Both the position numbers and the translations under genes were made by a program. The notes beneath the pieces are model-generated. The model made no database searches, had not been told where the DNA came from, and saw only the letters and a program-made list of their open reading frames with translations. 64,000 nucleotides of DNA from Streptomyces sp. TLI_053. GTDB taxonomy: Bacteria > Actinomycetota > Actinomycetes > Streptomycetales > Streptomycetaceae. Location of the stretch: the NCBI RefSeq assembly GCF_900105395.1, contig NZ_LT629775.1:8025501-8089500 (forward strand), read 5' to 3'. This document shows, piece after piece, positions 1 to 64,000 of this stretch. Within the stretch, counting starts at the first letter, position 1, and the number at the start of each line of letters is the position of its first letter.

Positions 1-262
1 CCCGGAGTTCGCGCTGTGGTGCGGCACCGAGCAGACCGCCGACTGGCACCGCCGGTTCAACGCGGCAGCGGTGGTGTACGGGCATCTGCACATCCCGCGC
101 ACCGTCAGGGCGGACGGCGTCCCGTTCCACGAGGTGTCGCTCGGTTACCCGCACGAGTGGTCCCGCCGGGGCGGCGTGCCGACGCCGCTGCGCCGCATTC
201 TCCCCGCTCCGGCTCCTGTTCGTGCTGAACGCCCGTTGGTCGGCCCCGCCGTGCGGCTCTGA
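1..262 (+). CDS. Metallophosphoesterase, C-terminal part (5' truncated by window edge)
   Basis: The reading frame is open from base 2 and ends at TGA 260-262. It carries the typical C-terminal end of calcineurin-like metallophosphoesterases: the metal-binding VVYGHLHIPR segment (GHxH motif) followed by the conserved VSLGYPHEW block. Only about 86 residues are in the window, so the N-terminal metal ligands (DxH, GDxxD, GNH) cannot be checked. A strong hairpin directly after the stop ends the transcript. The substrate cannot be told from this fragment. Confidence 0.85.
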   Translation, partial: PEFALWCGTEQTADWHRRFNAAAVVYGHLHIPRTVRADGVPFHEVSLGYPHEWSRRGGVPTPLRRILPAPAPVRAERPLVGPAVRL

Positions 263-264
263 CA

Positions 265-306
265 ACAGTGGGCTCCCGACCGTGATTTCGGTCGGGAGCC
301 CACTGT
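265..306. terminator. Hairpin terminator between convergent genes
   Basis: Perfect 18-bp inverted repeat (265-282 with 289-306) and a 6-nt loop, three bases after the phosphoesterase stop and just before the stop of the convergent DUF397 gene. It has no clear T-run, so it probably acts as a bidirectional terminator of the actinobacterial I-shaped kind. Confidence 0.8.
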
Positions 307-315
307 GCGTTCGGA

Positions 316-510
316 TCAGACGGTACCGAACTCGCCAGCCTGCACAGCGGCGACGAAGGATCGCCAGGCGTCGGAGGGGAAGACGAGGGCCGGGCCGACG
401 GGGTCCTTGGAGTCGCGGACAGGTACGAGTCCAGGAAAGTCTGCTGTCACCTCGACACAGTTGCCGCCGTTTCCGCTGTAGGTACTCTTGCGCCAGCTCA
501 CAGGGGTCAT
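316..510 (-). CDS. DUF397 family protein (copy 3)
   Basis: Small 64-residue protein with the full DUF397 signature: WRKSTYSGNGGNCVEV near the N-terminus, then VRDSKDP and the C-terminal AWRSF...GEF. The family usually lies next to XRE-DUF5753 regulators in Streptomyces and is thought to act with them; its biochemistry is unknown. The ATG at 510 is preferred; a GTG three codons upstream is possible. It is the most diverged of three copies here and has its own upstream hairpin (541-576), so it is probably transcribed separately from copy 2. Confidence 0.85.
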   Translation of the reverse strand: MTPVSWRKSTYSGNGGNCVEVTADFPGLVPVRDSKDPVGPALVFPSDAWRSFVAAVQAGEFGTV

Positions 511-540
511 GCCGCCCACGGTAGCGCGACCATCTCAACA

Positions 541-576
541 CCTCTGCCCCGACCGGAAATCTGGTCGGGGCAGAGG
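541..576. terminator. Hairpin terminator after DUF397 copy 2
   Basis: Perfect 14-bp inverted repeat (541-554 with 563-576) immediately downstream of the minus-strand DUF397 gene at 589-804. The stem contains the same CCGACC/GGTCGG core as the hairpins at 265 and 1002. Confidence 0.75.
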
Positions 577-588
577 ATTGGCTTCAGG

Positions 589-804
589 TCAGACCGTGCC
601 GAACTCGCCTGCCTGCACACCGGCGATGAATGCGCTCCAGGTGTCGGCCGGGAAGACGAGTACCGGGCCAGCGGGGTCCTTGGAGTCGCGGACAGGGACG
701 AGGCCGGGAAAGTCCGCTGTCACCTCGACACATGTGCCTCCGTTGTCGCTGTGCGAACTCCTGCGCCACCTGGCGCCTGACGGATCAATGTGCATGGCGT
801 TCAT
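589..804 (-). CDS. DUF397 family protein (copy 2)
   Basis: 71 residues with the DUF397 motifs WRRSSHSDNGGTCVEV, FPGLVPVRDSKDP and TWSAFIAGVQAGEFGTV. The C-terminal half is nearly identical to copies 1 and 3, so the three arose by local duplication. The ATG at 804 follows GGAAGGAA very closely; the ATG at 795 is an alternative with longer spacing. Probable accessory partner of the XRE regulator at 1272-2084; direct function unknown. Confidence 0.87.
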   Translation of the reverse strand: MNAMHIDPSGARWRRSSHSDNGGTCVEVTADFPGLVPVRDSKDPAGPVLVFPADTWSAFIAGVQAGEFGTV

Positions 805-928
805 GTTCCTTCCGTGTCGCAGGCAGTCCGGCCCGGGGAAGTGTGTCCACCTGAGGTCGATCGTACTTTCTTGCCCGACCCGTGACGGAGGTCTACCGGC
901 AACCAGGAGGTCGGCTCAGGATCCGGGG

Positions 929-963
929 GGAGTGGGAAGTCGGTTCTGCCGACTTCCCACTCC
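929..963. repeat. Dispersed palindrome, copy 1
   Basis: Inverted repeat with arms GGAGTGGGAAGTCGG and CCGACTTCCCACTCC and a 5-nt loop. It is the first of six full copies in the first 8.2 kb, and lies between DUF397 copies 1 and 2. Confidence 0.9.
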
Positions 964-1001
964 GGACTCCAGGGACAGCCGTTCTCATGTCTGGCTCAAC
1001 A

Positions 1002-1038
1002 TGTGTGCCCCCGACCGGCGTGCGGTCGGGGGCACACA
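1002..1038. terminator. Hairpin terminator after DUF397 copy 1
   Basis: Perfect 16-bp inverted repeat (1002-1017 with 1023-1038), loop GCGTG, directly downstream of the minus-strand gene at 1049-1261. Same stem core as the hairpins behind the other two DUF397 copies. Confidence 0.78.
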
Positions 1039-1048
1039 GTGCGTTGGG

Positions 1049-1261
1049 TCAGACGGTGCCGAACTCGCCTGCCTGCACGCCGGCGACGAATGCGCTCCAG
1101 GTGTCGGCCGGGAAGACGAGGGTCGGACCCTGGGGGTCCTTGGAGTCACGGACGGGGACGAGGCCGGGGAAGTCAGGTGCGATCTCGACACACGAGCCCC
1201 CGTTGTTGCTGTGGGAGGACTTGAACCAGGCGGCGTTGGACAGGTCTACGGGGCCGTTCAT
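1049..1261 (-). CDS. DUF397 family protein (copy 1), operon partner of XRE regulator
   Basis: 70-residue DUF397 protein (motifs FKSSHSNNGGSCVEI, VRDSKDP, TWSAFVAGVQAGEFGTV). It starts 10 bases after the stop of the XRE-DUF5753 gene with a well-spaced AGGA, so the two form an operon. This pairing is the standard Streptomyces arrangement, in which the DUF397 protein is thought to modulate its neighbour regulator. The hairpin at 1002-1038 follows it. Confidence 0.9.
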   Translation of the reverse strand: MNGPVDLSNAAWFKSSHSNNGGSCVEIAPDFPGLVPVRDSKDPQGPTLVFPADTWSAFVAGVQAGEFGTV

Positions 1262-1271
1262 GACGTTCCTT

Positions 1272-2084
1272 TCACGCCTGACGGATCATCTCCAGAGAGG
1301 CGACTTTCGGCAGCGCTTCCACTGTCAGCTGATGGTAGTCCCTTTCCAAGGGTCGGGAGGTTTCGCTCTGCCGAGCGAGGAACCCTCGCATCTGGCATTC
1401 CGAGTAGGCGAGCAACGAGCGGTCCGTCATGGTCAGTAGCGTGACCATCATCGTGAAGGGCAGTTCCTCCGCCAGACTGTAAGGCGCGATCTGGATGGTG
1501 ATGTTGGGCCGGGTCGCGAGCTCCTCCAAGCGGCGGAACTGGCGTCGCATCACCTCGGGTCCTCCCACTCGCCGGTGGAGACATCCCTCGTCCAGGACGA
1601 AGTGGAGCCAGGGGGCGGACTTGCGGGTCAGTAGCTTCTGGCGAGTCAGTAGGAAGCTGAGCCGCTCGTCCGCCTGCTCCTGGGTGATCTTTCCCCGTCG
1701 TACAGCGGCGGATGCGAATGCTTGGGCGTACTCCGGCGATTGCAGGAGCCCAGGGACGACGCCGAGTTCGAAGTGTCGGATCTCGGCGGCCTTGGCCTCC
1801 TGAGCTGCATATTCGGAGAACCCCTCCAGCAATGAGGTGTTGCCGATGTTCCAGAACATCAGCTCCAAGGTCCCGCCCGTATCAAGTGCGTCATCGGCCT
1901 TGATGGCGAAGGGCTGAGTGGGATTGCGCGTACCTCTTTCGATGGAGGACACGAGGGTGTCGCTGTAGCCGATGATCGCTCCCAGTCTCACCTGGGTCAG
2001 CTTCTTCGCCTCGCGTGACCTGCGGAGTTGCACGCCGAAGGCTGCCGCTGGCGATGACGTCGGGTCAAGTTTTGTTCGCCGCAT
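1272..2084 (-). CDS. XRE-family regulator with DUF5753 domain
   Basis: 270 residues. An N-terminal lambda-repressor-type helix-turn-helix (about residues 14-70; recognisable LTQVRLGAIIGYSDTLVSSIE) is followed by a DUF5753 domain with the typical FELGVVPGLLQSPEYA, ADERLSFLLTRQ and ITIQIAPYSL blocks. Proteins of this build are DNA-binding regulators, usually encoded with DUF397 proteins. The ATG at 2084 (MRRTKLDP) is chosen because upstream codons lack family character. It is divergent from the small gene at 2221, and the 136-bp gap should hold both promoters. Target genes are unknown beyond probable autoregulation. Confidence 0.92.
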   Translation of the reverse strand: MRRTKLDPTSSPAAAFGVQLRRSREAKKLTQVRLGAIIGYSDTLVSSIERGTRNPTQPFAIKADDALDTGGTLELMFWNIGNTSLLEGFSEYAAQEAKAAEIRHFELGVVPGLLQSPEYAQAFASAAVRRGKITQEQADERLSFLLTRQKLLTRKSAPWLHFVLDEGCLHRRVGGPEVMRRQFRRLEELATRPNITIQIAPYSLAEELPFTMMVTLLTMTDRSLLAYSECQMRGFLARQSETSRPLERDYHQLTVEALPKVASLEMIRQA

Positions 2085-2220
2085 GTTCGATCGCCTCTCG
2101 CGACTGAGTCCCACATGGCCGAAGTGTCCAGTGCGAACCCTTCCGATCGTAGATCCTCGGACTCCACCATGGATACGGGTCGTAGTGATCCCGCTGCACA
2201 CCGCAACCAATGGAGCCCCC

Positions 2221-2457
2221 ATGCCCGTCTACACCCCTGCCGTCGGCGAGGTCGTCCGTGACCTCGCGCACCGGGACACCTCCGGCAAGCCCCTCGAGGC
2301 CGTGTACATGGACACCCTCGCCGGGCTCGTCTACCTCCGCCCCACCACCGGCGGCTGCGAGTGGACCACCAAGCCCAACCGCATCCAGGCCCTCCCCAGC
2401 CCCCGCTTCCTCACCGTCCAGCACCCCAGCCGGCCCCGCACCGCCGACCCGGCGTGA
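2221..2457 (+). CDS. Small hypothetical protein (78 aa)
   Basis: Starts with MPVYTPAVGEVVRDLAHRD and ends at TGA 2455-2457. Contains a short beta-rich-looking stretch (AVYMDTLAGLVYLRPTTGG) and no signal or membrane segment. Small proteins of this look often sit divergent to XRE-DUF5753 genes in Streptomyces, and codon bias is fully coding-like. Its stop overlaps the start of the next gene (GTGA), so the two are translationally coupled. I do not recognise a function. Confidence 0.75.
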   Translation: MPVYTPAVGEVVRDLAHRDTSGKPLEAVYMDTLAGLVYLRPTTGGCEWTTKPNRIQALPSPRFLTVQHPSRPRTADPA

Positions 2458-2663
2458 ACCGCTCCGCCAAGCTCGTCCTCGCCGCCCTCGGCGTCCCCGC
2501 CCTCAGCGCCCTGGCCGCCACCCTCGTCTGCTGGCCCATCCGCCACGGACCCCTCGCACCCCGACTCCTCATCTTCGGCCTGATCCTCGCCACCGGCATC
2601 AGCGCCGGACTCCCCGCCTGCCTCCACTGGCTCACCCCCGAGCGGGACCCCGACCAGCACTGA
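2454..2663 (+). CDS. Small membrane protein (69 aa)
   Basis: GTG start overlapping the preceding TGA. Two hydrophobic segments (about residues 7-29 and 39-60: LVLAALGVPALSALAATLVC and LLIFGLILATGISAGLPACL) are separated by a short charged loop, so it is a hairpin-like two-helix membrane protein. It sits between a small cytosolic protein and a NUDIX-like gene, all same-strand and closely spaced. Function unknown. Confidence 0.7.
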   Translation: MNRSAKLVLAALGVPALSALAATLVCWPIRHGPLAPRLLIFGLILATGISAGLPACLHWLTPERDPDQH

Positions 2664-2681
2664 CCCCCCAGGAGCCCCACC

Positions 2682-3122
2682 GTGCCGCACCACCACCACG
2701 CCCTCGTCCTCAACCGCGACGGCGCCGTCCTCCTGATCGCCACCACCCGCACCCCGGGCCTCACCCTCCCCGGCGGACCCGCCGAGACCGACGAACTCCC
2801 CCACCACGCCGCCCGCCGCCACACCGAGACCCAGACCGGCCTCGTCCTCCCCCTCCTGCGCATCCTCGCCACCGACCACACCGACACCCACCCCCAGGCC
2901 CTCCACCTCGTCCACTGGGGCGGCCGCCTCAATCCCGCCCAGGAATCCACCACCGCCCGCCACCGACCCCCGCACACCGTCACCGGCGTCCACTGGGTCC
3001 ACCACACCCGCCTCGCCGACGCCATGCACCCCGACCACCACCGCCGCACCGCCCACGCCCTCGACGCCCTCACCCGAGGCACCCACCTCCCCCTCCTCCT
3101 CCGCGGCACCCCCGCCGAATAG
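2682..3122 (+). CDS. NUDIX-like hydrolase with degenerate catalytic box
   Basis: 146 residues from a GTG start. The fold signature is clear: LTLPGGPAETDE, then AARRH.ET..GL at the expected spacing, and the final strand VHWVHHTRLADAM. In the Nudix box (GX5EX7REUXEEXGU) the GX5E and R positions are present, but the catalytic REUXEE acidic run reads RHTETQ, so two or three metal ligands are lost or shifted. It may bind a nucleotide or cofactor without efficient hydrolysis. It is also strikingly His- and Thr-rich. Last gene of the 2221-3122 unit, ended by palindrome copy 2. Confidence 0.72.
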   Translation: MPHHHHALVLNRDGAVLLIATTRTPGLTLPGGPAETDELPHHAARRHTETQTGLVLPLLRILATDHTDTHPQALHLVHWGGRLNPAQESTTARHRPPHTVTGVHWVHHTRLADAMHPDHHRRTAHALDALTRGTHLPLLLRGTPAE

Positions 3123-3146
3123 CCCGGGCGCCGGTGCGTGCTGCGG

Positions 3147-3181
3147 GGAGTGGGAAGTCGGTGCGGCCGACTTCCCACTCC
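3147..3181. repeat. Dispersed palindrome, copy 2
   Basis: Arms GGAGTGGGAAGTCGG / CCGACTTCCCACTCC with loop TGCGG, 24 bases after the NUDIX-like stop, where it probably terminates transcription. Confidence 0.9.
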
Positions 3182-3211
3182 GAGCCCAGCTCCGTGGAAC
3201 TGGGCCCAATA

Positions 3212-3249
3212 CGTCGGTTCCCGACCGGGAAGCCGGTCGGGAACCGACG
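3212..3249. terminator. Perfect 17-bp hairpin
   Basis: Arms 3212-3228 and 3233-3249 with a 4-nt loop. The stem core CCGACCGG resembles the hairpins behind the DUF397 genes. Probably a second terminator behind the NUDIX-like gene, or ahead of the small minus-strand gene ending at 3460. Confidence 0.65.
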
Positions 3250-3398
3250 CCGAACCCTCCCACCCGCATGCCTACGACGGACCACCGTTGGGGCGTGGGC
3301 AGGCGAAAGAGCCGGTGGGCTCTCGGCGCCCGTATCGCGGCGCCCCGTTCGAGGTGCGCTGGACGGGTTCGACCTCGCAGGTCGGTGCGAGCACGGGG

Positions 3399-3433
3399 GA
3401 GTGGGAAGTCGACGGCATCGACTTCCCACTCGG
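3399..3433. repeat. Dispersed palindrome, copy 3
   Basis: Arms GAGTGGGAAGTCGA (3399-3412) and TCGACTTCCCACTC (3418-3431), loop CGGCA. The innermost pair has changed on both sides (G-C to A-T), so base pairing is kept. That compensating change supports a selected stem. Confidence 0.88.
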
Positions 3434-3459
3434 TGATCGCCAACCCAACTGGCCTGCGA

Positions 3460-3693
3460 TCACTGGCCTGCGATCACCGGCCTCCCGGGCACCTCAGAAG
3501 CCGTTCGGCCTGTCGGCCGTCGCGGGGAGGAGCTCGCCGAGCAGGCTCGGGACCAGAACTGGTCCCACGAGGAGAATCCGGGGTCCCTGCCGCAGCGGCA
3601 GGTGTCCGACCGAAAGTCCGGGGGCACCACGATGCGGATCCGCACCGCACATTCTCCGCAGGTGAAGAGGCTGGAGGATTCGATCCCGACCAC
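3460..3693 (-). CDS. Possible small zinc-ribbon-like protein (uncertain)
   Basis: Reading frame of about 77 residues starting at GTG 3693 (or TTG 3705). The first 50 residues show normal high third-position G/C and two cysteine pairs (FTCGEC and TCRCGRD) that could form a zinc ribbon. The C-terminal third looks less coding-like. No family was recognised. It may be a real small protein or the remnant of one. Confidence 0.35.
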   Translation of the reverse strand: MVGIESSSLFTCGECAVRIRIVVPPDFRSDTCRCGRDPGFSSWDQFWSRACSASSSPRRPTGRTASEVPGRPVIAGQ

Positions 3694-3791
3694 TTGCCCT
3701 CGCAACGAGGCGGGCCGCCCCTACCGGACCCGCCGACGACGCGAGCTCCCGGCGAAGGAGAACCGGTGCGGCCGAGCATCGTCAGGAGACA

Positions 3792-4325
3792 TCAGGCGAA
3801 CCGGTAGTAGACGACATCAGCGAGATCCGCACGGTCGAATGTGGAGGGGTTGGTGAGGTGACTGTCGAACGGGCCCACCTTCGACACCGAGGCACCCCGG
3901 CGGAAGACGATCTGGAGGCCGTGCTCGGGCTCCCAAGCACACTCTCACTCCACGGAGACATATACCTGCCGGTCGCCGTGGGCGTCCTCCCGCTGGACCG
4001 ACACCTCACCACCTCCGAGCCTGACATGCGACCAGACGTCGTCCGGGCCGGCGATGGCCACGAAGTCCTCATCGCCGCCCACCTCGGCCTTCACGTCCAA
4101 GTAGTACTGGAAGACCGGCTCTGATGCGGACCTCAGAGCCGACTCGTCCAGCCCCAGAAACGCGCTGATGGCCGACTCGAAGTCGACCTTCGCGTCGTCG
4201 TCGTCATAGCCGGAGACCACGAACCGGCACTGGGCGTCCCCGAAGACGGGGACGGGAAGCGGCGTACTCACGTAGTCGCCGAAGTCCGCATCGAGGGTTA
4301 CGGGGCCGAGGCCGGGGATCTCCAT
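3792..4325 (-). pseudogene. DUF6985-like protein interrupted by an in-frame TGA
   Basis: From ATG 4325 the frame encodes 126 residues (begins MEIPGLGPVTLDADFGDY) to TGA at 3947-3945. The same frame then continues for 50 coherent residues (CAWEPEHGLQIVFRRG, VGPFDSHLTNPSTFDRADLADVVYYRF) to TGA 3794-3792. The WEPEHGLQIVF block is what I expect near the end of DUF6985-type proteins, so the full gene was probably about 177 residues. The internal stop sits one residue before the ECAWE block, where a Cys codon (TGC/TGT) changed to TGA is a plausible origin. Nonsense mutation, sequencing error or UGA recoding are the alternatives. Confidence 0.6.
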
Positions 4326-4438
4326 GTGTGCACCCTACGGCTGGCAACGAGAGCCCTGAACTTACTACCCCGGGAGCAGTTCTGCGGGGCTGGTGGGCGG
4401 TCAATCCTGCGAGAGCGCCGCCACCTCTGTCTGCTTCG

Positions 4439-4469
4439 TTGTGGCGGGCCACCCGGTGGCCCGCCACAA
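4439..4469. terminator. Hairpin with 14-bp perfect stem
   Basis: Arms 4439-4452 and 4456-4469 with a 3-nt loop, between the DUF6985-like and LysR genes (both minus strand). Together with palindrome copy 4, 30 bases away, it likely ends LysR transcription. Confidence 0.65.
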
Positions 4470-4496
4470 CGAGGTCGGACCGGAGGTCCGTGACCC

Positions 4497-4531
4497 GGAG
4501 TGGGAAGTCGGTTCCGTCGACTTCCCACTCC
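4497..4531. repeat. Dispersed palindrome, copy 4
   Basis: Left arm GAGTGGGAAGTCGG and right arm TCGACTTCCCACTC, a 13-bp stem; the innermost pair is a mismatch. Lies 70 bases downstream of the LysR-type gene stop. Confidence 0.85.
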
Positions 4532-4601
4532 GGCGTTGCGGCCTATGTGGTGGGCCTGACTCTGTCGGGCCCGGGCTGTCCGCCCTGGCCGTGCGTTTCC
4601 T

Positions 4602-5588
4602 CTACAGTCCCCCAGTCATCGCCGCCGTCCCGTTCGTGGCGACCGGTGCCGAAGCCCTGACGGAACGCCTCTGCTCAAAAGCATCGGGAGCGGCGAACAG
4701 GTCCTGGAGGGTCTGGGTCGCCAGGTTGAGCAGCCAGGTGTGGGCGGGGTCGTCGTCGTAGCGCTGGTGCCAGAGCAGATAGAGCTGTACGGGAGGCAGC
4801 TCGAACGGCAACGGCAGCACGGTGAGGCTCAGTTGCTCGCGGGCCGAGCGGGTGACCGCTTCGGGGACGGTGACCACGACGTCGGTGTCGCGGGCGAGTT
4901 GCAGCGCGGTGTCCGTCGCGGGGGCGGCGACGACGACACGGCGCTCGTGGCCGAGGGCGGCGACGACATCGTCGACCCGGTCGCGCAGCTCTCCGCGCCG
5001 GGAGACGGTCACGTGATCGGCGGCCGCGTACCTCTCGACGGTCACCGGCCCTTCGGTGAGCGGATGCCCCGCCCGGAGGGCGAGGATGATCCTGTCCTGG
5101 CCGATGAGGCGGTGCCGGATGTCGGGCTGGGGCGGTGGTCCCGCACTGGAGGCCACATCGACCTCGCCGCGACGCAGCTCGGGACTGTCGTGGCCCGGCT
5201 CGACCGTGAGGCGTATTCGCACCTTCGGCGCCTGGCGGTGCACCGCGGCGACGAGGGCGCTCCCGCAGGCGGTGGTCAGGGCGTCGTGCAAGCGGACGGT
5301 GAACACCCGCTCCAGCCCCGCCAGGTCGAGGTCCGTACGGGCGGACAGCAACTGGTGGGCCTGCTGGACCAGGACATGGACCTCCGTGCGCATGGCCAGT
5401 GCACGGGGGGTGGGCGTCATGTGGCGTCCCGTGCGCACCAGGATCTGGTCACCGGTGGCTTTGCGGATCCGCCCCAGCGAGCGGCTCATCGCCGGCGCCG
5501 TGACGTGGAGCCGGTCCGCGGCTCCGGCCACGCTGCCCTCCTCCAGCAGCGCGTCCAGGGCCGTGAGCAGGTTCAGGTCCAGTTGCAT
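4602..5588 (-). CDS. LysR-family transcriptional regulator
   Basis: 328 residues. The N-terminal winged HTH (residues 1-65: MQLDLNLLTALDALLEEGSV, VTAPAMSRSLGRIRKATGD) is followed by a LysR substrate-binding domain. The ATG at 5588 gives the canonical LysR N-terminus; an ATG nine codons upstream exists but extends it unusually. It is divergent from the PEP-mutase-family gene at 5720, the classical LysR arrangement, so control of that gene and autoregulation from the 131-bp gap are likely. The effector is unknown. Confidence 0.92.
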   Translation of the reverse strand: MQLDLNLLTALDALLEEGSVAGAADRLHVTAPAMSRSLGRIRKATGDQILVRTGRHMTPTPRALAMRTEVHVLVQQAHQLLSARTDLDLAGLERVFTVRLHDALTTACGSALVAAVHRQAPKVRIRLTVEPGHDSPELRRGEVDVASSAGPPPQPDIRHRLIGQDRIILALRAGHPLTEGPVTVERYAAADHVTVSRRGELRDRVDDVVAALGHERRVVVAAPATDTALQLARDTDVVVTVPEAVTRSAREQLSLTVLPLPFELPPVQLYLLWHQRYDDDPAHTWLLNLATQTLQDLFAAPDAFEQRRSVRASAPVATNGTAAMTGGL

Positions 5589-5719
5589 GCCGGTCACTAT
5601 ACGAGTGAGAAACATGCACTTGACTCGGTCGGCCCGATGTCGTAGGCGGTGGCGGCGGGACGGGCGCTGGTGCGGAAGGCCCCGCGGTTCCGGTCGGCCG
5701 TCCGACCCTTCGTGGTGCA

Positions 5720-6550
5720 ATGTCGCTCATGGCAACACTTCTCGATGTGGCACAGAGGTTCCGTTCCCTGCACGTACCAGGTGTGCCGTTGGTCCTGCCC
5801 AACGCGTGGGACGGTGCTTCCGCCCGGACAGTCGCGGCCGCGGGTGCCGCTGCGATCGCGACCACGAGTGCCGGGGTCGCCTGGTCGCTCGGGTGCGGCG
5901 ACGGCGGGCACATGACCCGCGACCAGGCGCTCGGCGCGATCGCGCGGATCACAGCCGTCGTCGACGTTCCGGTCACGGCCGACATCGAACGCGGCTACGC
6001 GACCGATGCGCCCGGCGTGGCCGAGACCGTCCGGGGCGTGCTCGCCGCCGGAGCCGTGGGCATCAACCTGGAAGACACCCTGCGCCCGGTCGCCGAGCAG
6101 GTCGAACGCATCTCGGCCGCCCGCCGCGCCGCGGACGAGACCGGCGTCCCGCTGTTCATCAACGCCCGCATCGACACGCACCGTCTGCCGCCCGGTGACC
6201 GCACGGCCTGGCTGGACGAAACCCTGACCCGCGCCCGTGCCTATGCGACGGCCGGCGCGGACGGCATCTTCGTCCTCGGCGCACCGGACGCCGCGACGGT
6301 CAGGACGCTCGTGAGCTCCCAGCCCCTCCCGGTGAACGTTCTGGCCGGCCCCGGCACGCTCCCGGTGTCCGAACTCGCGAAGGCGGGAGCCGCCCGGGTC
6401 AGCGCGGGGTCCTTCATCGCCGAGGCGGCGTACGGCCTGGTCCGCCGGGCGGCTCGCGAACTTCTGGAGACGGGTACGACGAGCACGCTGGAGGGAGGAT
6501 TCGACTACGCCACCCTCAACGGGCTGCTCCTGGCCGGGACCTCGGACTGA
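5720..6550 (+). CDS. Isocitrate lyase/phosphoenolpyruvate mutase family protein
   Basis: 276 residues with the family order: LVLPNAWDGASARTVAAAG (strand 1), TTSAGVAWSLG, the metal-binding PVTADIERGY, GINLEDT and the NARIDTH segment. Members cleave or form C-C or C-P bonds in small 2-oxo acids through a Mg-bound enolate; oxaloacetate and methylisocitrate-like acids are known substrates. This subgroup (DGGHMTRDQAL gating region, no isocitrate-lyase KKCGH motif) has no assigned substrate. Divergent from the LysR gene, its probable regulator. An internal ATG at 5729 is an alternative start. Confidence 0.88.
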   Translation: MSLMATLLDVAQRFRSLHVPGVPLVLPNAWDGASARTVAAAGAAAIATTSAGVAWSLGCGDGGHMTRDQALGAIARITAVVDVPVTADIERGYATDAPGVAETVRGVLAAGAVGINLEDTLRPVAEQVERISAARRAADETGVPLFINARIDTHRLPPGDRTAWLDETLTRARAYATAGADGIFVLGAPDAATVRTLVSSQPLPVNVLAGPGTLPVSELAKAGAARVSAGSFIAEAAYGLVRRAARELLETGTTSTLEGGFDYATLNGLLLAGTSD

Positions 6551-6889
6551 GACGCGGTCAAGAGCGCAGCCACGGGGGGCGGTCGGCCGTAGGCCCGACC
6601 TCGGTGCGGCGCCCGTAGGTCTGCGTGCCGAAGCCCGTGGGTCGGCCCTCCACCGCTGCCTCGCCACCGGTGGTCGGCCCGCCGGCGGTCACGCAGCAGT
6701 CGCATGATCCGCAGGACAGGACAGGACAGGGCAGGGGAGTGGAGTGGAGTGGGAAGTCGGTGTCGGCGACTTCCCACTCCGGCACTGCCGCAGCCGTGGC
6801 CGGGCTGTGGCGGCACGGAGGAACAGCCGTCCGGCCTCGACGCGTCGCCCTGACAGGCCGCAGCGGCCGGGTCGCGGCACTAACCTGCG
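6551..6889. other. Intergenic region with microsatellites and palindrome
   Basis: No supportable gene. It holds a pentamer run (AGGAC three times from 6713), an AGTGG run (from 6738) that merges into the left arm of palindrome copy 5, and a minus-strand frame (to 6558) with some coding bias but no start or family. Confidence 0.5.
6746..6780. repeat. Dispersed palindrome, copy 5
   Basis: Arms GGAGTGGGAAGTCG and CGACTTCCCACTCC around a 7-nt loop. Its left arm continues a preceding AGTGG microsatellite. Confidence 0.87.
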
Positions 6890-7504
6890 GTGGTGACCGG
6901 AACCGAGCTGGATGAATTGATCGTTGCTGACGGCGCTGCGCTGCGCGCGTGGCTGCTGGACAACCACACGGCCTCTCCCGGCGTCTGGCTCGCTCTGACC
7001 AGGAAGGGCGGCCGCGTCACCGCGCTGACCTGGCAGCAGGCGGTCGACGAGGCACTGTGCTTCGGCTGGATCGACGGGCAGGCCCGCAAGCGCGACGAGG
7101 AGAGTTCCTGGAGGCGCTTCACCCCGCGCCGGGCCCGCAGCGTCTGGTCCCGGCGCAACGTCGCCAACGTGGCCCGGTTGGAGGCGGCCGGTCTGATGCT
7201 GCCTGCCGGCCGCGCCGCGGTGGACGCCGCGAAGGCCGACGGGAGGTGGGCGGCCGCCTACGCGCCGTCGTCGGAGGCGGAGGTGCCGGCCGACCTGCTG
7301 GCCGCGATCGCCGCCGACCCGGCGGCGCAGGCGATGTTCGAGGTGCTCACCAGGACCAACCGGTTCGCCCTCATCAACCGGGTCAACGCCGTCAAGCAGG
7401 CCGGGACACGCACCCGGAAGATCGCCGAGTGCGTGGCGATGCTGGCCCGGCACGAGACGTTCCACCCGCAGCGGGCCAGGCCGGAGGGCTCCCCGACGGC
7501 GTGA
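6890..7504 (+). CDS. YdeI/OmpD-associated family protein
   Basis: 204 residues from GTG 6890 (or 6893). Recognised by the conserved blocks WLALTRKGG, DEALCFGWIDGQ, RRFTPRRARSVWSRRNV and the C-terminal NRFALINRVNAVKQAGTR repeat-like helix. Family members are small cytosolic proteins linked in some bacteria to antimicrobial-peptide or stress resistance; no enzymatic activity is established. It stands alone, with palindrome copy 5 upstream and a broken gene downstream in the opposite direction. Confidence 0.85.
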   Translation: MVTGTELDELIVADGAALRAWLLDNHTASPGVWLALTRKGGRVTALTWQQAVDEALCFGWIDGQARKRDEESSWRRFTPRRARSVWSRRNVANVARLEAAGLMLPAGRAAVDAAKADGRWAAAYAPSSEAEVPADLLAAIAADPAAQAMFEVLTRTNRFALINRVNAVKQAGTRTRKIAECVAMLARHETFHPQRARPEGSPTA

Positions 7505-7616
7505 CCGGGCGACGGTGCGTCCGCTGCGGGTCGGTCCGGCCGCGCGGTGCGAGAAGGCCGTCACCGCCTACGTGCCACCGTCGTCGTCGCGTCGTGGCAC
7601 CACCGCGGCAGCCTGC

Positions 7617-7923
7617 TCAGTCGTCGAACCACACGACGAGCCGCACGTTGTCGTCACCGTACCGTGCGGCGAGTTCCGTCGCCGTACCACTCGGTCAGTT
7701 GCGCGAACCGTGCGCTCACCCCGGCCGAAGCGTCGGCGGGCAGGCCCCGGCCCGCCGCCAAGGGGCGGAAGTTCGCGTAGTTGCGGACCCCGAAGAGGCA
7801 GCCGAACGCGTCGTAGTCGCGACCCACGCCGAGGGAGTGGAGGTCGTGCGAGGCGTGCCGGACGGGCTCCTGATCGTCCTGCGGCGCCCGGTATTCGAGG
7901 TAGCCGGTGATGTCTGTCCCCAT
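7617..7923 (-). pseudogene. Hypothetical protein, frameshifted near the C-terminus
   Basis: From ATG 7923 (MGTDITGYLEYRAP) the frame is coding-like through GRDYDAFGCLFGVRNYANF and LTEWYGDG, then runs to an early stop at 7656-7654. Reading on in the next frame from about 7675 gives ELAARYGDDNVRLVVWFDD and a stop at 7619-7617, which looks like the true C-terminus. One missing base within 7671-7680 explains it. The intact protein would be about 102 residues, of a Streptomyces family with conserved DLHSLGVGRDYDAFGCLFGV and RGLP segments. Function unknown. Confidence 0.55.
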
Positions 7924-8120
7924 GGCAGGCATTCCGGCCACCGGGTCAACAGGGTTTCGTCCACCCCGGATCGACGGTCTGCGCGTCCGTGAGCTGGGCG
8001 GCCGGGAGGCCAGGCGGGGGGTTACGGTCCCGGGCGAACGCCTCTCCTCCTCGGCAGGCCTTGTGCCTTCCCGGCCGGGACCGGCGCCACCCACCTCGGC
8101 CCGCAGGCCGGTCGGGGTCC

Positions 8121-8159
8121 GGGGAGTGGGAAGTCGGTGTCGCCGACTTCCCACTCCCC
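8121..8159. repeat. Dispersed palindrome, copy 6 (longest)
   Basis: 17-bp perfect arms (8121-8137 and 8143-8159) with loop TGTCG. It lies just upstream of the ECF sigma promoter, where it may insulate that promoter from read-through. Confidence 0.9.
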
Positions 8160-8184
8160 CCGTGTGACCGGTATCACTCCGAAA

Positions 8185-8212
8185 GGAAAACCCGCAGGCC
8201 CGGCCGCCCGTC
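8185..8212 (+). promoter_or_regulatory. Putative autoregulated ECF promoter
   Basis: GGAAAACC at 8185 and CGTC at 8209 are separated by about 17 bases, matching the GGAAC-N16/17-CGTC pattern of ECF-dependent promoters. Transcription would begin within a few bases of the GTG at 8221, so the sigma gene could be autoregulated and leaderless. Inferred from spacing and sequence only. Confidence 0.5.
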
Positions 8213-8220
8213 TACCAGGT

Positions 8221-8817
8221 GTGAGACGCGCAAGAGCGGCAGCACCGCCGCAGGAACTGGACGAGGAGCAGCTGCTCCGACGGGTGGCCCGGGGGGACCG
8301 GGTCGCCTTCGAGGAGCTGTACCGGCGCACGTCGCCGTGGCTGGCGGTGCGGCTGCGGCGGCGCTGCGCCGACGAGCAGATGGTCGCCGAGGTGATGCAG
8401 GAGACCTATCTCGCGGTATGGCGGGCGGCGGGCTCCTTCACCGGCAGCGGGGCTGTCGGCAGCGGGACCGTCGGCAGCGGCGTCGGCGGCTCGGCCGTGG
8501 GCTGGCTGTGGACGATCGCGGCCCGCCGCCTGGTCGACGCGTTCCGGCGCCGGGCCCACCACGCCGAGCCGCCCTTGGCCGCCGCCCCGCACCCGGTGGC
8601 GCCCGCCGCCGAGGACGAGGCGCTGCTCGCCACCGTCGGCGGCGACGTCGGGGACGCGCTGGGCCGCCTCGCGCCCGAACTCAGGGACGTGCTGCGGGCC
8701 ATGGTGCTCGACGGACTGTCCGTCCGGGAGACGGCCGTCGTCCTCGGACTGCCCGAGGGCACGGTCAAGACCCGTGCCCGCCGGGCCCGGACCGCGATGC
8801 GGGAGGCACTGGCATGA
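8221..8817 (+). CDS. ECF RNA polymerase sigma factor
   Basis: 198 residues. Sigma region 2 (about residues 17-85) contains LLRRVARGDRVAFEELYRRT, MVAEVMQETYLAVWRAAGSF and, after a Gly/Ser/Val insertion (GAVGSGTVGSGVGG), VGWLWTIAARRLVDAFRRR. Region 4 (about 140-195) contains APELRDVLRAMVLDGLSVRE and GLPEGTVKTRARRAR. The insertion between regions 2.2 and 2.4 is unusual. No Shine-Dalgarno precedes GTG 8221, which fits a leaderless message; GTG 8164 is an in-frame alternative. Overlaps the anti-sigma gene by ATGA. Confidence 0.93.
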   Translation: MRRARAAAPPQELDEEQLLRRVARGDRVAFEELYRRTSPWLAVRLRRRCADEQMVAEVMQETYLAVWRAAGSFTGSGAVGSGTVGSGVGGSAVGWLWTIAARRLVDAFRRRAHHAEPPLAAAPHPVAPAAEDEALLATVGGDVGDALGRLAPELRDVLRAMVLDGLSVRETAVVLGLPEGTVKTRARRARTAMREALA

Positions 8818-9635
8818 CCGTCGAACACCCCTCGGACCGGCTGCTCGCCGGCTACGTGGACGACGGCGCCCCCCTCGCCGCCGACGAGCTGTGGGCCGTC
8901 GAAGCCCATCTCGAGACCTGCCCGGCCTGCCGGGACCGGCTGTCGGCCGCCGTCGGCACCGAGGCGCCCGCCGTTGCGGCGCTCACCGCCGCCGTCTGGT
9001 CGGAGCTGGAACCGCAGCTGGCCGTGGCCGCCCCCGCACCCCCGCGCCGCCTCGCGGCCCGGCTGGCCACCTGGACGACGCCCGCCATGGCGCCGTGGCT
9101 GGCCATGGTGCTGGTCGTCACCGCGCTCGCGCTGCTGCTGGACCGGGTGAACCCGGAGCCGGGGCCGGACCGGGTCTCCCTGCTGCTGGTACTGGCCCCC
9201 GTGCTGCCGGTCGGCGGGGTCGCGGCCGCCTGGTCGCGCGGCCTCGACCCGGCGTACGAGCTGACCGCCGCCACCCCGCGCGCCGGACTGCCGCTGCTGC
9301 TGCGGCGCACCGCCGCCGTGCTCGCCGTGGTGCTGCCCGCGCTGCTGCTGGGCGGCTGGGCGACGGGCGTGACGGCGGCGCAGTGGCTGCTGCCCTGCCT
9401 GGCGTTCACCTCGACGACGCTGGCGCTCGGCGCCCTGGTCGGGGTGACCCGGGCCGCCCTCGTGGTGGCCGTCGGCTGGCTCGCGGTGGTGGTGGCGCCG
9501 ACCCTGGCCGCCGGCCGGACCGCCGCCGTGCTGGGGGCGGACGGCCTGCCGGTCTGGGGCCCGGTGCTCGCACTCGGCGTGGCGGTGCTGGCCGCCCGGC
9601 GCGGCGCCTGGACCGCGCCGGGCGAGCACGGCTGA
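8814..9635 (+). CDS. Zinc-finger anti-sigma factor fused to a multi-spanning membrane domain
   Basis: 273 residues. The N-terminus has a ZAS-type motif (EAHLETCPACRDRL, HX3CX2C) that binds the cognate ECF sigma and often senses redox state. Residues about 85-265 contain around six hydrophobic helices, far more than the single helix of classical anti-sigmas, so signal input may come from the membrane or from the exporter encoded next. It is translationally coupled to the sigma gene and followed by the ABC genes in one operon. Confidence 0.9.
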   Translation: MTVEHPSDRLLAGYVDDGAPLAADELWAVEAHLETCPACRDRLSAAVGTEAPAVAALTAAVWSELEPQLAVAAPAPPRRLAARLATWTTPAMAPWLAMVLVVTALALLLDRVNPEPGPDRVSLLLVLAPVLPVGGVAAAWSRGLDPAYELTAATPRAGLPLLLRRTAAVLAVVLPALLLGGWATGVTAAQWLLPCLAFTSTTLALGALVGVTRAALVVAVGWLAVVVAPTLAAGRTAAVLGADGLPVWGPVLALGVAVLAARRGAWTAPGEHG

Positions 9636-9691
9636 CCCGTCCCACGTCACCCCCCACCCCACCGCCTCGTACAGACAGGAGGACGCGCACC

Positions 9692-10501
9692 ATGCGTGCC
9701 GTCACCAGGGCCGAACTGGCCCCCACCACCTACGCCCACGAGATCCGGGCGACCGGACTCCGGGTCCGGGCCGGCCGCAGACGCCTCGCCGTCGACGGGC
9801 TCGACCTGTCCCTCGGCACCGGTGTGCACGGTCTGCTCGGCCCCAACGGGGCGGGCAAGACCACCCTCGTCCGGGCCCTGGCCACCGTGCTGCGCCCCGC
9901 CGGCGGCGAGCTGGAACTGCTCGGCGAGACCGTCCGCGGGCCGGGCGAGTACCGCGCGCTGCGCCGCCGGATCGGCTACCTGCCGCAGGAGTTCGGCTAC
10001 TACAAGCGGTTCACCGTGCGCGAGTTCGTCGAGTACATGGCCTGGCTGAAGGAGGTTCCGGCGGCGGAGATCCCGGCCGCCACCCAGCGCGCCGTGGAGC
10101 GGGTTGGCCTCGCCGACCGCGCCGACGACCGGATGAAGGCCCTGTCCGGCGGCATGGTGCGGCGGGCGGGCATCGCCCAGGCGATCGTCAACGACCCGGC
10201 GGTCCTGCTGCTGGACGAACCGACCGTCGGCCTGGACCCGGCGCAGCTGCTGCGGTTGCGCGAACTGCTCCAGGAACTGGGCACGGAGGCCTGCGTGGTG
10301 GTCTCCACCCACCTGGTGGAGGACGTCGCGGCCGCGTGCACCGACGTGCTGCTGCTCGCCGAGGGTCGGCTGGTCTTCCACGGCACCCCGGACGCGCTGG
10401 CCGCGGCGGGCGGGCCCGAGCACGAGGGGGACAGTCCACTGGAACGCGGCTACTCGGCCCTGCTGGTCGATCCGGCGCGACGGACGCGAGGTGCCTGGTG
10501 A
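9692..10501 (+). CDS. ABC transporter ATP-binding protein
   Basis: 269 residues, start ATG 9692 behind AGGAGG. Walker A GPNGAGKTT (about residue 52), Q-loop in YLPQEFGYY, signature LSGGMVRR, Walker B LLLDEPTVGLDP and switch His in STHLVEDV. It resembles the ABC-2 exporter ATPases. With the two membrane proteins that follow it should form an exporter controlled by the ECF sigma/anti-sigma pair upstream. Substrate unknown. Confidence 0.93.
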   Translation: MRAVTRAELAPTTYAHEIRATGLRVRAGRRRLAVDGLDLSLGTGVHGLLGPNGAGKTTLVRALATVLRPAGGELELLGETVRGPGEYRALRRRIGYLPQEFGYYKRFTVREFVEYMAWLKEVPAAEIPAATQRAVERVGLADRADDRMKALSGGMVRRAGIAQAIVNDPAVLLLDEPTVGLDPAQLLRLRELLQELGTEACVVVSTHLVEDVAAACTDVLLLAEGRLVFHGTPDALAAAGGPEHEGDSPLERGYSALLVDPARRTRGAW

Positions 10502-11907
10502 GCCCGGTGAACCTCCCCGCCCGGTCGGCCCGCCGACTCCTGCGCACCGAACTGCGCCGCTCCGTCGCCCCCTGGGCCGGTGCGGCGGTCCTGACGGCCG
10601 CGCTCGCGTTCCTCTCCCTCGTCCCCGGGCCGTGGGCCTCGGGCACCACCCGGTGGACGGCGCAGTGGACCTCGATGGCGCTGTGGACCCGTCACCTGCT
10701 GGTGTTCCTGTGGCCGCTGGCCCTGGGGCTCGGCGCGCTCCAGGGGCTGCGCGACCACCGCTCGCGGACCGCCGAACTGCTGGCCGGAACCCCGAGGCCG
10801 GCCCGGCAACGGGCGCTCGCCCAGGCCGGCCCGATCGTCCTCGCGCTCGTGACCGGGTACGGGCTGCTGCTGCTCGTGGGCGGGGTACGGGTGCTCACCG
10901 GCGACACCCGGTTCAGCTCGGCGGGCTGGCTGCCGATCTCGCTGGTCGGGGCGCTCGCGCTCGCCGCCGGGTCGGTGCTGGGCATGGGCGTCGCCCGGGC
11001 CCTGCCCTCCGTGCTCACCCCGCCGGTGCTGGCCGTCGGCGGGTTCCTGCTCACCAGCGTGCTCCGGCCGACCACGGACGCGGCGATCCCGACCTCCGCC
11101 GTGCCCAACCGGCTCTCGCTGCTCTCCCCGGTCACGGCGCCCGTCCGCGACACGCTGCTCACCGTCGCCGCCCCCGTCCATCTCGGGCAGGCCCTGTGGC
11201 TGCTCGGCATGGCGGTGACCGGCCTGGCGCTGCTCGCCGCCGCCACCCGCCGCGCCCGGCTGCTCGCCCTCGCCCCGCTGCTGGCGGGCTGTGCGCTGGC
11301 CCTGGCCGTGCTCCCGGCCGCTCCCCGGGACACCTACGTGGTCGACCGGGCCGCGGCCGACCTGGTGTGCGACGGGCCGGTGTGCGTGACGGCGTTGCGG
11401 CAGTCGCGGCTCGACGAGCTGGCCGGTACCGGCCGGGAGGCCCTGCGGCTGCTGCGGGACGCGCTCGGCGACCGTGCTCCCACCACGATCGCCGAGGCCA
11501 GGGAGCCGCGCGGCCTCGGCGACCCGCCGGAGCGCATGGCGGACTCGGTGCTGCTGGACTTCGACGATCCGGTGATCGGCGACGCCGTCGACGGGCAGCT
11601 GACCAGGGCCCTGGTCGCGCAGGGCATCGCGCCGGTCTGCCGGCCGCGCAGCGCCGTCGAGAGCGGCACCGTGGACGACGCCGCCGCCCAGAGTGTCGCC
11701 GCGGCCTGGGTGTTCGGGGACCTCCGTCCGCTCGACGGCACCATGCACCGGCCCGGCGACCAACTGGAGCTGGCCGCCCCCGTCTGGGAGCGCTTCCGTG
11801 CCCTGCCGGAGGCGGAGCAGCGGCGCCGGATCCTCGCCCTGCACGAGGCCGCGGTCGGCTGCACGGGCGACCCGCTCGCCGCCCTGACGGGGGTGCCGAC
11901 CCGATGA
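10498..11907 (+). CDS. ABC-2-type permease-like membrane protein
   Basis: 469 residues, GTG start overlapping the ATPase stop (GTGA). About six N-terminal hydrophobic segments lie within residues 20-270, with LVFLWPLALGLGALQGLRDH and ELLAGTPRPARQRALAQA typical of ABC-2 permeases. A soluble C-terminal half (about 280-469) contains four Cys residues (VCDGPVCV, VCRPR, GCTGD) that could form extracytoplasmic disulfides. That domain is uncommon for a permease and may be a sensor or binding domain. Confidence 0.8.
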   Translation: MSPVNLPARSARRLLRTELRRSVAPWAGAAVLTAALAFLSLVPGPWASGTTRWTAQWTSMALWTRHLLVFLWPLALGLGALQGLRDHRSRTAELLAGTPRPARQRALAQAGPIVLALVTGYGLLLLVGGVRVLTGDTRFSSAGWLPISLVGALALAAGSVLGMGVARALPSVLTPPVLAVGGFLLTSVLRPTTDAAIPTSAVPNRLSLLSPVTAPVRDTLLTVAAPVHLGQALWLLGMAVTGLALLAAATRRARLLALAPLLAGCALALAVLPAAPRDTYVVDRAAADLVCDGPVCVTALRQSRLDELAGTGREALRLLRDALGDRAPTTIAEAREPRGLGDPPERMADSVLLDFDDPVIGDAVDGQLTRALVAQGIAPVCRPRSAVESGTVDDAAAQSVAAAWVFGDLRPLDGTMHRPGDQLELAAPVWERFRALPEAEQRRRILALHEAAVGCTGDPLAALTGVPTR

Positions 11908-12036
11908 GGTGGCCGACCCGATGCGGTGCCGAAGCGATGAAGCGGCTGATCCGATGAAGTGGCTTATCCGATGGGGTGGTTGACGCGATGAGGTGGTTGA
12001 CGCGATGAGGTGGTTGATCCGATGAGGTGGCTGACG
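11893..12036. repeat. 17-bp tandem repeat of start-codon units
   Basis: Eight units of consensus ATGAGGTGGYTGAYSCG, with ATGs at 11904, 11921, 11937 (16-bp step), 11954, 11971, 11988, 12005 and 12022. Each unit carries an ATG, a GAGGTGG Shine-Dalgarno-like core about 8 bases before the next ATG, and usually an ATGA stop-start overlap. Because 17 is not a multiple of 3, successive ATGs change frame; only the last one opens the downstream gene. Confidence 0.92.
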
Positions 12037-12594
12037 CTGTACGCGCGCTCGCGGCAGGTGCCGGCCGCGCTCGCCGCCCTGCTGGCCGGGGCCCTGGCGG
12101 TGTCCGCCCTGGCCCGGGCCGTCGGCGGGGCGGACGACCCGCGGCTGTCCGTAGTGGTCCTCGTGGCCGGGGCGACGGCGTTGGCCGTCGGCCTCGCCGG
12201 GCCGGACCTCGGGCTGGACCGCACGGCCGCGGTCCGCTGGCCGCCCCGCCGGGCCGCGCACCTGCTCGGCGGCGCGGTGCTCGCGGCGGTGGTGCTGCTG
12301 GCGACGCGGGCGGGCACCGGCCTGTCGACCGACCTCGCCCTCGTGGCCCGGGACAGCGCCGGGCTGACCGGGCTGGCCGCGCTCGGCGCGGCCTGGTGCG
12401 GCCGCTCCTGCGCGTGGCTGCCGCCGTTCGCGTGGCTCGCGCTCGCCTTCGTCCTCCCGCCCGGGCCGGGGACCCTCGCCCAGGTGCTGACCTGGCCGCT
12501 GCTGCCGCCCGGCACGCCCGTCGCCACCTGGGCCGCGCTGGTGGCGGCCGCCGTCGGCACCGCCGTGTACGCCCTCGGCGGGCCGAGGCGCTGA
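12022..12594 (+). CDS. Membrane protein, last gene of the ECF/ABC operon
   Basis: 190 residues from ATG 12022, the last ATG of the 17-bp tandem array. Five to six hydrophobic segments (e.g. AALLAGALAVSALARAVGG, VVVLVAGATALAVGLAG, AWLALAFVLPPGPGTLAQVL). Likely the second permease or an accessory subunit of the exporter encoded just upstream. Its translation should depend on which ATG/SD unit of the repeat is used, so expression may be sensitive to repeat number. Confidence 0.78.
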   Translation: MRWLTLYARSRQVPAALAALLAGALAVSALARAVGGADDPRLSVVVLVAGATALAVGLAGPDLGLDRTAAVRWPPRRAAHLLGGAVLAAVVLLATRAGTGLSTDLALVARDSAGLTGLAALGAAWCGRSCAWLPPFAWLALAFVLPPGPGTLAQVLTWPLLPPGTPVATWAALVAAAVGTAVYALGGPRR

Positions 12595-12659
12595 TCCGGT
12601 GTCGACGGCGGGCCGAAACGTGCTTGCCGTCCGGCCGAGGATCACATTGGGTGGGCGTC

Positions 12660-13199
12660 ATGACCGATCTGCACACCGACCGTCTCCTGATCCGCCGCTG
12701 GCGGGAGTCCGATCTCGAACCCTGGGCGGCGATGAACGCCGACCCCGAGGTCCGGCAGCACCTGGGCGAGCCGCTCAGCCGGGCGCGCAGCGACGAGTCC
12801 GTGGCGCGCTTCGAGGCCGCCATCGACCGGCGCGGTTACGGCTGGTGGGCGGTCGAGGTCCGGGAGACCGACGAGTTCGTCGGATTCGCCGGACTGGACG
12901 ACGTCGACTACGAGGCGCCGTTCACCGGTGTGGAGATCGGCTGGCGGCTCGCCCGTTCCGCCTGGGGCCACGGCTACGCCACCGAGGCCGCCCGTGCCGT
13001 CCTCGCCTTCGGCTTCGACACCCTGGAGCTCCCGGAGATCCTCGCCGTCACCACCGCGACCAACCTCCGCTCCCAGGCGGTGATGACCCGGCTCGGCATG
13101 ACCCGCGACCCGGCGTGTGACTTCGACGACCTCGACGCGCCCGAGGGGCCGCTGCGCCCCAATGTCCTCTTCCGGCTGGCCCGGCCGGTCACGTCCTGA
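12660..13199 (+). CDS. GNAT-family N-acetyltransferase (RimJ/RimL-like)
   Basis: 179 residues. Begins TDRLLIRRWRESDLEPWAAM, as usual for RimJ/RimL-type acetyltransferases. The acetyl-CoA loop is in RSAWGHGYATEAARAVLAF, followed by LPEILAVTTATNLRSQAVMTRLGM. It transfers acetyl to an amine of a small molecule or protein N-terminus; the acceptor is not evident. Single-gene unit, convergent with the epimerase at 13326. Confidence 0.9.
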   Translation: MTDLHTDRLLIRRWRESDLEPWAAMNADPEVRQHLGEPLSRARSDESVARFEAAIDRRGYGWWAVEVRETDEFVGFAGLDDVDYEAPFTGVEIGWRLARSAWGHGYATEAARAVLAFGFDTLELPEILAVTTATNLRSQAVMTRLGMTRDPACDFDDLDAPEGPLRPNVLFRLARPVTS

Positions 13200-13219
13200 C
13201 CCGCCTGCCGCAGCCTGAC

Positions 13220-13249
13220 CGGCCCGCCGGTCGGGTGACCGGCGGGCCG
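13220..13249. terminator. Hairpin terminator between GNAT and epimerase genes
   Basis: 13-bp perfect stem (13220-13232 with 13237-13249), loop GGGT, 20 bases after the GNAT stop and placed to serve both convergent genes. Confidence 0.75.
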
Positions 13250-13325
13250 TGACGGCGCGTCCCCGCGGCGCCGTCAGGAGGAGTCGTCCGTCTGAACCGT
13301 CCGTATGAACCGTCCGTTCGAACCG

Positions 13326-14204
13326 TCAGTACGAGCCCGACTCCAGCTCGGCCACCACGCCCGGCCGGTCCGGCTTCCAGCCGAGCGCGGTGCGGGCGGC
13401 GGCGCCGCTGACGCTCTGGTCGAGGGCGAGCGCGTCCGCGAACAGCGGGCCGAACACCTCGGCGGCCTGCGCGACCGGCACGGCCTTCGGGTCGCCGGCC
13501 GCACCGGCCGCCCGGCCGGCGGCCCGGGCGATCTCCCGCACCGGGACGGCCGACTCGCCCACGCCGTGCCAGACGGTCCCGGCCCCGGCCCGCTCGACCG
13601 CCGCGAGGAACAGCTCGGCCAGGTCGTCGACGTGCACGGTCGGCCAGCGCACGCCCTCCTCGCCGTAGTACTCGGGCGTCCCCTGGGTGCGGGCCCGGTC
13701 GACCAGGATCGCGGGGATGCCGCCGCCGCGCCCGTACACGATGCCGGGCCGGACGACGACCGCGCGCACGCCCTCGGCGGCCTCGTCGAGCACCCGCCGC
13801 TCGATCCGGGGGCGGTGGCCGACGATGTCGATCGGGTCGACCGGGGCCTCCTCGCCGACCTCCTGGGCCTGCCCGGTGGCGCCGAGCACCCAGACGCCGC
13901 TGGTGTAGACGAACGGGCGGCCGGTGCCGCGCAGCGGGGCGGCGAGCGCCTCGACGACGGCGGTGTCGACCTCGGCGTCGCCGCTCGGCGGGGCGAGGTG
14001 GATCACGGCCTCGATGTCGGGGGTCACCGCCCCGGCGAGCGAGGCCGGGTCGGCGGTGTCGCCGACCAGCTGGGCGTGCCAGCCGCGGCCGGGCTGCGGC
14101 TCGGCGCCGCGGGTGAGCGCGACGACCTGGTGGCCGGCGGTGGTGAGGTGCTCGGTGAGGGCGGAGCCGATGTAGCCCGTGGCACCCGTGAGCAGGACCT
14201 TCAT
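13326..14204 (-). CDS. NAD-dependent epimerase/dehydratase family protein
   Basis: 292 residues. N-terminal Rossmann motif LLTGATGYIGSALTEHL, then AVIHLAPPSG and YTSGVWVLGATG. The extended-SDR catalytic YxxxK is not evident: the VVVRPGIVYGRGGG region follows without it, so this is an atypical or non-epimerase member that may reduce or merely bind NAD(P). It is divergent from a MarR regulator with shared operator repeats between them, so probably MarR-repressed. The last codons lie in a 13-bp triple repeat. Confidence 0.85.
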   Translation of the reverse strand: MKVLLTGATGYIGSALTEHLTTAGHQVVALTRGAEPQPGRGWHAQLVGDTADPASLAGAVTPDIEAVIHLAPPSGDAEVDTAVVEALAAPLRGTGRPFVYTSGVWVLGATGQAQEVGEEAPVDPIDIVGHRPRIERRVLDEAAEGVRAVVVRPGIVYGRGGGIPAILVDRARTQGTPEYYGEEGVRWPTVHVDDLAELFLAAVERAGAGTVWHGVGESAVPVREIARAAGRAAGAAGDPKAVPVAQAAEVFGPLFADALALDQSVSGAAARTALGWKPDRPGVVAELESGSY

Positions 14205-14217
14205 GACAATCCCCCTG

Positions 14218-14297
14218 TGTCGAAGATGTCGAACATTTCGATGTCGAAACTATAGGGAGCCTTGATCCGCGATGTCAAACACTTCCATGTCGAAATG
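14218..14297. promoter_or_regulatory. Operator region of the MarR/epimerase divergent pair
   Basis: Five TGTCGAA-like half-sites (from 14218, 14227, 14242, 14273 and 14290), several forming imperfect palindromes with nearby TTCGA, around a CTATAG that could serve as a -10 element. Repeats over divergent promoters beside a MarR gene suggest its binding sites. Confidence 0.6.
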
Positions 14298-14311
14298 TTA
14301 GACTCCGACGC

Positions 14312-14845
14312 ATGACGGACGCGACGGAACAGCAGCCGCAGTACGACGGCGTCGACCGCATCACCGCCCAGTGGCACGCGGTCCGCCCCGACCTCGACAC
14401 CTCGCCGATGGCCGTGATCGGCCGCCTCTCCCGCGCCTCCCGGCTGCTGGAACGCGGCATCAAGGAGAACCTCGCCGCCCACGGCGTGGAGTCCTGGGAG
14501 TTCGACGTCCTGGCCACCCTGCTCCGCTCCGGCCCGCCGAACGTCCTCACCGCCGGCGAACTCAGCGCCGCCGCGATGGTCAGCTCCGCCGCGCTCACCA
14601 ACCGCATCGACCACCTCGTCGAGAAGGGCCTGGTGGACCGGGCCGTCGACCCCGCCCACCGCCGCCGGGTCCTGATCTCCCTCACCGACACCGGCCGCGA
14701 CCTCACCGACCGCCTCGTCGAGCACCACCTCGCCGGCGAGGAGCGCCAGCTCGCCGGCCTCACCACCGCCGAACGCGAGCAGCTCACCGACCTGCTCCGC
14801 CGTGTCCTCCTCACCCTCGGCGACCACGCCGACGATCCGCACTGA
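14312..14845 (+). CDS. MarR-family transcriptional regulator
   Basis: 177 residues with a winged HTH: LERGIKENLAAHGVESWEFD, GELSAAAMVSSAALTNRIDH (recognition helix), LVEKGLVDRAVDPAHRRRVL (wing). Dimeric repressors of this type respond to small phenolic or lipophilic molecules. Divergent from the NAD-dependent epimerase-family gene, with repeated TGTCGAA boxes between them, so self- and neighbour-regulation are likely. The ATG at 14312 is so close to the probable -10 that the message may be nearly leaderless. Confidence 0.92.
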   Translation: MTDATEQQPQYDGVDRITAQWHAVRPDLDTSPMAVIGRLSRASRLLERGIKENLAAHGVESWEFDVLATLLRSGPPNVLTAGELSAAAMVSSAALTNRIDHLVEKGLVDRAVDPAHRRRVLISLTDTGRDLTDRLVEHHLAGEERQLAGLTTAEREQLTDLLRRVLLTLGDHADDPH

Positions 14846-14907
14846 ACGCGGGGACGGCCCCGGGGAGCCTTGACTCTCGGGTGGCACGAGACGGCACAGT
14901 CGGGGCC

Positions 14908-15003
14908 GTGGACAGGAGAAACCTGCTGCCGATCGGGCAGTTCTCGCAGGCCGGTGGCCTCTCGGTGACCGCGCTCCGGCACTACGACGCCAGCGGCCGA
15001 TCG
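14908..15003 (+). pseudogene. MerR-family regulator fragment
   Basis: From GTG 14908 the frame reads MDRRNLLPIGQFSQAGGLSV then TALRHYDASGR, the canonical first 30 residues of a MerR HTH domain. The similarity ends abruptly at about 15003, where the sequence runs into the 3' end of the opposite-strand gene at 15025. The wing, the rest of the DNA-binding domain and the effector domain are missing. A truncated remnant. Confidence 0.6.
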
Positions 15004-15024
15004 GCAGCTGGGTTCGACCGGCGG

Positions 15025-15708
15025 TCAGGTGCTCCGGGGCTGTTGCTTCGGGCTGCGGGACGCGGGGAGTGCGCAGGCGGTCGCGGCGGTGAGGGATCCG
15101 GCGCAGAGCAGGTAGAGGGCGGCCGTTCGTACGGTCCAGGGCGGTGCGTCGGGGACGGGGCCGAAGGCGGGGCGGACCTCGTGGCGGGGGTCGTAGGTGA
15201 AGAGCACCGGGCGGCCGACCTCGAGGCGTTTGTCGCGGGGGTCGGTCTCCAGGGTCCAGCGGGTCCCGTCGGGTGCGCGGGCGGTGAGGTAGTAGCTGCG
15301 GCCGGGCAGGGGACCACCGCTGTCGTCGCCCTTGCTCCACCGCCGCTCCACGACGCCGGTGACCGCCACCCCGCGCTCGTGCCTCACCTGCACGTCGGTC
15401 CAGCCGGGGGTGACCACGCCGTAGACGGACGCTCCCAGCAGCACAGAGGTCCCGGCGGCCGCCATGACGCCCCGTGGGACGGACTCTCGATCGGAGCAGT
15501 AGGAGAGGACTGCGCCGTGGACCACCAGGGCGGCCACTCCGATGACCGTCATGGCCAGATAGAACAGTTCGTCGGCGGTGTACCGGAAGACCGCGGCCGT
15601 CACCCACGAGCCGGCCACCACAGCGGCGACCGGAGCCACGGCCGCGATCACGAACCGCCCCAGGGCCTGCAGAGCGGGACGAGCCCGGCGCCCCCACGTA
15701 CCCCCCAT
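15025..15708 (-). CDS. DUF3592-like membrane protein
   Basis: 227 residues from ATG 15708 (an upstream start at 15792 is possible). Hydrophobic segments near residues 15-38, 45-67, 75-95 and 190-212 flank a soluble part with GVVERRWSKGDDSGG, YYLTARAPDGTRWTLETDPR and GRPVLFTYDPRH. That order (conversion of text GxV, then DG..., then V.YDP) matches DUF3592 membrane proteins, which have no known function. It stands alone and cuts off the MerR remnant. Confidence 0.7.
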   Translation of the reverse strand: MGGTWGRRARPALQALGRFVIAAVAPVAAVVAGSWVTAAVFRYTADELFYLAMTVIGVAALVVHGAVLSYCSDRESVPRGVMAAAGTSVLLGASVYGVVTPGWTDVQVRHERGVAVTGVVERRWSKGDDSGGPLPGRSYYLTARAPDGTRWTLETDPRDKRLEVGRPVLFTYDPRHEVRPAFGPVPDAPPWTVRTAALYLLCAGSLTAATACALPASRSPKQQPRST

Positions 15709-15844
15709 GGCACACAGCGTGCCCCTCGGCGGTTCGGCCGACAAGGCCTCCGACACGAGCGGACCGAACCGGCAGCCGTCACCGCCGCCCACCGGCCCCT
15801 GCCCCTTGCGTGGACGCCCGGCCCGCCAACCTCACGCAACCCGG

Positions 15845-16216
15845 TTACGAACCGGACATCGACTTGCGCATCGCTTTCCGGGAGCCGTCCCGGCGATCGC
15901 GGCGAATGCGCAGAATCCTGTCCTTGAGGCTCATCACGATGCCGACGGCGAGGACGAGGTTCGGCAGTAGGGCCGTCAGGCACTGGGTCACCGTGGTGAT
16001 CGGGAGATGCGCGCGGAAGGATGCGTAGGCACCCACGTCGGGAAGGAGCGCGGCACCCACCAGCCCACTGGTGAAAGCCCTGTTCGGCCAGGGCTTCCGT
16101 GGTTCCCGCGCTCCCCACCGCTCGAGCGCGGGCAGCAGACACGCGAGAAGGATCAGTCCCGCCTCGAGTGCGGCCACGGGAAGGGCTGTGAGAAGGTCGA
16201 CGACCGGCTTCTGCAT
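15845..16216 (-). CDS. Hypothetical membrane protein (123 aa)
   Basis: Two or three hydrophobic stretches (about residues 6-31 LLTALPVAALEAGLILLACL, 50-75, and 78-95 LLPNLVLAVGIVMSL) and a very basic C-terminus (KDRILRIRRDRRDGSRKAMR). Not recognised. Its base composition is somewhat less G/C-biased at third positions than its neighbours, hinting at recent acquisition or weak constraint. Downstream partner of the 16265-16903 gene in orientation, but a strong palindrome separates them. Confidence 0.6.
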   Translation of the reverse strand: MQKPVVDLLTALPVAALEAGLILLACLLPALERWGAREPRKPWPNRAFTSGLVGAALLPDVGAYASFRAHLPITTVTQCLTALLPNLVLAVGIVMSLKDRILRIRRDRRDGSRKAMRKSMSGS

Positions 16217-16240
16217 CCGACCATCGTGTGCGCGGATCTC

Positions 16241-16278
16241 CGGTCCTGTCCTGAGTACGGGTACTCAGGACAGGACCG
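16241..16278. terminator. Perfect 18-bp palindrome overlapping a stop codon
   Basis: Arms CGGTCCTGTCCTGAGTAC (16241-16258) and GTACTCAGGACAGGACCG (16261-16278) with only two bases between. The stop codon and last codons of the gene at 16265-16903 are inside the right arm. It may act as terminator or as a cruciform-forming site. Confidence 0.75.
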
Positions 16279-16903
16279 GACGGGACCGGCCCTGCCACTG
16301 GAACAGCAGGTGGTCGACGCAGAGTTCCTGCCACGCGCCGAAGTAGCGGACCTGCAGACCGGTGACCTGCACCCCGCCGGCCCGTTCGTCCACCCAGTGG
16401 AATCCGGCCTCGGTGAGGGCCGTCCGGTAGCGGTCGTCCCACTCGTCGCCGTTCACGAACAGTCCGAGCTGCGAGACGAACAGCTCGCCCGGGTGGTCGG
16501 GGTCGTCGAGCTCGTTGTCGTGGAGGATCACGTCGAAGTTGCCGTAGCCGTTGTCGTAGTAGAGCCCGCAGGGCATCGGTTCCCACGGGTTCACCCCGAG
16601 GGCGGCGAGCGCCGCCCGGGCCCGGCCGAGCCGTTCGGCGGAGTCGACGGGGGCGGGCGGCTCGGTGCACAGCGCCTCCGCCCGCCAGCGCGGGTCGGTG
16701 TACGGGCCGCAGACCGGTGCGTAGGCGTGCACGACGGCCGTCCGGACTTCCTCAGCCAGCCCGGGAACCTCCACCCGGGGGCGTCCCAACCGCTCGTACA
16801 GGGCGCGCAGCTCGTCGTGGTCGCCGCTGTCGAGCGCGGCCCGCAGCCGCGCCTCGACCGAACGCGCGGCGCCGTCCTGCGGCCTCTCGGTGGAACCGGC
16901 CAT
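16265..16903 (-). CDS. Hypothetical protein (212 aa)
   Basis: Soluble acidic protein from ATG 16903 (MAGSTERPQ). The N-terminal half is helical with REL-type repeats (ARLRAALDSGDHDELRALYE). The C-terminal half has a compact YDNGYGNFDVILHDNELDD, VSQLGLFVNGDEWDDRYRTA and HWVDERAGGVQV pattern. No signal or membrane segment. Not assigned to a family; the fold could resemble bacterial immunity or effector-associated proteins, but that is only an impression. Divergent from the MOSC gene at 16984. Confidence 0.72.
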   Translation of the reverse strand: MAGSTERPQDGAARSVEARLRAALDSGDHDELRALYERLGRPRVEVPGLAEEVRTAVVHAYAPVCGPYTDPRWRAEALCTEPPAPVDSAERLGRARAALAALGVNPWEPMPCGLYYDNGYGNFDVILHDNELDDPDHPGELFVSQLGLFVNGDEWDDRYRTALTEAGFHWVDERAGGVQVTGLQVRYFGAWQELCVDHLLFQWQGRSRPVLS

Positions 16904-16983
16904 CAACCCCGCACCTCCGGACTGTCGACGGGCAGGTCTAGGGTAGGTGGGGATCTTGGTCCCGCACAGGAGGATGCGCACGG

Positions 16984-17526
16984 ATGAGCGGAACGGTCAC
17001 GGCGGTCAGCAGCAGCGGCGAGTACACCTTCACCAAGCCGAACCGGGCGAGCATCACCCTGGTCGCCGGGCACGGCGTGGCGGGCGACGTGCACGCGGGG
17101 GTGACCGTCAAGCACCGCTCCCGCGTCGCGCAGGACCCTACGCAGCCGAATCTTCGGCAAGTCCACCTCATCCACGAGGAGTTGTTCGCCGAGGTGGCCG
17201 AGCAGGGGTTCGCGGTGGCGCCCGGCGAGCTGGGCGAGAACGTCACCACGTGCGGGATCGACCTGCTCGGCCTGCCGGTCGGCGCCCTGCTGCGGATCGG
17301 CGCCGATGCGGTGGTCGAGGTCACCGGGCTGCGCAACCCGTGCCTGCAGATCGACGCGTTCCGGGACGGCCTGCTGAAGCAGGTCGTGGGCCGCGACGAG
17401 GAGGGCAACATCGTCCGCAGGGCCGGGATCATGGGCGTGGTCCGCGCGGGCGGCACGATCCACCCCGGTGACACGGTCGAGGCCGAACTGCCGCCCCCGC
17501 CGCACCGCCCGCTCGACCGCGTCTGA
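16984..17526 (+). CDS. MOSC domain-containing protein
   Basis: 180 residues forming essentially one MOSC domain: SGEYTFTKP near the start, GVAGDVHAG, QVHLIHEELFAEV, GELGENVTTCGIDLLGLPVG, the conserved Cys in LRNPCLQIDAF, and RRAGIMGVVRAGGTIHPGD. MOSC domains handle sulfur or molybdenum-cofactor chemistry through the conserved Cys. Stand-alone members of this size resemble YiiM, linked to detoxification of N-hydroxylated bases. Convergent with the ATP-grasp gene; only 28 bases separate the stops. Confidence 0.9.
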   Translation: MSGTVTAVSSSGEYTFTKPNRASITLVAGHGVAGDVHAGVTVKHRSRVAQDPTQPNLRQVHLIHEELFAEVAEQGFAVAPGELGENVTTCGIDLLGLPVGALLRIGADAVVEVTGLRNPCLQIDAFRDGLLKQVVGRDEEGNIVRRAGIMGVVRAGGTIHPGDTVEAELPPPPHRPLDRV

Positions 17527-17554
17527 GGCTCCCCGGACGGCCGAGGAGCACTGC

Positions 17555-18331
17555 TCAGCGGACGACCTCCGGCGCCGCCCGGGCGAACGCGGCGTCGCCG
17601 GGCGCCAGTGCGTCCGCCGGACCGGCGGCGCGCAGCACCACGTCCAGCACCGCCTCCGGGTCGCAGGCGTAACCACCGCTGGCCCAGGCCGGGTTGGCCT
17701 CCACGACCGCCCAGGTGCCGTCGGCGAGGCGGCCGACGTCGACCACGACGGCGCTCGGCAGACCGCCCGCCGCCAGCACGTCCGCCGCGAACGCGAGCGC
17801 GTCCGGCGGAACCTCCGGCGACACCGCGAGCCCGCCGTCCGCGGCGTACCGGCTCGCCGCCCGCACCGCGCCGTCCAGGACGAACAGGCGGTACTCGACC
17901 GCGAACGCGACGATGTCGCTGACCAGCACCGGGGTGTCGTCGTCCAGGGCGTCCGGGCCGGGCAGTCCGCTGCCGTCGGGGTACACCCGGGCGGCGAACA
18001 GCTTGTCGGTGGGCGGCTTGAGGAAGGCGGGCCGACGCAGCCGGCGGGCCTCGGCCAGCGCGACGCAGGTCACCTGACGGGCCGTCAGCTCATGCGGAAG
18101 CCCGGCGAGCCAGTCCGCCGGCGGCTCCAGCGGCGCGACATCCAGCGCTCCCGCCGCCACGTCGGCGAACAGCGGCCCGCCGTACAGGTGCGCGGGGCGC
18201 AGCCCGGCGAGCTCCGCCGGGACCTCCCAGCGGACGGCGGTGTGCGCCCGCAGCCCGCGCCGACGGGCGTGGGTGAGCAGGTGCAGACCGGTCTCGTTGA
18301 TCCGGGGTGCGAGCAGCAGGAGCGGGGTCAT
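17555..18331 (-). CDS. ATP-grasp domain protein (DUF4343-like)
   Basis: 258 residues, start ATG 18331 (ATG 18340 possible). Shows RPAFLKPPTDKLFAARVY (ATP-binding Lys), VLVSDIVAFAVEYRLFVLDG (adenine-binding hinge) and PSAVVVDVGRLADGTWAVVEANPAWASG (metal-binding Glu/Asn), the order of DUF4343-type ATP-grasp enzymes. These ligate a carboxylate to an amine or other nucleophile with ATP; substrate unknown. Divergent from the P-loop kinase at 18488. I see no precursor peptide next to it. Confidence 0.85.
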   Translation of the reverse strand: MTPLLLLAPRINETGLHLLTHARRRGLRAHTAVRWEVPAELAGLRPAHLYGGPLFADVAAGALDVAPLEPPADWLAGLPHELTARQVTCVALAEARRLRRPAFLKPPTDKLFAARVYPDGSGLPGPDALDDDTPVLVSDIVAFAVEYRLFVLDGAVRAASRYAADGGLAVSPEVPPDALAFAADVLAAGGLPSAVVVDVGRLADGTWAVVEANPAWASGGYACDPEAVLDVVLRAAGPADALAPGDAAFARAAPEVVR

Positions 18332-18487
18332 GGCACGCATCGTGGCCCACCGGCGGCGGCTCCGGCCAGCGGTTTTCCCGCCCGGCCGCGCCCGGTCGCC
18401 CGGGGCGGTCCTGCGATTCTTCGCTCCGCGCCAGGACAATCGAAGCCTGGGCGGCGGTCGGCGCCGGCCCGGGAGGGGAGGGTTCCC

Positions 18488-19228
18488 ATGGGGGACGACC
18501 AGGACCCGCACGGCAGTCTGCGCCGGATGCTGTGGATCGGCGGCGGCCAGTGGGCGGGCAAGAGCACGATTGCCGAACTCCTGGCGGTGGAGCACGGGTT
18601 GACCGTCTACCACTACGACTTCCACGATGCCCGGGGCCACCGGGACCGGTGGATCGCGGAACGGGTGGCCGAGGGGGCTCCGGTGGTGGAGCCGACCGCC
18701 GACCGGCGGTGGGTGGAGCGGACGCCGGAGGAGATGGCGGCCGAGACCCTGGCGGGATTCCCGGCCCGGTTCGCCTGGGTGCTGGACGACCTGCGCGCGC
18801 TGTTCACCGCCCGGCCCGCGATCGCCGAGGGCTGGGGTCTGCGCCCGGAGGCGGTCGCGCCGCTGCTGGACTCGCCCCGGCGGATGGTCGTGCTCGTCCC
18901 CACCGAGGAGTTCCGGCAGCACCAGATCCGGTGCCTGCCGAGGGCGGGAGCGCTCGGTGTCGCGGTCGGCGACCCGGCGCGGGCCCAGGCCAACCGGGTC
19001 GCCCGTGACCGCCTGGTGGCGGAGGACGCCGTCCGCGCCGCCCGCCGCCTGGGGATCCCGGTCGTCGAGGTCGACGGCACCCGGGACGCGTCGGCGGTGG
19101 CGGCGCTGGTGGGCGAGCAGTTCGCCCCCTACCTGCCGGGGCCGGACTGCCCGCCGGGACAGGCGTGGCCGGGGTCGGCCCGGCCGGGGCCGGCGCGGCC
19201 GTCGGGGTCGGCGGCCGCCGTCAGATAG
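18488..19228 (+). CDS. P-loop NTP-binding protein, kinase-like
   Basis: 246 residues, ATG 18488 behind GGGAGGGGAGGG. Walker A GGGQWAGKSTIAELLA (about residues 18-33), a lid-like HYDFHDARGHRDRW, and VVVLVPTEEFRQHQIRCL. Architecture fits small-molecule kinases of the shikimate/gluconate/adenylate type; no substrate motif is decisive. The C-terminal 35 residues are Pro/Gly/Ala/Arg-rich and overlap the 3' end of the convergent MerR gene by 100 bases, so the last part may be an extension beyond the ancestral stop. Confidence 0.82.
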   Translation: MGDDQDPHGSLRRMLWIGGGQWAGKSTIAELLAVEHGLTVYHYDFHDARGHRDRWIAERVAEGAPVVEPTADRRWVERTPEEMAAETLAGFPARFAWVLDDLRALFTARPAIAEGWGLRPEAVAPLLDSPRRMVVLVPTEEFRQHQIRCLPRAGALGVAVGDPARAQANRVARDRLVAEDAVRAARRLGIPVVEVDGTRDASAVAALVGEQFAPYLPGPDCPPGQAWPGSARPGPARPSGSAAAVR

Positions 19229-19986
19229 GTGTCCAGGTGGGCGGCCGCGCTCAGCATGGCCAGGCCCCTGACGGTGAGCCGTTCCTGCCAGTCGGCCAGT
19301 GCGGCGGAGAGTGCGCCGGTGCCGCCCGCGGTGCGGATCTGGCCGACGACGGCCGCGATGTGCGGCAGTCGGTAGCCGCCGCGCCGCAGCAGGTGGGCGA
19401 GTTGTGCGTCGCGGACGTCGACCGGGTGGAAGAGGCGGTGGCCGGTCGCGCGGTCGCGGGCGGGGAGCAGGATGCCGGCCGCCTCCCAGGTGCGCAGGGT
19501 GGCCGGGGTGAGCCGGAGGCGGTGCGCCACTTCGCCGATGCTGAGCGGGAACGGGCCGGTGCCGCTCGCGGTCCCACTCCTGTTCCCGGTCCCGGTCCCG
19601 GTCCCGCTCCCGGTCCCGGTCCCGCCGGCGTCGTCCCCGGGCGCGGGGCCGTCGGCCTCCGCCAGGTGCTCGACCGCCCCGCGGACCGAGGCGAGCGTCT
19701 CCCGGTCGCGGAGCAGTTGGGCATGGCCGTGGTCGAGTGCGGTCAGGGCGTCGTCGGTGCGGCCCGCGTGGACGGCGTTCATGACCGCGCCGGCGGTCGC
19801 GTGCCCGTAGGCGCGGACGAGGGCGAGGAAGGTGCGCAGCGCCGCCGCGTGCAGCCCGGTGTAGATCCGGTACCCGGTGGGTGTCCGTTCGGCGGCCGGA
19901 AGGAAGCCGTCCTGCTCGTAGTTGCGGACGGCCTGCGCGGAGAGGCCGTGCTCGCGTCCCAGGTCGACCGGGCGCAGTCTCTTCAT
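19129..19986 (-). CDS. Tandem-HTH MerR regulator, TioE-like
   Basis: 285 residues from ATG 19986 (MKRLRPVDLGREHGL). Two MerR DNA-binding domains occur in one chain: residues about 4-70 (LSAQAVRNYEQDGFLPAAER, TPTGYRIY) and about 155-225 (LSIGEVAHRLRLTPATLRTW, GHRLFHPVDVRDAQL). They are joined by a low-complexity Gly/Thr/Ser linker encoded by a GGTCCC hexamer-like repeat (about 19568-19625). This matches TioE-type regulators of actinomycetes. The C-terminus (GRAGPGRADPGH) overlaps the convergent kinase gene by 100 bases. Confidence 0.9.
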   Translation of the reverse strand: MKRLRPVDLGREHGLSAQAVRNYEQDGFLPAAERTPTGYRIYTGLHAAALRTFLALVRAYGHATAGAVMNAVHAGRTDDALTALDHGHAQLLRDRETLASVRGAVEHLAEADGPAPGDDAGGTGTGSGTGTGTGNRSGTASGTGPFPLSIGEVAHRLRLTPATLRTWEAAGILLPARDRATGHRLFHPVDVRDAQLAHLLRRGGYRLPHIAAVVGQIRTAGGTGALSAALADWQERLTVRGLAMLSAAAHLDTYLTAAADPDGRAGPGRADPGHACPGGQSGPGR

Positions 19987-20001
19987 CGGTTCTGATGGCA
20001 C

Positions 20002-20050
20002 TTTGAAACTTTACAGCCGATTCCTCGGGTCGAGAGCAGCAAAGTTTCAA
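20002..20050. promoter_or_regulatory. Inverted TTTGAAACTTT boxes upstream of the TioE-like gene
   Basis: TTTGAAACTTT (20002-20012) and AAAGTTTCAA (20041-20050) are inverted copies 38 bases apart in an AT-richer patch before the MerR gene. Paired sites suit a regulator with two HTH domains. Binding is inferred from position and symmetry. Confidence 0.5.
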
Positions 20051-20124
20051 CGGGCACATCAAAGATACGCTTGAGGTGGTGAGCGCGGGGCAGGGCAGTG
20101 CAGCGGTGAGGGGGAGTGGTGGAC

Positions 20125-20330
20125 ATGAGCTGGAACGGCGCCGACCGCATCGTGGCCGCGCTGGTCGGCGGCGAGGACTACCTCCTCGTCGCCGGGGGGC
20201 GCGGCCGTCCCGCCGCGCCGGCGGCGCGCTCCTGTACGCCGCCGGTGCCTCCGCACTCCTCGTCGGCGCCGCATCATTCCACCGAATCCGCGCGGACGGA
20301 CGGGGGCGAACGGCCTCTCAGGTAGGTTAG
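20125..20330 (+). pseudogene. Small membrane protein with a poly-G frameshift
   Basis: From ATG 20125 (SD GGGGGAG) the frame gives MSWNGADRIVAALVGGEDYL followed by LVAGG, then becomes noncoding-like. One extra G in the G6 run at 20194-20199 would restore a coherent tail with a membrane helix (GALLYAAGASALLVGAASFH) and a stop at 20328-20330. The repaired protein would be about 68 residues. Function unknown. The stop overlaps the iron box of the next gene. A homopolymer error is as likely as a true mutation. Confidence 0.4.
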
Positions 20331-20340
20331 CCTTACCTAA
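20322..20340 (+). promoter_or_regulatory. Iron box (DmdR/IdeR-type operator)
   Basis: GTAGGTTAGCCTTACCTAA matches 16 of 19 positions of the actinobacterial iron-box consensus TTAGGTTAGGCTAACCTAA. It lies 22 bases before the start of the siderophore-interacting protein gene, so Fe-DmdR repression of that gene is expected. Confidence 0.85.
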
Positions 20341-20362
20341 ATTCAGGTGAGAGGAGACGGCC

Positions 20363-21211
20363 CTGACCAGCACCACCGCCCCCGCGCGATTCCTGCTCTT
20401 CCCGCTCGAGGTGGTCCGGACCGCCAGGATCACCCGGCACATGGCCCGCATCACCCTGGGCGGCCCCAGCCTCGCCGGGTTCGTCAACGGCGGGCTCGAC
20501 CAGCGGGTGAAGCTCCTGCTGCCGCTCCCCGGACAGAGCGAACCCCTGATGCCCGAGGGCGAGGACGACTTCGCCTGGTACCAGCACTGGCGCACGATGG
20601 ACCCGGCCGTCCGCCCGGTGCTGCGCACCTACACCGTCCGCGCGCAGCGCCACGACCCCGACGAGGTCGACATCGACATCGCCGTCAACGGCGACCACGG
20701 CCCCGGCTCCCGCTGGGCGGAGACGGCGGCGCCCGGTGACCGGGTGGTCGTCTGCGGGCCGGCGGTCGAGGAGGCCGGCGGCGTCGAGTTCCGACTGCCC
20801 GAAGGGGCGGACTGGGTGCTGCTGGCGGGGGACGAGTCCACCCTGCCCGCCGTGGCCGCGATCCTCGACGAACTGCCCGCCGGCCTGCCGGTCCGGGTGT
20901 TCGCCGAGGTCGAGGGGCCGTCGGAGCACGACTACCTCCCCGCCGACCGGCCCGGCACCTCGATCACCTGGCTGCACCGGGGCACGCCGGGCACCCCCGC
21001 CCTGCCCGCCGCCGTCCGCGCCGCCGAACTGCCCTCCGGCACGCCGTACGCGTGGATCGCCGGGGAGGCGGCGGCCGTCCGCGAACTCCGCCGCCACCTG
21101 GTCGGCGAGCGCGGCTACGACCGGCGCGCCGTCTGCTTCATGGGGTACTGGCGCCTCGGCACCACCGAGGACCAGCGTGCCGACGAACCGGCGGAGTCGG
21201 ACGCCGACTGA
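20363..21211 (+). CDS. Siderophore-interacting protein (FAD/NADPH ferric-siderophore reductase family)
   Basis: 282 residues if started at CTG 20363 (LTSTTAPARFLLFPLEVVRT), which has GGAG 8 bases upstream and restores the usual family N-terminus; no ATG, GTG or TTG is well placed, and GTG 20411 would remove the first strand. FAD-binding RTYTVRAQ, GDRVVVCGPA and WVLLAGDESTLPAVAAIL follow, with the C-terminal AWIAGEAAAVRELRRHLV and CFMGYWRLG. It reduces ferric siderophores in the cytoplasm to release iron. The iron box just upstream supports the role. Confidence 0.92.
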   Translation: MTSTTAPARFLLFPLEVVRTARITRHMARITLGGPSLAGFVNGGLDQRVKLLLPLPGQSEPLMPEGEDDFAWYQHWRTMDPAVRPVLRTYTVRAQRHDPDEVDIDIAVNGDHGPGSRWAETAAPGDRVVVCGPAVEEAGGVEFRLPEGADWVLLAGDESTLPAVAAILDELPAGLPVRVFAEVEGPSEHDYLPADRPGTSITWLHRGTPGTPALPAAVRAAELPSGTPYAWIAGEAAAVRELRRHLVGERGYDRRAVCFMGYWRLGTTEDQRADEPAESDAD

Positions 21212-21365
21212 CCCCGGCACCCGGTGTCCGGCATCGGGTGCCCGGTGCCCGGCACCGCGCGCCCGGGGGCCCGGCCCCCGGGCGCTCTGCCCGAAAGGGC
21301 CGACCTCCGCACGGACCGGAACCGTCCGGTCGGTGCACGAAGTCCTACCGGAGGTGACCTCCGAC

Positions 21366-22541
21366 GTGACCCCTGACCCGCACCCCGCCGAGCCCGCGAC
21401 CCCCGTCGGCGCCCGGCCCGCGATCCACCGCCGCCGACTGCTGCTCAGCACCGTCGGCGGCCTCGGTGCCCTCGCCGTCCCGGCCGGCGTCCGGTGGTGG
21501 GCGGACCGCGTGCCCGTGCGCGGCCCCCGGATCTGGAGCACGGCCGCCACCGGTGGGCGGATGGTCCTCCCCTCGGGGCCGCGCGAGAGCCTCTACGTGT
21601 CGGGGTACGACGGCGCCGTCCGGGCCCACGACCCGCACACCGGCACCGTCCGCTGGAGCCGGGCGGTGACCACCGCCGACGCCGCCGACTCCCCGGGCGG
21701 CTGGCCGCTCGCCGCCGGGAACGGCACGGTCTGCGTGAACTCCGCGACCGGCGTCCGGGCCCTCGACGCGGCGTCGGGGCAGGTGCGTTGGGAGGTCCCG
21801 GTCCCGGACTGGCCGGACCTTCCGGCGGAACAGGGCGTCGTGGTCGTCGGCGACCGCGTCCTGACGGGGTACGGGAACGCCCTCCGCTGTCACGACCTGG
21901 CCACCGGCGAGGTCCGCTGGAGCACTCCGGCGAACGTCTCGCCGCTGCCGCTCGTGGCCGGCGACACCGTGTACGTCCCCGGCCGGACGGGCGGACTGTT
22001 CGCCTTCGACACGCAGAGCGGTGCGCAGCGCTGGGCGCAGGACGCGGTCGGCCCGGTCGACTTCGCGCCGACCGCGCACCGGGGCGTCCTCCACACGGTG
22101 AGCAACGACCCCGCGACGGGAGGGTCGACCGTGCACGCCCTGGACGCGGCCTCGGGCCGGCCGCTGTGGCGGCGCGCGCAGCGCCGCGCCCTGGGCGAAC
22201 TCGCGGTGGCCGACGGGACGGTGTGCCTGTTGAGCGGCAGCGATCTGACCGCCCTGGACGCGGCCACGGGCGACACCCGTTGGACCGCCACCGTCCCCAG
22301 GGGCCTGGGCCGGGGCATGAGCACGGCGGCAGCGGCGGGCGGCGTGGTCTACATCGGGACGAACGACTACCGCGTCTTCGCCCACGACCTCGCCACCGGC
22401 CGGCTCCACTGGCGCGACGAACCGGACCGCCTCGCCGCCGACACCGAGTACACCCGGATCGCCCTGGCCGCCGTCGGCCCCGCCGTCTTCCGGGCCGGCC
22501 GCACCGGCATCCAGGCCCTCGGCACCCTCCCGGCCGCCTGA
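21366..22541 (+). CDS. PQQ-like beta-propeller repeat protein with Tat-type signal
   Basis: 391 residues from GTG 21366, eight bases after a near-perfect GGAGGTGA. An N-terminal twin-arginine-type segment (HRRRLLLSTVGGLGALAVPA) predicts export. The rest is a series of PQQ-type blades with the A-D-x-x-T-G-x-x-x-W pattern (AHDPHTGTVRWS, ALDAASGQVRWE, CHDLATGEVRWS, AFDTQSGAQRWA, ALDAASGRPLWR, ALDAATGDTRWT, AHDLATGRLHWR), seven visible blades. Such propellers act as extracytoplasmic scaffolds; no enzyme residues are evident. Confidence 0.9.
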   Translation: MTPDPHPAEPATPVGARPAIHRRRLLLSTVGGLGALAVPAGVRWWADRVPVRGPRIWSTAATGGRMVLPSGPRESLYVSGYDGAVRAHDPHTGTVRWSRAVTTADAADSPGGWPLAAGNGTVCVNSATGVRALDAASGQVRWEVPVPDWPDLPAEQGVVVVGDRVLTGYGNALRCHDLATGEVRWSTPANVSPLPLVAGDTVYVPGRTGGLFAFDTQSGAQRWAQDAVGPVDFAPTAHRGVLHTVSNDPATGGSTVHALDAASGRPLWRRAQRRALGELAVADGTVCLLSGSDLTALDAATGDTRWTATVPRGLGRGMSTAAAAGGVVYIGTNDYRVFAHDLATGRLHWRDEPDRLAADTEYTRIALAAVGPAVFRAGRTGIQALGTLPAA

Positions 22542-22562
22542 CGGCGCGACCCGCCCGCACTT

Positions 22563-22592
22563 GGTCTGCCCCGCGCGTGCACGGGGCAGGCC
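22563..22592. terminator. Hairpin terminator after the PQQ-propeller gene
   Basis: TGCCCCG/CGGGGCA stem extended by GGTC/GGCC (11 bp with one G-T pair) and an 8-nt loop, 22 bases after the propeller gene stop. Confidence 0.65.
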
Positions 22593-22669
22593 ACCGCCCG
22601 CCCGGGGTCGAGCGCACGCATGCGGTCGACCCACTTGTGCGGTGGTGAGGTCGCCCGGCAGCGGTCCTC

Positions 22670-22729
22670 GGCCGGCGACCGCTGTGCGGCCCGACCCTGC
22701 CCGGCCGGCGACCGCTGTGCGGCCCGACC
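22670..22729. repeat. 27-bp direct repeat, period 33 bp
   Basis: The same 27 bases beginning GGCCGGCGACCGCTGTGCGG occur at 22670-22696 and 22703-22729, followed by a further partial copy (GGCCCGACCGCT). It lies between the convergent propeller and hydrolase genes. Confidence 0.85.
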
Positions 22730-22746
22730 GCCGCCCGGCCCGACCG

Positions 22747-23705
22747 CTACCCGGCGGAGGACCCCAGGAAGAAGTCCGCCAACGCCGGGGCGACGGCCGC
22801 GGGATCCGTCTCGGGCCCGAAGTGGTCCAGCCGGGGGAGCAGCAGCAGCCGGGAGCCGGGCAGCACCTCGTGCACGGCCGCCGCCGCCCGGCCCGCCCCG
22901 GTGCTGCGGGCCTTCCGCGCAGGCCGTGGACCGCCACTCCGGACGCCGGCGGCTCAAGGCGGCGCTGTGGCCGCCGAGGATGTCGCGCGGTCTTGCCCGC
23001 CATCAGCAGCACGGGCCGGTCGAGCCGTCCGTACTCCCGGAAGGTGCTGTCCCGGGCGGCGATCTCGGCGTGCTCGCGGATCGCGGCGGGCAGCAGCGCG
23101 TGCTTCTGCAGCCGCTCGGGCTTCTTGAGGGCGAGCGGGAGGATCAGCCGCAGCAGCCAGCGCGGTGCCTTGCCGCTGGTCCCGGGGTTGACGCCACGGA
23201 CGAAGGTCAGGAACGCCTCGGCCGGCTTCCCGGCGTCGAGTTCGCGGCGGCAGCGCCCGGCCCAGTCGAAGGGGATGGAGCCGTCGACCGACACACCGGG
23301 CTCGTAGACGGCGATCCGCTCGAAGGCGGAGCCGGCCGACGCGGCCTCCAGGGTGAGGAAGCCGCCGAAGCTGTGGCCGAACACGAACCGCGCCCCGGTG
23401 GCCGCGCGGACGGCCTCGATGTCCGCGCACTCGGCGGCCGCGCTGTAGGCGTCACTCTGGGGGCCGCTCGTCCCCCGCCCCCGCCGCTCGACGGTGTGCA
23501 CCGTGAAGCGGTCCGCCAACTCCGCCGCCAGACCGTCGAAGTCGGCCGCGAGCGCGAACGCCCCGGGCACCAGCAGGAGCCCGGGACCGGAGCCGGTGGT
23601 GCGGTAGCCGATGGTGGTGCCGTCGGCGGAACGCACCGAGGCCGTGGTGGTGCCCGCTGTGGTGACATGCGTGGCCGTTCTGTCTCCCCCTGGTGGAACG
23701 ATCAC
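22747..23705 (-). pseudogene. Alpha/beta hydrolase with three clustered frameshifts
   Basis: The first two thirds are intact: SADGTTIGYRTTGSGPGLLL, VERRGRGTSGPQ, nucleophile elbow FVFGHSFGGFL (GHSFGG), and RPVLLMAGKTA. After about 22983 the coding signal jumps frame: DILGGHSAAL in frame B, PPASGVAVHGLRG back in frame A, then ARSTGAGRAAAAVHEVLPGS, LDHFGPETDPAAVAPALADF in frame C to TAG 22749-22747. The catalytic His (LDHF) is in the last frame, so as sequenced no functional triad is made. The start is uncertain (GTG 23705). Confidence 0.7.
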
Positions 23706-23828
23706 GTGGATCCGTGCACAGTACGCGGCCGCCGGGGAGCGGGGAACGCCGTTCCGAGTGGTGGGAAGAGCCTGTTCGGAGCGCGTGAACGCGCTCGTCG
23801 AACGAGGAACGGCCGTCCGGCGGATCGG

Positions 23829-24503
23829 CTACGAGCCCTGCCGTCGCGGCGGTTCGACGCGGGTGCGGGCGGGGGCGAGCAACTGGTTGAGCAGCGCGGC
23901 GCCCTCGGCGGTGTCCAGCGGGACGGGGGCGACGTCGGCCGGCTTCACCAGGGCGGCGGCGTCCTCGTGTTCGTAGAGGATGCAGGAACTGCCGCCCAGG
24001 TCCCGCTTGGACGGCCAGTGCAGGCCGAGCGCCTCCGGTGCCCGGCCGCGGATCCAGGCGGCCCAGCGGCGGGTGCGCGGGTACTCGTCCGGGGTGGAGT
24101 GGATCAGCCACTCGTCCTGGTGGACGGCCGCGAGCTGGTCCAGCGTCATCAGGCCGACCAGTGTGATGTCGCAGGTGGTCTCGATCCGCGAGAGCACCCG
24201 GCCCCGGACCGAGGCGCGCCTGATCCGGCGCCAGCCGCTCTCGTCGAAGGGGATGCTCCGGACCAGCGTCTCCATCACGGCCGTGCGCTGCGAGAACCCC
24301 GCGTACAGGTACGGCAGATGGCTGCCGTCGCCCTGGTAGGAGCAGAACCGGCCGCCCTCGTAGTGGCTGTCGGAGGGGTGCGGGTTGAACGAGGTGGCCG
24401 GGTAGGCGGCCGGGTGCACCCGGTGCAGCACGGTGCCGGCGGGCAGCACCTCGAGGTGCGGGGTGGCGCGCGCGGCCGGGCCGGGGACCTTCACGTCGGG
24501 CAT
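23829..24503 (-). CDS. RES-family NAD+ phosphorylase, toxin of a TA pair
   Basis: 224 residues with the RES core: VLHRVHPAAYPATSFNP, SHYEGGRFCSYQGDG, PYLYAGFSQRTAVMETLVRS and a C-terminal GSSCILYE. RES toxins of type II RES-Xre systems degrade cellular NAD+; the conserved Arg (HRVHP), Tyr/Arg of YEGGRF and Glu of METL are present. It starts 4 bases after the stop of the gene at 24508-25212, which has a ParS-like toxin-binding domain, so the two form a toxin-antitoxin operon with the antitoxin first. Confidence 0.85.
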   Translation of the reverse strand: MPDVKVPGPAARATPHLEVLPAGTVLHRVHPAAYPATSFNPHPSDSHYEGGRFCSYQGDGSHLPYLYAGFSQRTAVMETLVRSIPFDESGWRRIRRASVRGRVLSRIETTCDITLVGLMTLDQLAAVHQDEWLIHSTPDEYPRTRRWAAWIRGRAPEALGLHWPSKRDLGGSSCILYEHEDAAALVKPADVAPVPLDTAEGAALLNQLLAPARTRVEPPRRQGS

Positions 24504-24507
24504 GCGG

Positions 24508-25212
24508 TCACCACTCCGCGATCTCGGCGCGGGCGGCGGCGAGCAGACCGTGCTCGCCCGGCGTGCCCAGCAGTCGGGCGGGGACGGCGTCCAGCCAGGC
24601 GTTGGCGCCGAGCCACCAGTCGGCCACCCCCCACGGGTCGTCGTCGGCGTCGAGCAGGCGGTTGACGGCGACCACGACGGGCAGCGGACGGCCGGAGGCG
24701 CCGTCGAACTGGAACGACGGCAGGCGGACGGTGCCCTGGCGGTCGGTCAGCCGGATCAGGTCGGGATCGGCGGGGTCGTGCCCGCCGGACCGGTAGTCGG
24801 CGGCGCTGACGGAGTCCGCGGCGAGCAGCCAGTCGTCGGCGTCGTCGGGCGGGGCGGGCAGGGCATCGGCCTCGGGCTCGGCGGGCATCCCGGGCCGCCC
24901 GGCGTCCGCCTGCCGCCCGCCGTCCGCCCGCCCGCGAACCAGGCCGAGCACCTGGAGGACGGCGTCACGGTTCGCCGATTCGACCCGGACGGCCCGTGAG
25001 TAGCGCACCGAGTCGTCGAGCGCGGCACGCACCGGGTGCCCGTCCGGGAGGGCCGCCAGCACCAGCCGCACGATCCTCCGGGCGGTCCGCTCCGGATCGG
25101 CGGACGGCGCGTCCAGCAGCGCCACGACGGTGGCCCTGGCGGACTCGTCGAGATACTCCTGGACCTCGTCCCAGTGCTCGCGCAGGACGTCGAGGACGTC
25201 GGTCAGCGCCAT
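24508..25212 (-). CDS. Antitoxin with Xre/MbcA/ParS-type toxin-binding domain
   Basis: 234 residues, ATG 25212 behind GGAGGGCGAGGGG. The C-terminal 55 residues (VNRLLDADDDPWGVADWWLG, ANAWLDAVPARLLG, LLAAARAEIAEW) match the MbcA/ParS toxin-binding domain that neutralises RES toxins. Classical Xre antitoxins put an HTH before it. Here the N-terminal 110 residues are instead an acidic helical domain (VLREHWDEVQEYLDESARAT, ARRIVRLVLAAL) with no clear HTH, joined by an Ala/Asp/Pro linker. DNA-binding ability is therefore uncertain. Encoded just before the RES toxin. Confidence 0.75.
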   Translation of the reverse strand: MALTDVLDVLREHWDEVQEYLDESARATVVALLDAPSADPERTARRIVRLVLAALPDGHPVRAALDDSVRYSRAVRVESANRDAVLQVLGLVRGRADGGRQADAGRPGMPAEPEADALPAPPDDADDWLLAADSVSAADYRSGGHDPADPDLIRLTDRQGTVRLPSFQFDGASGRPLPVVVAVNRLLDADDDPWGVADWWLGANAWLDAVPARLLGTPGEHGLLAAARAEIAEW

Positions 25213-25508
25213 CGCCCCTCGCCCTCCACTCCGGTGTCCCGTGTCCGTCGGCCGTGCGCCAATGTAGCGTGCCGGCGCCGCTCGCGGGCGGTGATCCCGG
25301 ATTCGCAAAGGCGGAACGCCTCTCGCCGATCTGCGGCATGATGGGCCCTCAGCAGCACGTCGGGGGTGGTGCCGGTTCGCGCGCGGTCGAGATGTCCCGT
25401 ACACGACCCGTACCGGCCCCGGTGCGCGCGGGGGGTGAGAACCGGACCGGTGCCGGCGCCCGGTCGGTGCGCCCCGCAGGTACACGAATCGCGCTCGGAG
25501 GGCGGCCG

Positions 25509-26915
25509 GTGAGCAGTTCCGCGGGATACGGGTGGTCCTATGTCGACCAGGAGGCCGAGCGCCGGCGGCAGTTGCGCGCCCGCCTGGCCGCCGAGGCGCA
25601 GCGGGCCGAGAACCTGCGCCGGGCCGAGGCGCGGCGGGCCGAGCTGCGGGCCCGGCTGGGCGAGCTGAACGAGCAGGCCCAGGGGCTGCGCGGGGAGGCC
25701 GGGCAGTTGCGGCGCGCGTACCGCACGGCCCGGGTCACGGTGGAGACGGTGACCGTCGGGGTCGGGGCGGACGAGGCCGAGCTGACGCGGGCGGTCGAGC
25801 GGGCGCGGGCGGCGAACGCGCGGGCCGCCGTGGAACTGGCCGAGGCGGTGCGGGACGTGTGGTCGGCGGTGCTGCCGGAGGCGGTGGCCGAACCGGAGCG
25901 TGCGCGGCCGACCCGCGCCGAGAAGCGCCGCGGTGCCGCGGAAGCGAAGGCGGACGCCGAGGCCGGGGCCGAGGCCGCCGAGCGGGCCCGGGCCGAGCAG
26001 GCCGAGCGCGTCGAGCGGGTCCGGGCCGGTGCGCTGGCCGAGGCCCAGGCGGTCCTGGACCGCGACGTGCCCCGCTGCGACCCGGCCGACCTGGAACGGG
26101 TGGCGGGCCTGGTCCGCGCCCTCGGGGCCGCCGCCGCCGTCCCCGATGTCCGGGCCACGCTCACCGACCTGGCCGCGCTGGTCCAGCATTCGGTGGCGCG
26201 CCGTGCCCGGGACGAGGAGCGGGCCGAACTGCGTTCCGCGCTCTCCGAGTTGGCGCGGGAGGCGGATCCGTCCGAGCGGGACCGGCTGCTCGCCGACCTC
26301 GCCGCCGCCGAGGACCCGGCCTTCCTGCGGCCCGCCGTCGAGAAGGCCGTCGCGCGGGCCGACGCCCGCCGCAACCGGGTGCCGGTGGCGGCGGCGCTCG
26401 CCGAGGTGCTGCGCGAGCGGGACTACCTGGTCGGCGAGGACTTCGAGGACCTGCTCGCCGCCGAGGGCGAGGTGGTGGTGCCGTTCGGCGACCCGGACCC
26501 GGAGCGGACCGGACAGTCCGGTGACGGCCGGGCCGAGGACGGCGGCGAGCCGCCGGCCGCCGGGTACGGGCTGCGCCTGGTGCTGGCCCCGGACCGGGCG
26601 ACCCTGTCCACGGCGGTGGTCCGCCGGGAGGACGCCGGGACCGGTGACGCCTGGCAGGACGAGGAGCAGGACGAGAGCGTCCAGCAGTGGTTCTGCGAGG
26701 AGCAGTTGTCCGCGATCGAGGAGGGCGTCCGGCTCCAGGGCGTGCGGCTGGAGCGGACGTCCGCGATGGCGCCGGGTGCGATGGCCGCGGGCCTCGTCCC
26801 CGGCGGGTCGTGGCCGCCGTCCGCCGCGACCCCGCGCCGCCGCCGCGGCAAGCGCGCCGGGACCGGCGCGGCCGCCGCCGTCCGCAAGCCGCAGGAGCGT
26901 GGCCGTGAGCGCTGA
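25509..26915 (+). CDS. Coiled-coil protein, first gene of the kinase/FHA/AAA operon
   Basis: 468 residues from GTG 25509 (GGAGG upstream). After GYGWSYVDQEAER comes about 300 residues of heptad-rich, Ala/Arg/Glu-dense helix (RRQLRARLAAEAQRAENLRR, ELRSALSELAREADPSERDR). A C-terminal domain follows (RDYLVGEDFEDLLAAEGEVV, GYGLRLVLAPDRATLSTAVV, QWFCEEQLSAIEEGVRLQGV) and a basic Ala-rich tail. No membrane segment. Likely a structural or scaffold component. The shape, filamentous stalk plus beta-rich head, is all that can be said; no family recognised. Its stop overlaps the AAA gene start by 11 bases. Confidence 0.85.
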   Translation: MSSSAGYGWSYVDQEAERRRQLRARLAAEAQRAENLRRAEARRAELRARLGELNEQAQGLRGEAGQLRRAYRTARVTVETVTVGVGADEAELTRAVERARAANARAAVELAEAVRDVWSAVLPEAVAEPERARPTRAEKRRGAAEAKADAEAGAEAAERARAEQAERVERVRAGALAEAQAVLDRDVPRCDPADLERVAGLVRALGAAAAVPDVRATLTDLAALVQHSVARRARDEERAELRSALSELAREADPSERDRLLADLAAAEDPAFLRPAVEKAVARADARRNRVPVAAALAEVLRERDYLVGEDFEDLLAAEGEVVVPFGDPDPERTGQSGDGRAEDGGEPPAAGYGLRLVLAPDRATLSTAVVRREDAGTGDAWQDEEQDESVQQWFCEEQLSAIEEGVRLQGVRLERTSAMAPGAMAAGLVPGGSWPPSAATPRRRRGKRAGTGAAAAVRKPQERGRER

Positions 26916-29034
26916 GCAGCAGGGGAACGGGCCGGACGGCCTGCGCAAGGACGCGCCGCCGCCCGGCTCCGGTGCCACCGAGGCCGACCCCGGCCCCGTG
27001 ACACCGAGTTGGATCCGCGAGCTGGACATGGCGCTCACCGTCCACCCGCAGGTGCTGCTGACCGGGAACGTCCGGGACCAGTACCTGCTGCCAGACGACC
27101 ACGCGGCCGGCAGCAGTGCCACCCTCGCGCCGTACAGCCTCGGCGGGGTGATCGAGTCGCTCTGCGCCGCCCGGGGTTACGGCGCGCTCGCCTTCCTCGA
27201 CCAGGTGCACGAGCGGATCACGCTGCTGCGGCTGAGCGCGACCGTCGACCAGATGCCGGCGGTGCTGCGGGAGTTCGCCGAACAGGACGAGAAGTGGCGG
27301 CGCGGCCGGGACGGTCGGGGCGCGGACGGCGGCGACGACGAGGACGAGCCGGAGATGCTGGACCGGCTGCGCGACGCCATGGTGGGTGTCGTGCACCACC
27401 CCGGCCCGCCGATCGGCCTGGTCGTGCCCTACTCCGGCCGGCTCGGTTCGCCGCAGGCACCCGTCGTCGGGGAGGCCGCCCGGCTGTTCGCGGCCGCCGA
27501 GGAACTGGGCCACACCGCCCGGCCGGTGCAGGGCGCGAGCGCCGTCACCCCGTACAACACGGTGTTCTGGGTGGTGGAACGGCAGGAGGAGCTGCCCCGG
27601 GAGTTCGCGGTCGGCAGCCGGGCGCTGCGGGTGATCAGCGTCCCGCAGCCGCCGCACGACCAGCGGCTCGCCGTCGCCCGGCACGTGGTCGGCGGGCTGT
27701 CCCGCTACCAGGCGGCGACCGGCGGACCGGCCCTCACCGGGGCCGAGACCGCGGCGGCCGCCAAGGCGCTCGCCGACTCCTCGCACGGCATGGGCAGTTC
27801 GGAGGTGATGGCGATCGGCCGGATGGCCCTGGACCGGAACCTGCCGGTGCAGCGGCTGGACGAGGCCGCCCGCCTCTACCGGATCGGCGTGCTCGACAAT
27901 CCGTGGGCCACCGCCGAACTGCGTGAACGCATCGCCGCGGGCGAGGAGTTCCTCAACGGCAAGGTGATCGGCCAGCCGTACGCGGTGCGCCGCACCCTGG
28001 AGATCTTCATGCGCTCGGCGGCCGGGCTGAACGGCGCCCAGGCGTCCAGCTCGCCGAGCCGGCCGCGCGGCACCCTGTTCCTCTCCGGTCCGACCGGTGT
28101 CGGAAAGACCGAACTCGCCAAGGGCGTGGCCGAGATGATCCTCGGCAAGGACGCCCGGCCGATCCGTTTCGACATGAGCGAGTTCGCCGAGGAGCACGCC
28201 CGGGACCGGCTGATCGGCGCCCCGCCCGGCTTCGTCGGTCACGACGCCGGCGGTGAACTCACCAACGCCGTCCGGGCGAACCCGATGAGCGTGCTGCTCT
28301 TCGACGAGATCGACAAGGCGAACCCCCGGCTGTTCGACCTCTTCCTCCAGATCCTGGAGGACGGCCGGCTCACCGACGGCCGGGGCGCCACCGTGTACTT
28401 CACCGAGTGCGTGCTGATCTTCACCTCGAACCTCGGCGTCGCGGCCTCCGTGGAGGACGAGTTGCCGAAGGGCGGTGCGGGCGCCGGCGAGGCGGACGGC
28501 GCCGCGGGTACGACGGACGGCGCCGCGGGTGCCGTCGCCGACGGTGCCGGGAGCAGCGGCGCCACCGGGACCGCTCCCCGAACCGGCCGGCGCCGACTGA
28601 GCCGCCACGACGATCCGACGATCGTCCGCCGGAGCCTGCGGGAAGCCTTCGACATCTTCTTCAACGACACCATCAAGCGGCCCGAACTGCGCAACCGCTT
28701 CGGTGACAACTTCATCCCGATGGACTTCATGCAGGAGAAGTGGGTGCCGCAGATCCTCGACAAGGCCATCGCCTCCGTCGCGGGCCGCGTCCTGGAGGCC
28801 CACGGCGCCGAGCTGATGCTCGCCGACGACGCGTGGGAGGTGCTGCGGGTCGAGGCGAACAGGCGGCTGGACCACGGTGGCCGGGGGGTGCTGACCGCCG
28901 TCGAGTCGGCGCTGGTCAACCCGCTCGCCGGAGAGGTCTTCCGGACCCCGCCCCGGCGGGGCGAGCGGCTCCGGGTGGTCGCGATCGAGGGCGACGGGGA
29001 CGGCGAGGGCTACCGGCTGGAGGTAGAGCGGTGA
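26905..29034 (+). CDS. AAA+ ATPase, ClpB/ClpA C-terminal-like
   Basis: 709 residues. The N-terminal half (to about 370) is non-catalytic-looking but P-loop-like in spacing (VLLTGNVRDQYLLPDD, PYNTVFWVVERQEELP). The C-terminal AAA+ module has Walker A GPTGVGKTELAKG (about residue 395), Walker B LLFDEIDKANP (about 465), sensor-1 VLIFTSNLG and the ClpA/B-type PELRNRFGD arginine-finger region. A 40-residue Gly/Ala insertion (about 522-562) interrupts the usual helix. Likely an unfoldase or remodelling motor acting on partners of this operon rather than a general chaperone. Confidence 0.9.
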   Translation: MSAEQQGNGPDGLRKDAPPPGSGATEADPGPVTPSWIRELDMALTVHPQVLLTGNVRDQYLLPDDHAAGSSATLAPYSLGGVIESLCAARGYGALAFLDQVHERITLLRLSATVDQMPAVLREFAEQDEKWRRGRDGRGADGGDDEDEPEMLDRLRDAMVGVVHHPGPPIGLVVPYSGRLGSPQAPVVGEAARLFAAAEELGHTARPVQGASAVTPYNTVFWVVERQEELPREFAVGSRALRVISVPQPPHDQRLAVARHVVGGLSRYQAATGGPALTGAETAAAAKALADSSHGMGSSEVMAIGRMALDRNLPVQRLDEAARLYRIGVLDNPWATAELRERIAAGEEFLNGKVIGQPYAVRRTLEIFMRSAAGLNGAQASSSPSRPRGTLFLSGPTGVGKTELAKGVAEMILGKDARPIRFDMSEFAEEHARDRLIGAPPGFVGHDAGGELTNAVRANPMSVLLFDEIDKANPRLFDLFLQILEDGRLTDGRGATVYFTECVLIFTSNLGVAASVEDELPKGGAGAGEADGAAGTTDGAAGAVADGAGSSGATGTAPRTGRRRLSRHDDPTIVRRSLREAFDIFFNDTIKRPELRNRFGDNFIPMDFMQEKWVPQILDKAIASVAGRVLEAHGAELMLADDAWEVLRVEANRRLDHGGRGVLTAVESALVNPLAGEVFRTPPRRGERLRVVAIEGDGDGEGYRLEVER

Positions 29035-29786
29035 CAGGGCCGAGCCCGGCCGGTGGTGTCCCGGCCGCCGGCGGCGCCGCAGTCGTTGCCGGCGTCCCGA
29101 CCGCCGCCGACGTCACGACCGCCGGCGGCGTCGCGGCCCTCGTCGCACAGGTCTACCGGCCGGTGACCTCGCTCGGGCCCGGCCGACGGCTCGGCGTCTG
29201 GTTCCAGGGCTGCACGCTGGCCTGCGCCGGATGCATGTCCCGGCACACCTGGACGGCCGCCGGCGGACGGGAGTTGACCGTCGAGCGGTTCGCCGCCCTG
29301 TGGCGGTCGGCGCTCGACGACGGCCTCGACGGTCTCACCGTCAGCGGCGGTGAACCGCTGGAGCAGCCGGCCGCCCTCGCCGCGCTGCTCGCCGCCGCCG
29401 ACGCCGGGCGCCGCCGCGCCGGACGCCCGGCCGACCTGCTGGTGTACACGGGCTGGGAACCGGAGGAACTGGCCGCCGACCCGGCCACCGCCGCCGCGCT
29501 GGAGGGCGCGGACGCGGTGATCACCGGCCGCTACCGGGCGGGCCTGCCCACCCGGCTGGCCTGGCGCGGCTCGGCCAACCAGCGGCTGACCACCCGCACG
29601 CCGCTCGGGCGGGAGCGGTACGCGCCCTACCTGGACCACCGGCCGGAACGGCCCGAGCTCCAGGTGCGGGTGAGCGAGGGCGAGGTCCGGGTGATCGGGG
29701 TGCCGCGCCCCGGTGACCTGGGCCGGATCGAACGGGACCTGGTCCGACGCGGCGTGACCCTCCGGGAGACCTCGTGGCGACCGTGA
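29031..29786 (+). CDS. Radical-SAM activase-like 4Fe-4S protein (NrdG/PflA-like)
   Basis: 251 residues, GTG start overlapping the AAA stop. After an Ala/Gly-rich leader of about 40 residues, VWFQGCTLACAGCMSRHTW supplies CxxxCxxC for the SAM-bound 4Fe-4S cluster. LDGLTVSGGEPLEQP is the SAM-binding GGE motif, and LLVYTGWEPEEL and ADAVITGRYRAGLPT follow as in anaerobic NTP-reductase activases. Activases of this type make a glycyl radical on a partner enzyme, but no glycyl-radical enzyme is encoded nearby. Its substrate may be another protein of the operon or a small molecule. Confidence 0.88.
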   Translation: MTGPSPAGGVPAAGGAAVVAGVPTAADVTTAGGVAALVAQVYRPVTSLGPGRRLGVWFQGCTLACAGCMSRHTWTAAGGRELTVERFAALWRSALDDGLDGLTVSGGEPLEQPAALAALLAAADAGRRRAGRPADLLVYTGWEPEELAADPATAAALEGADAVITGRYRAGLPTRLAWRGSANQRLTTRTPLGRERYAPYLDHRPERPELQVRVSEGEVRVIGVPRPGDLGRIERDLVRRGVTLRETSWRP

Positions 29787-30424
29787 TCTACCGCTGCCCG
29801 GTGGGAGCCCCGGGGGAGTGCCCGCCCTCCGCCAACCGGGGGTACTGCCAGGTGCACATGTTCCAGCAACTGGAGCGCTACGAACCGGTGGAGGACGCCC
29901 CGCCGGTCGACGCCCCGCCGACCGATGCTCCGCCGGCCGGGGCTCCGGCTCGTCCCGGCCCCGGGCCGGGCACCGATCCGGAGGCGGTGACCCGGCCGGC
30001 GCGCCCGGCCGAGCCGCGGCGTGCTCCCGGCCCGCGACCGCACCAGGGGCAGCAGCAGGGGCGGCAGCCGCGCCCCGCCCGGCCGCCGGTGGTCCGGCTG
30101 GCCCTGGTCGTCGCCGGGGTGCTGCTGCCGGTCGCCGCCGAACACCGGCGCGGCGGCGGCGGACTGGCGATCGGCCGCGACGAGCCCGACTGCGCGGCGA
30201 TCCCCGGCCTGGCCGGCCTCGACCAGCTCTCCCGGCACCACGCCCGGCTGCGCTGGATCGACGGCGCGCTGTACGTGGAGGACCTGCGGTCGACCAACGG
30301 CACCTTCGTCGACGGCCGCCGGATCGAGGGACCGACCCGGATCGGACCGGGGCACCGGTTGAGGTTCGCGCTGGACCTGGACGTCCAGGTGGTCGAGATC
30401 GACGAGTTCGGCGCGCCCCGGTGA
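29774..30424 (+). CDS. Zinc-ribbon/FHA-domain protein
   Basis: 216 residues, GTG 29774 overlapping the previous gene. The N-terminus has a Cys/His knot (YRCPVGAPGECPPSANRGYC and QVH), followed by a Pro/Ala linker. The FHA domain spans about residues 105-210, with the phosphothreonine-binding signature GLAIGRDEP, LSRHHARLRW and DLRSTNGTFVDGRRI (conserved R, S, H, N, G). FHA domains read phospho-Thr, and a Ser/Thr kinase is encoded directly after it, so it is the obvious reader of that kinase's output. Confidence 0.92.
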   Translation: MATVIYRCPVGAPGECPPSANRGYCQVHMFQQLERYEPVEDAPPVDAPPTDAPPAGAPARPGPGPGTDPEAVTRPARPAEPRRAPGPRPHQGQQQGRQPRPARPPVVRLALVVAGVLLPVAAEHRRGGGGLAIGRDEPDCAAIPGLAGLDQLSRHHARLRWIDGALYVEDLRSTNGTFVDGRRIEGPTRIGPGHRLRFALDLDVQVVEIDEFGAPR

Positions 30425-30453
30425 GCCGGGGCCGTGAGGAGGAGAACGGCGCG

Positions 30454-33400
30454 ATGGCCGAGACACCGCCGGAGCCCGGCCCGCCCACCCGCGTCCAGCG
30501 GCCCGGCCGGGCCAAGGGGCAGGGGCAGGCGCAGAGCCAGGCGCAGGGGCAGGAACCGCCGTCGGACGGGACCGGTGGCGCCGCCACGGAGAGTCCGCGC
30601 ACGCGGGTGCAGCGTCCGAAGGCCGAGCCCGGTGCCGCCGAGAGTCCGCGCACCCGGGTGCAGCGTCCGAAGGCCGAGCCCGGTGCCGCCGAGAGTCCGC
30701 GCACCCGGGTGCAGCGTCCGAGGACCGACCCCGGCGGTCCCGCCGCGTCGGGCACCGTTCCCGGCGCGCGCACCCGCGTCCAGCGCCCGGGCGGCCCGGT
30801 CCCGCCCAGCACCCCGGCCGAACCGTCGCCCGCCGTTACTCCGCCCACCGCCACCCCGCCGTCCACCGTCCCGCCCGCCGGTCCCGGCGACTTCCCCGCC
30901 GCCCTCACCGACCGCTACCACCCCGTCGGCCGGGTCGGCTCCGGCAGCGAGGGCACCGTCTGGCACGCCCGCCGCGCCGACGCCCGTGGCGGCGGCGGAG
31001 GACGCGGCAGCGGCGCCGACAGGAAGAGCCGCGGGACCGGCGCCAGCAGCGGGGCGACCGGCGCCGACGCGGCCGTGAAGGTCGGCAACCCGGGTGTGCG
31101 GGCGGACACCGAACTCCTCGCCCACCTCGCCGGCGACCCGCTGTTCCGCCGCCACGTCCCCGAGATCCTCGGCCACGGCCAGGTCGAGCACGCGGGCGCG
31201 CTCTGCGACTGGCTGGCGATGGAGTACCTCCCCCTCACCCTCGCCGACCACGTGGCCGCGCTGCGCTCGCAGGGCCGTCTCGGCCGTCGCGGCGAGACCG
31301 AGCGGATCGTCCGCGAACTCGTCGACCTGCTGGAGTTCTGGCAGGTGACGATCAAGCGCAACCCGGTCGACTTCAAGCCCGCCAACATCCTGGTCCGCCG
31401 GGGCGGCCGGAACGGCGGCTCCGCCGACGAGTTCGTGGTGGCCGACTTCGGCGGCGTCGCCAAGCTCACCGCGAGCCGTCGCTTCTCCACCGACATGCAG
31501 GTCACCGTCGCCTACATGGCACCGGAACAACTGGCGGGGAGCAACGACCCGGCCGGGCCGTGGTGGGCGCTCGGCACCATCCTCTACGAGGTGTTCACGG
31601 GCGCGAGCCGCTACCGGCGCGCGGACGGCGGCCTGGTCAGCGACGAGGCCCTGCAGTTCCGGCTGGTGATGGACGACGAGGTGGACCTCACCGCCGTTCC
31701 CGGGGAGCGCCACCGGCTGTTGCTCCAGGGCCTGTTCACCAAGGACCCGGCCGACCGGTGGACGGCGCCGCAGGTCCGGGCCTGGCTGAAGGGGGAGAGC
31801 CCGGAGGTGGTCCGCAGCCGGGTCGTCCAGCCGCCGCCCGGACCGACCCCGCCGGCCGGGCCCAAGCACCGTCCGATCGCCTTCCGGGGCGAGGACTTCC
31901 GCGAACCGGCGGCGCTCGCCGAGGCGTTGCTCAAGCGCTCGGCGGACGCGGCGGCCTGGCTGGTGAGCGGTGGCGCGCGGCGGCTGCGCGACTGGCTCCG
32001 GGACGAGGTCAAGGACACCGTCCTCGATCTGCACTACCTCGAGGACGTCGAACGCGGCACCTCCACCGGGAAGTCGGCGGCGGCGTCCCGGGCCGTGCTG
32101 GCCCTCGGTGCCGCGTTCACCCCCGAGGCGGTCCCGTACGCGCGGGACCGCCGGGTGGACGCGGTCGGGCTGGTGGAACTGGCCGAGCGGCCGGACGCGT
32201 TGACCGTGGTCGACGAGCTGGTCGCGGCCGGGCTGCTCGGGCTCGCCGCGCGCTTCCACTGCGGCCACCAGGCCTGCCCGGAGCGGGCGTGCGCCCGGCT
32301 GCTCGGGCTCACCGAGGCGGCCGCCGTGCTGAACCGGGTCGAACGCGAGGCCCGCACCCTCGGCGGCCGCAACGGCAACCCCCACGGCACTTCCGACGGC
32401 GACGGCCGCCTCACCGCCGCCGAACGCAAGGCCGCCCGCCGCTGGATCCTGCTGCTCACCCTGCAACCGGACGGGCAGCGGCGCGCCCTGGTCCGCCGTC
32501 TCTCCGCCCTGCCCGGCCCGCTGGGCGCCCTGCCTGCGCCGGTCCACTCGACCGTGACCGCGGTCGCCGACGGGGCGGGCGCGGTGGCGGCACGGGTGCG
32601 CGGCGGCGGCCGGGAGCGGTTCCGCCGCAACTGGGCGGAGCTGCGCCGCCGGGCGCTCACCGCCGACCCGGCGACGGCCGACGGCCGGGGCGTGCTCGCG
32701 GCGGCGGCCGTGCTCCAGGTGCGGAGCGTCCGTTCCGGCGGCGCGCGCCGGGGCCGGAACCGGGGGGCGTGGAAGGCGGACCTGCGCGCCTGGTGGAGCG
32801 GCGCCCAGGGCGCGCTGCCCCGGCGCGCGGTCGCCGGCGTGCTGCTGTTCCTCTGCCTCGCCCTCACCCTCTGGGCGGGCGCGGTCTGGCGGATGTCCGT
32901 CGACGCCGGGGTGGGCGGGGCCGTGGCCCCCGGCGGCGCGTTCGGCGGCCCGCTGCGGACGGCGGGGGAGGCCGCCGCGCGCGCGACGGCCGGTCAGCTC
33001 GGCGCCGCCCTGGTCGCCGCCGTCGCGGTGGCCGCGTTCCCGGCCAGGATCGGGCGCCGGATCCTCTTCCTCGCCGCCGTCGCCTCCTTCGCCATCGGCT
33101 ATCTGCACCTCGGGCCCCCGATGACCGTGCTGCGGCCGCCGCAAGCGGTGATCGACCGGGTGGTCGTGTTCGAGGGCGGCACGGCGAGCTGGGCCGGTGT
33201 GGCCGCGACGGTGACGCCCGTGCTGGTGCTGTTCGTCAACGGCCGCTCGGTGCGCTGGCTGCTCACCCCGGCGCACGAGGCCGCGGGACGGGCGGCCGGA
33301 GACCGCCGCAACCTCACCGCCCGCCGCCGCGCCCGGGGCAACGGCACCGCGGCGGGCCGGAGCTGGCGGCCCGGCCGGGACGGCCACCGGGACCGGCTCC

Positions 33401-33822
33401 TGTTCTGGCTCGGCGGGACGCTGGTGCTCACCCTGGTGCTCTGGGCGGCGGTCGAGGTCCGGCTGGCGGTGGTCCACCGTGACCACCACCCGAGCCCGGA
33501 GTCCTGGGGAACCGGCCAGGTCGGCGCGGCCTACCAGGCCGACTACCTCCTCCTGCTGGCCTTCCTCGCCCTCGTCGCCTCGGCGGTCGTCCCGGGCGCG
33601 GCCCGCCGCCTGCTGGCGGTCTCGGCGGTCGGCACGGCCGTCCTCGGCGCCTGGCCCCCGCCGCTCGGCCCGTTGGAGGCGCTGCGCATCCCCGTCCTGG
33701 GTCCGTGGTTCCGCTCGCTCGCCGAGGTCTGGGGCCACGCGTCCTTCTGGGCGGCGGTCCTGGTGATGCTCCCGCTCGCGTGCTACCTGGCCGTCTGGAC
33801 CTCCCGCCGGATCGGCGATTAG
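30454..33822 (+). CDS. Large membrane Ser/Thr protein kinase with TRVQRP repeats
   Basis: 1122 residues. ATG 30454 is preferred (GGAGGAG upstream); GTG 30421, overlapping the previous stop, is an alternative. Residues 1-150 are Pro-rich with TRVQRP five times (Thr 12, 50, 67, 84, 107). Kinase domain about 155-450: VGSGSEGTVW, a Gly/Ser-rich insertion, AAVKV lysine, VDFKPANIL (catalytic Asp; HRD reads PVD), VADFGGVAKL (DFG), YMAPEQL. A helical region follows (450-780), then about seven transmembrane helices (790-1115). Likely phosphorylates its own repeats, which the neighbouring FHA protein could bind at the membrane. Confidence 0.92.
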   Translation: MAETPPEPGPPTRVQRPGRAKGQGQAQSQAQGQEPPSDGTGGAATESPRTRVQRPKAEPGAAESPRTRVQRPKAEPGAAESPRTRVQRPRTDPGGPAASGTVPGARTRVQRPGGPVPPSTPAEPSPAVTPPTATPPSTVPPAGPGDFPAALTDRYHPVGRVGSGSEGTVWHARRADARGGGGGRGSGADRKSRGTGASSGATGADAAVKVGNPGVRADTELLAHLAGDPLFRRHVPEILGHGQVEHAGALCDWLAMEYLPLTLADHVAALRSQGRLGRRGETERIVRELVDLLEFWQVTIKRNPVDFKPANILVRRGGRNGGSADEFVVADFGGVAKLTASRRFSTDMQVTVAYMAPEQLAGSNDPAGPWWALGTILYEVFTGASRYRRADGGLVSDEALQFRLVMDDEVDLTAVPGERHRLLLQGLFTKDPADRWTAPQVRAWLKGESPEVVRSRVVQPPPGPTPPAGPKHRPIAFRGEDFREPAALAEALLKRSADAAAWLVSGGARRLRDWLRDEVKDTVLDLHYLEDVERGTSTGKSAAASRAVLALGAAFTPEAVPYARDRRVDAVGLVELAERPDALTVVDELVAAGLLGLAARFHCGHQACPERACARLLGLTEAAAVLNRVEREARTLGGRNGNPHGTSDGDGRLTAAERKAARRWILLLTLQPDGQRRALVRRLSALPGPLGALPAPVHSTVTAVADGAGAVAARVRGGGRERFRRNWAELRRRALTADPATADGRGVLAAAAVLQVRSVRSGGARRGRNRGAWKADLRAWWSGAQGALPRRAVAGVLLFLCLALTLWAGAVWRMSVDAGVGGAVAPGGAFGGPLRTAGEAAARATAGQLGAALVAAVAVAAFPARIGRRILFLAAVASFAIGYLHLGPPMTVLRPPQAVIDRVVVFEGGTASWAGVAATVTPVLVLFVNGRSVRWLLTPAHEAAGRAAGDRRNLTARRRARGNGTAAGRSWRPGRDGHRDRLLFWLGGTLVLTLVLWAAVEVRLAVVHRDHHPSPESWGTGQVGAAYQADYLLLLAFLALVASAVVPGAARRLLAVSAVGTAVLGAWPPPLGPLEALRIPVLGPWFRSLAEVWGHASFWAAVLVMLPLACYLAVWTSRRIGD

Positions 33823-33844
33823 GAAGTCGGCCGGTCCGACTTCC
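33822..33844. repeat. Short relative of the dispersed palindrome
   Basis: GGAAGTCGG (33822-33830) and CCGACTTCC (33836-33844) keep the inner 9 bp of the family seen at 0.9-8.1 kb, with a 5-nt loop. The stop codon of the kinase gene abuts the left arm, so this copy is clearly a gene-end element. Confidence 0.7.
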
Positions 33845-33856
33845 CGCGCCGGCCCT

Positions 33857-33904
33857 GTGCCGGTGCCCCGCCCGGGCCATGGGTCCCGGGCGGGGCACCG
33901 GCAC
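33857..33904. terminator. 20-bp hairpin between convergent kinase and lectin genes
   Basis: Arms 33857-33876 and 33885-33904, perfect, loop of 8. The outer stem GTGCCGGTGCC...GGCACCGGCAC recurs in the hairpin at 49091-49137. Confidence 0.8.
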
Positions 33905-33918
33905 GCGGCCGTACCGGG

Positions 33919-34458
33919 CTACGGGCAGAGACGGCCGGGGCGGCACTCGGGCTCGGGGTTGAGCGGCGGGTAGTTGGACCACCACAGGGGCCTGCTGCCC
34001 GAGTACACGACCAGGTTGCCGCCGTTCTGGATGGCGAGGTAGGCGCCGGGGTGGTTGCCCGTGCGGCTCTCCCACAGCGGACGCCAGGCGGCGTCGTAGG
34101 CGGTGAGGTTGCCGTCGTTCTGGACGTAGAAGTAGGAGCCTACGCCGTAGGTGCCGACGGCCGTCCAGATGGCGACACCGTTCTTGTACAGCACCACATG
34201 GCCGTCGTACTGCTGGTACAGCACGGTGCTGCCGTCCGGTGAGGACCAGCTCTGGCCCCGGCTCAGGCCGGCGGTGGCCAGGATGACGGTCTGGTCGGCG
34301 CTCGACGCGGCGGCTGCGGAGACGGCGGTGGCGGCGGGGCCGCCCGCGGCAGGGGCGCCACCGGCGGCCTGGGCGGTCCCGCCCAGCAGGCCGGCGGCCA
34401 TCAGCAGGGCACCGGCCGCGACACCGGCGCGGGGGACGAGGGATCTTGTGATTCTCAT
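33919..34458 (-). CDS. Secreted bulb-type (mannose-binding) lectin-domain protein
   Basis: 179 residues from ATG 34458 (GGGAG 10 bases upstream). A signal peptide of about 30 residues ends at GGTAQA|AGG. The mature part has the B-lectin pattern of three QxDxNxVxY-like sites: LYQQYDGHVVLYKNG, FYVQNDGNLTAYDAAWRPLW and LAIQNGGNLVVYSGSRPLWW. Bulb lectins bind mannose or other glycans. The C-terminus has a Cys pair (PECRPGRLCP) that may form a disulfide. Single-gene unit. Confidence 0.88.
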   Translation of the reverse strand: MRITRSLVPRAGVAAGALLMAAGLLGGTAQAAGGAPAAGGPAATAVSAAAASSADQTVILATAGLSRGQSWSSPDGSTVLYQQYDGHVVLYKNGVAIWTAVGTYGVGSYFYVQNDGNLTAYDAAWRPLWESRTGNHPGAYLAIQNGGNLVVYSGSRPLWWSNYPPLNPEPECRPGRLCP

Positions 34459-34591
34459 GACGGACACACTCCCGAAGTCGTATCTGCCTGGGTGCGGTCA
34501 GTGTCACCGTGCCCGCCGCGCCCGGGCAAAGCCCTTCGACGTCCGTCGAATCCGGGCGACACGGGGGGTCGGGCGGGTCCCGGGCCGGGGC

Positions 34592-35164
34592 TCAGTGCGG
34601 ACGCAGCCCGGTGAACACCACGTCGAGGACACGCCCGTGCGCGGCCGGGTCGGGGCCGAGCTGCTCCAGGGTGGCCCCGGTACCGACGAGCAGGGCGACC
34701 AGTTCGGGCAGGGTCAGGTCCGCGCGCACGGCCCCGGCCCGCTGGGCGCGGTCCAGCAGTTCGGCCAGCCGGGCGCGGACGACGGCGGACGACGCGCGCA
34801 GCGAGGAGTGCACGTCGATGCCGGCCGCGGCGAGGGCCTGGGCGAACTCGTTCTTCCCGGCGGTCTGTTCGACGATCAGCCGGAAGCAGCCGAAGAAGGC
34901 TTCGGCGGGTTCGGCCCCGGCGGCGAGTTCGGCGGTCCCTTCCGCGATCGTCTCCAGCCGGCGCACCATCACCGCCTCCAGCAGGGCCTCCTTGGTGGGG
35001 AAGTGCCGGAAGAGCGTGCCGACGCCGACCCCGGCGGCGCGGGCGATCTCCTCCGTCGGCACACCGACGCCACGGGTGGTGAACACCTCGGTGGCGGCGT
35101 CCAGCAACTTGGCCCGGTTGCGCGCCGCGTCCGCCCGGAGCGGGCGCTCCTGTGTGCCGCTCAT
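34592..35164 (-). CDS. TetR-family transcriptional regulator
   Basis: 190 residues. N-terminal HTH: NRAKLLDAATEVFTTRGVGV, TEEIARAAGVGVGTLFRHFP, TKEALLEAV; a SCO-type TetR ligand domain follows. Divergent from the SnoaL-like gene at 35310, with a CGGACT/AGTCCG palindrome (35222-35237) in the gap, so repression of that gene and itself is likely. Ligand unknown. Confidence 0.92.
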   Translation of the reverse strand: MSGTQERPLRADAARNRAKLLDAATEVFTTRGVGVPTEEIARAAGVGVGTLFRHFPTKEALLEAVMVRRLETIAEGTAELAAGAEPAEAFFGCFRLIVEQTAGKNEFAQALAAAGIDVHSSLRASSAVVRARLAELLDRAQRAGAVRADLTLPELVALLVGTGATLEQLGPDPAAHGRVLDVVFTGLRPH

Positions 35165-35221
35165 CCTCTCAACTCCCTTTCGTCCGAAGGCGGGAACGCC
35201 GGACGGCCGACCCTGGACAAC

Positions 35222-35237
35222 CGGACTGCACAGTCCG
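35222..35237. promoter_or_regulatory. Candidate TetR operator
   Basis: CGGACT-GCAC-AGTCCG, a 6-bp dyad with a 4-bp centre in the divergent TetR/SnoaL-like promoter region. Inferred from symmetry and position. Confidence 0.45.
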
Positions 35238-35309
35238 TATCGTCTTACCGGAGTCGCTGGTCCGGTTCTGGCGGCCGCATTCACGTCCTTGTCGCTCCGG
35301 GGGTTGATC

Positions 35310-35750
35310 ATGTCCGAAACGCGGTCACCGCGCGAGACCTTCCACGCACTGCTCGACGGCATCACGGCCGGACGCTTCACCGAGCTCGGCGCACTGTACG
35401 CCGAGGACACCGTGGTCGAGACGGTCTTCGAGCCCGGCGGACCGGGCCGGTTCGAGGGGCGGAAGGTGCTCGCCGAGCGGTTCGCCCAGGTCGGGGGGCA
35501 CTCCCCGCTGGAACTGAGCCACCACAACGTGGTGGTCCGCGAGACCGACGACCCCGAGGTGATCGTCGCGGAATGGGACTACCTGGTGCGCCACCGCACC
35601 ACCGGGCGGAGCCGCACCGCCGCCAACATCCAGGTGCTGCGGGTGCGGGACGGACTCATCGTGCACAGCCGCGACTTCCACGACCACCTGGCGCTCGCCG
35701 TGCTCACCGGCACCCTGCCACAGCTGGTCGAGGCACTGGAAGCGGAGTAG
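35310..35750 (+). CDS. SnoaL-like (NTF2-fold) protein
   Basis: 146 residues, ATG 35310. Conserved NTF2-like pattern: ETFHALLDGITAGRFTELGA, LYAEDTVVETVF, GRFEGRKVLAERFAQ, DPEVIVAEWDYLVRHRTTGR, NIQVLRVRDGLIVHSRDFHD. Such alpha+beta barrels bind small hydrophobic ligands and some are isomerases, cyclases or hydrolases; no catalytic residue is decisive. Controlled, by position, by the divergent TetR gene. Its stop lies 12 bases before the convergent esterase stop. Confidence 0.87.
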   Translation: MSETRSPRETFHALLDGITAGRFTELGALYAEDTVVETVFEPGGPGRFEGRKVLAERFAQVGGHSPLELSHHNVVVRETDDPEVIVAEWDYLVRHRTTGRSRTAANIQVLRVRDGLIVHSRDFHDHLALAVLTGTLPQLVEALEAE

Positions 35751-35762
35751 TCGCCCCTGCGG

Positions 35763-36749
35763 TCAGTCCCGGAGCACCCGGCGCAGCCAGCGCAGCCGTG
35801 CGTCCAGGGCGTCGCGGCTGACCGCGGCCCGCGGGGCGTAGGTGTCGAAACCGTGGCACGCGCCCGGCCAGACATGCAGCTCGGCGTCGCCGCCGGCCCG
35901 CCAGATCCCGTCCGCGTACGCCACCGCCTCGTCCCGGAAGGTCTCGGCCGAGCCGACCTCGACATAGGCCGGCGGCAGCCCCGCCAGGTCCGTGGCCCGC
36001 GCGGGCGCCGCGTAGGGCGGCAGGTCGGCGGCGCCGTAACGCTCACCCAGCACGGCCCGCCAGGCGGTCGCGTTGGAGGTCCGGTCCCAGGTGTCGTGGC
36101 CGGCCAGCTGACGGGTGGAGAAGGTGCGGTCCCGGTCGTCCAGCATCGGGCTCAGCAACAGCTGGCCGGCCGGGACCGGACCGCCCCGGTCCCGGACCAG
36201 CAGGGCGAGCGCCGCCGCCAGACCGCCGCCCGCGCTCTTGCCGCCGAGCACGATCCGCCCGGGGTCCGCGCCCAGCTCCGCCGCGCGTCCGGCCACCGCG
36301 AGCAGCCCGGCGTAGCAGTCCTCCAGCGCCGCCGGGTACGGCGCCGCAGGAGCCAGCCGGTACTCCGCCGAGACCACGACCAGCCCCAGCGGCTCCGCCA
36401 CCTCGCGCAGCAGCCGCGGCAGCACCGACCGGGCGTTCCCCATCACCATGCCCCCGCCGTGCAGGTAGTAGAGGAGCGGCAGCGGTCCGACCGCCCCGGC
36501 GGGCCGGGCGCTCACCAACCGCACCTCCGGTCCGTCGCCGGGCCCTTCCGCCGTCAGCTCGGCCACCTCGAAACGGCCGCCGTCCCGCAGCTCCGCCAGC
36601 CCGGGCCTCGGGCGCACCGCCGCGTCCCGGGCCTGCCGGGCGGCGAGGTTCCCCGGCGTCAGCGGCTCCCCGGGCCGCACCCCGGCGGCCCGCACCTCCG
36701 CGTCCACCGCCGGCGGGACCGCCCGCCCGTCGTCGCCGTCACCGCTCAC
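35763..36749 (-). CDS. Alpha/beta hydrolase, hormone-sensitive-lipase (esterase) type
   Basis: 328 residues if started at GTG 36749 (an upstream GTG at 36800 is possible). Oxyanion-hole LLYYLHGGGMVMGN, then VSAEYRLAPAAPYPAALEDC, the nucleophile elbow GGKSAGGGLA and the C-terminal PGACHGFD histidine. Two departures from the HSL family: the elbow is GKSAGG rather than GDSAGG, and the acid position reads GSAETFRDEA where Asp is usual, so the triad would be Ser-Glu-His. A short-chain carboxylesterase is the likely activity. Confidence 0.88.
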   Translation of the reverse strand: MSGDGDDGRAVPPAVDAEVRAAGVRPGEPLTPGNLAARQARDAAVRPRPGLAELRDGGRFEVAELTAEGPGDGPEVRLVSARPAGAVGPLPLLYYLHGGGMVMGNARSVLPRLLREVAEPLGLVVVSAEYRLAPAAPYPAALEDCYAGLLAVAGRAAELGADPGRIVLGGKSAGGGLAAALALLVRDRGGPVPAGQLLLSPMLDDRDRTFSTRQLAGHDTWDRTSNATAWRAVLGERYGAADLPPYAAPARATDLAGLPPAYVEVGSAETFRDEAVAYADGIWRAGGDAELHVWPGACHGFDTYAPRAAVSRDALDARLRWLRRVLRD

Positions 36750-36835
36750 GACCCACCCCCGTCCGACCGGGGTGGGCGACCGGCCGGCCACCCACCCCAC
36801 GTCACCTCACGTCACCTCACGGCACCTCTCCGAGG

Positions 36836-38038
36836 CTACTTGCCGGGCGGGATGTCGTAGACGTGATCGGGCGTCACGATGCTGGTGACCGCCTTGCCGA
36901 CCAGCGTGCTGGGCTCCGAGTTCTGCGCGGTGATGTCGGTGTTCAGCATCAGCACCAGGGTCGCGCACTCCTCCGGCAGGTAGATCGTCAGGCTCTCGTA
37001 GCCGGGCAGCGAGCCGTTGTGGCCGATCCAGCCGCCGATGTTGAAGATCCCGAGCCCGTAGTCGGCGCCGGGGATCCCGGTCGGCAGCATCTTCAGCCGC
37101 TCCGCCTGGGTGGCGGGGGAGAGCAGGGTGCCGGTGGCGGCGTCCTTGGCCCAGTGCTTCAGATCGCGCAGGTCGGACACCATCGCGCCCGCCGACCAGG
37201 CCCAGGACGGGTTCCAGTGGGTGGAGTCGGCGACCTCCCCGGACAGCGTCTGGTCGGTGTAGCCGTGCGCGTACGGCGACGGCAGCGCGGTGCCCTCCGG
37301 GTAAAGGGTGTGATCCAGACCGCTCGGCCCGGTGATCCGCTCCCTGACGAACTGCTCGATGCTCCGCCCGCTCAGCTTCTCCACCAGCAGGCCGAGCAGG
37401 ACGTAGTTGCTGTTGGAGTACTGGTACTGGGTGCCCGGCGGGAACATGTTGTCGTGCTTGTACCCGTACGCGAGCAGTTCCTGCGGAGTGAAGACGCGCT
37501 GCGGGTCGCCCAGGAAGTCGTTCGCGAAGTCCTGGTCCGCGCTGTACGGGAACAGCCCGCTGCGCATCTCCAGCAGCTCGCGCACGGTGATGATCTCCCC
37601 GCACGGCACGCCGTCCAGATAGGCGGAGATCGGCTCGTCCAGGCCGACCAGCCCCTCGTCCACCAACTGCAGCACGGCGGTGGCGGTGAAGGTCTTGGTC
37701 TCGCTGCCGATCCGCTGGTTCAGCCGGTCCGTCATCGGCTCGCCGGTCACCTTGTCGGCCACCCCGAAGGCGCGCACGTAGCGCCCCCGCCCCGGCAGCC
37801 ACAGCCCGACCTGCACCCCGGGAATGCCCGCCTCCCGCATCACCCGCTGCACGGCCTCGTCCAGCCGGGCCCGCAGCTCCGGACTCAGCTCCCGCGCCTC
37901 CTCGTCCTCCGCACCGCCGAACACGGCGGGCACGGCGGCGGCCGCGAGCGTGGGCGCCCCGGCCGCCGTCAGCGGCAGCAGCCCGGTTACGGCGAGCGCG
38001 GCGACGAGGAGCGTACGGACCGGCGAACGTCTTCTCAT
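36836..38038 (-). CDS. Secreted serine hydrolase, class C beta-lactamase/DD-peptidase family
   Basis: 400 residues, ATG 38038. Signal peptide RTLLVAALAVTGLLPLTAAG. Active-site motifs in order: SxxK in IGSETKTFTATAVLQLVDEG, YxN in YQYSNSNYVLLG, and HxG in GWIGHNGSLPGYES. Length and motif order match the Streptomyces R61 DD-carboxypeptidase type, so it probably trims peptidoglycan stem peptides or hydrolyses related D-amino esters outside the cell. It shares orientation with the esterase, but an 86-bp gap leaves an operon uncertain. Confidence 0.92.
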   Translation of the reverse strand: MRRRSPVRTLLVAALAVTGLLPLTAAGAPTLAAAAVPAVFGGAEDEEARELSPELRARLDEAVQRVMREAGIPGVQVGLWLPGRGRYVRAFGVADKVTGEPMTDRLNQRIGSETKTFTATAVLQLVDEGLVGLDEPISAYLDGVPCGEIITVRELLEMRSGLFPYSADQDFANDFLGDPQRVFTPQELLAYGYKHDNMFPPGTQYQYSNSNYVLLGLLVEKLSGRSIEQFVRERITGPSGLDHTLYPEGTALPSPYAHGYTDQTLSGEVADSTHWNPSWAWSAGAMVSDLRDLKHWAKDAATGTLLSPATQAERLKMLPTGIPGADYGLGIFNIGGWIGHNGSLPGYESLTIYLPEECATLVLMLNTDITAQNSEPSTLVGKAVTSIVTPDHVYDIPPGK

Positions 38039-38305
38039 GATCAGGGGCCTCTCTTCGGCTGGGGGACTCCGCCACCGACCACGGCGACGAACCCCGGCCA
38101 ACTACCCCGTTCACCTGTGCGAACCACCGAAAATGCTGCCGATCCACTCGAACGGCGGAGAACGGCGCCCTGGAAGGTCCACCGGTCGCAGTGCCCGATT
38201 GTTCGTCAAAAGTGGAAAGCTCTGCCGAGGGGAGCCCCAAGGGCGGAATACTGGGCGTCAGATCGTCTGAAGCTGAACGTACCCGGGTCGGCACAGGAGG
38301 TTCGG

Positions 38306-38548
38306 ATGGCACTACGGTTCGTTGCGAAGGACGAGAAATCGGGGGATCACGGCTCTCCCACTGTGTGGGTCGACCCGGAGACCAGGGACTTCGTCATCCA
38401 GGGTTGGAAGATCGACGAGGCAACGACGGCGGATTGCTTGGCCGACGGCCCGATCCCGGACCATGAGACCGTGGTCCGCCTCCCTGCTCGCATGGCCATG
38501 GCACTCAGGGAGGCGTTGGATGTCGCAGAGCTTGAACAGCTTCGCTGA
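38306..38548 (+). CDS. Small protein upstream of DUF6879 (80 aa)
   Basis: ATG 38306 with an ideal AGGAGG. MALRFVAKDEKSGDHGSPTV, WVDPETRDFVIQGWKIDEAT and IPDHETVVRLPARMAMALRE are typical of the short proteins preceding DUF6879 genes in Streptomyces. Soluble, no known biochemical function. It overlaps the next gene by 29 bases, so the two are co-translated. Third-position G/C is weaker here than elsewhere in the window. Confidence 0.82.
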   Translation: MALRFVAKDEKSGDHGSPTVWVDPETRDFVIQGWKIDEATTADCLADGPIPDHETVVRLPARMAMALREALDVAELEQLR

Positions 38549-39050
38549 CCTGTTGAGATCGGCGCGGAAGTCGGCAGTTCACCTCGAACTGCGCGATGTC
38601 TACGCGATCGACAACGAGGACGAAGGCTTCCGGGCATGGAGGTCCGGTCTCCGACTCGACCCGGCTGACCGCGTGTCGTGGTGGCGGCCGTGGCTCGACC
38701 TCGTCCAGGAGGTGACTGCCAATGGTGTCCGTGTGAAGAGAGCCAGGATCGTCTCGGAGCCAGCCAGCGAGTACATCCGTTACGAGCACTCGTTCACGTT
38801 CACCAATGTGGCCGGCGGCGAAGAGGTGAGGTGGCTTCCCCGTCGCGCGGCCTCCGATCTTCTGCTCCCCGTCAATGACTACTGGCTGTTCGACGGCAGC
38901 GTCGTCCAGTTCAACATCTTCGACGGTGACGGCCGATGGGTGCACACGGATCAGAGCGACGATCCCGCGCTGGCCCGGAGCTGTGCCGCGGCTTTCGATG
39001 CCGTGTGGGAGCGGGCTGTCCCTCACGAGGCTTTCAGCTTCGCCGAGTAG
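38520..39050 (+). CDS. DUF6879 family protein
   Basis: 176 residues from ATG 38520. Family hallmarks: SFADLLRSARKSAVHLELRD, RVSWWRPWLDLVQEVTANGV, RIVSEPASEYIRYEHSFTFT, VRWLPRRAASDLLLPVNDYW and LFDGSVVQFNIFDGDGRW. DUF6879 proteins are found beside XRE-DUF5753 regulators and probably work with them in a developmental or stress regulatory module. Middle gene of the 38306-39919 trio. Confidence 0.9.
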   Translation: MSQSLNSFADLLRSARKSAVHLELRDVYAIDNEDEGFRAWRSGLRLDPADRVSWWRPWLDLVQEVTANGVRVKRARIVSEPASEYIRYEHSFTFTNVAGGEEVRWLPRRAASDLLLPVNDYWLFDGSVVQFNIFDGDGRWVHTDQSDDPALARSCAAAFDAVWERAVPHEAFSFAE

Positions 39051-39070
39051 TCGCGGCGGCCGACCGGTTC

Positions 39071-39919
39071 ATGTCCTTCTCTCCTCTCTCCAGTGCCCAG
39101 GCGGCACGGAAGGCGCTCGCCGATCAGCTCGACCGGATCCGGCGGGACGCCGGGCTTTCAGGGCTTGAACTGGCCGTGCGGTGTGGCTGGCACAAGTCCA
39201 AGTCGTCCCGCATCGCCCGCGGTCTGACAGTCCCTTCCGACAGTGACATCCGTGCCTGGTGCACGGCCTGCGGTGCTTCGGAGAAGGCAGCGGATCTGAT
39301 CGCGGCGTCACGCACCGCCGAGTCGATGTACACGCAGTGGCGGGACATCCACCGTGACGGCATGAGGCGGGTGCATCAGAAGACGCTTCCGCTCTATCAG
39401 CGGACACGGAAGTTCAAGGTGTACGCCTCCAACGTCATGCCGGGGATGACGCAGACCGCCCCGTACGCCTCCGGGCTTCTCCGCTCGATCACGTCCTTCC
39501 AGGGGACTCCGGACGACGTGGAGGACGCCGTCGAGGCCCGGCTGGCGCGATCCCGTGTACTGCACGACGCCGGTCGCCAGTTCGCCTTGATCCTGGAGGA
39601 GGCCGTGCTCTACTACGGCGTCTGCGGCGACGGAGCACTCGCTGGTCAACTCGACCATCTGCTCGGGATCTCCTCCCTGTCGAACGTCTCCGTCGGGGTC
39701 ATCCCGTGCCGGGCTCGCCGGACCGTCTGGCCGCTCGAAGCGTTCTACGTATTCGACGAGAGCCTCGTGGCAGTCGAGACACTGACGGCGGAGATCAACA
39801 TCACGGCTCCCGGCGAGATCGGTACCTACCTCCGCGCCTTCGCCGAACTGGCCAGGATCGCCGTTCACGGGGCCGAGGCCCGGAGCCGGATCGCCAAGGC
39901 CCGCAGCGCTCTCGGGTGA
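39071..39919 (+). CDS. XRE-family regulator with DUF5753 domain (second in window)
   Basis: 282 residues from ATG 39071. HTH about residues 14-70 (LADQLDRIRRDAGLSGLELA, GWHKSKSSRIARGLTVPSDS); DUF5753 with FKVYASNVMPGMTQTAPYAS, ARLARSRVLHDAGRQFALIL, EEAVLYYGVCGD and VGVIPCRARRTVWPLEAFYV. It closes the trio with the 80-aa and DUF6879 genes. The RiPP-like pair starts 100 bases downstream on the same strand, so it may regulate that pair. Confidence 0.92.
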   Translation: MSFSPLSSAQAARKALADQLDRIRRDAGLSGLELAVRCGWHKSKSSRIARGLTVPSDSDIRAWCTACGASEKAADLIAASRTAESMYTQWRDIHRDGMRRVHQKTLPLYQRTRKFKVYASNVMPGMTQTAPYASGLLRSITSFQGTPDDVEDAVEARLARSRVLHDAGRQFALILEEAVLYYGVCGDGALAGQLDHLLGISSLSNVSVGVIPCRARRTVWPLEAFYVFDESLVAVETLTAEINITAPGEIGTYLRAFAELARIAVHGAEARSRIAKARSALG

Positions 39920-39949
39920 ACCCGTGCAACCGAGTGAAACTTACTGGCA

Positions 39950-39976
39950 CCGTCTGTAGTCGTTTCCCTACCGTCT
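39950..39976 (+). promoter_or_regulatory. Direct repeat before the RiPP-like pair
   Basis: CCGTCT occurs at 39950 and 39971, 21 bases apart (two helix turns), as CACCGTCTGTAGT and TACCGTCTATCAC, in an AT-richer patch 43 bases before the peptide gene. Could be promoter elements or regulator half-sites. Confidence 0.35.
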
Positions 39977-40018
39977 ATCACGAACCCCCCCAACGCTACG
40001 GCGAAGGAGGGCAGACCG

Positions 40019-40207
40019 GTGGCGGGACAACATGACGGAGGCACAGTGGGCAAGGCGATGTTCGGCGGCAAGCACGGCGGTGGCACCGGTCCCGGTGACG
40101 GCGGCAAGCAGCAGGACGACAGCAACAAGGGCTCCGGCCACGGCGGTGGCGGATCGGACGAGGGCGGCAACACCTCCGACGGCTCGGGCCCGGCGGGCGG
40201 CAAGTGA
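40019..40207 (+). CDS. Gly/Asp-rich small peptide, candidate RiPP precursor
   Basis: 62 residues from GTG 40019 (GGAGG 8 bases upstream). A short leader-like start (MAGQHDGGTVGKAMFGGKHG) is followed by a flexible Gly/Ser/Asp/Asn region with GDGG, QQDDSN, SDEGG and TSDGSG and a Gly-Gly-Lys end. Asp followed by Gly, Ser or Asn is the kind of site where PIMT-type enzymes make isoaspartate or aspartimide. Its stop overlaps the methyltransferase start (GTGA), strongly coupling the pair. No Cys, so it is not a lanthipeptide-type core. Confidence 0.72.
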   Translation: MAGQHDGGTVGKAMFGGKHGGGTGPGDGGKQQDDSNKGSGHGGGGSDEGGNTSDGSGPAGGK

Positions 40208-41382
40208 CCGGCGGGACGCGCCAGGAGGCGGGCCCCCAGGGGCTCGCCTCCGCGCTGGTGGCCGGCGGTGCGCTCACCCCGGACTGGCTGCCCTCGTTCA
40301 GGGCCGTGCCCCGCGAGCTGTTCGTCCCGGACCGCATCTGGCCCGGCATCGCGGACGGCACCCGGCAGAGCCCCGTCGTGGACCGGTCGCAGGACCCCGG
40401 GGCGTGGCGCGCGGCGGTCTACTCGGACATCCCGCTGACGACCCAGTGGGACGACGGAGAGCACGAGGGCGACGGTCTCGGTACCACCCCGAGTTCGTCG
40501 AACTCGTTGCCCGCCATGGTGTTCTCGATGCTCCAGGACCTGGCGGTCCGTCCTGGGGACAGGGTGCTCGAAATCGGGTCCGGAACCGGGTGGAACGCGG
40601 GCCTGCTGGCCCACCGGCTCGGCGGCACCAACGTGGTGAGCGTCGAGTACGACCCGGAGGTGGCGCGCGGGGCGCGGGACAACCTGGGCCGGGCCGGGCT
40701 GGATCCGATCACGGTCGAGGGGGACGGCCGGGCGGGCTTCGGGCCGGGCGCTCCGTACGACCGGATCATTGCCACCTGCTCCGTGCTGGAGATCCCTCCG
40801 GCCTGGCTGGAGCAGACGGCTCCGGGCGGGCTGATCGTCGCCCCGTTCGGCACCGAGTACGGCGGCGAGCACATCGTCCGCCTGACCGTCGACGACGGCG
40901 GCACGAGTGCGAGCGGGCGGTTCACCCGAAGCTCGGCGTTCATGAGGCTGCGGCAGCAGCGCACCGACCGCCCTCTGGTCGAGGCCTACCTCCACGGGAA
41001 GCCCTGGCCGGCCGACGGCGAGAAGAGCACCACGACACTGTCGCCGAGGGACACGGGCGGATGGCTGGACCAGTTCGTCATCGGGCTGGGCGTGCCCGGC
41101 ACGTTCTGGCGGGCCGAACGTTACGACGACGGCTCGTACACGCTGTGGCTGTACAGCAGGGACACCCTTTCGTGGGCCACTGCGGACCACGAGCCCGACC
41201 GCAGCGAGTACGAGGTGGTCCAGTCCGGCCCCCGCAACCTCTGGGAGGAGGTGACGGCTGTGTACCGGTGGTGGTCCTCGCAGGGCCACCCGGGCCACGA
41301 GCGGTTCGGCCTCACCGTCACCCCGGAGGGCCACACCGCCTGGCTGGACTCCCCGGGCAACCCGGTGCCCCTTCGGCGCTGA
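40204..41382 (+). CDS. PIMT-like O-methyltransferase (RiPP-modifying candidate)
   Basis: 392 residues. The N-terminal 215 residues are L-isoaspartyl-methyltransferase-like: FRAVPRELFVPDRIW, SSSNSLPAMVFSMLQDLAVR, SAM motif I VLEIGSGTGWNAGLLAHRLG (about residue 122), VVSVEYDPEVARGARDNLGR and FGPGAPYDRIIATCSV. A 175-residue C-terminal extension (TGGWLDQFVIGLGVPGTFWR, YTLWLYSRDTLSWA) is absent from housekeeping PIMTs but usual in RiPP-associated ones. It probably methylates Asp carboxylates of the 62-aa peptide, leading to aspartimide. Confidence 0.82.
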   Translation: MTGGTRQEAGPQGLASALVAGGALTPDWLPSFRAVPRELFVPDRIWPGIADGTRQSPVVDRSQDPGAWRAAVYSDIPLTTQWDDGEHEGDGLGTTPSSSNSLPAMVFSMLQDLAVRPGDRVLEIGSGTGWNAGLLAHRLGGTNVVSVEYDPEVARGARDNLGRAGLDPITVEGDGRAGFGPGAPYDRIIATCSVLEIPPAWLEQTAPGGLIVAPFGTEYGGEHIVRLTVDDGGTSASGRFTRSSAFMRLRQQRTDRPLVEAYLHGKPWPADGEKSTTTLSPRDTGGWLDQFVIGLGVPGTFWRAERYDDGSYTLWLYSRDTLSWATADHEPDRSEYEVVQSGPRNLWEEVTAVYRWWSSQGHPGHERFGLTVTPEGHTAWLDSPGNPVPLRR

Positions 41383-41471
41383 GGCACCCGACCGGCGAGC
41401 ACACCGGGTTGCGTGACCGGACCGACGAGTTGTCATGCCATGCCGAGCAGAACCGGACGACGGAGGGTCAC

Positions 41472-42122
41472 ATGCTCGGGCACCTCATCACACACGACGA
41501 CGACCTGAGAATGGTCCCCACCGATCATCCGGAGTTGACCGCCGCGGTCGTTCGACTCCACGAAGAACTTCGGAGCCTGCCCGACGGAGCGAACCCCGGC
41601 CGCAGGCGCCTCCTGGCCAGATGGATCGGCATCGGCCGGATGTGCCTGGGGCACCACGGCGAGGCCCGCACCTTCCTCCAGCAGGCGCTGGACCTGGCGG
41701 CAACCCTCGGCAACACTCAGGCCGTCGTCGCCACCGGGCTCAACCTGGCGGACGCACACCGCTACGCCGGTGACGTGCATGGAGCGGACGCCCTCTACCG
41801 CACCGCCCTGGGCACTGCGCGGAGCCAGTGCCCGGGACTCGTCGACTTCGCCCTCCAGCACACCGGCAAGCACCTCATGGAACGCGGCGACCTCGCCGCC
41901 GCCCGGACCCATCTGCAGGAGGCCCTGCGGCTGCGGATCGCCAAGGGGGACACCGAACTGGTCGGGTCCACCCAGGAGGCACTCGACCGGGTCGAGCTGT
42001 TGCTCGACCGGGCCGCGCACACGGTCACCAGCCTCTCACCGGACCCTTTCCCGCCGGGGCGCCCGGCTGAGCCGGGCGCCCCGTGTCGACCCTCGATCCC
42101 CGGCCCCGGCGGCGGTCGGTGA
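41472..42122 (+). CDS. Tetratricopeptide repeat protein
   Basis: 216 residues, ATG 41472 with GGAGGG. Helical repeats of TPR type: WIGIGRMCLGHHGEARTFLQ, QALDLAATLGNTQAVVATGL, LADAHRYAGDVHGADALYRT, HTGKHLMERGDLAAARTHLQ, EALRLRIAKGD. This looks like a stand-alone four-repeat TPR adaptor, with an unstructured Pro-rich tail of about 35 residues. It lies 89 bases after the PIMT-like gene on the same strand and 32 bases before a kinase-like gene; no partner is proven. Confidence 0.82.
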   Translation: MLGHLITHDDDLRMVPTDHPELTAAVVRLHEELRSLPDGANPGRRRLLARWIGIGRMCLGHHGEARTFLQQALDLAATLGNTQAVVATGLNLADAHRYAGDVHGADALYRTALGTARSQCPGLVDFALQHTGKHLMERGDLAAARTHLQEALRLRIAKGDTELVGSTQEALDRVELLLDRAAHTVTSLSPDPFPPGRPAEPGAPCRPSIPGPGGGR

Positions 42123-42154
42123 AGCATCCCTTGCGAATGGAAGGCAGTACGAGA

Positions 42155-42997
42155 ATGGGCGAGTTCCCTCCCGATGCCGCAGCGGCACTGACGGCTGCGG
42201 AGGCCGCCTGCGGGCCGGTCGAACTGGAGGAGATCAGCGACCGCCGGGGGTCGGCGGTGTGGAGGGCCAGTGGCCCGCGCGGGGTGGTGGGCATCAAGCT
42301 CGGTACCGGCGAGGCCGCCGAGGTCACCGCCCGCGAAGCCTCCGTGCTGGACCGGCTCCCCGGGTACACCGTCACGGTCGGCCGCTTCGACGGCGGGGTC
42401 TGGTTCGTCACCCCTTGGCTGGCCGGGCCGTCCACGTGGGACGTCTTCCGGCCGGTGCGGAAGGGGGAGGGCCGGAGGGACGACGCCCTCGCCGCCGCGG
42501 TCGCCCTGTGCCGTGCGGTGGCCGAGCTGCACGCCGACGGGTGGGTGCACGGGGACCTCCAGCCCCAGCACGGCATCCACACCGACGACGGCGTCCGGCT
42601 CCTGGACTTCGCCTGGTCCCGGCAGCTCGGCAGCACCCCGTGGCGGACGTTCGACGGCACGATGATCCACCTCACCGCACCCGAACTGGCCGCCCGGATC
42701 GTCGACGGTCCCCAGCCCGTCGGGACCACGCAGACCGCCGATGTCCACGCCCTCGCCGGGACCCTGTGGACCTGCGTCACCGGCCGCTGGCCGCTGGACT
42801 ACGAGGCCGCCGGGCTCGTCGGCGACGGCCCGGTGGAGGAGAAGCGCAGGGCCATCGCCCGCCGCGCCGTCCCGCTGACGACCGCGCTGCCCTGGCCGTC
42901 GCTCCAGGCCCGCCTGCGGTACGTCCTGCTGGCCGACCCCGACGACCGGCCGACCGCCGCCGAGCTGACGGAACTCGTACGGGCGGCGGACGCGTGA
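42155..42997 (+). CDS. Protein-kinase-like/aminoglycoside-phosphotransferase-like protein
   Basis: 280 residues from ATG 42155 (GGAAGG upstream). Kinase-fold motifs: RGVVGIKLGTGEAAEVTARE (Lys plus helix-C Glu), HADGWVHGDLQPQHG (catalytic HGD, APH-like) and VRLLDFAWSRQ (DFx metal site), then PELAARIVDG. Intermediate between eukaryote-like kinases and APH. The substrate may be a protein, antibiotic or peptide. It overlaps the GNAT gene by GTGA, so the kinase and acetyltransferase are made together. Confidence 0.83.
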   Translation: MGEFPPDAAAALTAAEAACGPVELEEISDRRGSAVWRASGPRGVVGIKLGTGEAAEVTAREASVLDRLPGYTVTVGRFDGGVWFVTPWLAGPSTWDVFRPVRKGEGRRDDALAAAVALCRAVAELHADGWVHGDLQPQHGIHTDDGVRLLDFAWSRQLGSTPWRTFDGTMIHLTAPELAARIVDGPQPVGTTQTADVHALAGTLWTCVTGRWPLDYEAAGLVGDGPVEEKRRAIARRAVPLTTALPWPSLQARLRYVLLADPDDRPTAAELTELVRAADA

Positions 42998-43458
42998 TCG
43001 AGCTGCGGGAGCTGGTCCCCGGCGACGCCGACGCCCTGCTGCGCATCTACACCGTGGAGGCGACGAAGTACTTGGGCAGAGCCCCGATGGACGCCGCCGA
43101 AGCCCGGTTCTGCGCCCGTACCTCCGCGGTGGCCGGCCCGCGCACGCTGTACACCCTCGGGCTGGTCGCGGCCGACGACCTCCTCGGGGTCGTCAAGCTC
43201 GACCTCGACCGGCCGGTCGCCGCCGTCAGCTACGTCCTGCGGCCGGATGCCTGGGGGTGTGGGTATGCAACGGAGGGGGTCCGGCGGCTGCTGGCGCTCG
43301 CCTTCGGCCACCTCGGGCTGCCGGAGGTCGGGGCCAGGCACCACCCGGACAATCCCGCCTCCGGCCGCGTGCTCGTCAAGGCCGGATTCACGCCCACCGG
43401 CGAGCACGGCGGGCTCATCGGTTACGCGATGCGGCCGCCCAGTCCGCGAGGGTGGTGA
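42994..43458 (+). CDS. GNAT-family N-acetyltransferase
   Basis: 154 residues, GTG start overlapping the kinase-like stop. Contains IELRELVPGDADALLRIYTV, VSYVLRPDAWGCGYATEGVR (acetyl-CoA loop) and NPASGRVLVKAGFTPTGEHG. Coupling to a kinase-like gene suggests one small-molecule or peptide substrate modified twice. Its 3' end overlaps the convergent HAD gene by 44 bases. Confidence 0.88.
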   Translation: MIELRELVPGDADALLRIYTVEATKYLGRAPMDAAEARFCARTSAVAGPRTLYTLGLVAADDLLGVVKLDLDRPVAAVSYVLRPDAWGCGYATEGVRRLLALAFGHLGLPEVGARHHPDNPASGRVLVKAGFTPTGEHGGLIGYAMRPPSPRGW

Positions 43459-43969
43459 AGTCGTCGGCGGTCAGGCCCACCTTGGGGTCGATGCGGAGCA
43501 GCAGGGCCGGGCCGGGGTGGTGGGCGGCGACCCAGGTGCGGTCGGCGTCCGTGATCTCGTCGTCCACCCAGGCGAACGGGCGGCCGCCGGTCCAGGCCAC
43601 GACGGTGGGGGTCTTCCAGAACACCCCGCCGTCCGGCTGCGGCCGGGGGTCGGGCCAGGTGATGACGGGGAGTTCGGGCAGGCCGAGCAGCGGGGCGACG
43701 AAATCGTTGGCCTCCGCTTCCCACGTGGTCGCCCAGACGAGGTCGAAGGGCAGCGCGGCGAGGGCCGGGCCGTGGTCCGGTCGGAGCCAGACCCGCAGCG
43801 GTTTCACCGGCTTGTCGGGCAGGCCGTACGCGCGCAGGCGGGCGCGTTCGGCGGTGTGCCAACGAGGGGTCAGGAGGCGGTGGGTCCCGTAGCCCGCGGG
43901 GCGCCGGGACGGCTTCGCCGCGTACGGGTTGAGCGGGCCGTCGACGTCGAGCAGGAGCAGGGGTTGCAC
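43415..43969 (-). CDS. HAD-superfamily-like protein
   Basis: 184 residues from GTG 43969 (AGGTGA upstream). N-terminal VQPLLLLDVDGPLNPYA is the HAD motif I (DxDG, nucleophile Asp). FDLVWATTWEAEANDFVAPL supplies motif II (Thr), and PFAWVDDEITDADRTW supplies motif IV (Asp pair). Members of this Streptomyces group are annotated only as HAD-domain or hypothetical proteins; a phosphatase activity is plausible. The C-terminus overlaps the GNAT gene antisense. Confidence 0.85.
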   Translation of the reverse strand: MQPLLLLDVDGPLNPYAAKPSRRPAGYGTHRLLTPRWHTAERARLRAYGLPDKPVKPLRVWLRPDHGPALAALPFDLVWATTWEAEANDFVAPLLGLPELPVITWPDPRPQPDGGVFWKTPTVVAWTGGRPFAWVDDEITDADRTWVAAHHPGPALLLRIDPKVGLTADDFTTLADWAAASRNR

Positions 43970-44051
43970 CGGTTCACCTCCGGGGACGGTCCCCGCACCG
44001 TAGCGTGTGGGCTGCGTGCGGGGCATCTGGATTCGTGGGGAGGACCGGGTG

Positions 44052-47000
44052 GTGGGGGACGAGGTCGAGGGGCTGGTCGGCCGCGGGCGGCGGCTGCTGG
44101 ACGAGCACGACGCCGCGGCCGATCCGCGCCGGGCCGCGATGGCGCTGTCCGGCGCGCTGACGGCGTTCACGGCGGCGCGCACGCTGCTGGAGGACGCGGG
44201 GCCGGCCGCGCCGGGCGGGGCGCTCGCGGAGGTGCGGTGCCTGCTCGGGCTGACGCTCGCCGTCCGCTACTGGAACGGTGTCGAGCGGCCGGAGTTCGCC
44301 GAGGACGAGGACGTCCGCGCCGCCGTGTGGGCGGAACGTGCCGACGCCGCAGGGCTGTTGACGCTCGCCCTGGCCGTCTTCGACCCGGCCGCGCCGGAGC
44401 GGGCGGTGGCCGCGGGGAAGCTCGGGCTGCTGCTGTACGCGCGCTCCGGGGACGGCGAGGAGGACGAGCGGGCCCGCCCGGAGGACCTCGACCGGGCGGT
44501 GGAGTCGCTGCGCCTCGCCTGCCCCGTACCGGTGCCGCTCGGACCCTGGCGACTGCTCGGCCCCGTCGGACCGGAGCACCTGCGGGACGCGCCGCACCCG
44601 TTCGACGCGCCGGACCCGTTCGACGCGCCGCACCCGTTCGACGCGCCGGACCCGTACGACGAGCAGGACCCCGGCCTCCTGCTGGCGCTCGGCTGCGCCC
44701 TCGCCGACCGCCACGACCGCGACGGCGCCCCCGCCGACCGCGCCGCGGCCGACGCCGTCCTGACCGGCCTGCTGGACCGGCTCCGCCCGCAGCCGTGGCA
44801 CGAACCGGGCACCGCCCCGCCGCGCCCCCACCCGGAGGCCGATCCGGGACCGGCCGAACTCGCCGAACAGGTCGAACTGCTCGCCCGCGAACGCCTCGTC
44901 CGGCTGCTGCTCGGCCCGGAGGAGGACGGCGGCGGGGACCTCGGGACGGTCGACCGCGCCCTCGCCCAGCTGGAGACGATCGCCGCCACCACCGCGCCCG
45001 ACGCGCCCGCCCGGCTGTGGGCCGGCCTGGTCCTGGTGGACCAGTACGTCGCCCGCGGCGGCGGCACCGCCCGCCCCGAGGACGCCGCCCACCGCCTCGC
45101 CCGGCTGCGCGACCTGCGCCGGCTGCTCCCGCCGGGGCACCCGGACGGCGGCACCGTGCGCTGGGTGCTCGGCAGCACGCTCGGCGGCCTCGCCCGGCTC
45201 GACCGCTACCTGCTGACCGCCGAGGCCCGGGAGGCGGTCGAGGTGCTGCGCGAGGGCCTCGACGGGATGGCCGGGGACGACCCGGTGCGGCCCGCCTCGC
45301 ACGCGGTGCTCGGCACCATGGTCAACGCGCTGTGCGAGCAGGAACCGGAGTCCTACCACCTGGAGGAGGCGCTGCACCACCTCGAACGCGCCGTCCGCAC
45401 CATGGCGGAGGAGGACCACGGCGTCCGCCGCAGCGACGTCCTCCAGCAGCTCGCCCACGCCTCCATCGCCCGGGACGAGTTCTCCACCGACCGGGCCGCG
45501 CTGGACCGGGTGATCGGCCTGCTCGACGACGCCCGGGCCCGGCCCTCCGGCACCCTGTGGTCGGAGCAGCACCTGGACGGCTCGCTGGCGGCCGTGATGA
45601 GCAAACGGTTCGCGTTCACCAACGCCGCCGCCGACCTGGACGCGGCGATCCGGCACGAACGGGCCGCGTTCCGCCGGGCCGCGCCGGACGACGTCAACCG
45701 CGTCGTCCACCTCGAGAACCTCTCCGTCAGCCTCTACCGGCGCTACCTCCTCGGCGGCGACCACCAGGACCTCGAGGCCTCCCGCCGCTACACCGACGAA
45801 GTGGTGGCCTTCCTCGCCGGCAGCGACCACCCGGGCGTCGGGCGGCTGCTCGGCGCACAGCGTCCGATGCTCGAACGGACCCGGCTGATGCTGGAGTTCC
45901 AGGCCGCCCTGCTGGTCCGGGACGTCGAGGCGATGGGGCGGGTGGTGGCCGCGCTGGAACCGCTGGTCGCGGCGGTTCCGGAGGACGACCCGCTCCGGCT
46001 GCTGGCCCGCGGCGACCTCGGCGCGGTGATGTTCATGCACGCGGTGCACACGGGGTCGGACCGGCTGCCGGAAGCGCTCGGACTGATGGCGGAGGCGGCG
46101 AACGGGACGCCGCCCGGGCACCTGTACAAGGCCGTGCTGACGATGCGGGCCGCCGGAGCGCTCGTCATGATCGCCGTGCAGCGGCCGTTCAACGAGCACC
46201 GGGCCGAGGCCGCGCTCCGCCTTCTCGACGCCTTCCTCGCCGAGACCGACCCGACCGGGCTGGAGGGCTCCCGGGCCCTGCTGCTGCGGGCGGTCCTGCT
46301 GCTGGAGCGCTACCGCCACGCGCGCCGGCCCGCCGACGCGGCCGGGGCGCTGGCCGCCGCCGGGGCCGTGCGCGAGCGGATGCGGCTCGGGACGCCGACC
46401 CTGCTGCTGGCCAAGGTGAGCGGGATCGTCGCGGCCGTCCACCGGGCCCGGCTCGGGGCGGAGGACCGCCGGCTCGGCCGCGAGCTCGGGCTGGCCGGGC
46501 TGCGCGAGCTCGCCGCCGCCACCCTGATCCAGGCGTCGGCCGAACCGGCCCTGGTGCTGGCCCGGGCCGCCGCCTTCGAGGCGCTGACCGTCGCCGGGTG
46601 GTGCGTCGAGGACCTGGAGCAGGAGGCGGGGCAGGCCGCCGCCGGTGCGTCCGTCCCCGGTGACGAGCCCTTCCTGCGGACCGCCGTCGAAGTGCTGGAG
46701 CTCGGCCGCGGCCTGGTGCTGCAAGCCTCCACCGCCACCACCGACGTCCCCGACCTGCTGCGGACCGCCGGGCACCACGACCTCGCCGACGCCTGGCTGG
46801 GCCCCGGCCCGGGCACGGGCGCGGAGGACGGCGCAGCGGGCGGTACAGCGGGCGGTACAGCGAACGGCGCGGAGGACCCCTACGCCTTCGACGCGCTGCT
46901 CGACCTGCCCGGCACCCTGCTCGCGAACCTCCCCGGCGGCGCCGACATCCCGATGCCCGACGACCTGCGCCGCCGCGCGCTCACCGCCCTCGCCGCCGCC

Positions 47001-48278
47001 CCGGCCGGCCCGGCGCTGGTGTCCGTGCCCCCGGTCGAGGAGATCGCCCGCAGCCTGCGCGCGGCCGACGCGGACGCCCTGGTCTACCTGCTGCCGCCCG
47101 CCGACGGACGCAGCGGCCAGGCCCTGCTGGTCACCGCAGGCGAGGAGGGCGGCGCCGTCGACCGGCTGCCGCTCACCCTGGTCAGCACCGCCGCGCTCGA
47201 CCTGCTGCACGCCTACCGGCGGGCGCACCGCGAACGCCAGGCCACCCTGGACGCCCTGCCGTCCCGTCACCCGGAGCGGATCGCCGCCCGGCGGCGCTGG
47301 CAGGGCACCCTCCGCGAACTCTGCGACTGGGCCGGCACCGCCGTGATGCGCCCGCTGCTGCGCCACCCGGCCCTGCGGTCGGCCGCCGCCCGGCGCGCGC
47401 CCGGTGCGCCGCCCCGGCTGGTGCTGGTGCCGTACGGCGCCCTGGGCGGCGTGCCCTGGCACGCGGGGCTGCTCAGCAGCGGGCTGCGCGACGGCGGCCG
47501 GCCGGTGCGGGTCGTGGAACGGGCGGTGGTCTCCTACGCCGCCTCCGCCCGGCAGTTCTGCGAGGTGGTCCGGCGGCCCCGGCTGCCGCTCGCCGAACGG
47601 CCGGTGGTCGTCGGCGACCCCACCCGGGACCTGATGTTCGCCGAGGTCGAGGCCGAGTACCTGCACGCCGACCACTACCCGCACGGCACCCTGCTCGGTT
47701 ACGTCGAGGACGCCGAGGGGGCGGGCACCCCGGCCGAGGTGCTGGCCGCGCTTCCGGCGCCCGGACGGGCCGGGGCGTCCGTGCTCCATCTGGCCTGCCA
47801 CGCGCTGCCGTCCGGGCGCTCGCCGCTCGATGCCTGCCTCGCCCTCGCCCCCGACCCGGGCGCCGGGGACCGGCACGGCCGACTGCCGGTCGGCGACATC
47901 CTGCGCCAGGCGCTGGGCCGCCCGCCCGGCTCCCCGGGCGGACTGGTCGTGCTGGACGCCTGCGTCAGCGACCACACCGGCGAGGACCTCGACGAGGCGC
48001 TGACCCTCTCCAGCGCCTTCCTCGCCGCCGGGGCGACGGGCGCGATCGGCTCGCGCTGGGAGGTTTCCGACGAGATGGTCTGCGTGCTGATGTACGTCCT
48101 GCACGGCCGCCTCGCCGCCGGGGACCCGCCCGCCGAGGCCCTGCGCCGCGCCCAGCTGTGGGCCCTCGACCCCGACCGCCGCCTGCCCCCGCAGGCCCCG
48201 CCCGAACTCCACTCGCTGGCCGGCCGCGCCCCGGACGCCCTGGAGGTGTGGGCGGCCTTCTCCTACCAGGGCTACTGA
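44052..48278 (+). CDS. Large TPR-like/CHAT-domain protease-like protein
   Basis: About 1408 residues (GTG 44052 chosen for spacing from GGGGAGG; GTG 44049 possible). Residues 1-960 are helical, TPR-like repeats (AREAVEVLREGLDGMAGDDP, YHLEEALHHLERAVRTMAEE), with a DAPHPFDAPDPF repeat near 180-205. The C-terminal CHAT domain (about 1000-1408) has the caspase-like dyad: His in VLHLACHALPSG (about 1249) and Cys in LVVLDACVSDHTGED (about 1303), plus FLAAGATGAIGSRWEVSD. CHAT proteins are cysteine peptidases in bacterial conflict and cell-death systems; the target is unknown. Confidence 0.9.
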   Translation: MGDEVEGLVGRGRRLLDEHDAAADPRRAAMALSGALTAFTAARTLLEDAGPAAPGGALAEVRCLLGLTLAVRYWNGVERPEFAEDEDVRAAVWAERADAAGLLTLALAVFDPAAPERAVAAGKLGLLLYARSGDGEEDERARPEDLDRAVESLRLACPVPVPLGPWRLLGPVGPEHLRDAPHPFDAPDPFDAPHPFDAPDPYDEQDPGLLLALGCALADRHDRDGAPADRAAADAVLTGLLDRLRPQPWHEPGTAPPRPHPEADPGPAELAEQVELLARERLVRLLLGPEEDGGGDLGTVDRALAQLETIAATTAPDAPARLWAGLVLVDQYVARGGGTARPEDAAHRLARLRDLRRLLPPGHPDGGTVRWVLGSTLGGLARLDRYLLTAEAREAVEVLREGLDGMAGDDPVRPASHAVLGTMVNALCEQEPESYHLEEALHHLERAVRTMAEEDHGVRRSDVLQQLAHASIARDEFSTDRAALDRVIGLLDDARARPSGTLWSEQHLDGSLAAVMSKRFAFTNAAADLDAAIRHERAAFRRAAPDDVNRVVHLENLSVSLYRRYLLGGDHQDLEASRRYTDEVVAFLAGSDHPGVGRLLGAQRPMLERTRLMLEFQAALLVRDVEAMGRVVAALEPLVAAVPEDDPLRLLARGDLGAVMFMHAVHTGSDRLPEALGLMAEAANGTPPGHLYKAVLTMRAAGALVMIAVQRPFNEHRAEAALRLLDAFLAETDPTGLEGSRALLLRAVLLLERYRHARRPADAAGALAAAGAVRERMRLGTPTLLLAKVSGIVAAVHRARLGAEDRRLGRELGLAGLRELAAATLIQASAEPALVLARAAAFEALTVAGWCVEDLEQEAGQAAAGASVPGDEPFLRTAVEVLELGRGLVLQASTATTDVPDLLRTAGHHDLADAWLGPGPGTGAEDGAAGGTAGGTANGAEDPYAFDALLDLPGTLLANLPGGADIPMPDDLRRRALTALAAAPAGPALVSVPPVEEIARSLRAADADALVYLLPPADGRSGQALLVTAGEEGGAVDRLPLTLVSTAALDLLHAYRRAHRERQATLDALPSRHPERIAARRRWQGTLRELCDWAGTAVMRPLLRHPALRSAAARRAPGAPPRLVLVPYGALGGVPWHAGLLSSGLRDGGRPVRVVERAVVSYAASARQFCEVVRRPRLPLAERPVVVGDPTRDLMFAEVEAEYLHADHYPHGTLLGYVEDAEGAGTPAEVLAALPAPGRAGASVLHLACHALPSGRSPLDACLALAPDPGAGDRHGRLPVGDILRQALGRPPGSPGGLVVLDACVSDHTGEDLDEALTLSSAFLAAGATGAIGSRWEVSDEMVCVLMYVLHGRLAAGDPPAEALRRAQLWALDPDRRLPPQAPPELHSLAGRAPDALEVWAAFSYQGY
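44586..44665 (+). repeat. Tandem repeat encoding DAP[HD]PFDAP
   Basis: Roughly 18-bp units within the CHAT-protein gene encode four DAPHPF/DAPDPF-like motifs. In-frame repeat number changes would lengthen or shorten a Pro/Asp linker between two helical regions. Confidence 0.75.
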
Positions 48279-48284
48279 ACGGAT

Positions 48285-48600
48285 CGGGGCGGACCGGGCC
48301 GAACCCGCCCTGCGGGAGCGCGAGTTCCTCGCGGGCCTCGGTGATCCGGTTCGGCACGCCGTGCGCCTCGGCGGCCCCGTGCGCCTCGGCGGCCCCGGCC
48401 GGTTCGGCGGCCTCGGCGAGGACGGCGGCGGACGGCGGCCTCGGTGAGGACGACGGCGGCCGCGTCGCCCCGGAGCACCTGGTGGAACAGACCGGTCCGG
48501 AGCGGCGCCTCGCCCTCGCCCCGCACGTCGCCGAGCTCCCGGTGGAGCGCGGCGGCCCGGTCGCGGCTCCGAAGCCTCGCCGCTCCCGTGCGGAACCGCC
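48285..48600 (-). pseudogene. Remnant of a TPR-repeat gene
   Basis: Two coding-like pieces in different frames on the minus strand: RSRDRAAALHRELGDVRGEG, APLRTGLFHQVLRGDAAAVV, then EAHGVPNRITEAREELALP. Both resemble Streptomyces TPR proteins of the LHRELGDVRGEAEALW type, but the repeats between them are missing, the frame changes near 48425, and no start or stop is in place. Decayed fragment; limits approximate. Confidence 0.35.
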
Positions 48601-48666
48601 GGTCGGGGTCCGTGCGTGATCGGGGGTGTCCCGGTACTTCCCGTCCCCGCACACGCTTGGAGTCCC

Positions 48667-49071
48667 ATGACCGACTACCGGACCGTCGGCCTCGTCCATC
48701 TGTTCATCGCGGCCCTCTCGGTCCTCGTCCCGTTGGCCGGCGCCGTGGTGGCGGGTACGTTCCTCCGCCGCCGGGGGCGCAACGCCCGGCTGGCGATGAT
48801 CGGCTGTCTGGTGACGGCCCCGGGGCCGGTCGTCCTCGTTCTGGGGACGGGCTTCGGCCTCGACACCGTGTTCGCCGGTGCGGATCCGCTGGTGGCGCTG
48901 ACCGTCGTCTCGGGGATCGCGACCCTGTTCCACCTGGCCGGTTTCGTCCTGATCCTGGCCGGGGCCCTTGGTGCTCCCGCCGCGCCCGCCGCGCTCCAGG
49001 CTCCCTATCCCTACGCGGCCCCGTTCCACGTCTACCCCACCGATGCGCCCCCGGGGCCCCAGGGGCACTGA
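48667..49071 (+). CDS. Small membrane protein (134 aa)
   Basis: ATG 48667. Three hydrophobic stretches: residues 8-30 (LVHLFIAALSVLVPLAGAVV), about 43-66 (MIGCLVTAPGPVVLVLGTGF) and 75-100 (LVALTVVSGIATLFHLAGFV, LILAGALG). A basic loop RRRGRNAR follows the first. The C-terminal tail is Pro/Tyr-rich (APYPYAAPFHVYPTDAPPGP). Not recognised. It is followed by the hairpin at 49091, so it forms its own unit. Confidence 0.7.
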   Translation: MTDYRTVGLVHLFIAALSVLVPLAGAVVAGTFLRRRGRNARLAMIGCLVTAPGPVVLVLGTGFGLDTVFAGADPLVALTVVSGIATLFHLAGFVLILAGALGAPAAPAALQAPYPYAAPFHVYPTDAPPGPQGH

Positions 49072-49090
49072 CCCGGGGGGAGAGGGGAGA

Positions 49091-49137
49091 CGTGCCGGTG
49101 CCCGCCCCGCGAACGCGGCGGGGCGGGCACCGGCACG
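49091..49137. terminator. 20-bp hairpin between convergent genes
   Basis: Arms 49091-49110 and 49118-49137, perfect, loop GAACGCG. The outer stem GTGCCGGTGCCC is shared with the hairpin at 33857-33904. Confidence 0.8.
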
Positions 49138-49152
49138 CGGCCGGAAGCGGGG

Positions 49153-50688
49153 TCAGAACAGCGGCAGGCGGCGGGTGAAGGCGTCGGCGGTGGTGTTGGT
49201 GTCGCCGGGGACGAGGGTGCCGTCCTCGGAGGTGAAGAGCACGGTGGTACCGAGGGCGTCGACCAGGGGGTTGTAGGAGTAACCGGTGTTCTGGACGCCG
49301 TCGGTGGAGACGCTGAGGCGCTCGGTGCGGCCGGTCCACAGGTCGTGCCGGAAGATGTCGTCGACCAGGTTGGTGTCACCGGGGACTAGGTTCTCGGCCT
49401 CGGAGAGGAAGTAGACCCAGCGGTTCCCGGCGGGCATGACGGCGTTGTAGGAGGAACCGGTGGTCACGGTGCCGGGCAGGGCGGGCGGGAGGCGGCGGAT
49501 CGTGCCCTGCCGCAGGTCGCGGACGACGATCTCGAAGTGGCGCGGCCCGCTGGGATCGGCGGGCGAGTTGGGCACGGGGACCGCGAAGAGCGCGTAGCGG
49601 CCGTCGGGGCTGAGGCTGCCGACGGAGGAGCCGAGCAGCTGGCCGGTCTCGTCGACGCTGCCGCCCTTGAGCTGCCCGGTGGCGACGTCGTGAACGTAGA
49701 ACGGGTAGTAGCGGGGCCTGGTGAGCTCCGCGCGGGCGCCGGCGGCGCCCGCGGCGGGGGAGGCCCCGGTACGGGCGGGGCGGCCGGGCACGTGCTCGTC
49801 GGCGGAGGCCGGGACGGCGTCGGAGGCGTCGGCCGTGCGGGCGGCATCGCCGCCGCCCTCCCCGGGCGGGAGCAGGTTGGTGGCCTGGGAGGTGAAGCCC
49901 ACCCTGCTGCCGTCGCCGCTGATCACCGGCGCGGTGGATGCGCGGTTCGCGGGCGTGCCGTCGGGGGCCCGGCTGATCAGCCGGGTGGTGCCGCTCCACC
50001 GGTCGAGGAGGTAGATGTTGGCGCGCGGGTCGACCGCGTCCGGCACCAGGTCGGTCCGGCTGGAGGCGAAGGCGACGTAGCGGCCGTCCCAGCTGATCGA
50101 CGCCAGGAAGGAGTTGAGGCCGGGGACCTCGCGCTGCGGGTCGCCGGCGGTCAGCCGCTCGGTGCGGCCGGTCCAGCGGTCGCGGAGGTAGATGTCCTCG
50201 GCGCCGTTGGTGTCGCCGGGCACGAGCGCGGCGGTGGAGGTGAAGGCGACGTAACGGCCGTTGCCGCTGATCACGCCGTCGTAGGAGCGGCCGTCGGACT
50301 GGCCGCCGGAGGAGGTGAGGCTGACCCGCTCGGTCCGGCGGGTGAGGAGGTCGCGGACGAACACGTCCGTCACGCCGTTGGTGTCGCCGGGCACCAGGTT
50401 GGTGGCGTCGGCGCCGAGGACGGCGTACCGGCCGTCGGCGCTCAGGTTCTCGGCCCAGGCCGAGTCGTCGGGCTGGGCGCCGCCGAGGCCGACGGAGACC
50501 CGTGCCGTGCCGCCGGCCCAGGACGGTGCCGGTGCGGCGGTCGCGGCGGTGGCGGTGCCGGCGAGGAGGCCGGCCGCCAGCAGGGCCGCGGTGGCGGCGA
50601 GGCGCCGACGGCCGGGCCGCGTGCCGGTGGTCCGGGCAACGACGGTTCTGGTAGCGGAAGTTCGTGCTGCTGCGGTGGTGCTGCTCAT
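49153..50688 (-). CDS. Secreted TolB/WD40-like (PD40) beta-propeller protein
   Basis: 511 residues, ATG 50688. Signal peptide of about 45 residues (RRLAATAALLAAGLLAGTAT, cleavage near AATAA|PAP). The mature protein is a propeller of PD40-type repeats with SADGRYAVLGADATNLVPGD, GNGRYVAFTSTAALVPGDTN, WDGRYVAFASSRTDLVPDAV, GDGSRVGFTSQATNLLPPGE and SPDGRYALFAVPVPN. Repeated NLVPGDTN...D(I/V)F.RD(L/R)WTGRTER stretches cap each blade. A Gly/Ala-rich insertion (near 290-335) separates two halves. Extracellular binding or scaffold role; no catalytic motif. Confidence 0.88.
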   Translation of the reverse strand: MSSTTAAARTSATRTVVARTTGTRPGRRRLAATAALLAAGLLAGTATAATAAPAPSWAGGTARVSVGLGGAQPDDSAWAENLSADGRYAVLGADATNLVPGDTNGVTDVFVRDLLTRRTERVSLTSSGGQSDGRSYDGVISGNGRYVAFTSTAALVPGDTNGAEDIYLRDRWTGRTERLTAGDPQREVPGLNSFLASISWDGRYVAFASSRTDLVPDAVDPRANIYLLDRWSGTTRLISRAPDGTPANRASTAPVISGDGSRVGFTSQATNLLPPGEGGGDAARTADASDAVPASADEHVPGRPARTGASPAAGAAGARAELTRPRYYPFYVHDVATGQLKGGSVDETGQLLGSSVGSLSPDGRYALFAVPVPNSPADPSGPRHFEIVVRDLRQGTIRRLPPALPGTVTTGSSYNAVMPAGNRWVYFLSEAENLVPGDTNLVDDIFRHDLWTGRTERLSVSTDGVQNTGYSYNPLVDALGTTVLFTSEDGTLVPGDTNTTADAFTRRLPLF

Positions 50689-51194
50689 CGGGACTCTCCC
50701 TGGATCGCGCCCTCGCCCACGCACGCGGCACTCCGCCGTCGGCGCGCGGCCCGCCCCCCGGGCGGTCGGCTCGGGGTCGAGCCAAGCGGTTCGGGCGGGA
50801 CGCCGTCAACGGCTTGCGGCGGGCCTTCGGCGACATCCCGCCATCATCACCATCGCGCGCGCAACATGCCCTGAGCGCAAGGGAGTTGGTGAAGAAAGGC
50901 GATCGGACGGCAGCCGGGAACCGACGCCGTCGAGCAACGGGCGGGGAAAGGGTCGGACGGCAGCTGCCGGCCGGGGTGCGGGCGGGAAGGGTCACCGCCG
51001 TCCCGGGCCCGACGGGGGATGCGGGCCCGGGACGTGCTGGGAGCGCGCCGCTGACAGGCGCGTTCGCCGGACCGACGAGGGGTCGCGGTCCGGCTCTGCG
51101 ACTACGGTGTCCCAGCTCGGACGGGGTGTCAACGCGGACCGCCCGCACGGCCCCCGTCGGAGCGTCGGGCGTTGCCCCAAGGGGCAGTCGTGCC
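50689..51194. other. Intergenic region (506 bp) without a clear gene
   Basis: Contains the 5' side of the propeller gene and the 3' side of the GntR gene. The only clear structure is the hairpin at 50999-51034, plus a repeated CGGACGGCAG (near 50906 and 50954). Frames on both strands are open by composition only. Confidence 0.55.
50999..51034. terminator. Hairpin terminator downstream of the GntR gene
   Basis: CGTCCCGGGCCCG (50999-51011) and CGGGCCCGGGACG (51022-51034), perfect 13-bp stem with a 10-nt loop, on the 3' side of the minus-strand GntR gene. Confidence 0.65.
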
Positions 51195-51839
51195 TCACTC
51201 CGCCGGGATGTGCGCGAGCATCCGCTCCATGCCGCCGATCCAGTTGGCCCGCAGCGCGGTGATGGCGCCGGGCAGGTCGTCGTCCAGCAGCCGGCGGGCG
51301 ATCTCGCAGTGTTCCTCCGACTCGCGCGCCACCGGCTCGTCCTCCGCCACGACCAGGTTCTCGTAGCGCCGCATCCCGGCCTTGACCCGGGTGAGGAGGT
51401 CGATCAGGCGCTCGTTGGAGCAGCCGCTGAGCAGCAGACCGTGCCACTCGTCGTCGCGCCGGTCGACGGTCGCGTGGGCGGCGACCTGGTCGGGGAAGCC
51501 CTGGGCGAGGTCCAGCAGGCGCGGGGCGATGGTGCGCAGGTGCGCCGGGTCGGAGGACTCCAGCGCCAGTGACTCGAGGGCCGCGACGATCGCGACCAGC
51601 TCGCGGAACTCGGTGCGGCTGACCGGTGCGAAGCGGAAGCCCCGGCCCTGGTTGCTCTCCAGTACGCCCTCGCCCGCCAGGGCGATCAGGGCCTCCCGCA
51701 ACGGGGTGCGGCTGACCCCGAGTTCGGCCGCCAGGACCGCCTCGTTCACGTCCGTGCCGGCCGCGAACTCGCCGCGGGTGAGGCGGTCCATCAGCTCGTC
51801 GCGGATCTGTTCGCGCAGTGGGCGGCGCTCGATCGCCAT
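51195..51839 (-). CDS. GntR-family regulator, FCD type
   Basis: 214 residues, ATG 51839. Winged HTH: PLREQIRDELMDRLTRGEFA, VNEAVLAAELGVSRTPLREA, LIALAGEGVLESNQGRGFRF. A FCD all-helical effector domain follows, with metal-site histidines (DDEWHGLLLSGCSNERL, EEHCEIARRLLDDD). FCD regulators sense sugar acids, organic acids or amino acids. Divergent from the 12-kb catabolic operon starting at 51958, with a TGTATT/AATACA operator over that promoter, so it is the operon's repressor by position. Confidence 0.92.
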   Translation of the reverse strand: MAIERRPLREQIRDELMDRLTRGEFAAGTDVNEAVLAAELGVSRTPLREALIALAGEGVLESNQGRGFRFAPVSRTEFRELVAIVAALESLALESSDPAHLRTIAPRLLDLAQGFPDQVAAHATVDRRDDEWHGLLLSGCSNERLIDLLTRVKAGMRRYENLVVAEDEPVARESEEHCEIARRLLDDDLPGAITALRANWIGGMERMLAHIPAE

Positions 51840-51876
51840 CGGGGTCCCCCTTTTTCCGGATTCGCAGCATAGCCCT

Positions 51877-51916
51877 TGACCGCATTCAGTGTACTGCACT
51901 ATGTATTTTGAATACA
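51877..51916 (+). promoter_or_regulatory. Promoter and GntR operator of the catabolic operon
   Basis: TTGACC (51877-51882), 17-bp spacer, TATGTA (51900-51905). A dyad TGTATT-TTG-AATACA (51902-51916) overlaps the -10 and start site. It is the most AT-rich spot in this part of the window and fits repression by the divergent GntR protein. Confidence 0.65.
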
Positions 51917-51957
51917 AAATTCTGAACGGGGTCCTCGACCCCTCGAGGAGGCGGAGC

Positions 51958-53949
51958 ATGGGCCTGACCCGGGTGCCGGGACTGCTGTTCGGGGGCGACT
52001 ACAACCCCGAGCAGTGGCCCGAGGACGTCTGGCAGGAGGACGTCCGGCTGATGGCGGAGGCGGGCGTCAACCTCGTCACCGTCGGCGTCTTCTCCTGGTC
52101 CCGACTGGAACCCGCCCCCGGCGTCCACGACTTCGGCTGGCTGGACCGCGTCCTCGACCTGCTCCACGAGCACGGCATCGCCGTCGACCTCGCCACCGCG
52201 ACCGCGACCCCGCCGCCCTGGCTGGTCCGCGACCACCCGGAGGTGATGCCGGTCGACGCTGCCGGGACCAGGCTGGAGTTCGGCTCCCGGCAGGGCTACT
52301 GCCCCTCCTCGCCGGTGTTCCGCGCCGCCACCGTCCGGCTCGCCCGGGCCGTGGCCGAGCGCTACCGCGACCACCCCGCCCTCGCCATGTGGCACGTGAG
52401 CAACGAGTACGCCGACCACACCGCCGAGTGCTTCTGCCCGGAGTCGGCCCGCGACTTCCGCCGCTGGCTCGAGGAGCGCCACCGCTCCCTGGACGGCCTC
52501 AACGCGGCCTGGGGCACGTCCTGCTGGGGCCAGCACTACACCGACTGGACGCAGATCGAGCCGCCCCGCAAGGCGCCCGGACCGGTCAACCCGGCCCAGC
52601 TGCTGGACTGGCGCCGCTTCTCCAGCGACGCGCTGCTCGCCTGCTTCGAGGCCGAGCGCGCGGTGCTGAAGGAGGTCACCCCGGACGTGCCGGTGACCAC
52701 CAACTTCATGAGCGTGCTGCGCGACCTCGACTACTGGAAGTGGGCCGCCGCCGAGGACGTCGTCACCGACGACGCCTACCCGGACCCGGCCGACCCCCGG
52801 GCCGCGGTGAAGGCCGCGCTCAGCTACGACCTGATGCGCTCGCTGAAGCGGCAGCCCTGGCTGCTGCTGGAGTCCGCGCCGAGCGCGGTCAGCTGGCGGG
52901 CGGTCAACGTCCCCAAGGACCCCGGGGTGATGCGGCTGCACAGCCTCCAGGCGCTCGCCCACGGCTCCGACGGCGTGATGTTCTTCCAGTGGCGGCAGGC
53001 CCGCTACGGACCGGAGAAGTTCCACTCGGCGCTGCTGCCGCACGGCGGCACCGCGACCCGGCAGTGGCGCGAGACGCTCGCCCTCGGCGCGGACGTCCGC
53101 CGGCTCGCCGAGGTCGCCGGCAGCACCACCCGGGCCGAGGTCGCGCTGCTGCTGGACTGGGACAGCTGGTGGGGGCTGGAAGCGCCCGAGTCGATGCCCT
53201 CCGACCGGCTCCGGCTGCACGAGCTGCTGCTCTCCTGGTACGCGCCGCTGCACGCCCGGGGCATCGCGGTCGACCTGGCCCCGCCCGGGCGCGACCTCTC
53301 CGGCTACCGGCTGGTGATCGCCCCCAACCTCTACCTCTGCACCGCCGAGCAGGCCGCCGCGCTCACCGAGTTCCCCGGCCACCTGGTGGTCGGACCGTTC
53401 AGCGGGGTGGTCGACACCGCCGACCGGGTCCACGACGGCGGGGCGCCCGGTCCGCTGCGCGAACTGCTCGGGGTGCGGGTCGAGGAGTGGCGGCCGCTGC
53501 CGGACGGCGTCGGCCAGGAGGTGGAGACGGCGGACGGCACCCGGCTGTCCGCCCGCACCTGGACCGAGTGGGTGGAGGCGGACGGCGCCGAGGTGGTGGC
53601 GCGCTACCGGGGCGGCCCGCTGGACGGCCGCCCGGCCGTCACCCGGCGGGTTGCCGGTACCGGGAGCGCCACCTATCTGAGCTGCCTGCCCGAGGACCCG
53701 GCCCCGCTGCTGGACGAGGTGCTGACCGCCGCCGGGGTCACCGGCGTCGCCGGGCCCGACCTCCCCGAGGGCGTCGAGGCCTGCCGCCGCGGCCCCTACC
53801 TCTTCCTGCTCAACCACGGCACCCGGACGGCCACCGTCCCGCTGCCGGACCCGACCACTACCTGCGCCGACCTGTTGACCGGCCGTCCGCTGCCGAACGG
53901 CCCCCTGTCGCTCGCGCCCGGCGACGCCGTCGTCCTGAAGCAGTCCTGA
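51958..53949 (+). CDS. Beta-galactosidase, glycoside hydrolase family 42
   Basis: 663 residues, ATG 51958 behind GAGGAGG. GH42 features: LLFGGDYNPEQWPEDVWQED (N-terminal barrel strand), MWHVSNEYADHTAECFCPES with the acid/base Glu of NEY (about residue 150) and zinc-site cysteines, WLLLESAPSAVSW with the nucleophile Glu (about 304), then the trimerisation domain. No signal peptide, so it acts on imported beta-galactosides. First gene of the GntR-controlled operon. The last codons and stop lie in an 11-bp direct repeat (GAAGCAGTCCT). Confidence 0.93.
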   Translation: MGLTRVPGLLFGGDYNPEQWPEDVWQEDVRLMAEAGVNLVTVGVFSWSRLEPAPGVHDFGWLDRVLDLLHEHGIAVDLATATATPPPWLVRDHPEVMPVDAAGTRLEFGSRQGYCPSSPVFRAATVRLARAVAERYRDHPALAMWHVSNEYADHTAECFCPESARDFRRWLEERHRSLDGLNAAWGTSCWGQHYTDWTQIEPPRKAPGPVNPAQLLDWRRFSSDALLACFEAERAVLKEVTPDVPVTTNFMSVLRDLDYWKWAAAEDVVTDDAYPDPADPRAAVKAALSYDLMRSLKRQPWLLLESAPSAVSWRAVNVPKDPGVMRLHSLQALAHGSDGVMFFQWRQARYGPEKFHSALLPHGGTATRQWRETLALGADVRRLAEVAGSTTRAEVALLLDWDSWWGLEAPESMPSDRLRLHELLLSWYAPLHARGIAVDLAPPGRDLSGYRLVIAPNLYLCTAEQAAALTEFPGHLVVGPFSGVVDTADRVHDGGAPGPLRELLGVRVEEWRPLPDGVGQEVETADGTRLSARTWTEWVEADGAEVVARYRGGPLDGRPAVTRRVAGTGSATYLSCLPEDPAPLLDEVLTAAGVTGVAGPDLPEGVEACRRGPYLFLLNHGTRTATVPLPDPTTTCADLLTGRPLPNGPLSLAPGDAVVLKQS

Positions 53950-53992
53950 AGCAGTCCTGAAGCAGCCCGAAGCCCTGACCCGAGGAGTGCCA

Positions 53993-55342
53993 GTGGCCCA
54001 TCCCTACATCCCCAACGCGGGGCCCGAGACCAGGGCGGCGATGCTCGCCGAGATCGGCGCCCCCGACGTCGCCGAGTTCTACCGCGACATCCCCGCCGAC
54101 CTGCGGCTCGACCGCCCGCTCGACCTGCCCGCGCCGTTCGCCGACGAACCCGGCCTGGTCCGGCACCTGCACGGCCTGCTGGCGCGCAACACCCACCCGT
54201 CCGCACTGCTGAGCTTCCTCGGCCACGGCTGCTACCACCACCACGTCCCGGCGGTGTGCGACGAGGTCAACGGCCGGGGCGAGTTCCTCACCGCCTACGC
54301 GGGCGAGCCCTACGAGGACCACGGCCGCTTCCAGGCCCTCTTCGAGTACGTCTCGATGATGGCCGAGCTGTTGGAGATGGACGTCGTCAACGTCCCCGTG
54401 TACGACGGCTACCAGGCGACCGGCACGGCCCTGCGGATGGCCGCGCGCCGCACCGGACGCTCCAAGGTGCTGGTGAGCGGGGCGATCGCGGCCGACAAGC
54501 TGGCCAAGATCCGCGACTACCTCACCCCCGACGTCGAGGTGCACCTCGCCGCGGTGGCCGACTCCGGGGAGATGGGCGAGGTCCGGCTCGACGACACCTT
54601 CGCCGCGCTCTACCTGGAGACGCCCACTGTGCACGGCGTGGTCGAGACCCGCGGCCGGGAGCTGGCCGAACTGGCGCACGGCGCCGGCGCGCTGCTGGTC
54701 GTCGGCACCGACCCGATCTCGCTCGGCGTGCTCGCCCCGCCCGCCTCCTACGGCGCGGACCTGGTCTGCGGGGACATCCAGTCGCTCGGCATGCACCCGC
54801 AGTACGGCGGCGGCCAGGCCGGGTTCATCGCGAGCCACGACGACGAGCGGCTGGTCGCCGAGTTCCCGTCCCGGCTGTTCGGCATCGCCCCGACGGCGGT
54901 GCCCGGCGAGTACGGCTTCGGCGACGTCTTCTACGACCGGACCTCGTTCGCGCTCCGCGAGGAGGGCAAGGAGTGGGTCGGCACCGCGGCCGCCCTGTGG
55001 GGCATCACCGCCGGCGTCTACCTCGCACTGATGGGCCCGCAGGGGATGCGGGAGATCGGCGAGACCGTGCTCGCCCGCACCCGCTACGCCATGCGCGCGC
55101 TGGCCGCGGCCGGCGCCGTGGTCCGCCACCAGGAGGCCGTGCACTTCCGCGAGTTCGCCGTGGAGGTGCCGGACGCCGACGCGCTGCTCGCCGACCTGCA
55201 CGGCCGGGGCATCCTCGGCGGTGTGCGGCTCGGGGACCGCGAGGTCCTGGTCTGCGTCACCGAACGGCACTCGATAGCCGACATCGACACCCTCGCGGCG
55301 GCCGTCAAGGACGCCCTCTCCGCCCTGGGAGGCGCCGAATGA
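53993..55342 (+). CDS. Glycine dehydrogenase (decarboxylating)-like, subunit 1 (GcvPA type)
   Basis: 449 residues, GTG 53993 (GTG 53987 possible). Shows HPYIPNAGPETRAAMLAEIG, FLGHGCYHHHVPAVCDEVNG, RGEFLTAYAGEPYEDHGRFQ, ALFEYVSMMAELLEMDVVNV, YDGYQATGTALRMAARRTGR and CGDIQSLGMHPQYGGGQAGF, all of the alpha-subunit of split P-protein. It pairs with GcvPB to decarboxylate glycine or a similar amino acid with PLP. No GcvT, GcvH or lipoamide dehydrogenase is nearby, so either it borrows those proteins or acts on another substrate. Confidence 0.92.
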   Translation: MAHPYIPNAGPETRAAMLAEIGAPDVAEFYRDIPADLRLDRPLDLPAPFADEPGLVRHLHGLLARNTHPSALLSFLGHGCYHHHVPAVCDEVNGRGEFLTAYAGEPYEDHGRFQALFEYVSMMAELLEMDVVNVPVYDGYQATGTALRMAARRTGRSKVLVSGAIAADKLAKIRDYLTPDVEVHLAAVADSGEMGEVRLDDTFAALYLETPTVHGVVETRGRELAELAHGAGALLVVGTDPISLGVLAPPASYGADLVCGDIQSLGMHPQYGGGQAGFIASHDDERLVAEFPSRLFGIAPTAVPGEYGFGDVFYDRTSFALREEGKEWVGTAAALWGITAGVYLALMGPQGMREIGETVLARTRYAMRALAAAGAVVRHQEAVHFREFAVEVPDADALLADLHGRGILGGVRLGDREVLVCVTERHSIADIDTLAAAVKDALSALGGAE

Positions 55343-56919
55343 GCTCGCACACCGAACCCTTCGCCAGCCTGCCGGTCACCCCCAAGCCGGGCCTGCGCCG
55401 CTTCCACCAGGCCCGCTGGGACGAGGAGATCGTCTTCGAGCTGTCCCGGCCCGGCCGTCGCGGCGTGGGTGTCCCCGCGCCCGACGCGCCCGTGGTCGAA
55501 CTCCCGGAGTCGATCGCCCGCCGCACCCCGCCCGCGCTGCCCGAGCTGTCCCAGAACCAGGTGGTCCGGCACTACCTGCGGCTCTCCCAGGAGACCCTCG
55601 GCGCCGACTTCAACATCGACGTCGGCCAGGGCACCTGCACCATGAAGTACAGCCCCAAGGTCAACGACTCCTTCGTCCGGGACCCGAGGGTGGCCGCGCT
55701 GCACCCGCTGCAGCCCGAGTCCACCGTGCAGGGCGTGCTGGAGATCTACTGGCGGCTGGAGCAGATCCTCAAGGAGATCTCCGGCATGGCCCGGGTGTCC
55801 CTCCAGCCGGGGGCGGGCTCCGCGGCGATCTACGCCAACATCGCCATGATCCGCGCCTACCACGCCTCGCGGGGCGAGGGCGGGCAGCGGGACCAGGTGA
55901 TCACCACGATGTTCTCGCACCCCTCGAACGCGGCCTGCGCCAAGGTCGCCGGCTACGAGGTGATCACCCTGATGCCGGACGCCGACGGCAACCCGGACAT
56001 CGAGGCACTGCGGGCGGCGGTCGGGCCGCGCACCGCCGCACTGATGATCACCAACCCGGAGGACACCGGGATCTTCAACCCGCGGATCAAGGAGTTCGTC
56101 GACCTGGTCCACGAGGCGGGCGGCCTGGCCTGCTACGACCAGGCCAACGCCAACGGCATCCTCGGCATCACCCGGGCCCGGGACGCGGGCTTCGACCTGT
56201 GCCACTTCAACCTGCACAAGACCTTCTCCACCCCGCACGCCTGCGGCGGTCCGGCGGCCGGCGCCTGCGGCGTCTCGGCGGCGCTGGTGCCCTTCCTGCC
56301 CGGGCCGGTGGTCGACCGCGCCCCCGGCGAGAAGGGGGAGGTCTTCACCCTGGCCGTCCCCGAGCGCTCGGTCGGCAAGATCCGCCCCTTCCTCGGCGTC
56401 ACCCCCAACGTGGTGCGCGCCTACGCCTGGGTGATGGCGCTCGGCGCCGAGGGCCTGCGCGAGGTCGCCGAGACGGCCGTGCTCAACAACAACTACCTGC
56501 TGGCCAAGGTGGCCCGGATCCCCGGCGCGTCCGTGCCGTGGGCCGACCGCCGCCGGGTCGAGCAGGTCCGCTACTCCTGGCAGCAGCTGACCGAGGAGAC
56601 CGGCGTCCACTCCGAGGAGATCGGCATCCGCGCGGCGGACTTCGGCGTGCACTACTGGACCAGCCACCACCCGTACGTGGTGCCCGAGCCGTTCACCCTG
56701 GAGCCCACCGAGTCCTACTCCAGGGAGGACCTCGACGAGTACGCCGCGATCCTCGCCCATGTCGCCGACGAGGCCCGCAAGGACCCGGAGTTCGTCCGCA
56801 ACGCGCCCTACCGCCAGACGGTGCACCGGACCGACCCGACCCCGCTGGACGACCCGGCCCAGTGGTCGCCGAGCTGGCGCGCCTACCTCCGCAAGCACGG
56901 CGGGCAGCCCCGCGCATGA
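55339..56919 (+). CDS. Glycine dehydrogenase (decarboxylating)-like, subunit 2 (GcvPB type)
   Basis: 526 residues, ATGA overlap with subunit 1. PLP site FNLHKTFSTPHACGGPAAGA with the Schiff-base Lys (about residue 293). Also VQGVLEIYWRLEQILKEISG, VSLQPGAGSAAIYANIAMIR, THPSN-type TTMFSHPSNAACAKVAGYEV and PNVVRAYAWVMALGAEGLRE. Slightly longer than usual GcvPB, with an N-terminal FHQARWDEEIVFELSRPGRR stretch kept from the family. Makes the catalytic half of the split P-protein with the gene before it. Confidence 0.92.
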   Translation: MSSHTEPFASLPVTPKPGLRRFHQARWDEEIVFELSRPGRRGVGVPAPDAPVVELPESIARRTPPALPELSQNQVVRHYLRLSQETLGADFNIDVGQGTCTMKYSPKVNDSFVRDPRVAALHPLQPESTVQGVLEIYWRLEQILKEISGMARVSLQPGAGSAAIYANIAMIRAYHASRGEGGQRDQVITTMFSHPSNAACAKVAGYEVITLMPDADGNPDIEALRAAVGPRTAALMITNPEDTGIFNPRIKEFVDLVHEAGGLACYDQANANGILGITRARDAGFDLCHFNLHKTFSTPHACGGPAAGACGVSAALVPFLPGPVVDRAPGEKGEVFTLAVPERSVGKIRPFLGVTPNVVRAYAWVMALGAEGLREVAETAVLNNNYLLAKVARIPGASVPWADRRRVEQVRYSWQQLTEETGVHSEEIGIRAADFGVHYWTSHHPYVVPEPFTLEPTESYSREDLDEYAAILAHVADEARKDPEFVRNAPYRQTVHRTDPTPLDDPAQWSPSWRAYLRKHGGQPRA

Positions 56920-58019
56920 TCGTCGGTCTGATCGTGAACCCCGTCGCCGGCCTGGGCGGCGCCGTGGCCCTCAAGGGCAGCGACGGGCCGGACGTCCAGG
57001 CCAGGGCGCTCGCGCTGGGCGCCGTCCCCCGGGCGGCCGAGCGCGCGGCCGCCGCGCTGCGCGCCCTGCGGGCCCGGCGGCCGGACGTCCTGGTGCGCAC
57101 CGTGGCCGGCCCGATGGGGGAGGACAGCGCCCGGGCGGCCGGCGTTCCGTACCGGCTGGAGCACCGGCCGGCGGCGGGGTCGACCGGCGCCGCCGACACC
57201 CGCGCGGCGGTCGCGGCGCTCGGCGGGGTGGACCTGCTGCTGTTCGCGGGCGGTGACGGGACGGCGCGCGACGTTCTGGACGCGGGGCCGCGCCCACCGG
57301 TGCTCGGTGTCCCGGCCGGGGTGAAGGTCTACTCCGGCTGCTTCGCCCTCAGCCCGGCCGCGGCGGGCGCGACCGCCGCCGGGTTCGACGGCCGCACGGT
57401 CGACGCGGAGGTGGTCGACCTGGACGAGGAGGGCCACCGCGCGGGCCTGGTCGGCGCCCGGCTGTACGGCACGCTGCGGGTGCCGGCGGCCCGGGACCGG
57501 CTGAGCGGACGCAAGACCGGCTCCTCGGCGGCGCCGCCCGGCTCGGCCGACTCCATCGCCCGCGCGGTGGTGGCGGGCATGCTCCCGGGCACCGCCTACG
57601 CGCTCGGACCCGGCGCCACCACGCTGGCCGTGGGGCGGGCGCTCGGGCTGGCGCTGACACCGCTCGGCGTGGACGTGGTGCGGGACGGCGCCCTGCTCGC
57701 CCGTGATGTGACCGAGCAGCGGCTGCATGCCATTGCCATGTCACAGGTCACGCATGGTGTGCTATCGGTCATCGGTGGGCAGGGTTTCGTGATCGGACGC
57801 GGGAACCAGCAGTTCAGCCCCCGGGTCCTGGCCGCGCTCGCCGGGGTCGTCGTGCTCGCCACCCAGCAGAAGCTCGCCGCGCTCAGCGGGCGGCCGCTGT
57901 TGGTCGACAGCGGCGATCCCCGGGCCGACGCGGCGTTCGACGGCCACGTCCGGGTGGTCACCGGACACCGTGAATCAGTGCTGTACCGGATCAGTTCGGC
58001 AAGTGAGGAGCTCTCATGA
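56916..58019 (+). CDS. ATP-NAD kinase family protein (AcoX-like)
   Basis: 367 residues, ATGA overlap. IVGLIVNPVAGLGGAVALKG and LLLFAGGDGTARDVLDAGPR (GGDGT, NAD-kinase signature, about residue 112), then GVPAGVKVYSGCFALSPAAA and PGTAYALGPGATTLAVGRAL, the pattern of COG3199/AcoX proteins rather than housekeeping NadK. It may phosphorylate NAD or a small sugar-like substrate with ATP or polyphosphate. Relatives occur in acetoin and other dehydrogenase operons; in this operon the true substrate may be an intermediate of the catabolic route. Confidence 0.87.
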   Translation: MIVGLIVNPVAGLGGAVALKGSDGPDVQARALALGAVPRAAERAAAALRALRARRPDVLVRTVAGPMGEDSARAAGVPYRLEHRPAAGSTGAADTRAAVAALGGVDLLLFAGGDGTARDVLDAGPRPPVLGVPAGVKVYSGCFALSPAAAGATAAGFDGRTVDAEVVDLDEEGHRAGLVGARLYGTLRVPAARDRLSGRKTGSSAAPPGSADSIARAVVAGMLPGTAYALGPGATTLAVGRALGLALTPLGVDVVRDGALLARDVTEQRLHAIAMSQVTHGVLSVIGGQGFVIGRGNQQFSPRVLAALAGVVVLATQQKLAALSGRPLLVDSGDPRADAAFDGHVRVVTGHRESVLYRISSASEELS

Positions 58020-58765
58020 ACACCCTGCGCAACAAGGTCGCCATCGTCACCGGCGGCGCCTCCGGCATCGGCCGGGCCACCGCCGAACTGTTCGCCGCCG
58101 AGGGCGCGGCCGTGGTCGTCGCCGACCTCGCGGACGCGAGCGAGGTCGTGCGGGGGATCGAGGCGGCCGGCGGCCGGGCCGTCGCGGTGCGCGCCGACGT
58201 CTCCTCCGAGACCGACTGCGAGCGGATCGTGACCATCGCCGTGCAGACCTTCGGCGGGCTGCACGTCCTGTTCAACAACGCCGGCATCATCCGGCGCCAG
58301 ACCGCGCTGGAGATATCCGCCGACGACTGGGACCGGGTGATGGCCGTCAACGTGCGGTCCGTCTACCTGATGTGCCGCTTCGCCGTGCCGGCCATGACCG
58401 AGGGCGGGTCGATCGTCAACACCGGCTCCGGGTGGGGGCTGAAGGGCGGCGGCAACGCGCTGTCCTACTGCGCCTCCAAGGCGGCGGTCGTCAACATGAC
58501 CCGCGCGCTGGCGATCGACCACGCGGCCGCCGGCATCCGGGTCAACTCCGTCAACCCGGGCGACACCATGACGCCGATGCTCCGCGACGAGGCGCGCCAG
58601 CTCCAGGAGGAGTGGGCGGTGTTCGAGAAGGACGCCGCCGACCGGCCGATGGGCAGGGCCGGCACGCCGCAGGAGATCGCCGCCGCGGTGCTCTTCCTGG
58701 CGGGCGACGCCAGCAGCTACATGACCGGATCCGCCCTGGTCGTCGACGGCGGCGGGCTCGCCTGA
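58016..58765 (+). CDS. SDR-family oxidoreductase
   Basis: 249 residues, ATGA overlap. Classical SDR: TGGASGIGRATAELFAAEGA (dinucleotide site), FNNAGIIRRQ, IVNTGSGWGLKGGGNALSYC followed by ASKAA (catalytic Ser, YxxxK), NSVNPGDTMTPMLRD. The Asp after strand 2 (VVVADLAD) favours NAD+. It oxidises an alcohol of the imported substrate or its breakdown product. Downstream, a short C-rich tract with a repeated ACCCGAACGCCCC precedes the transport genes, which may have their own translation control. Confidence 0.92.
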   Translation: MNTLRNKVAIVTGGASGIGRATAELFAAEGAAVVVADLADASEVVRGIEAAGGRAVAVRADVSSETDCERIVTIAVQTFGGLHVLFNNAGIIRRQTALEISADDWDRVMAVNVRSVYLMCRFAVPAMTEGGSIVNTGSGWGLKGGGNALSYCASKAAVVNMTRALAIDHAAAGIRVNSVNPGDTMTPMLRDEARQLQEEWAVFEKDAADRPMGRAGTPQEIAAAVLFLAGDASSYMTGSALVVDGGGLA

Positions 58766-58873
58766 CCCCGTGCACCACCCGCACGACCCCGCTTCGCAGC
58801 ACCCGAACGCCCCTCTTCCGCACCACCCGAACGCCCCCTCCCCCCACCCTCACGAAAGCCCAGGAGGCATCCG

Positions 58874-60217
58874 ATGTCCGCTTTCACGAGTGTCACGAGT
58901 CCCGCACGTCTCACCAGAAGAACAGCCCTGGTCGCCGCCGCCGCGGCCCTGGCCGTCACCGCCACCGCGTGCAGCGGCTCCGGCGGCGCGGGCGGCTCCG
59001 GCGACGCCGAGGCCGACGGCGGCAAGGTCACCCTCCGCTGGTCGACCTGGGGCTCGGCCGAGGACATGGCGGTCTTCAAGACCTTCACCGACGAGTTCGC
59101 CAAGACCCACCCGAACATCACCCTCAAGCTGGAGCAGGTCGCCTCCTACGAGGACTACCACCCCAAGCTGCTCACCCAGCTCACCTCGAAGACCGCGCCG
59201 GACGTCTTCTACGTCGGTGACGACTACATCGGCAAGCTGGTCGCCGACGGCGTCCTCTCCCCGCTCGACCAGCAGCTCGCCGGACCGGACAGCCGCAGCA
59301 GGCCGGCCGACTTCTTCGAGGGCATCTACGGCGGCGCCAAGAAGGACGGCGTCACCTACGGCGTCCCCAACGACACCAACCCCGAGGTGCTCTGGTTCGA
59401 CAAGAAGGCCCTCGCCGCGGCCGGCATCACCGAGGACCCGGCCGCGCTGAACGAGGCCGGGCAGTGGACCACGGCGAAGTTCCTGGAGATGAACGCCAAG
59501 CTCAAGGCGGCGGACCGGACCGGCACCATCTTCTGGAACTGGTACGGCGCCAACTACAGCGTCGTCAACGGCTTCGGCGGCAAGGTCTGGGACGGCGGGA
59601 AGTTCGTCGCCACCACCGACCCGAAGACCCGCCAGGCGCTGAAGACCCTCGCCGACGGCTACAAGGACAAGACCTTCGCCTCCGCCGACCTGCTGCCCGA
59701 GGGCAACGGCGCGGCCACCCAGTTCATCAAGCACAAGGCCGGCTTCTACGCGGGAGGCCGCTGGGTCATCGAGGGCATCGACAAGGGCGGCGACCGCGCG
59801 AGCTACGACATCGTGCCGTTCCCGTCCGAGAGCGGGCAGCCGATACCCGGCGCCGTCGCCGCCTCCTACCTGACGATCAACAAGGACAGCAAGCACCCGA
59901 AGGAGGCCTTCGCCTTCCTGACCGAGTTCGTCAGCAAGGAGGGCCAGCAGCTGCGGCTCAAGGGCGGCAGCGCCGTCCCCTCCGTCCGGGGCGCCGAGAG
60001 CCTGGTCACCGAGGGCAACTACCCGCCGCACGCCAGGACCTTCCTGGACGTCCGCGACCGGGGCTTCGCCAACTACCCCGACGAGGTGGCCGTCCCCGGT
60101 CTGACCAAGGCGATCAACGACCAGCTGATGAAGATCTGGGAGGGCAAGACCGGCTTCGACGAGGGCATGACCCAGCTCCAGACCCTGGTCGACGGTATGA
60201 AGGGCAAGCAGGGATGA
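58874..60217 (+). CDS. ABC sugar transporter, substrate-binding lipoprotein
   Basis: 447 residues, ATG 58874. RLTRRTALVAAAAALAVTAT followed by AC gives a Tat-compatible RR pair plus a lipobox Cys. The mature domain fits family-1 sugar-binding proteins: KVTLRWSTWGSAEDMAVFKT, TDEFAKTHPNITLKLEQVAS, YEDYHPKLLTQLTSKTAPDV, TYGVPNDTNPEVLWFDKKAL. It delivers an oligosaccharide or glycoside to the two permeases that follow. No ATPase gene is present, so a shared MsiK-type ATPase elsewhere is likely. Confidence 0.92.
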   Translation: MSAFTSVTSPARLTRRTALVAAAAALAVTATACSGSGGAGGSGDAEADGGKVTLRWSTWGSAEDMAVFKTFTDEFAKTHPNITLKLEQVASYEDYHPKLLTQLTSKTAPDVFYVGDDYIGKLVADGVLSPLDQQLAGPDSRSRPADFFEGIYGGAKKDGVTYGVPNDTNPEVLWFDKKALAAAGITEDPAALNEAGQWTTAKFLEMNAKLKAADRTGTIFWNWYGANYSVVNGFGGKVWDGGKFVATTDPKTRQALKTLADGYKDKTFASADLLPEGNGAATQFIKHKAGFYAGGRWVIEGIDKGGDRASYDIVPFPSESGQPIPGAVAASYLTINKDSKHPKEAFAFLTEFVSKEGQQLRLKGGSAVPSVRGAESLVTEGNYPPHARTFLDVRDRGFANYPDEVAVPGLTKAINDQLMKIWEGKTGFDEGMTQLQTLVDGMKGKQG

Positions 60218-61188
60218 GTGCCCTCACCCAGGCCACGGCCCGGCGGCGGGAGCGTCCCGCCGCCGGCCCGGCGGGCGGCGCCCCCACCGCGCGCGGCGGC
60301 CGCGAGCCGCTCTGGCGCCGCCGCGACCGGCGGTGGGCCCTGGTCTTCCTCGGCCCTCAACTGCTGGGCCTGCTGGTCTTCCTGGTCGGACCGCTCGGCT
60401 TCGCCGTGGTGCTCTCCTTCATGCGCTGGGACGGCCTGGGCGACGCCACCTGGGTCGGTCTGGACAACTTCCGCACCCAGCTGACCGATCCGGAGTTCGG
60501 CCGGGCGGTGTGGAACACCGTCAAGATCGGGCTGATCACCGTGCCCGGCGGCCTCGCCCTGGCGCTGCTGATCGCCCTCGCCCTGCACGGGGTGCGCGGG
60601 CGGACGGCCTACCGGGTCGTCTACTTCCTCCCGGTGGTGACCAGCTCGGTCGCGGTGTCGGTGATCTGGCAGATGATCCTCGGCGGCGGCGCGGACGGCA
60701 TCCTCAACGGGACCGTGCACGACATCCTCGGGATCACCCTGCCCGACTGGCTGGCCGACCCCGACTGGGTGGTGGTCGCGGTCTCGGTGGTGACCGTCTG
60801 GTCCTCGCTCGGCCTCAACGTGGTGATCTTCCTGGCCGGTCTGGCCACCGTGCCGGCCAATCTGCTGGAGGCGGCCCGGATCGACGGCGCCGGGCCCTGG
60901 CAGACGCTGCGCTCGGTCACCCTGCCGCTGCTGTCGCCCACCGTCTTCTTCACCGTGGTGGTGTCGGTGATCAGCTCGTTCCAGGCCTTCGACCTCGTCT
61001 ACGTGCTGGTCAACCCGGACCACAACGAGGGCGCCCAGACCATCGTCTACAAGGTCTACCAACAGGGCTTCCGGGAGTTCCACTTCGGACTGTCGAGCGC
61101 CGCCGCCCTGCTCCTGCTGCTGCTGACCCTGATCGTCACGGCGATCCAGTTCCAGGCGCAGAAGCGCTTCGTCCACTACGAGTCCTGA
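60214..61188 (+). CDS. ABC sugar transporter permease 1 (MalF-like)
   Basis: 324 residues, ATGA overlap with the binding protein. A cytoplasmic Arg-rich N-terminus (about 45 residues), then six membrane helices (LLGLLVFLVGPLGFAVVLSF, IGLITVPGGLALALLIALAL, VVVAVSVVTVWSSLGLNVVI) and the EAA loop NLLEAARIDGAGPWQTLRSV contacting the ATPase. Pairs with permease 2. Confidence 0.92.
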   Translation: MSALTQATARRRERPAAGPAGGAPTARGGREPLWRRRDRRWALVFLGPQLLGLLVFLVGPLGFAVVLSFMRWDGLGDATWVGLDNFRTQLTDPEFGRAVWNTVKIGLITVPGGLALALLIALALHGVRGRTAYRVVYFLPVVTSSVAVSVIWQMILGGGADGILNGTVHDILGITLPDWLADPDWVVVAVSVVTVWSSLGLNVVIFLAGLATVPANLLEAARIDGAGPWQTLRSVTLPLLSPTVFFTVVVSVISSFQAFDLVYVLVNPDHNEGAQTIVYKVYQQGFREFHFGLSSAAALLLLLLTLIVTAIQFQAQKRFVHYES

Positions 61189-61197
61189 GGCGCCGCC

Positions 61198-62040
61198 ATG
61201 ACCACCGTCCGCCACTCCACCACCCCCCGGCAGCTCCTGCTGCACACCGGGCTCGTCCTCGGCGGCCTGCTGATGCTGTTCCCGTTCGTCTGGATGGTCC
61301 TGACCTCCTTCAAGGGCGTCAGCCAGATGATCAACGAGCCGCTGTCCTGGCTGCCCACCCCCTGGCGCGCGCAGAACTACCCCGACGTGCTGAACGAGGT
61401 GCCGATCGGGCGCGCGTACTGGAACAGCATGTACATCGCGGCGATCACCGTCGCCGCCACCCTGTTCACCGGCGCGATGGCCGCCTACGCCTTCGCCCGG
61501 ATCCCGTTCCGCGGCTCCGGCCCGCTGTTCGGCCTGTTCCTGGCCACCCAGATGGTGCCCGCCCAGGTGACGATCGTGCCGCTGTACATCATGCTGGCGA
61601 AGCTCCAGCTGATCGACTCGCACCTGGCGCTGATCCTGCCGGCGATCGCCAACCCGTTCGCCGTCTTCCTGCTCCGGCAGTTCATCCGGGCCGTGCCGGT
61701 CGAACTGGAGGAGGCGGCCAGGATCGACGGCGCCGGCCGCTGGACCATCTTCTGGCGGATCGTGCTGCCCAACATCCGGCCCGGCCTCTGGACCCTCGGC
61801 ATCATCGTCTTCCTGGCCAGCTGGAACAGCTACTTCTTCCCGCTGGTGTTCCTCAACACCTCGGAGCTGTTCACCGTCCCGCTGCTGCTCGACTCCTTCA
61901 ACTCCCAGCGCGGCGGCATCGACTACGGGCTCACCGCGGCGCTCTCCGCGATGACCGTGGTGCCGATGCTGATCGCCTTCCTGGTCGGGCAGCGCAAGAT
62001 CCTCAACAGCATGGCCTCCTCGGGCCTGGGAGGCCGCTGA
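61198..62040 (+). CDS. ABC sugar transporter permease 2 (MalG-like)
   Basis: 280 residues, ATG 61198. Six helices (LVLGGLLMLFPFVWMVLTSF, AAITVAATLFTGAMAAYAFA, ATQMVPAQVTIVPLYIMLAK) with EAA loop ELEEAARIDGAGRWTIFWRI. Second pore subunit of the importer. Its TGA stop shares its last base with the ATG of the glycosidase gene, so import and hydrolysis are co-translated. Confidence 0.93.
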   Translation: MTTVRHSTTPRQLLLHTGLVLGGLLMLFPFVWMVLTSFKGVSQMINEPLSWLPTPWRAQNYPDVLNEVPIGRAYWNSMYIAAITVAATLFTGAMAAYAFARIPFRGSGPLFGLFLATQMVPAQVTIVPLYIMLAKLQLIDSHLALILPAIANPFAVFLLRQFIRAVPVELEEAARIDGAGRWTIFWRIVLPNIRPGLWTLGIIVFLASWNSYFFPLVFLNTSELFTVPLLLDSFNSQRGGIDYGLTAALSAMTVVPMLIAFLVGQRKILNSMASSGLGGR

Positions 62041-63632
62041 TGTCCCCCGATCCCCACGGCGCTGTCGAACTCGACCTCGACGAGAGGCCGTTCACCGAAC
62101 GCGGCTCCTGGCTGCTGGTCACCGCGGGCCCGGACGGGCTGCGGGTGGCCCGGGCCGAGTACGAGACCCGGCTCGCCGACACCCTCGAACTCAGCGGGCT
62201 GGTGCTGCGCGACGCGGACGGCCACCCGCTGCCGGTCCGCGCCGCCACCCCCACGGCGGTCGAATTCGCGGGCGGGGCCGCGCTGTTGTTCGCCGACCCG
62301 GTCACCCTGGTGCTCACCGGGCAGGACGTCCACGCCTCCTGGCGGCTGCCCGACGGCACCGCGCGGAAGCTCTCGCTCGACGGCTGCCACGTCCTGCTCG
62401 GACCGCCGGGGGAGTGGTCGGCCGCCGCCGTGCGCGCCGCCGCCGAGGCCCGCTGGGCGGCCTGGTTCGCCCGGATGCCGGCCGTCCGCCCCGACCTCGC
62501 CGTGGCCGCCGCCACCGCCTGGTGGACCCTGGCCGTCAACCTGCTGCCGATCGCCGGCCGCGAGGGCCTCGTCCCGTCCAAGTACGGCTACGTGGGCGTG
62601 TGGAACTGGGACGCGCTGTTCCACGCCGTCGCCCTCCGGCACGCCGATCCGGCGCTCGCCCGGGACCAGATCCTGCTCTTCCTCGACCACCAACTGCCCG
62701 ACGGCCGGCTCCCCGACGTGGTGCACGAGCACGGTGTGCTCTCCGACACCACCGACCTTCCCCGCAGCGACCACGCCCGGCTCGCCGAGCACGTCGGCAC
62801 CGCCAACGGCGCCCGGCCCACCCCCGGGCCGGTGCCGGTGACCAAACCGCCGCTCGCCGCCTGGGCCGTGTGGAAGGTCCACGAGACCGCCCCCGACCTG
62901 CCCTTCCTCGCCGCCGCCTACCCCCGGCTGGTCCGCGCCCACCGGTGGTGGTTCGCCGCCTCCGACCCGGACGGCGACGGCCTGCCCGAGTACCTGCACC
63001 CCTACTCCTCCGGCCTGGACGACAGCCCGGTCTGGGACCACGGCCCCCGCGCCGAACCGCCCGACCTCAACTCCTACCTGGTCCTGGAGGCCGACCGGCT
63101 GGCCGACATCGCCGACGCCCTCGGACGGCCGGACGAGGCCGCCGACTGGCGCTCGCGCGCCGCCGCCCACACCGACCTCCTGGTCGCCCGCCGCTGGGAC
63201 GGCACCCGCTTCACCACCCTGGCGGCCGGCGCCCCCGTGCCCGTCCGCACCGCGCTCGACCTGATGCCCCTGTTCACCGGCCGGCTGCCCGCCGACATCG
63301 CCGCAGCGCTGGACCGCATCCTGCGCTCACCCGCCTTCTGGGGCGAACGGCCGGTCCCCACCGTCGCCTTCGACGATCCGGCCTTCGACCCGGAGGCGAT
63401 GTGGCGCGGTCCGGTCTGGCTCAACATCAACTACCTGCTGATCGAAGGACTGCGGCGCTCCGGCTTCGCCGGCACCGCCGCCGAACTGCGTGCGCGCACC
63501 CTCGCCATGGTCCGCGACGCCGGGGGCCTCTACGAGTACTGGAACCCCCTCACCGGTACCCGGGCCCGGACGGCGACCTCCGGTTTCGGCTGGTCCGCGG
63601 CGCTCTTCGTCGACCTGGCGGCGGAGGGGTAG
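62040..63632 (+). CDS. GH63/MGH1-like glycoside hydrolase
   Basis: 530 residues, ATG 62040. The (alpha/alpha)6-barrel part shows WWTLAVNLLPIAGREGLVPS, KYGYVGVWNWDALFHAVALR, the acidic segments YSSGLDDSPVWDHG and PEAMWRGPVWLNINYLLIEG, and GLYEYWNPLTG. This set is typical of mannosylglycerate/glucosylglycerate hydrolases and related GH63 glucosidases; LDDSP contains the likely catalytic acid. No signal peptide, so it works in the cytoplasm on what the ABC system imports. Last gene of the operon. Confidence 0.87.
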   Translation: MSPDPHGAVELDLDERPFTERGSWLLVTAGPDGLRVARAEYETRLADTLELSGLVLRDADGHPLPVRAATPTAVEFAGGAALLFADPVTLVLTGQDVHASWRLPDGTARKLSLDGCHVLLGPPGEWSAAAVRAAAEARWAAWFARMPAVRPDLAVAAATAWWTLAVNLLPIAGREGLVPSKYGYVGVWNWDALFHAVALRHADPALARDQILLFLDHQLPDGRLPDVVHEHGVLSDTTDLPRSDHARLAEHVGTANGARPTPGPVPVTKPPLAAWAVWKVHETAPDLPFLAAAYPRLVRAHRWWFAASDPDGDGLPEYLHPYSSGLDDSPVWDHGPRAEPPDLNSYLVLEADRLADIADALGRPDEAADWRSRAAAHTDLLVARRWDGTRFTTLAAGAPVPVRTALDLMPLFTGRLPADIAAALDRILRSPAFWGERPVPTVAFDDPAFDPEAMWRGPVWLNINYLLIEGLRRSGFAGTAAELRARTLAMVRDAGGLYEYWNPLTGTRARTATSGFGWSAALFVDLAAEG

Positions 63633-63676
63633 GCGGGCCGGGGCGGGGCGCCCCCGGGCCCGCGGTTCCGGGCGCG

Positions 63677-64000
63677 CTACTCCGGCCCGCCCAGGTACGG
63701 CCAGGCGAGGATGTAGCCGGCCAGTCCCACGAACAGCACGGCGGCGGCCACCGTCAGGGGCAGGCCGAGGAAGGTGCCCCGGGCGAGGCCCCGGCCGAGG
63801 CCCGCCCGGCGGCGGACCACGCCGGGGTCGGCCGGGTCGTAGCAGATGTCCACGGTGTCAGTGCGGACGAGGCCCGGCTGGTCCTTGGCGGTGTGTTCCC
63901 GGGCGATGCCCTCGGCGTCGGTGAAGGCGTACCGGGCGAAGTGGCTGGGGCTCTCCGTGTCGCCGTCGTCGTCGTGGCCGGTGACCCGGGCGGTCACCGT
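63677..64000 (-). CDS. DUF3592-like membrane protein (5' end beyond window)
   Basis: About 108 residues to the window edge, open at 64000. Reads VTARVTGHDDDGD, HFARYAFTDAEGIAREHTAK, VRTDTVDICYDPADPGVVRR, then a membrane helix (FLGLPLTVAAAVLFVGLAGY). The D...V.YDPADP pattern before a C-terminal helix is the DUF3592 hallmark. Convergent with the glycosidase gene. Function unknown. Confidence 0.75.
   Translation of the reverse strand, partial: TVTARVTGHDDDGDTESPSHFARYAFTDAEGIAREHTAKDQPGLVRTDTVDICYDPADPGVVRRRAGLGRGLARGTFLGLPLTVAAAVLFVGLAGYILAWPYLGGPE

Follow-up and report, generated by a model that had tools for sequence, protein, structure and literature searches.

What does an operon do that joins a coiled-coil protein, a Clp/Hsp100-type AAA+ ATPase, a radical SAM protein, an FHA protein and a membrane Ser/Thr kinase? 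This question is raised by a 64,000-nucleotide stretch of Streptomyces sp. TLI_053 DNA (the window, meaning the whole stretch analysed), which sits in a 9.9-Mb single-contig genome. An initial annotation, made from the letters of the window, had proposed a conflict or stress-response machine, and we retain this role as a best guess only. We consider it possible, with a probability of roughly 0.45, that the locus encodes an eight-component, phospho-regulated effector system for conflict or severe stress.

Gene layout and probable effectors of the locus

Inspection of the open reading frames confirmed all five ORFs of 25509-33822 (+) in their annotated places, with successive overlaps of 11, 4, 13 and 4 nt, and the five-gene operon is thus real. 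Its boundaries were drawn too narrowly, as the RES, hypB and CHAT genes were missed (Table 1). RES and hypB are transcribed divergently from the operon, and CHAT lies ~10 kb downstream of the kinase. Since the likely effectors, namely a RES toxin, its probable antitoxin and a CHAT protease, fall outside the original boundaries, the meaning of the unit changes. Reading the operon from the window alone was abandoned, as sister loci have RES-hypB and CHAT as recurring companions.

Table 1 Features of the locus, with positions counted from the first letter of the window
Feature	Position	Strand	Description
RES-domain protein	23829..24503	-	224 aa; PF08808 9.1e-18; probable NAD+ phosphorylase toxin (effector)
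hypB	24508..25212	-	234 aa; probable antitoxin/partner of RES
Divergent intergenic region	25213..25508		separates RES/hypB and five-gene transcription units
Coiled-coil protein	25509..26915	+	468 aa; proposed AAA+ adaptor
Clp/Hsp100-type AAA+ ATPase	26905..29034	+	709 aa; AAA_2/ClpB-D2-like (AAA_2 2.6e-40)
NrdG-like radical SAM protein	29031..29786	+	251 aa; Fer4_12 PF13353 4e-25
Cys/His-rich N-terminus + FHA protein	29774..30424	+	216 aa; PF00498 2.1e-15; phosphothreonine reader
Membrane Ser/Thr kinase	30421..33822	+	1133 aa; PF00069 1.4e-15
TPR-CHAT protease	44007..48278	+	1423 aa; CHAT 3.2e-35; displaced eighth component

Alternative starts are found for the kinase (ATG at 30454) and for TPR-CHAT (44016). 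The divergent intergenic region is conserved in close relatives, and an element located 5' of hypB, CAATGTAGCG, is common to L021/L031, L030 and L022, where it may represent a promoter or operator. When compared with the 91%-identical copy of K. purpeofusca, all seven contiguous genes, including RES and hypB, have Ka/Ks values of 0.21-0.36, which indicates purifying selection on each of them. In an empty-site comparison, the flanking markers of the system were not adjacent in relatives that lack it. Two further features of the window were observed. The region 40046-41382, between the kinase and CHAT, contains a methyltransferase, which scores 334 of 380 bits to TIGR04188 (ATP-grasp peptide maturase methyltransferase), and a Gly/Ser/Asp-rich peptide of 53 aa; from sequence, the pair was judged to be a possible remnant of a graspetide cluster. 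An R2K-clade ATP-grasp protein is encoded at 17555-18331.

The RES-domain protein is predicted to be a probable NAD+ phosphorylase. Its residues R28, R52, Y67, S165 and R167 are conserved in 41-45 of 45 members and, by motif and spacing, plausibly match R23, R82, Y93, S184 and R186 of NatT (PMC11535050). This mapping left NatT N193 without a counterpart, and phmmer returned no match to RES in the PDB. RES enzymes convert NAD+ and phosphate into ADP-ribose-1''-phosphate (PMC9503650; PMC11535050).

The neighbouring hypB adjoins RES in loci that contain both genes, and its sequence has no Pfam or PDB match. Its AF2 model (pLDDT 83) consists of a helical N-terminus and a conserved C-terminal domain. 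Residues 146-234 align weakly to NatR of the NatRT RES toxin-antitoxin complex (Z 4.2, 3.6 Å, 80 residues); Rv2175c gives a higher Z of 9.6, but with a poor rmsd of 5.6. This one weak fold match, together with adjacency, suggests hypB as a probable antitoxin or partner of RES.

In the CHAT protein, His1262 is conserved in 40/41 members and Cys1316 in 39/41. Over 1380 aa, it shares 55% identity with the CHAT protein encoded directly 3' of the kinase in L022, with 45% identity in L033 and 41% in L052. The same displacement from the kinase is seen in G007, the nearest relative carrying the locus. On account of this full-length orthology and shared displacement, we count CHAT as the eighth component.

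Occurrence in other actinomycetes

One genome per species was scanned with an alignment of the radical SAM protein, which yielded 80 actinomycete loci, and their gene content was determined with a simple codon-usage gene caller and profile searches. Co-occurrence of the homologues had been set beforehand as a test of the operon, and it proved strong. Among the 56 loci whose 10-kb flanks were complete, AAA+ is present in 54, the kinase in 54, FHA in 48, CHAT in 40, RES in 35, hypB in 35 and a macro domain in 30; the radical SAM protein being the bait, these counts state how often the other parts accompany it, and not the reverse. By comparison, one kinase and none of the other parts turned up in 20 regions of 20 kb that were taken without selection from four genomes of the same genus. 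The five genes recur across actinomycete genera as the one conserved unit originally suggested. RES cannot be obligatory, since it is missing from 21/56 loci, and 9/56 have no recognised effector within 10 kb.

The set is found in three arrangements across many actinomycete genera. The compact arrangement follows the order seen in the window, and RES-hypB stands beside the operon in K. purpeofusca, G022, Catenulispora (57% AAA+ identity) and other genera. The gene after the kinase is TPR-CHAT in several loci with RES-hypB. The extended Streptomyces type begins with CHAT-hypB-RES, a TM coiled-coil protein, a secreted vWA-like lipoprotein and a macro-domain protein, and continues with radical SAM, kinase, coiled coil, AAA+ and FHA. 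Most extended Streptomyces loci include the macro-domain protein, a partner that makes biochemical sense because the product of RES is ADP-ribose-1''-phosphate. The third type, found in Amycolatopsis, Lentzea, Kutzneria and Actinokineospora, is composed of an OmpA lipoprotein, kinase, coiled coil, AAA+, FHA, a TM protein and radical SAM, followed by CHAT, STAND-LuxR and caspase genes. Three loci (L040, L045 and L050, from Actinokineospora, Kutzneria and Amycolatopsis) combine the same core with CHAT, STAND-LuxR and a C14 caspase and have no RES.

The effector genes also occur on their own. Five Streptomyces-family loci (L136-L139 and L141, in genomes G212, G349, G172, G256 and G283) carry macro-hypB-RES-CHAT-caspase (C14) with no kinase, AAA+ or radical SAM gene nearby. 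The presence of hypB in these core-free loci indicates that the effector genes can form a module of their own, and their gene content suggests an effector cassette that is probably able to work alone. Comparison of the pairwise-identity matrices between the effector side (RES, hypB and CHAT) and three core proteins (AAA+, kinase and radical SAM) gave correlations of r 0.82-0.96, a level reached in 0/499 permutations. This correlation fits stable co-inheritance and partly reflects ordinary vertical descent.

These patterns bear on another explanation, in which the core is a membrane-associated assembly or remodelling machine for the envelope, secretion or development, similar to PpkA-Fha-ClpV, and RES-hypB and CHAT travel with it as passengers that serve for addiction or as a safeguard. 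Such a machine would account for the core being steadier (AAA+ and kinase in 54/56 loci) than RES (35/56), for a kinase with seven TM segments, and for the secreted vWA-like or OmpA lipoproteins and TM coiled-coil proteins of the longer loci, and it has a precedent in STK-FHA-Hsp100 assemblies. We nevertheless regard it as rather unlikely: the genome has no TssC sheath gene, the divergence of RES, hypB and CHAT parallels that of the core, and CHAT remains a full-length orthologue even where its gene has been displaced.

The distribution is patchy, with the radical SAM family in 12/395 genomes of the class and the AAA+ in 3/25 genomes of the genus, and plasmid and phage records gave no match to the radical SAM gene. 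A housekeeping stress circuit for NAD metabolism or dormancy, leading to persister-like or developmental arrest and not directed at invaders, would agree with a chromosomal locus that is absent from phage and plasmid records. NatRT, furthermore, drives persistence (PMC11535050). The patchy occurrence (12/395 and 3/25) is more like that of an accessory conflict system, and a housekeeping role appears improbable to us.

Chaperone, signalling and radical SAM components

Domain and motif searches confirmed that the kinase, FHA, AAA+ and radical SAM motifs are intact, as first annotated. The AAA+ protein contains GPTGVGKTE, LLFDEID and a GFVG pore loop. In its second module, Walker A, Walker B and sensor 1 are present in 72/73 members and the pore loop in 71/73. 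In the N half, Walker A was found in 0/72 members. Residues 31-709 of the AF2 model (pLDDT 81.7) align to NBD1+NBD2 of ClpC1/ClpB with Z about 30 over 513 residues and an rmsd of 11.5, which probably reflects the orientation of the modules in the model. By sequence, the protein consists of a degenerate first ATPase module and a live second module of the threading type. The ClpP-docking tripeptide [ILV]G[FL] occurs in 0/72 members within 25 residues of TSNxG, and we infer remodelling rather than degradation from its absence.

The protein thus resembles the ClpB/ClpC/ClpA unfoldases in its second ATPase ring, its GFVG pore loop and its two-module fold (Z about 30). In contrast to them, it lacks the first-ring Walker A, a ClpN family match and the ClpP-docking tripeptide, and it is fused to no protease. 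An assignment as a ClpB disaggregase was rejected, given a score of 207.8 bits against an equivalog cut-off of 1232 and a first ring without Walker A. A ClpP-dependent ClpA/ClpC was rejected as well, the docking loop after sensor 1 being present in 0/72 members.

A coiled-coil-type gene lies directly 5' of the AAA+ gene in 72 loci, and hhalign shows the coiled-coil proteins of the three architectures to be homologous. The protein has no matching family in Pfam or NCBIfam, and homology with the coiled-coil proteins of GAP1-N2-like loci found no support, with an hhalign probability of <1%. It had been taken for the structural core of an assembly; an AAA+ adaptor is more probable.

The kinase contains the motifs DFKPAN and DFG, and its catalytic Asp, its Asn and the DFG Asp are invariant in 76/76 aligned sequences. 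With 7 hydrophobic segments in its C-terminal half, it is predicted to be a 7-TM membrane Ser/Thr kinase. The partner protein, described at first as zinc-ribbon/FHA, does contain an FHA domain. Its N-terminus is Cys/His-rich (CPVG..CPPS..YCQVH) and is kept in relatives, and a zinc site there is likely as a prediction. In the Catenulispora loci L023/L024, FHA and kinase are fused in one polypeptide, which supports their joint action.

The radical SAM protein carries CxxxCxxC in 74/74 members and GGEP in 73/73. It matches TIGR02491 (NrdG) at 4.7e-25 with 88.3 bits, below the equivalog cut-off of 126.1. NrdD (PF13597) has no match in the 99.99% complete genome, while control genomes were positive, and none of the genes in the locus was recognised as encoding a glycyl-radical enzyme. 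The designation as a radical-SAM activase therefore does not hold in the NrdG sense, and the role of an anaerobic RNR activase was rejected. The protein is NrdG-like in its Fer4_12 domain, its CxxxCxxC motif and a partial TIGR02491 score (88 of 126 bits). It differs from NrdG in a conserved C-terminal extension, in its linkage to AAA+/FHA/STK genes and in residing in a genome with no NrdD. The single glycyl-radical domain protein of the genome (G000:C1:8909799-8910119; PF01228, 4.4e-30) is encoded 0.85 Mb off.

Another proposal centres on this protein, as the modifier of a peptide or protein effector, with the remaining genes providing regulation and substrate unfolding. The invariant CxxxCxxC would fit such a role, as would a genome without NrdD, in which RNR activation is unlikely, and a radical SAM role of this kind has been proposed for some FtsH-ternary systems (Kaur et al., PMC7159879). 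A non-systematic search of short ORFs identified no conserved small precursor gene in the loci. Peptide maturases, moreover, usually have SPASM/RRE domains, which are not known in NrdG-like proteins. Both points speak against this proposal, which we consider very improbable.

A proposed mechanism and its relation to known systems

The phospho-regulated effector system remains our preferred reading. It is favoured by the co-occurrence of core and effectors (56 loci versus 20 controls) and their correlated identities; by the conserved catalytic residues, an AAA+ without ClpP docking and the NatR-like C-terminus of hypB; and by the macro domain, the core-free module and the replacement of RES by CHAT/STAND-LuxR/caspase elsewhere. 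The T6SS and chaperone-controlled conflict systems supply precedents. In the threonine phosphorylation pathway of the T6SS, the Hsp100 ATPase ClpV1 is recruited by a membrane kinase together with an FHA scaffold (PMC3953482), and the chaperone-controlled conflict systems include a module of ART toxin, antitoxin and chaperone (PMC7159879). Against this reading stand the loci without RES or without any recognised effector, the weakness of the fold match between hypB and NatR, the share of vertical descent in the correlated identities, the absence of a plasmid or phage match and a pathway with no evident need for radical SAM chemistry.

The composition of the system, its gene linkage and its conserved catalytic residues are direct observations, and from them we infer every functional step and interaction that follows. 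We postulate that the membrane kinase would sense a signal and phosphorylate a target, which may be the kinase itself, the coiled-coil protein, hypB or a further partner. The resulting phosphothreonine would be bound by the FHA protein, which, by analogy with kinase-FHA-ClpV1 of the T6SS, would recruit or license the AAA+. The second ring of the AAA+, with the coiled-coil protein as its adaptor, would thread polypeptides without a protease partner, and may pull the antitoxin-like hypB off RES and/or remodel TPR-CHAT. Freed RES would deplete NAD+, with ADP-ribose-1''-phosphate as the product, and CHAT would cleave its target. As a result, the cell would stop growing or die when faced with conflict or severe stress. 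An additional checkpoint may come from the radical SAM protein, through modification of a component or a substrate; its role is the weakest link of the mechanism. A sharper version, advanced more tentatively, is a programmed-arrest or anti-invader system of filamentous actinobacteria in which radical SAM and kinase-FHA would license a half-dead Clp/Hsp100 to release RES and CHAT, with effectors exchangeable between lineages.

If this is true, a recurrent unnamed system joins the conflict repertoire of multicellular actinobacteria. It would bring together eukaryote-like phospho-signalling, Hsp100 remodelling, NAD+ destruction and caspase-like proteolysis, which are rarely combined. Kinase gating of a toxin-antitoxin pair would become testable, as would the idea that a radical SAM enzyme acts as a checkpoint when bacteria undergo programmed cell death.

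No named system of the same composition was found in the open-access literature. PADLOC-DB gave no complete anti-phage system, only generic AAA+/kinase matches (PDC-M37B, mad6 and PD-T4-6). RES-Xre/MbcTA/NatRT modules likewise pair a RES toxin with a protein whose C-terminal fold is weakly matched, via NatR, by that of hypB. In contrast to these modules, hypB is without a Pfam match (no HTH) and its N-terminal domain is helical, and the locus is embedded with kinase, AAA+, radical SAM and CHAT genes. With PpkA-Fha1-ClpV1 of the T6SS, the locus shares a membrane Ser/Thr kinase, an FHA scaffold and an Hsp100 AAA+. It differs in its toxin and protease partners and in an AAA+ well below the ClpV cut-off. 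T6SS membership was rejected, as the genome has no TssC/VipB sheath (PF05943).

Multicellular bacteria contain MoxR-vWA ternary and GAP1-N2 GTPase conflict systems, which combine chaperone NTPases with swappable effectors, kinases, FHA and macro domains; one subtype also includes radical SAM domains (Kaur et al. 2020, PMC7159879). The present system shares with them a chaperone-type NTPase core, swappable effectors, kinase/FHA/vWA/macro components and an occurrence in multicellular actinobacteria, and distant relatives of its AAA+ are found in GAP1-N2-like loci (L027-L029). These Catenulispora-family loci, GAP1-N2-like by eye, contain vWA, kinase, coiled-coil, Hsp70-like and related Clp-type AAA+ genes, and in L028 these are joined by a distant radical SAM relative. 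A general Pfam scan of window genes near our locus recognised no MoxR-vWA pair and no GAP1/GTPase gene. Unlike the published systems, the compact form has no recognised MoxR, GTPase or vWA co-chaperone; instead, it features a Clp-type AAA+ with a coiled-coil adaptor, RES and CHAT effectors and a near-constant radical SAM protein. As a whole, the locus apparently represents a recurrent, unnamed system whose general kind, chaperone-thresholded and effector-bearing, is known and whose combination of parts is unusual.

What the first reader, a model, noticed from the sequence alone, without database searches (positions are those of the whole stretch)
40019..41382. Two-gene RiPP-like locus: Gly/Asp-rich 62-aa peptide coupled to a PIMT-like methyltransferase
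A short flexible peptide with Asp-Gly, Asp-Ser and Asp-Glu sites overlaps (GTGA) a 392-residue PIMT homologue that has the extra C-terminal domain typical of RiPP-modifying members. Known: imiditides are RiPPs made by just a precursor and such an enzyme, which installs aspartimide. No lanthipeptide or graspetide enzyme is present, so this pair would be a minimal, possibly new, imiditide-type pathway.
Basis: partly seen in the sequence, partly recalled or inferred. Interest (0 to 1): 0.75.

Follow-up and report, generated by a model that had tools for sequence, protein, structure and literature searches.

The report
Two-gene Gly-rich imiditide (pamtide) locus
A soil actinomycete carries a small two-gene cassette, a glycine-rich peptide and the enzyme predicted to turn one of its aspartates into a reactive ring, which belongs to a recently described kind of modified-peptide pathway whose biological purpose is still unknown.

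Summary
The Gly/Asp-rich ORF at 40019-40207 overlaps (GTGA) a 392-aa PIMT-type methyltransferase with the extra C-terminal domain and WxxxGxP motif of RiPP-modifying enzymes. The peptide is a conserved gene. Relatives occur in 52 of 394 Streptomycetaceae genomes sampled, its frame is under purifying selection, and all 20 extra profile hits whose surroundings were read have the methyltransferase directly downstream. The enzymes paired with this peptide form one well-supported clade, nested among the enzymes of other two-gene type I pamtide (imiditide) loci and separate from graspetide and lanthipeptide enzymes. No LanC or graspetide ATP-grasp gene lies in the window. The likely target is the invariant Asp of (S/N)-D-G-x-x-P (D54), with the invariant QDD pair as the alternative. 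Within its class this is a distinct precursor subfamily: Gly 36%, Pro 3%, net charge about -3, against the Pro-rich, often basic precursors described. The 62-aa start is doubtful; relatives point to GTG 40046 (53 aa). This is a new member of a known kind, of moderate interest.

The parts
40019..40207 (+).
   Evidence: conserved family alignment A1; dN/dS 0.41 in frame and above 1 in the other two frames
40046..40207 (+). Alternative, orthologue-aligned start of the precursor (53 aa: MGKAMFGGKHGGG...); GGAGG at 40037-40041
   Evidence: upstream DNA of orthologues compared
40115..40120 (+). Invariant Asp pair D33-D34 of the QQDD motif (second candidate site or recognition element)
40178..40180 (+). 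Codon of D54 in T-S-D-G-S-G-P-A, the predicted site of methylation and aspartimide formation
   Evidence: invariant D-G-x-x-P in alignment A1; same arrangement in Pro-rich type I precursors; by analogy with PMC10787088 and PMC13001092
40204..41382 (+). Peptide L-aspartyl O-methyltransferase (PAMT; PIMT homologue with C-terminal domain), 392 aa, GTG start overlapping the peptide stop
   Evidence: Pfam PF01135 and NCBIfam TIGR04188; AlphaFold model pLDDT 92, best PDB match 1dl5, the PIMT with a C-terminal extension
40576..40590 (+). SAM-binding motif GSGTG (residues 125-129)
   Evidence: invariant glycines in alignment A2
41272..41292 (+). WSSQGHP, the WxxxGxP motif of RiPP-associated PIMTs (residues 357-363)
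   Evidence: motif described in PMC13001092
39071..39919 (+). XRE-type HTH + DUF5753 regulator just upstream (probable cluster regulator)
   Evidence: Pfam; present upstream in 19 of 51 loci compared
38520..39050 (+). DUF6879 protein paired with the XRE-DUF5753 regulator
   Evidence: Pfam PF21806 E 8e-56; present upstream in 19 of 51 loci

Best explanation
This is a type I pamtide (imiditide) locus: a linear, glycine-rich, ribosomally made precursor and its dedicated peptide L-aspartyl O-methyltransferase. The enzyme uses SAM to methylate one conserved aspartate of the unmodified precursor, most likely D54 in the invariant (S/N)-D-G-x-x-P motif. The ester collapses to an aspartimide by attack of the following glycine's backbone nitrogen, and this hydrolyses mainly to isoaspartate. 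Shown here: the conserved gene pair, the enzyme family and domain plan, coevolution as one clade, and invariance of the Asp. Inferred from characterised relatives: methylation, aspartimide, isoaspartate. Translation is probably coupled through the GTGA overlap, and the XRE-DUF5753/DUF6879 pair upstream probably regulates the cassette.
For: The enzyme has a PCMT core plus a C-terminal domain and WxxxGxP, and its model best matches T. maritima PIMT 1dl5, which also has a C-terminal extension. The precursor family has 20 invariant columns, including Q-D-D and S-D-G-x-x-P (the short forms have S or N before the Asp). The profile matches 52 of 394 Streptomycetaceae genomes and 2 of 396 in a phylum-wide sample, both of that family. 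In 20 of 20 extra hits the methyltransferase follows directly. The tree puts the 57 enzymes of this clade on a starred branch (99), next to type I pamtide-like enzymes with PDG/KDG...KHK and PDG...HRK precursors. Purifying selection acts on the peptide frame. Only peptide and enzyme are consistently shared between loci. Two-gene imiditides/type I pamtides from other actinomycetes have been shown to give +14 and -18 Da products (PMC10787088, PMC13001092).
Against: No chemistry is tested. The precursor is Pro-poor and acidic, unlike the average described for the class. Profile comparison with Pro-rich type I precursors is not significant (0.6% probability, 8 columns), so the two precursor groups are tied by their enzymes and gene order, not by detectable precursor homology. 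Two variants (L116, L117) lack the S-D-G-x-x-P core, one (L021) lacks the QQDD part, and four clade members (L014, L025, L056, L063) show no recognisable precursor next to the enzyme.
Confidence: 0.85

Rival explanations
1. Same pathway, but the modified residue is one of the QQDD aspartates (D33 or D34) and the C-terminal S-D-G-x-x-P is the recognition element.
For: Q-D-D is invariant in the aligned family and in the core-less variants L116 and L117. In NmaA and SpaA the C-terminal residues are needed for modification (PMC13001092).
Against: The S. olivoreticuli paralogue L021 keeps an intact enzyme and S-D-G-x-x-P but has lost QQDD. Asp-Gly is a classic aspartimide-prone site (general knowledge), and Pro-rich type I precursors conserve D-G or D-S and lack QDD.
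Confidence: 0.2
2. The enzyme is a general isoaspartyl repair methyltransferase and the upstream Gly-rich ORF is an unrelated or spurious reading frame.
For: The core domain is PCMT.
Against: The peptide is conserved, selected in frame and strictly paired with the enzyme. The enzyme carries the RiPP-type C-terminal domain and is one of several paralogues that differ in number between genomes.
Confidence: 0.03
3. The peptide is a small disordered cellular protein whose Asp/isoAsp switch has an intracellular, perhaps regulatory, role rather than being a precursor of an exported natural product. The chemistry would be the same as in the best explanation.
For: No transporter or protease is consistently linked to the pair; no leader/core boundary is apparent, since conservation runs through most of the peptide; a regulator pair often lies upstream.
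Against: Published imiditide loci are likewise described as precursor plus methyltransferase only, and patchy distribution with altered or missing precursors resembles secondary metabolism.
Confidence: 0.3

Closest known systems
Type I pamtides / imiditides (SpaA-SpaM of Streptomyces sparsogenes, NmaA-NmaM of Nonomuraea maritima)
   Same: Two genes only; PIMT homologue with C-terminal domain and WxxxGxP; short linear precursor with a conserved Asp beside Gly/Pro; no cyclase
   Different: Precursor is Gly-rich (36%), Pro-poor (3%) and net acidic (mean -3.0), with an added invariant QDD motif; the described class averages 17% Gly and 17% Pro and is called strongly positive
Second two-gene type I-like pair in the same genome (L002/L152, 2.54 Mb)
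   Same: Short precursor with PDGxxP just upstream of a homologous enzyme (46% identical)
   Different: Precursor MAWGTDKDGNGKHGGKKDPGTAKPSPDGSRPLPDPKHRKDDDKK is Pro/Lys-rich, without QDD
Graspimiditide (ATP-grasp) PAMTs
   Same: Same enzyme superfamily (best NCBIfam model TIGR04188); DUF5753-type regulators also occur there
   Different: They act on ATP-grasp-cyclised precursors; no ATP-grasp gene here, and the enzyme lies outside that clade
Lanthipeptide PAMTs (OlvSA type, FxLD system TIGR04364)
   Same: PIMT homologue acting on Asp of a RiPP
   Different: No LanC-like gene in the window; TIGR04364 matches at 117.9 bits against a cut-off of 320
Type II pamtides / cysimiditides
   Same: Two-gene architecture
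   Different: Their CxxCxGxG zinc motifs are absent; the window peptide has no cysteine

Membership tests
Type I pamtide / imiditide | Two-gene cluster: precursor plus PAMT, no other RiPP primary enzyme | tested here: met
   LanC and graspetide ATP-grasp hits all lie outside the window
Type I pamtide / imiditide | PIMT homologue with extra C-terminal domain and WxxxGxP motif | tested here: met
   WSSQGHP at residues 357-363; aligned across clades; model
[quoted passage not shown]
   S-D-G-x-x-P and Q-D-D invariant in A1
Type I pamtide / imiditide | Enzyme groups with other PAMTs of two-gene loci | tested here: met
   (quick tree; SpaM and NmaM themselves were not available)
Type I pamtide / imiditide | Precursor rich in Gly, Pro and Asp with basic C-terminus (typical, not strictly defining) | tested here: inconclusive
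   Gly and Asp yes; Pro 3.4% and last-ten-residue charge -0.3, against 20% and +1.5 in other clades
Type I pamtide / imiditide | Asp methylation and aspartimide formation on the unmodified peptide | not testable with these tools
   needs co-expression and mass spectrometry
Type II pamtide / cysimiditide | Two CxxCxGxG zinc motifs flanking the Asp | tested here: not met
   no cysteine in the window peptide
Graspetide with PAMT | Adjacent graspetide ATP-grasp ligase | tested here: not met
   nearest TIGR04187 hit is about 167 kb away and below cut-off
Lanthipeptide with PAMT | Adjacent LanC/LanB-type enzymes | tested here: not met
   nearest LANC_like hit is over 200 kb away
Canonical repair PIMT (Pcm) | Equivalog model score and single-domain architecture | tested here: not met
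   TIGR00080 83.9 bits against a cut-off of 159; NF001453 105.7 against 188; extra C-terminal domain

The most novel reading that the evidence does not exclude
A separate, undescribed imiditide lineage in which an acidic, nearly proline-free glycine-rich peptide is recognised not by the charge rule proposed for imiditides (basic peptide, acidic enzyme loop) but through its invariant QDD motif and a basic strip in the enzyme (FMRLRQQR region; segment 230-270 has mean charge +2.8, against -0.7 in other type I clades). A XRE-DUF5753/DUF6879 regulator pair controls many of the loci.
Probability: 0.3. Interest if true: 0.5.

Novelty: new member of a known kind. Interest (0 to 1): 0.38.

Why it matters
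Imiditides are among the simplest RiPP pathways known, one enzyme acting on one linear peptide, yet their function is unknown and only a few pairs have been tested. This family gives a compact, highly conserved precursor, natural deletion and core variants, and a charge pattern opposite to the published recognition model. How these enzymes choose one Asp among many thereby becomes testable. The recurrent regulator pair offers a handle on when such peptides are made.

Tried and rejected
Precursor homology between Gly-rich and Pro-rich families by profile comparison: only 8 columns, not significant. Charge complementarity by whole C-terminal domain: no clear difference between clades (-4.3 against -5.8); only the 230-270 segment differs, which is a post hoc pick. 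Rfam, sigma-70 promoter and terminator scans of the locus: nothing. Pfam and NCBIfam scans of the peptide: no family. A missing precursor in L014, L025, L056 and L063 was looked for in the three upstream frames and by motif over both strands of each locus; none was found.

Full report
OBSERVATION. The peptide holds 25 Gly, 2 Pro, 6 Asp and 1 Glu in 62 residues, with D27-G, D33-D34-S, D47-E and D54-G. The start is uncertain. GTG 40019 has AAGGAGG eight bases upstream. In close relatives, however, the start is an ATG reading MGK(R/H)GGG after an ACGGAGG box, and this aligns with GTG 40046 of the window, which would make a 53-aa peptide.

IS THE PEPTIDE A GENE? Pfam and NCBIfam know no such peptide. 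Thirty-two named loci encode a relative of the enzyme, and 67 of 70 genomes of the genus set have some match to it. Most close loci carry the same peptide immediately upstream. An alignment of 23 peptides has 20 invariant columns. A profile made from it matches 52 of 394 genomes of the family and 2 of 396 in a phylum-wide sample, both of that family; within its own genome it matches once. In a further 20 loci chosen only by the peptide profile, the methyltransferase follows directly in all 20. Over 26 distinct sequences the pooled Nd/N to Sd/S ratio is 0.41 in frame and 1.29 and 1.69 in the other frames. The peptide is therefore a real, selected gene tied to the enzyme.

ENZYME. It has PCMT (E 4e-29), best NCBIfam model TIGR04188 at 333.7 bits (cut-off 380), and falls well below cut-off for repair-PIMT and FxLD models. 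The AlphaFold model (mean pLDDT 92, pTM 0.90) matches PIMT structures. The best is 1dl5 from T. maritima, the one with a C-terminal extension, which the review of Zhu and Link (PMC13001092) singles out as sharing features with RiPP-associated enzymes. The WxxxGxP motif given there for RiPP-associated PIMTs is present as WSSQGHP and is mostly kept across clades.

PLACE IN THE FAMILY. In a tree of 102 enzymes the 57 members of the Gly-rich clade form one starred branch (99). It groups (support 92) with enzymes whose precursors end PDG/KDGxxPxPxPKHK, then (93) with those whose precursors end PDG...GGHRK or similar; graspetide-linked enzymes and the two lanthipeptide-linked enzymes of this genome fall outside. 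A short form of the precursor (..WWLTMADGNPQDDSDSGNKHGGGGSDEGGNTNDGQGPADGR) forms its own sub-branch. The tree is a quick search without bootstrap, and published SpaM and NmaM sequences could not be included.

OTHER ENZYMES. LanC-like and graspetide ATP-grasp genes exist in this genome but none lies in the window. The other PAMT-type genes of the genome sit near LanC genes (8.89 and 9.77 Mb), next to a graspetide ligase (2.66 Mb), next to a ligase remnant (4.52 Mb), or with a second, Pro/Lys-rich two-gene precursor (2.54 Mb).

SURROUNDINGS. Only the peptide and the enzyme are shared by nearly all loci. A DUF6879 gene and a XRE-HTH/DUF5753 gene precede the pair in the window and occur upstream in 19 of 51 loci compared, against about 0.4% expected from the 9 DUF6879 copies of this genome. 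In this genome 3 of 6 PAMT genes have DUF6879 within 4 kb upstream. The estimate treats loci as independent, which they are not fully, and in some loci the pair is on the opposite strand. A related DUF397/DUF5753 pair has been reported with graspimiditides (PMC13097080); DUF6879 is mentioned in no paper of the library.

MECHANISM. By analogy with tested imiditides (PMC10787088 and PMC13001092), the enzyme should methylate one Asp of the linear peptide, the ester should cyclise to aspartimide and hydrolyse mainly to isoAsp. D54 is favoured: S/N-D-G-x-x-P (L for P in one case) is kept in all 29 sequences tallied, the Pro-rich type I precursors have D-G or D-S in the same region, and one natural variant (L021) has lost QQDD but kept S-D-G-x-x-P beside an intact enzyme. 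QDD is the alternative, since it is equally invariant and survives in L116/L117, which have lost S-D-G-x-x-P.

WHAT DIFFERS. The family's precursors average 36% Gly, 3% Pro and net charge -3.0, against 26%, 20% and +0.3 in 22 precursors of other two-gene clades. Published type I precursors average 17.3% Gly and 16.8% Pro (PMC10787088), and the review calls imiditides strongly positive and recognised by charge (PMC13001092). That rule cannot apply unchanged to an acidic peptide. A more basic 230-270 segment in this enzyme clade is a possible counterpart but was picked after looking.

VERDICT. It is a new member of a known kind, with a distinctive precursor subfamily that may or may not be in published lists. 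Function is unknown for the whole class.

Noticed in passing
window 38520-39919: DUF6879 + XRE-HTH/DUF5753 pair lies upstream of PAMT loci far more often than chance, including two graspetide-type PAMTs of the same genome (2.66 and 4.52 Mb); a likely shared regulator of aspartimide RiPPs.
   Followed up: partly
L021, L051, L014, L116, L117: Natural precursor variants beside intact enzymes: loss of QQDD (L021), loss of the C-terminal core (L051), no recognisable precursor (L014), altered C-terminus ...SGHSDTKGSGTK (L116, L117).
   Followed up: partly
L025, L056, L063: Members of the Gly-rich enzyme clade with DUF5753-type regulator sequence directly upstream and no precursor found; substrate unknown.
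   Followed up: partly
G000:C1:4515599-4518509 (L004/L154): A PAMT beside what looks like a truncated graspetide ATP-grasp (only 37 model positions match) with DUF6879/DUF5753 upstream: probably a decaying graspimiditide cluster.
   Followed up: no
window 44007-48278: 1423-aa protein with a C-terminal CHAT (caspase-like) protease domain (Pfam E 3e-35).
   Followed up: no
window 41472-42122: TPR-repeat protein directly downstream of the methyltransferase; not found as a shared neighbour in the other loci of this family.
   Followed up: partly
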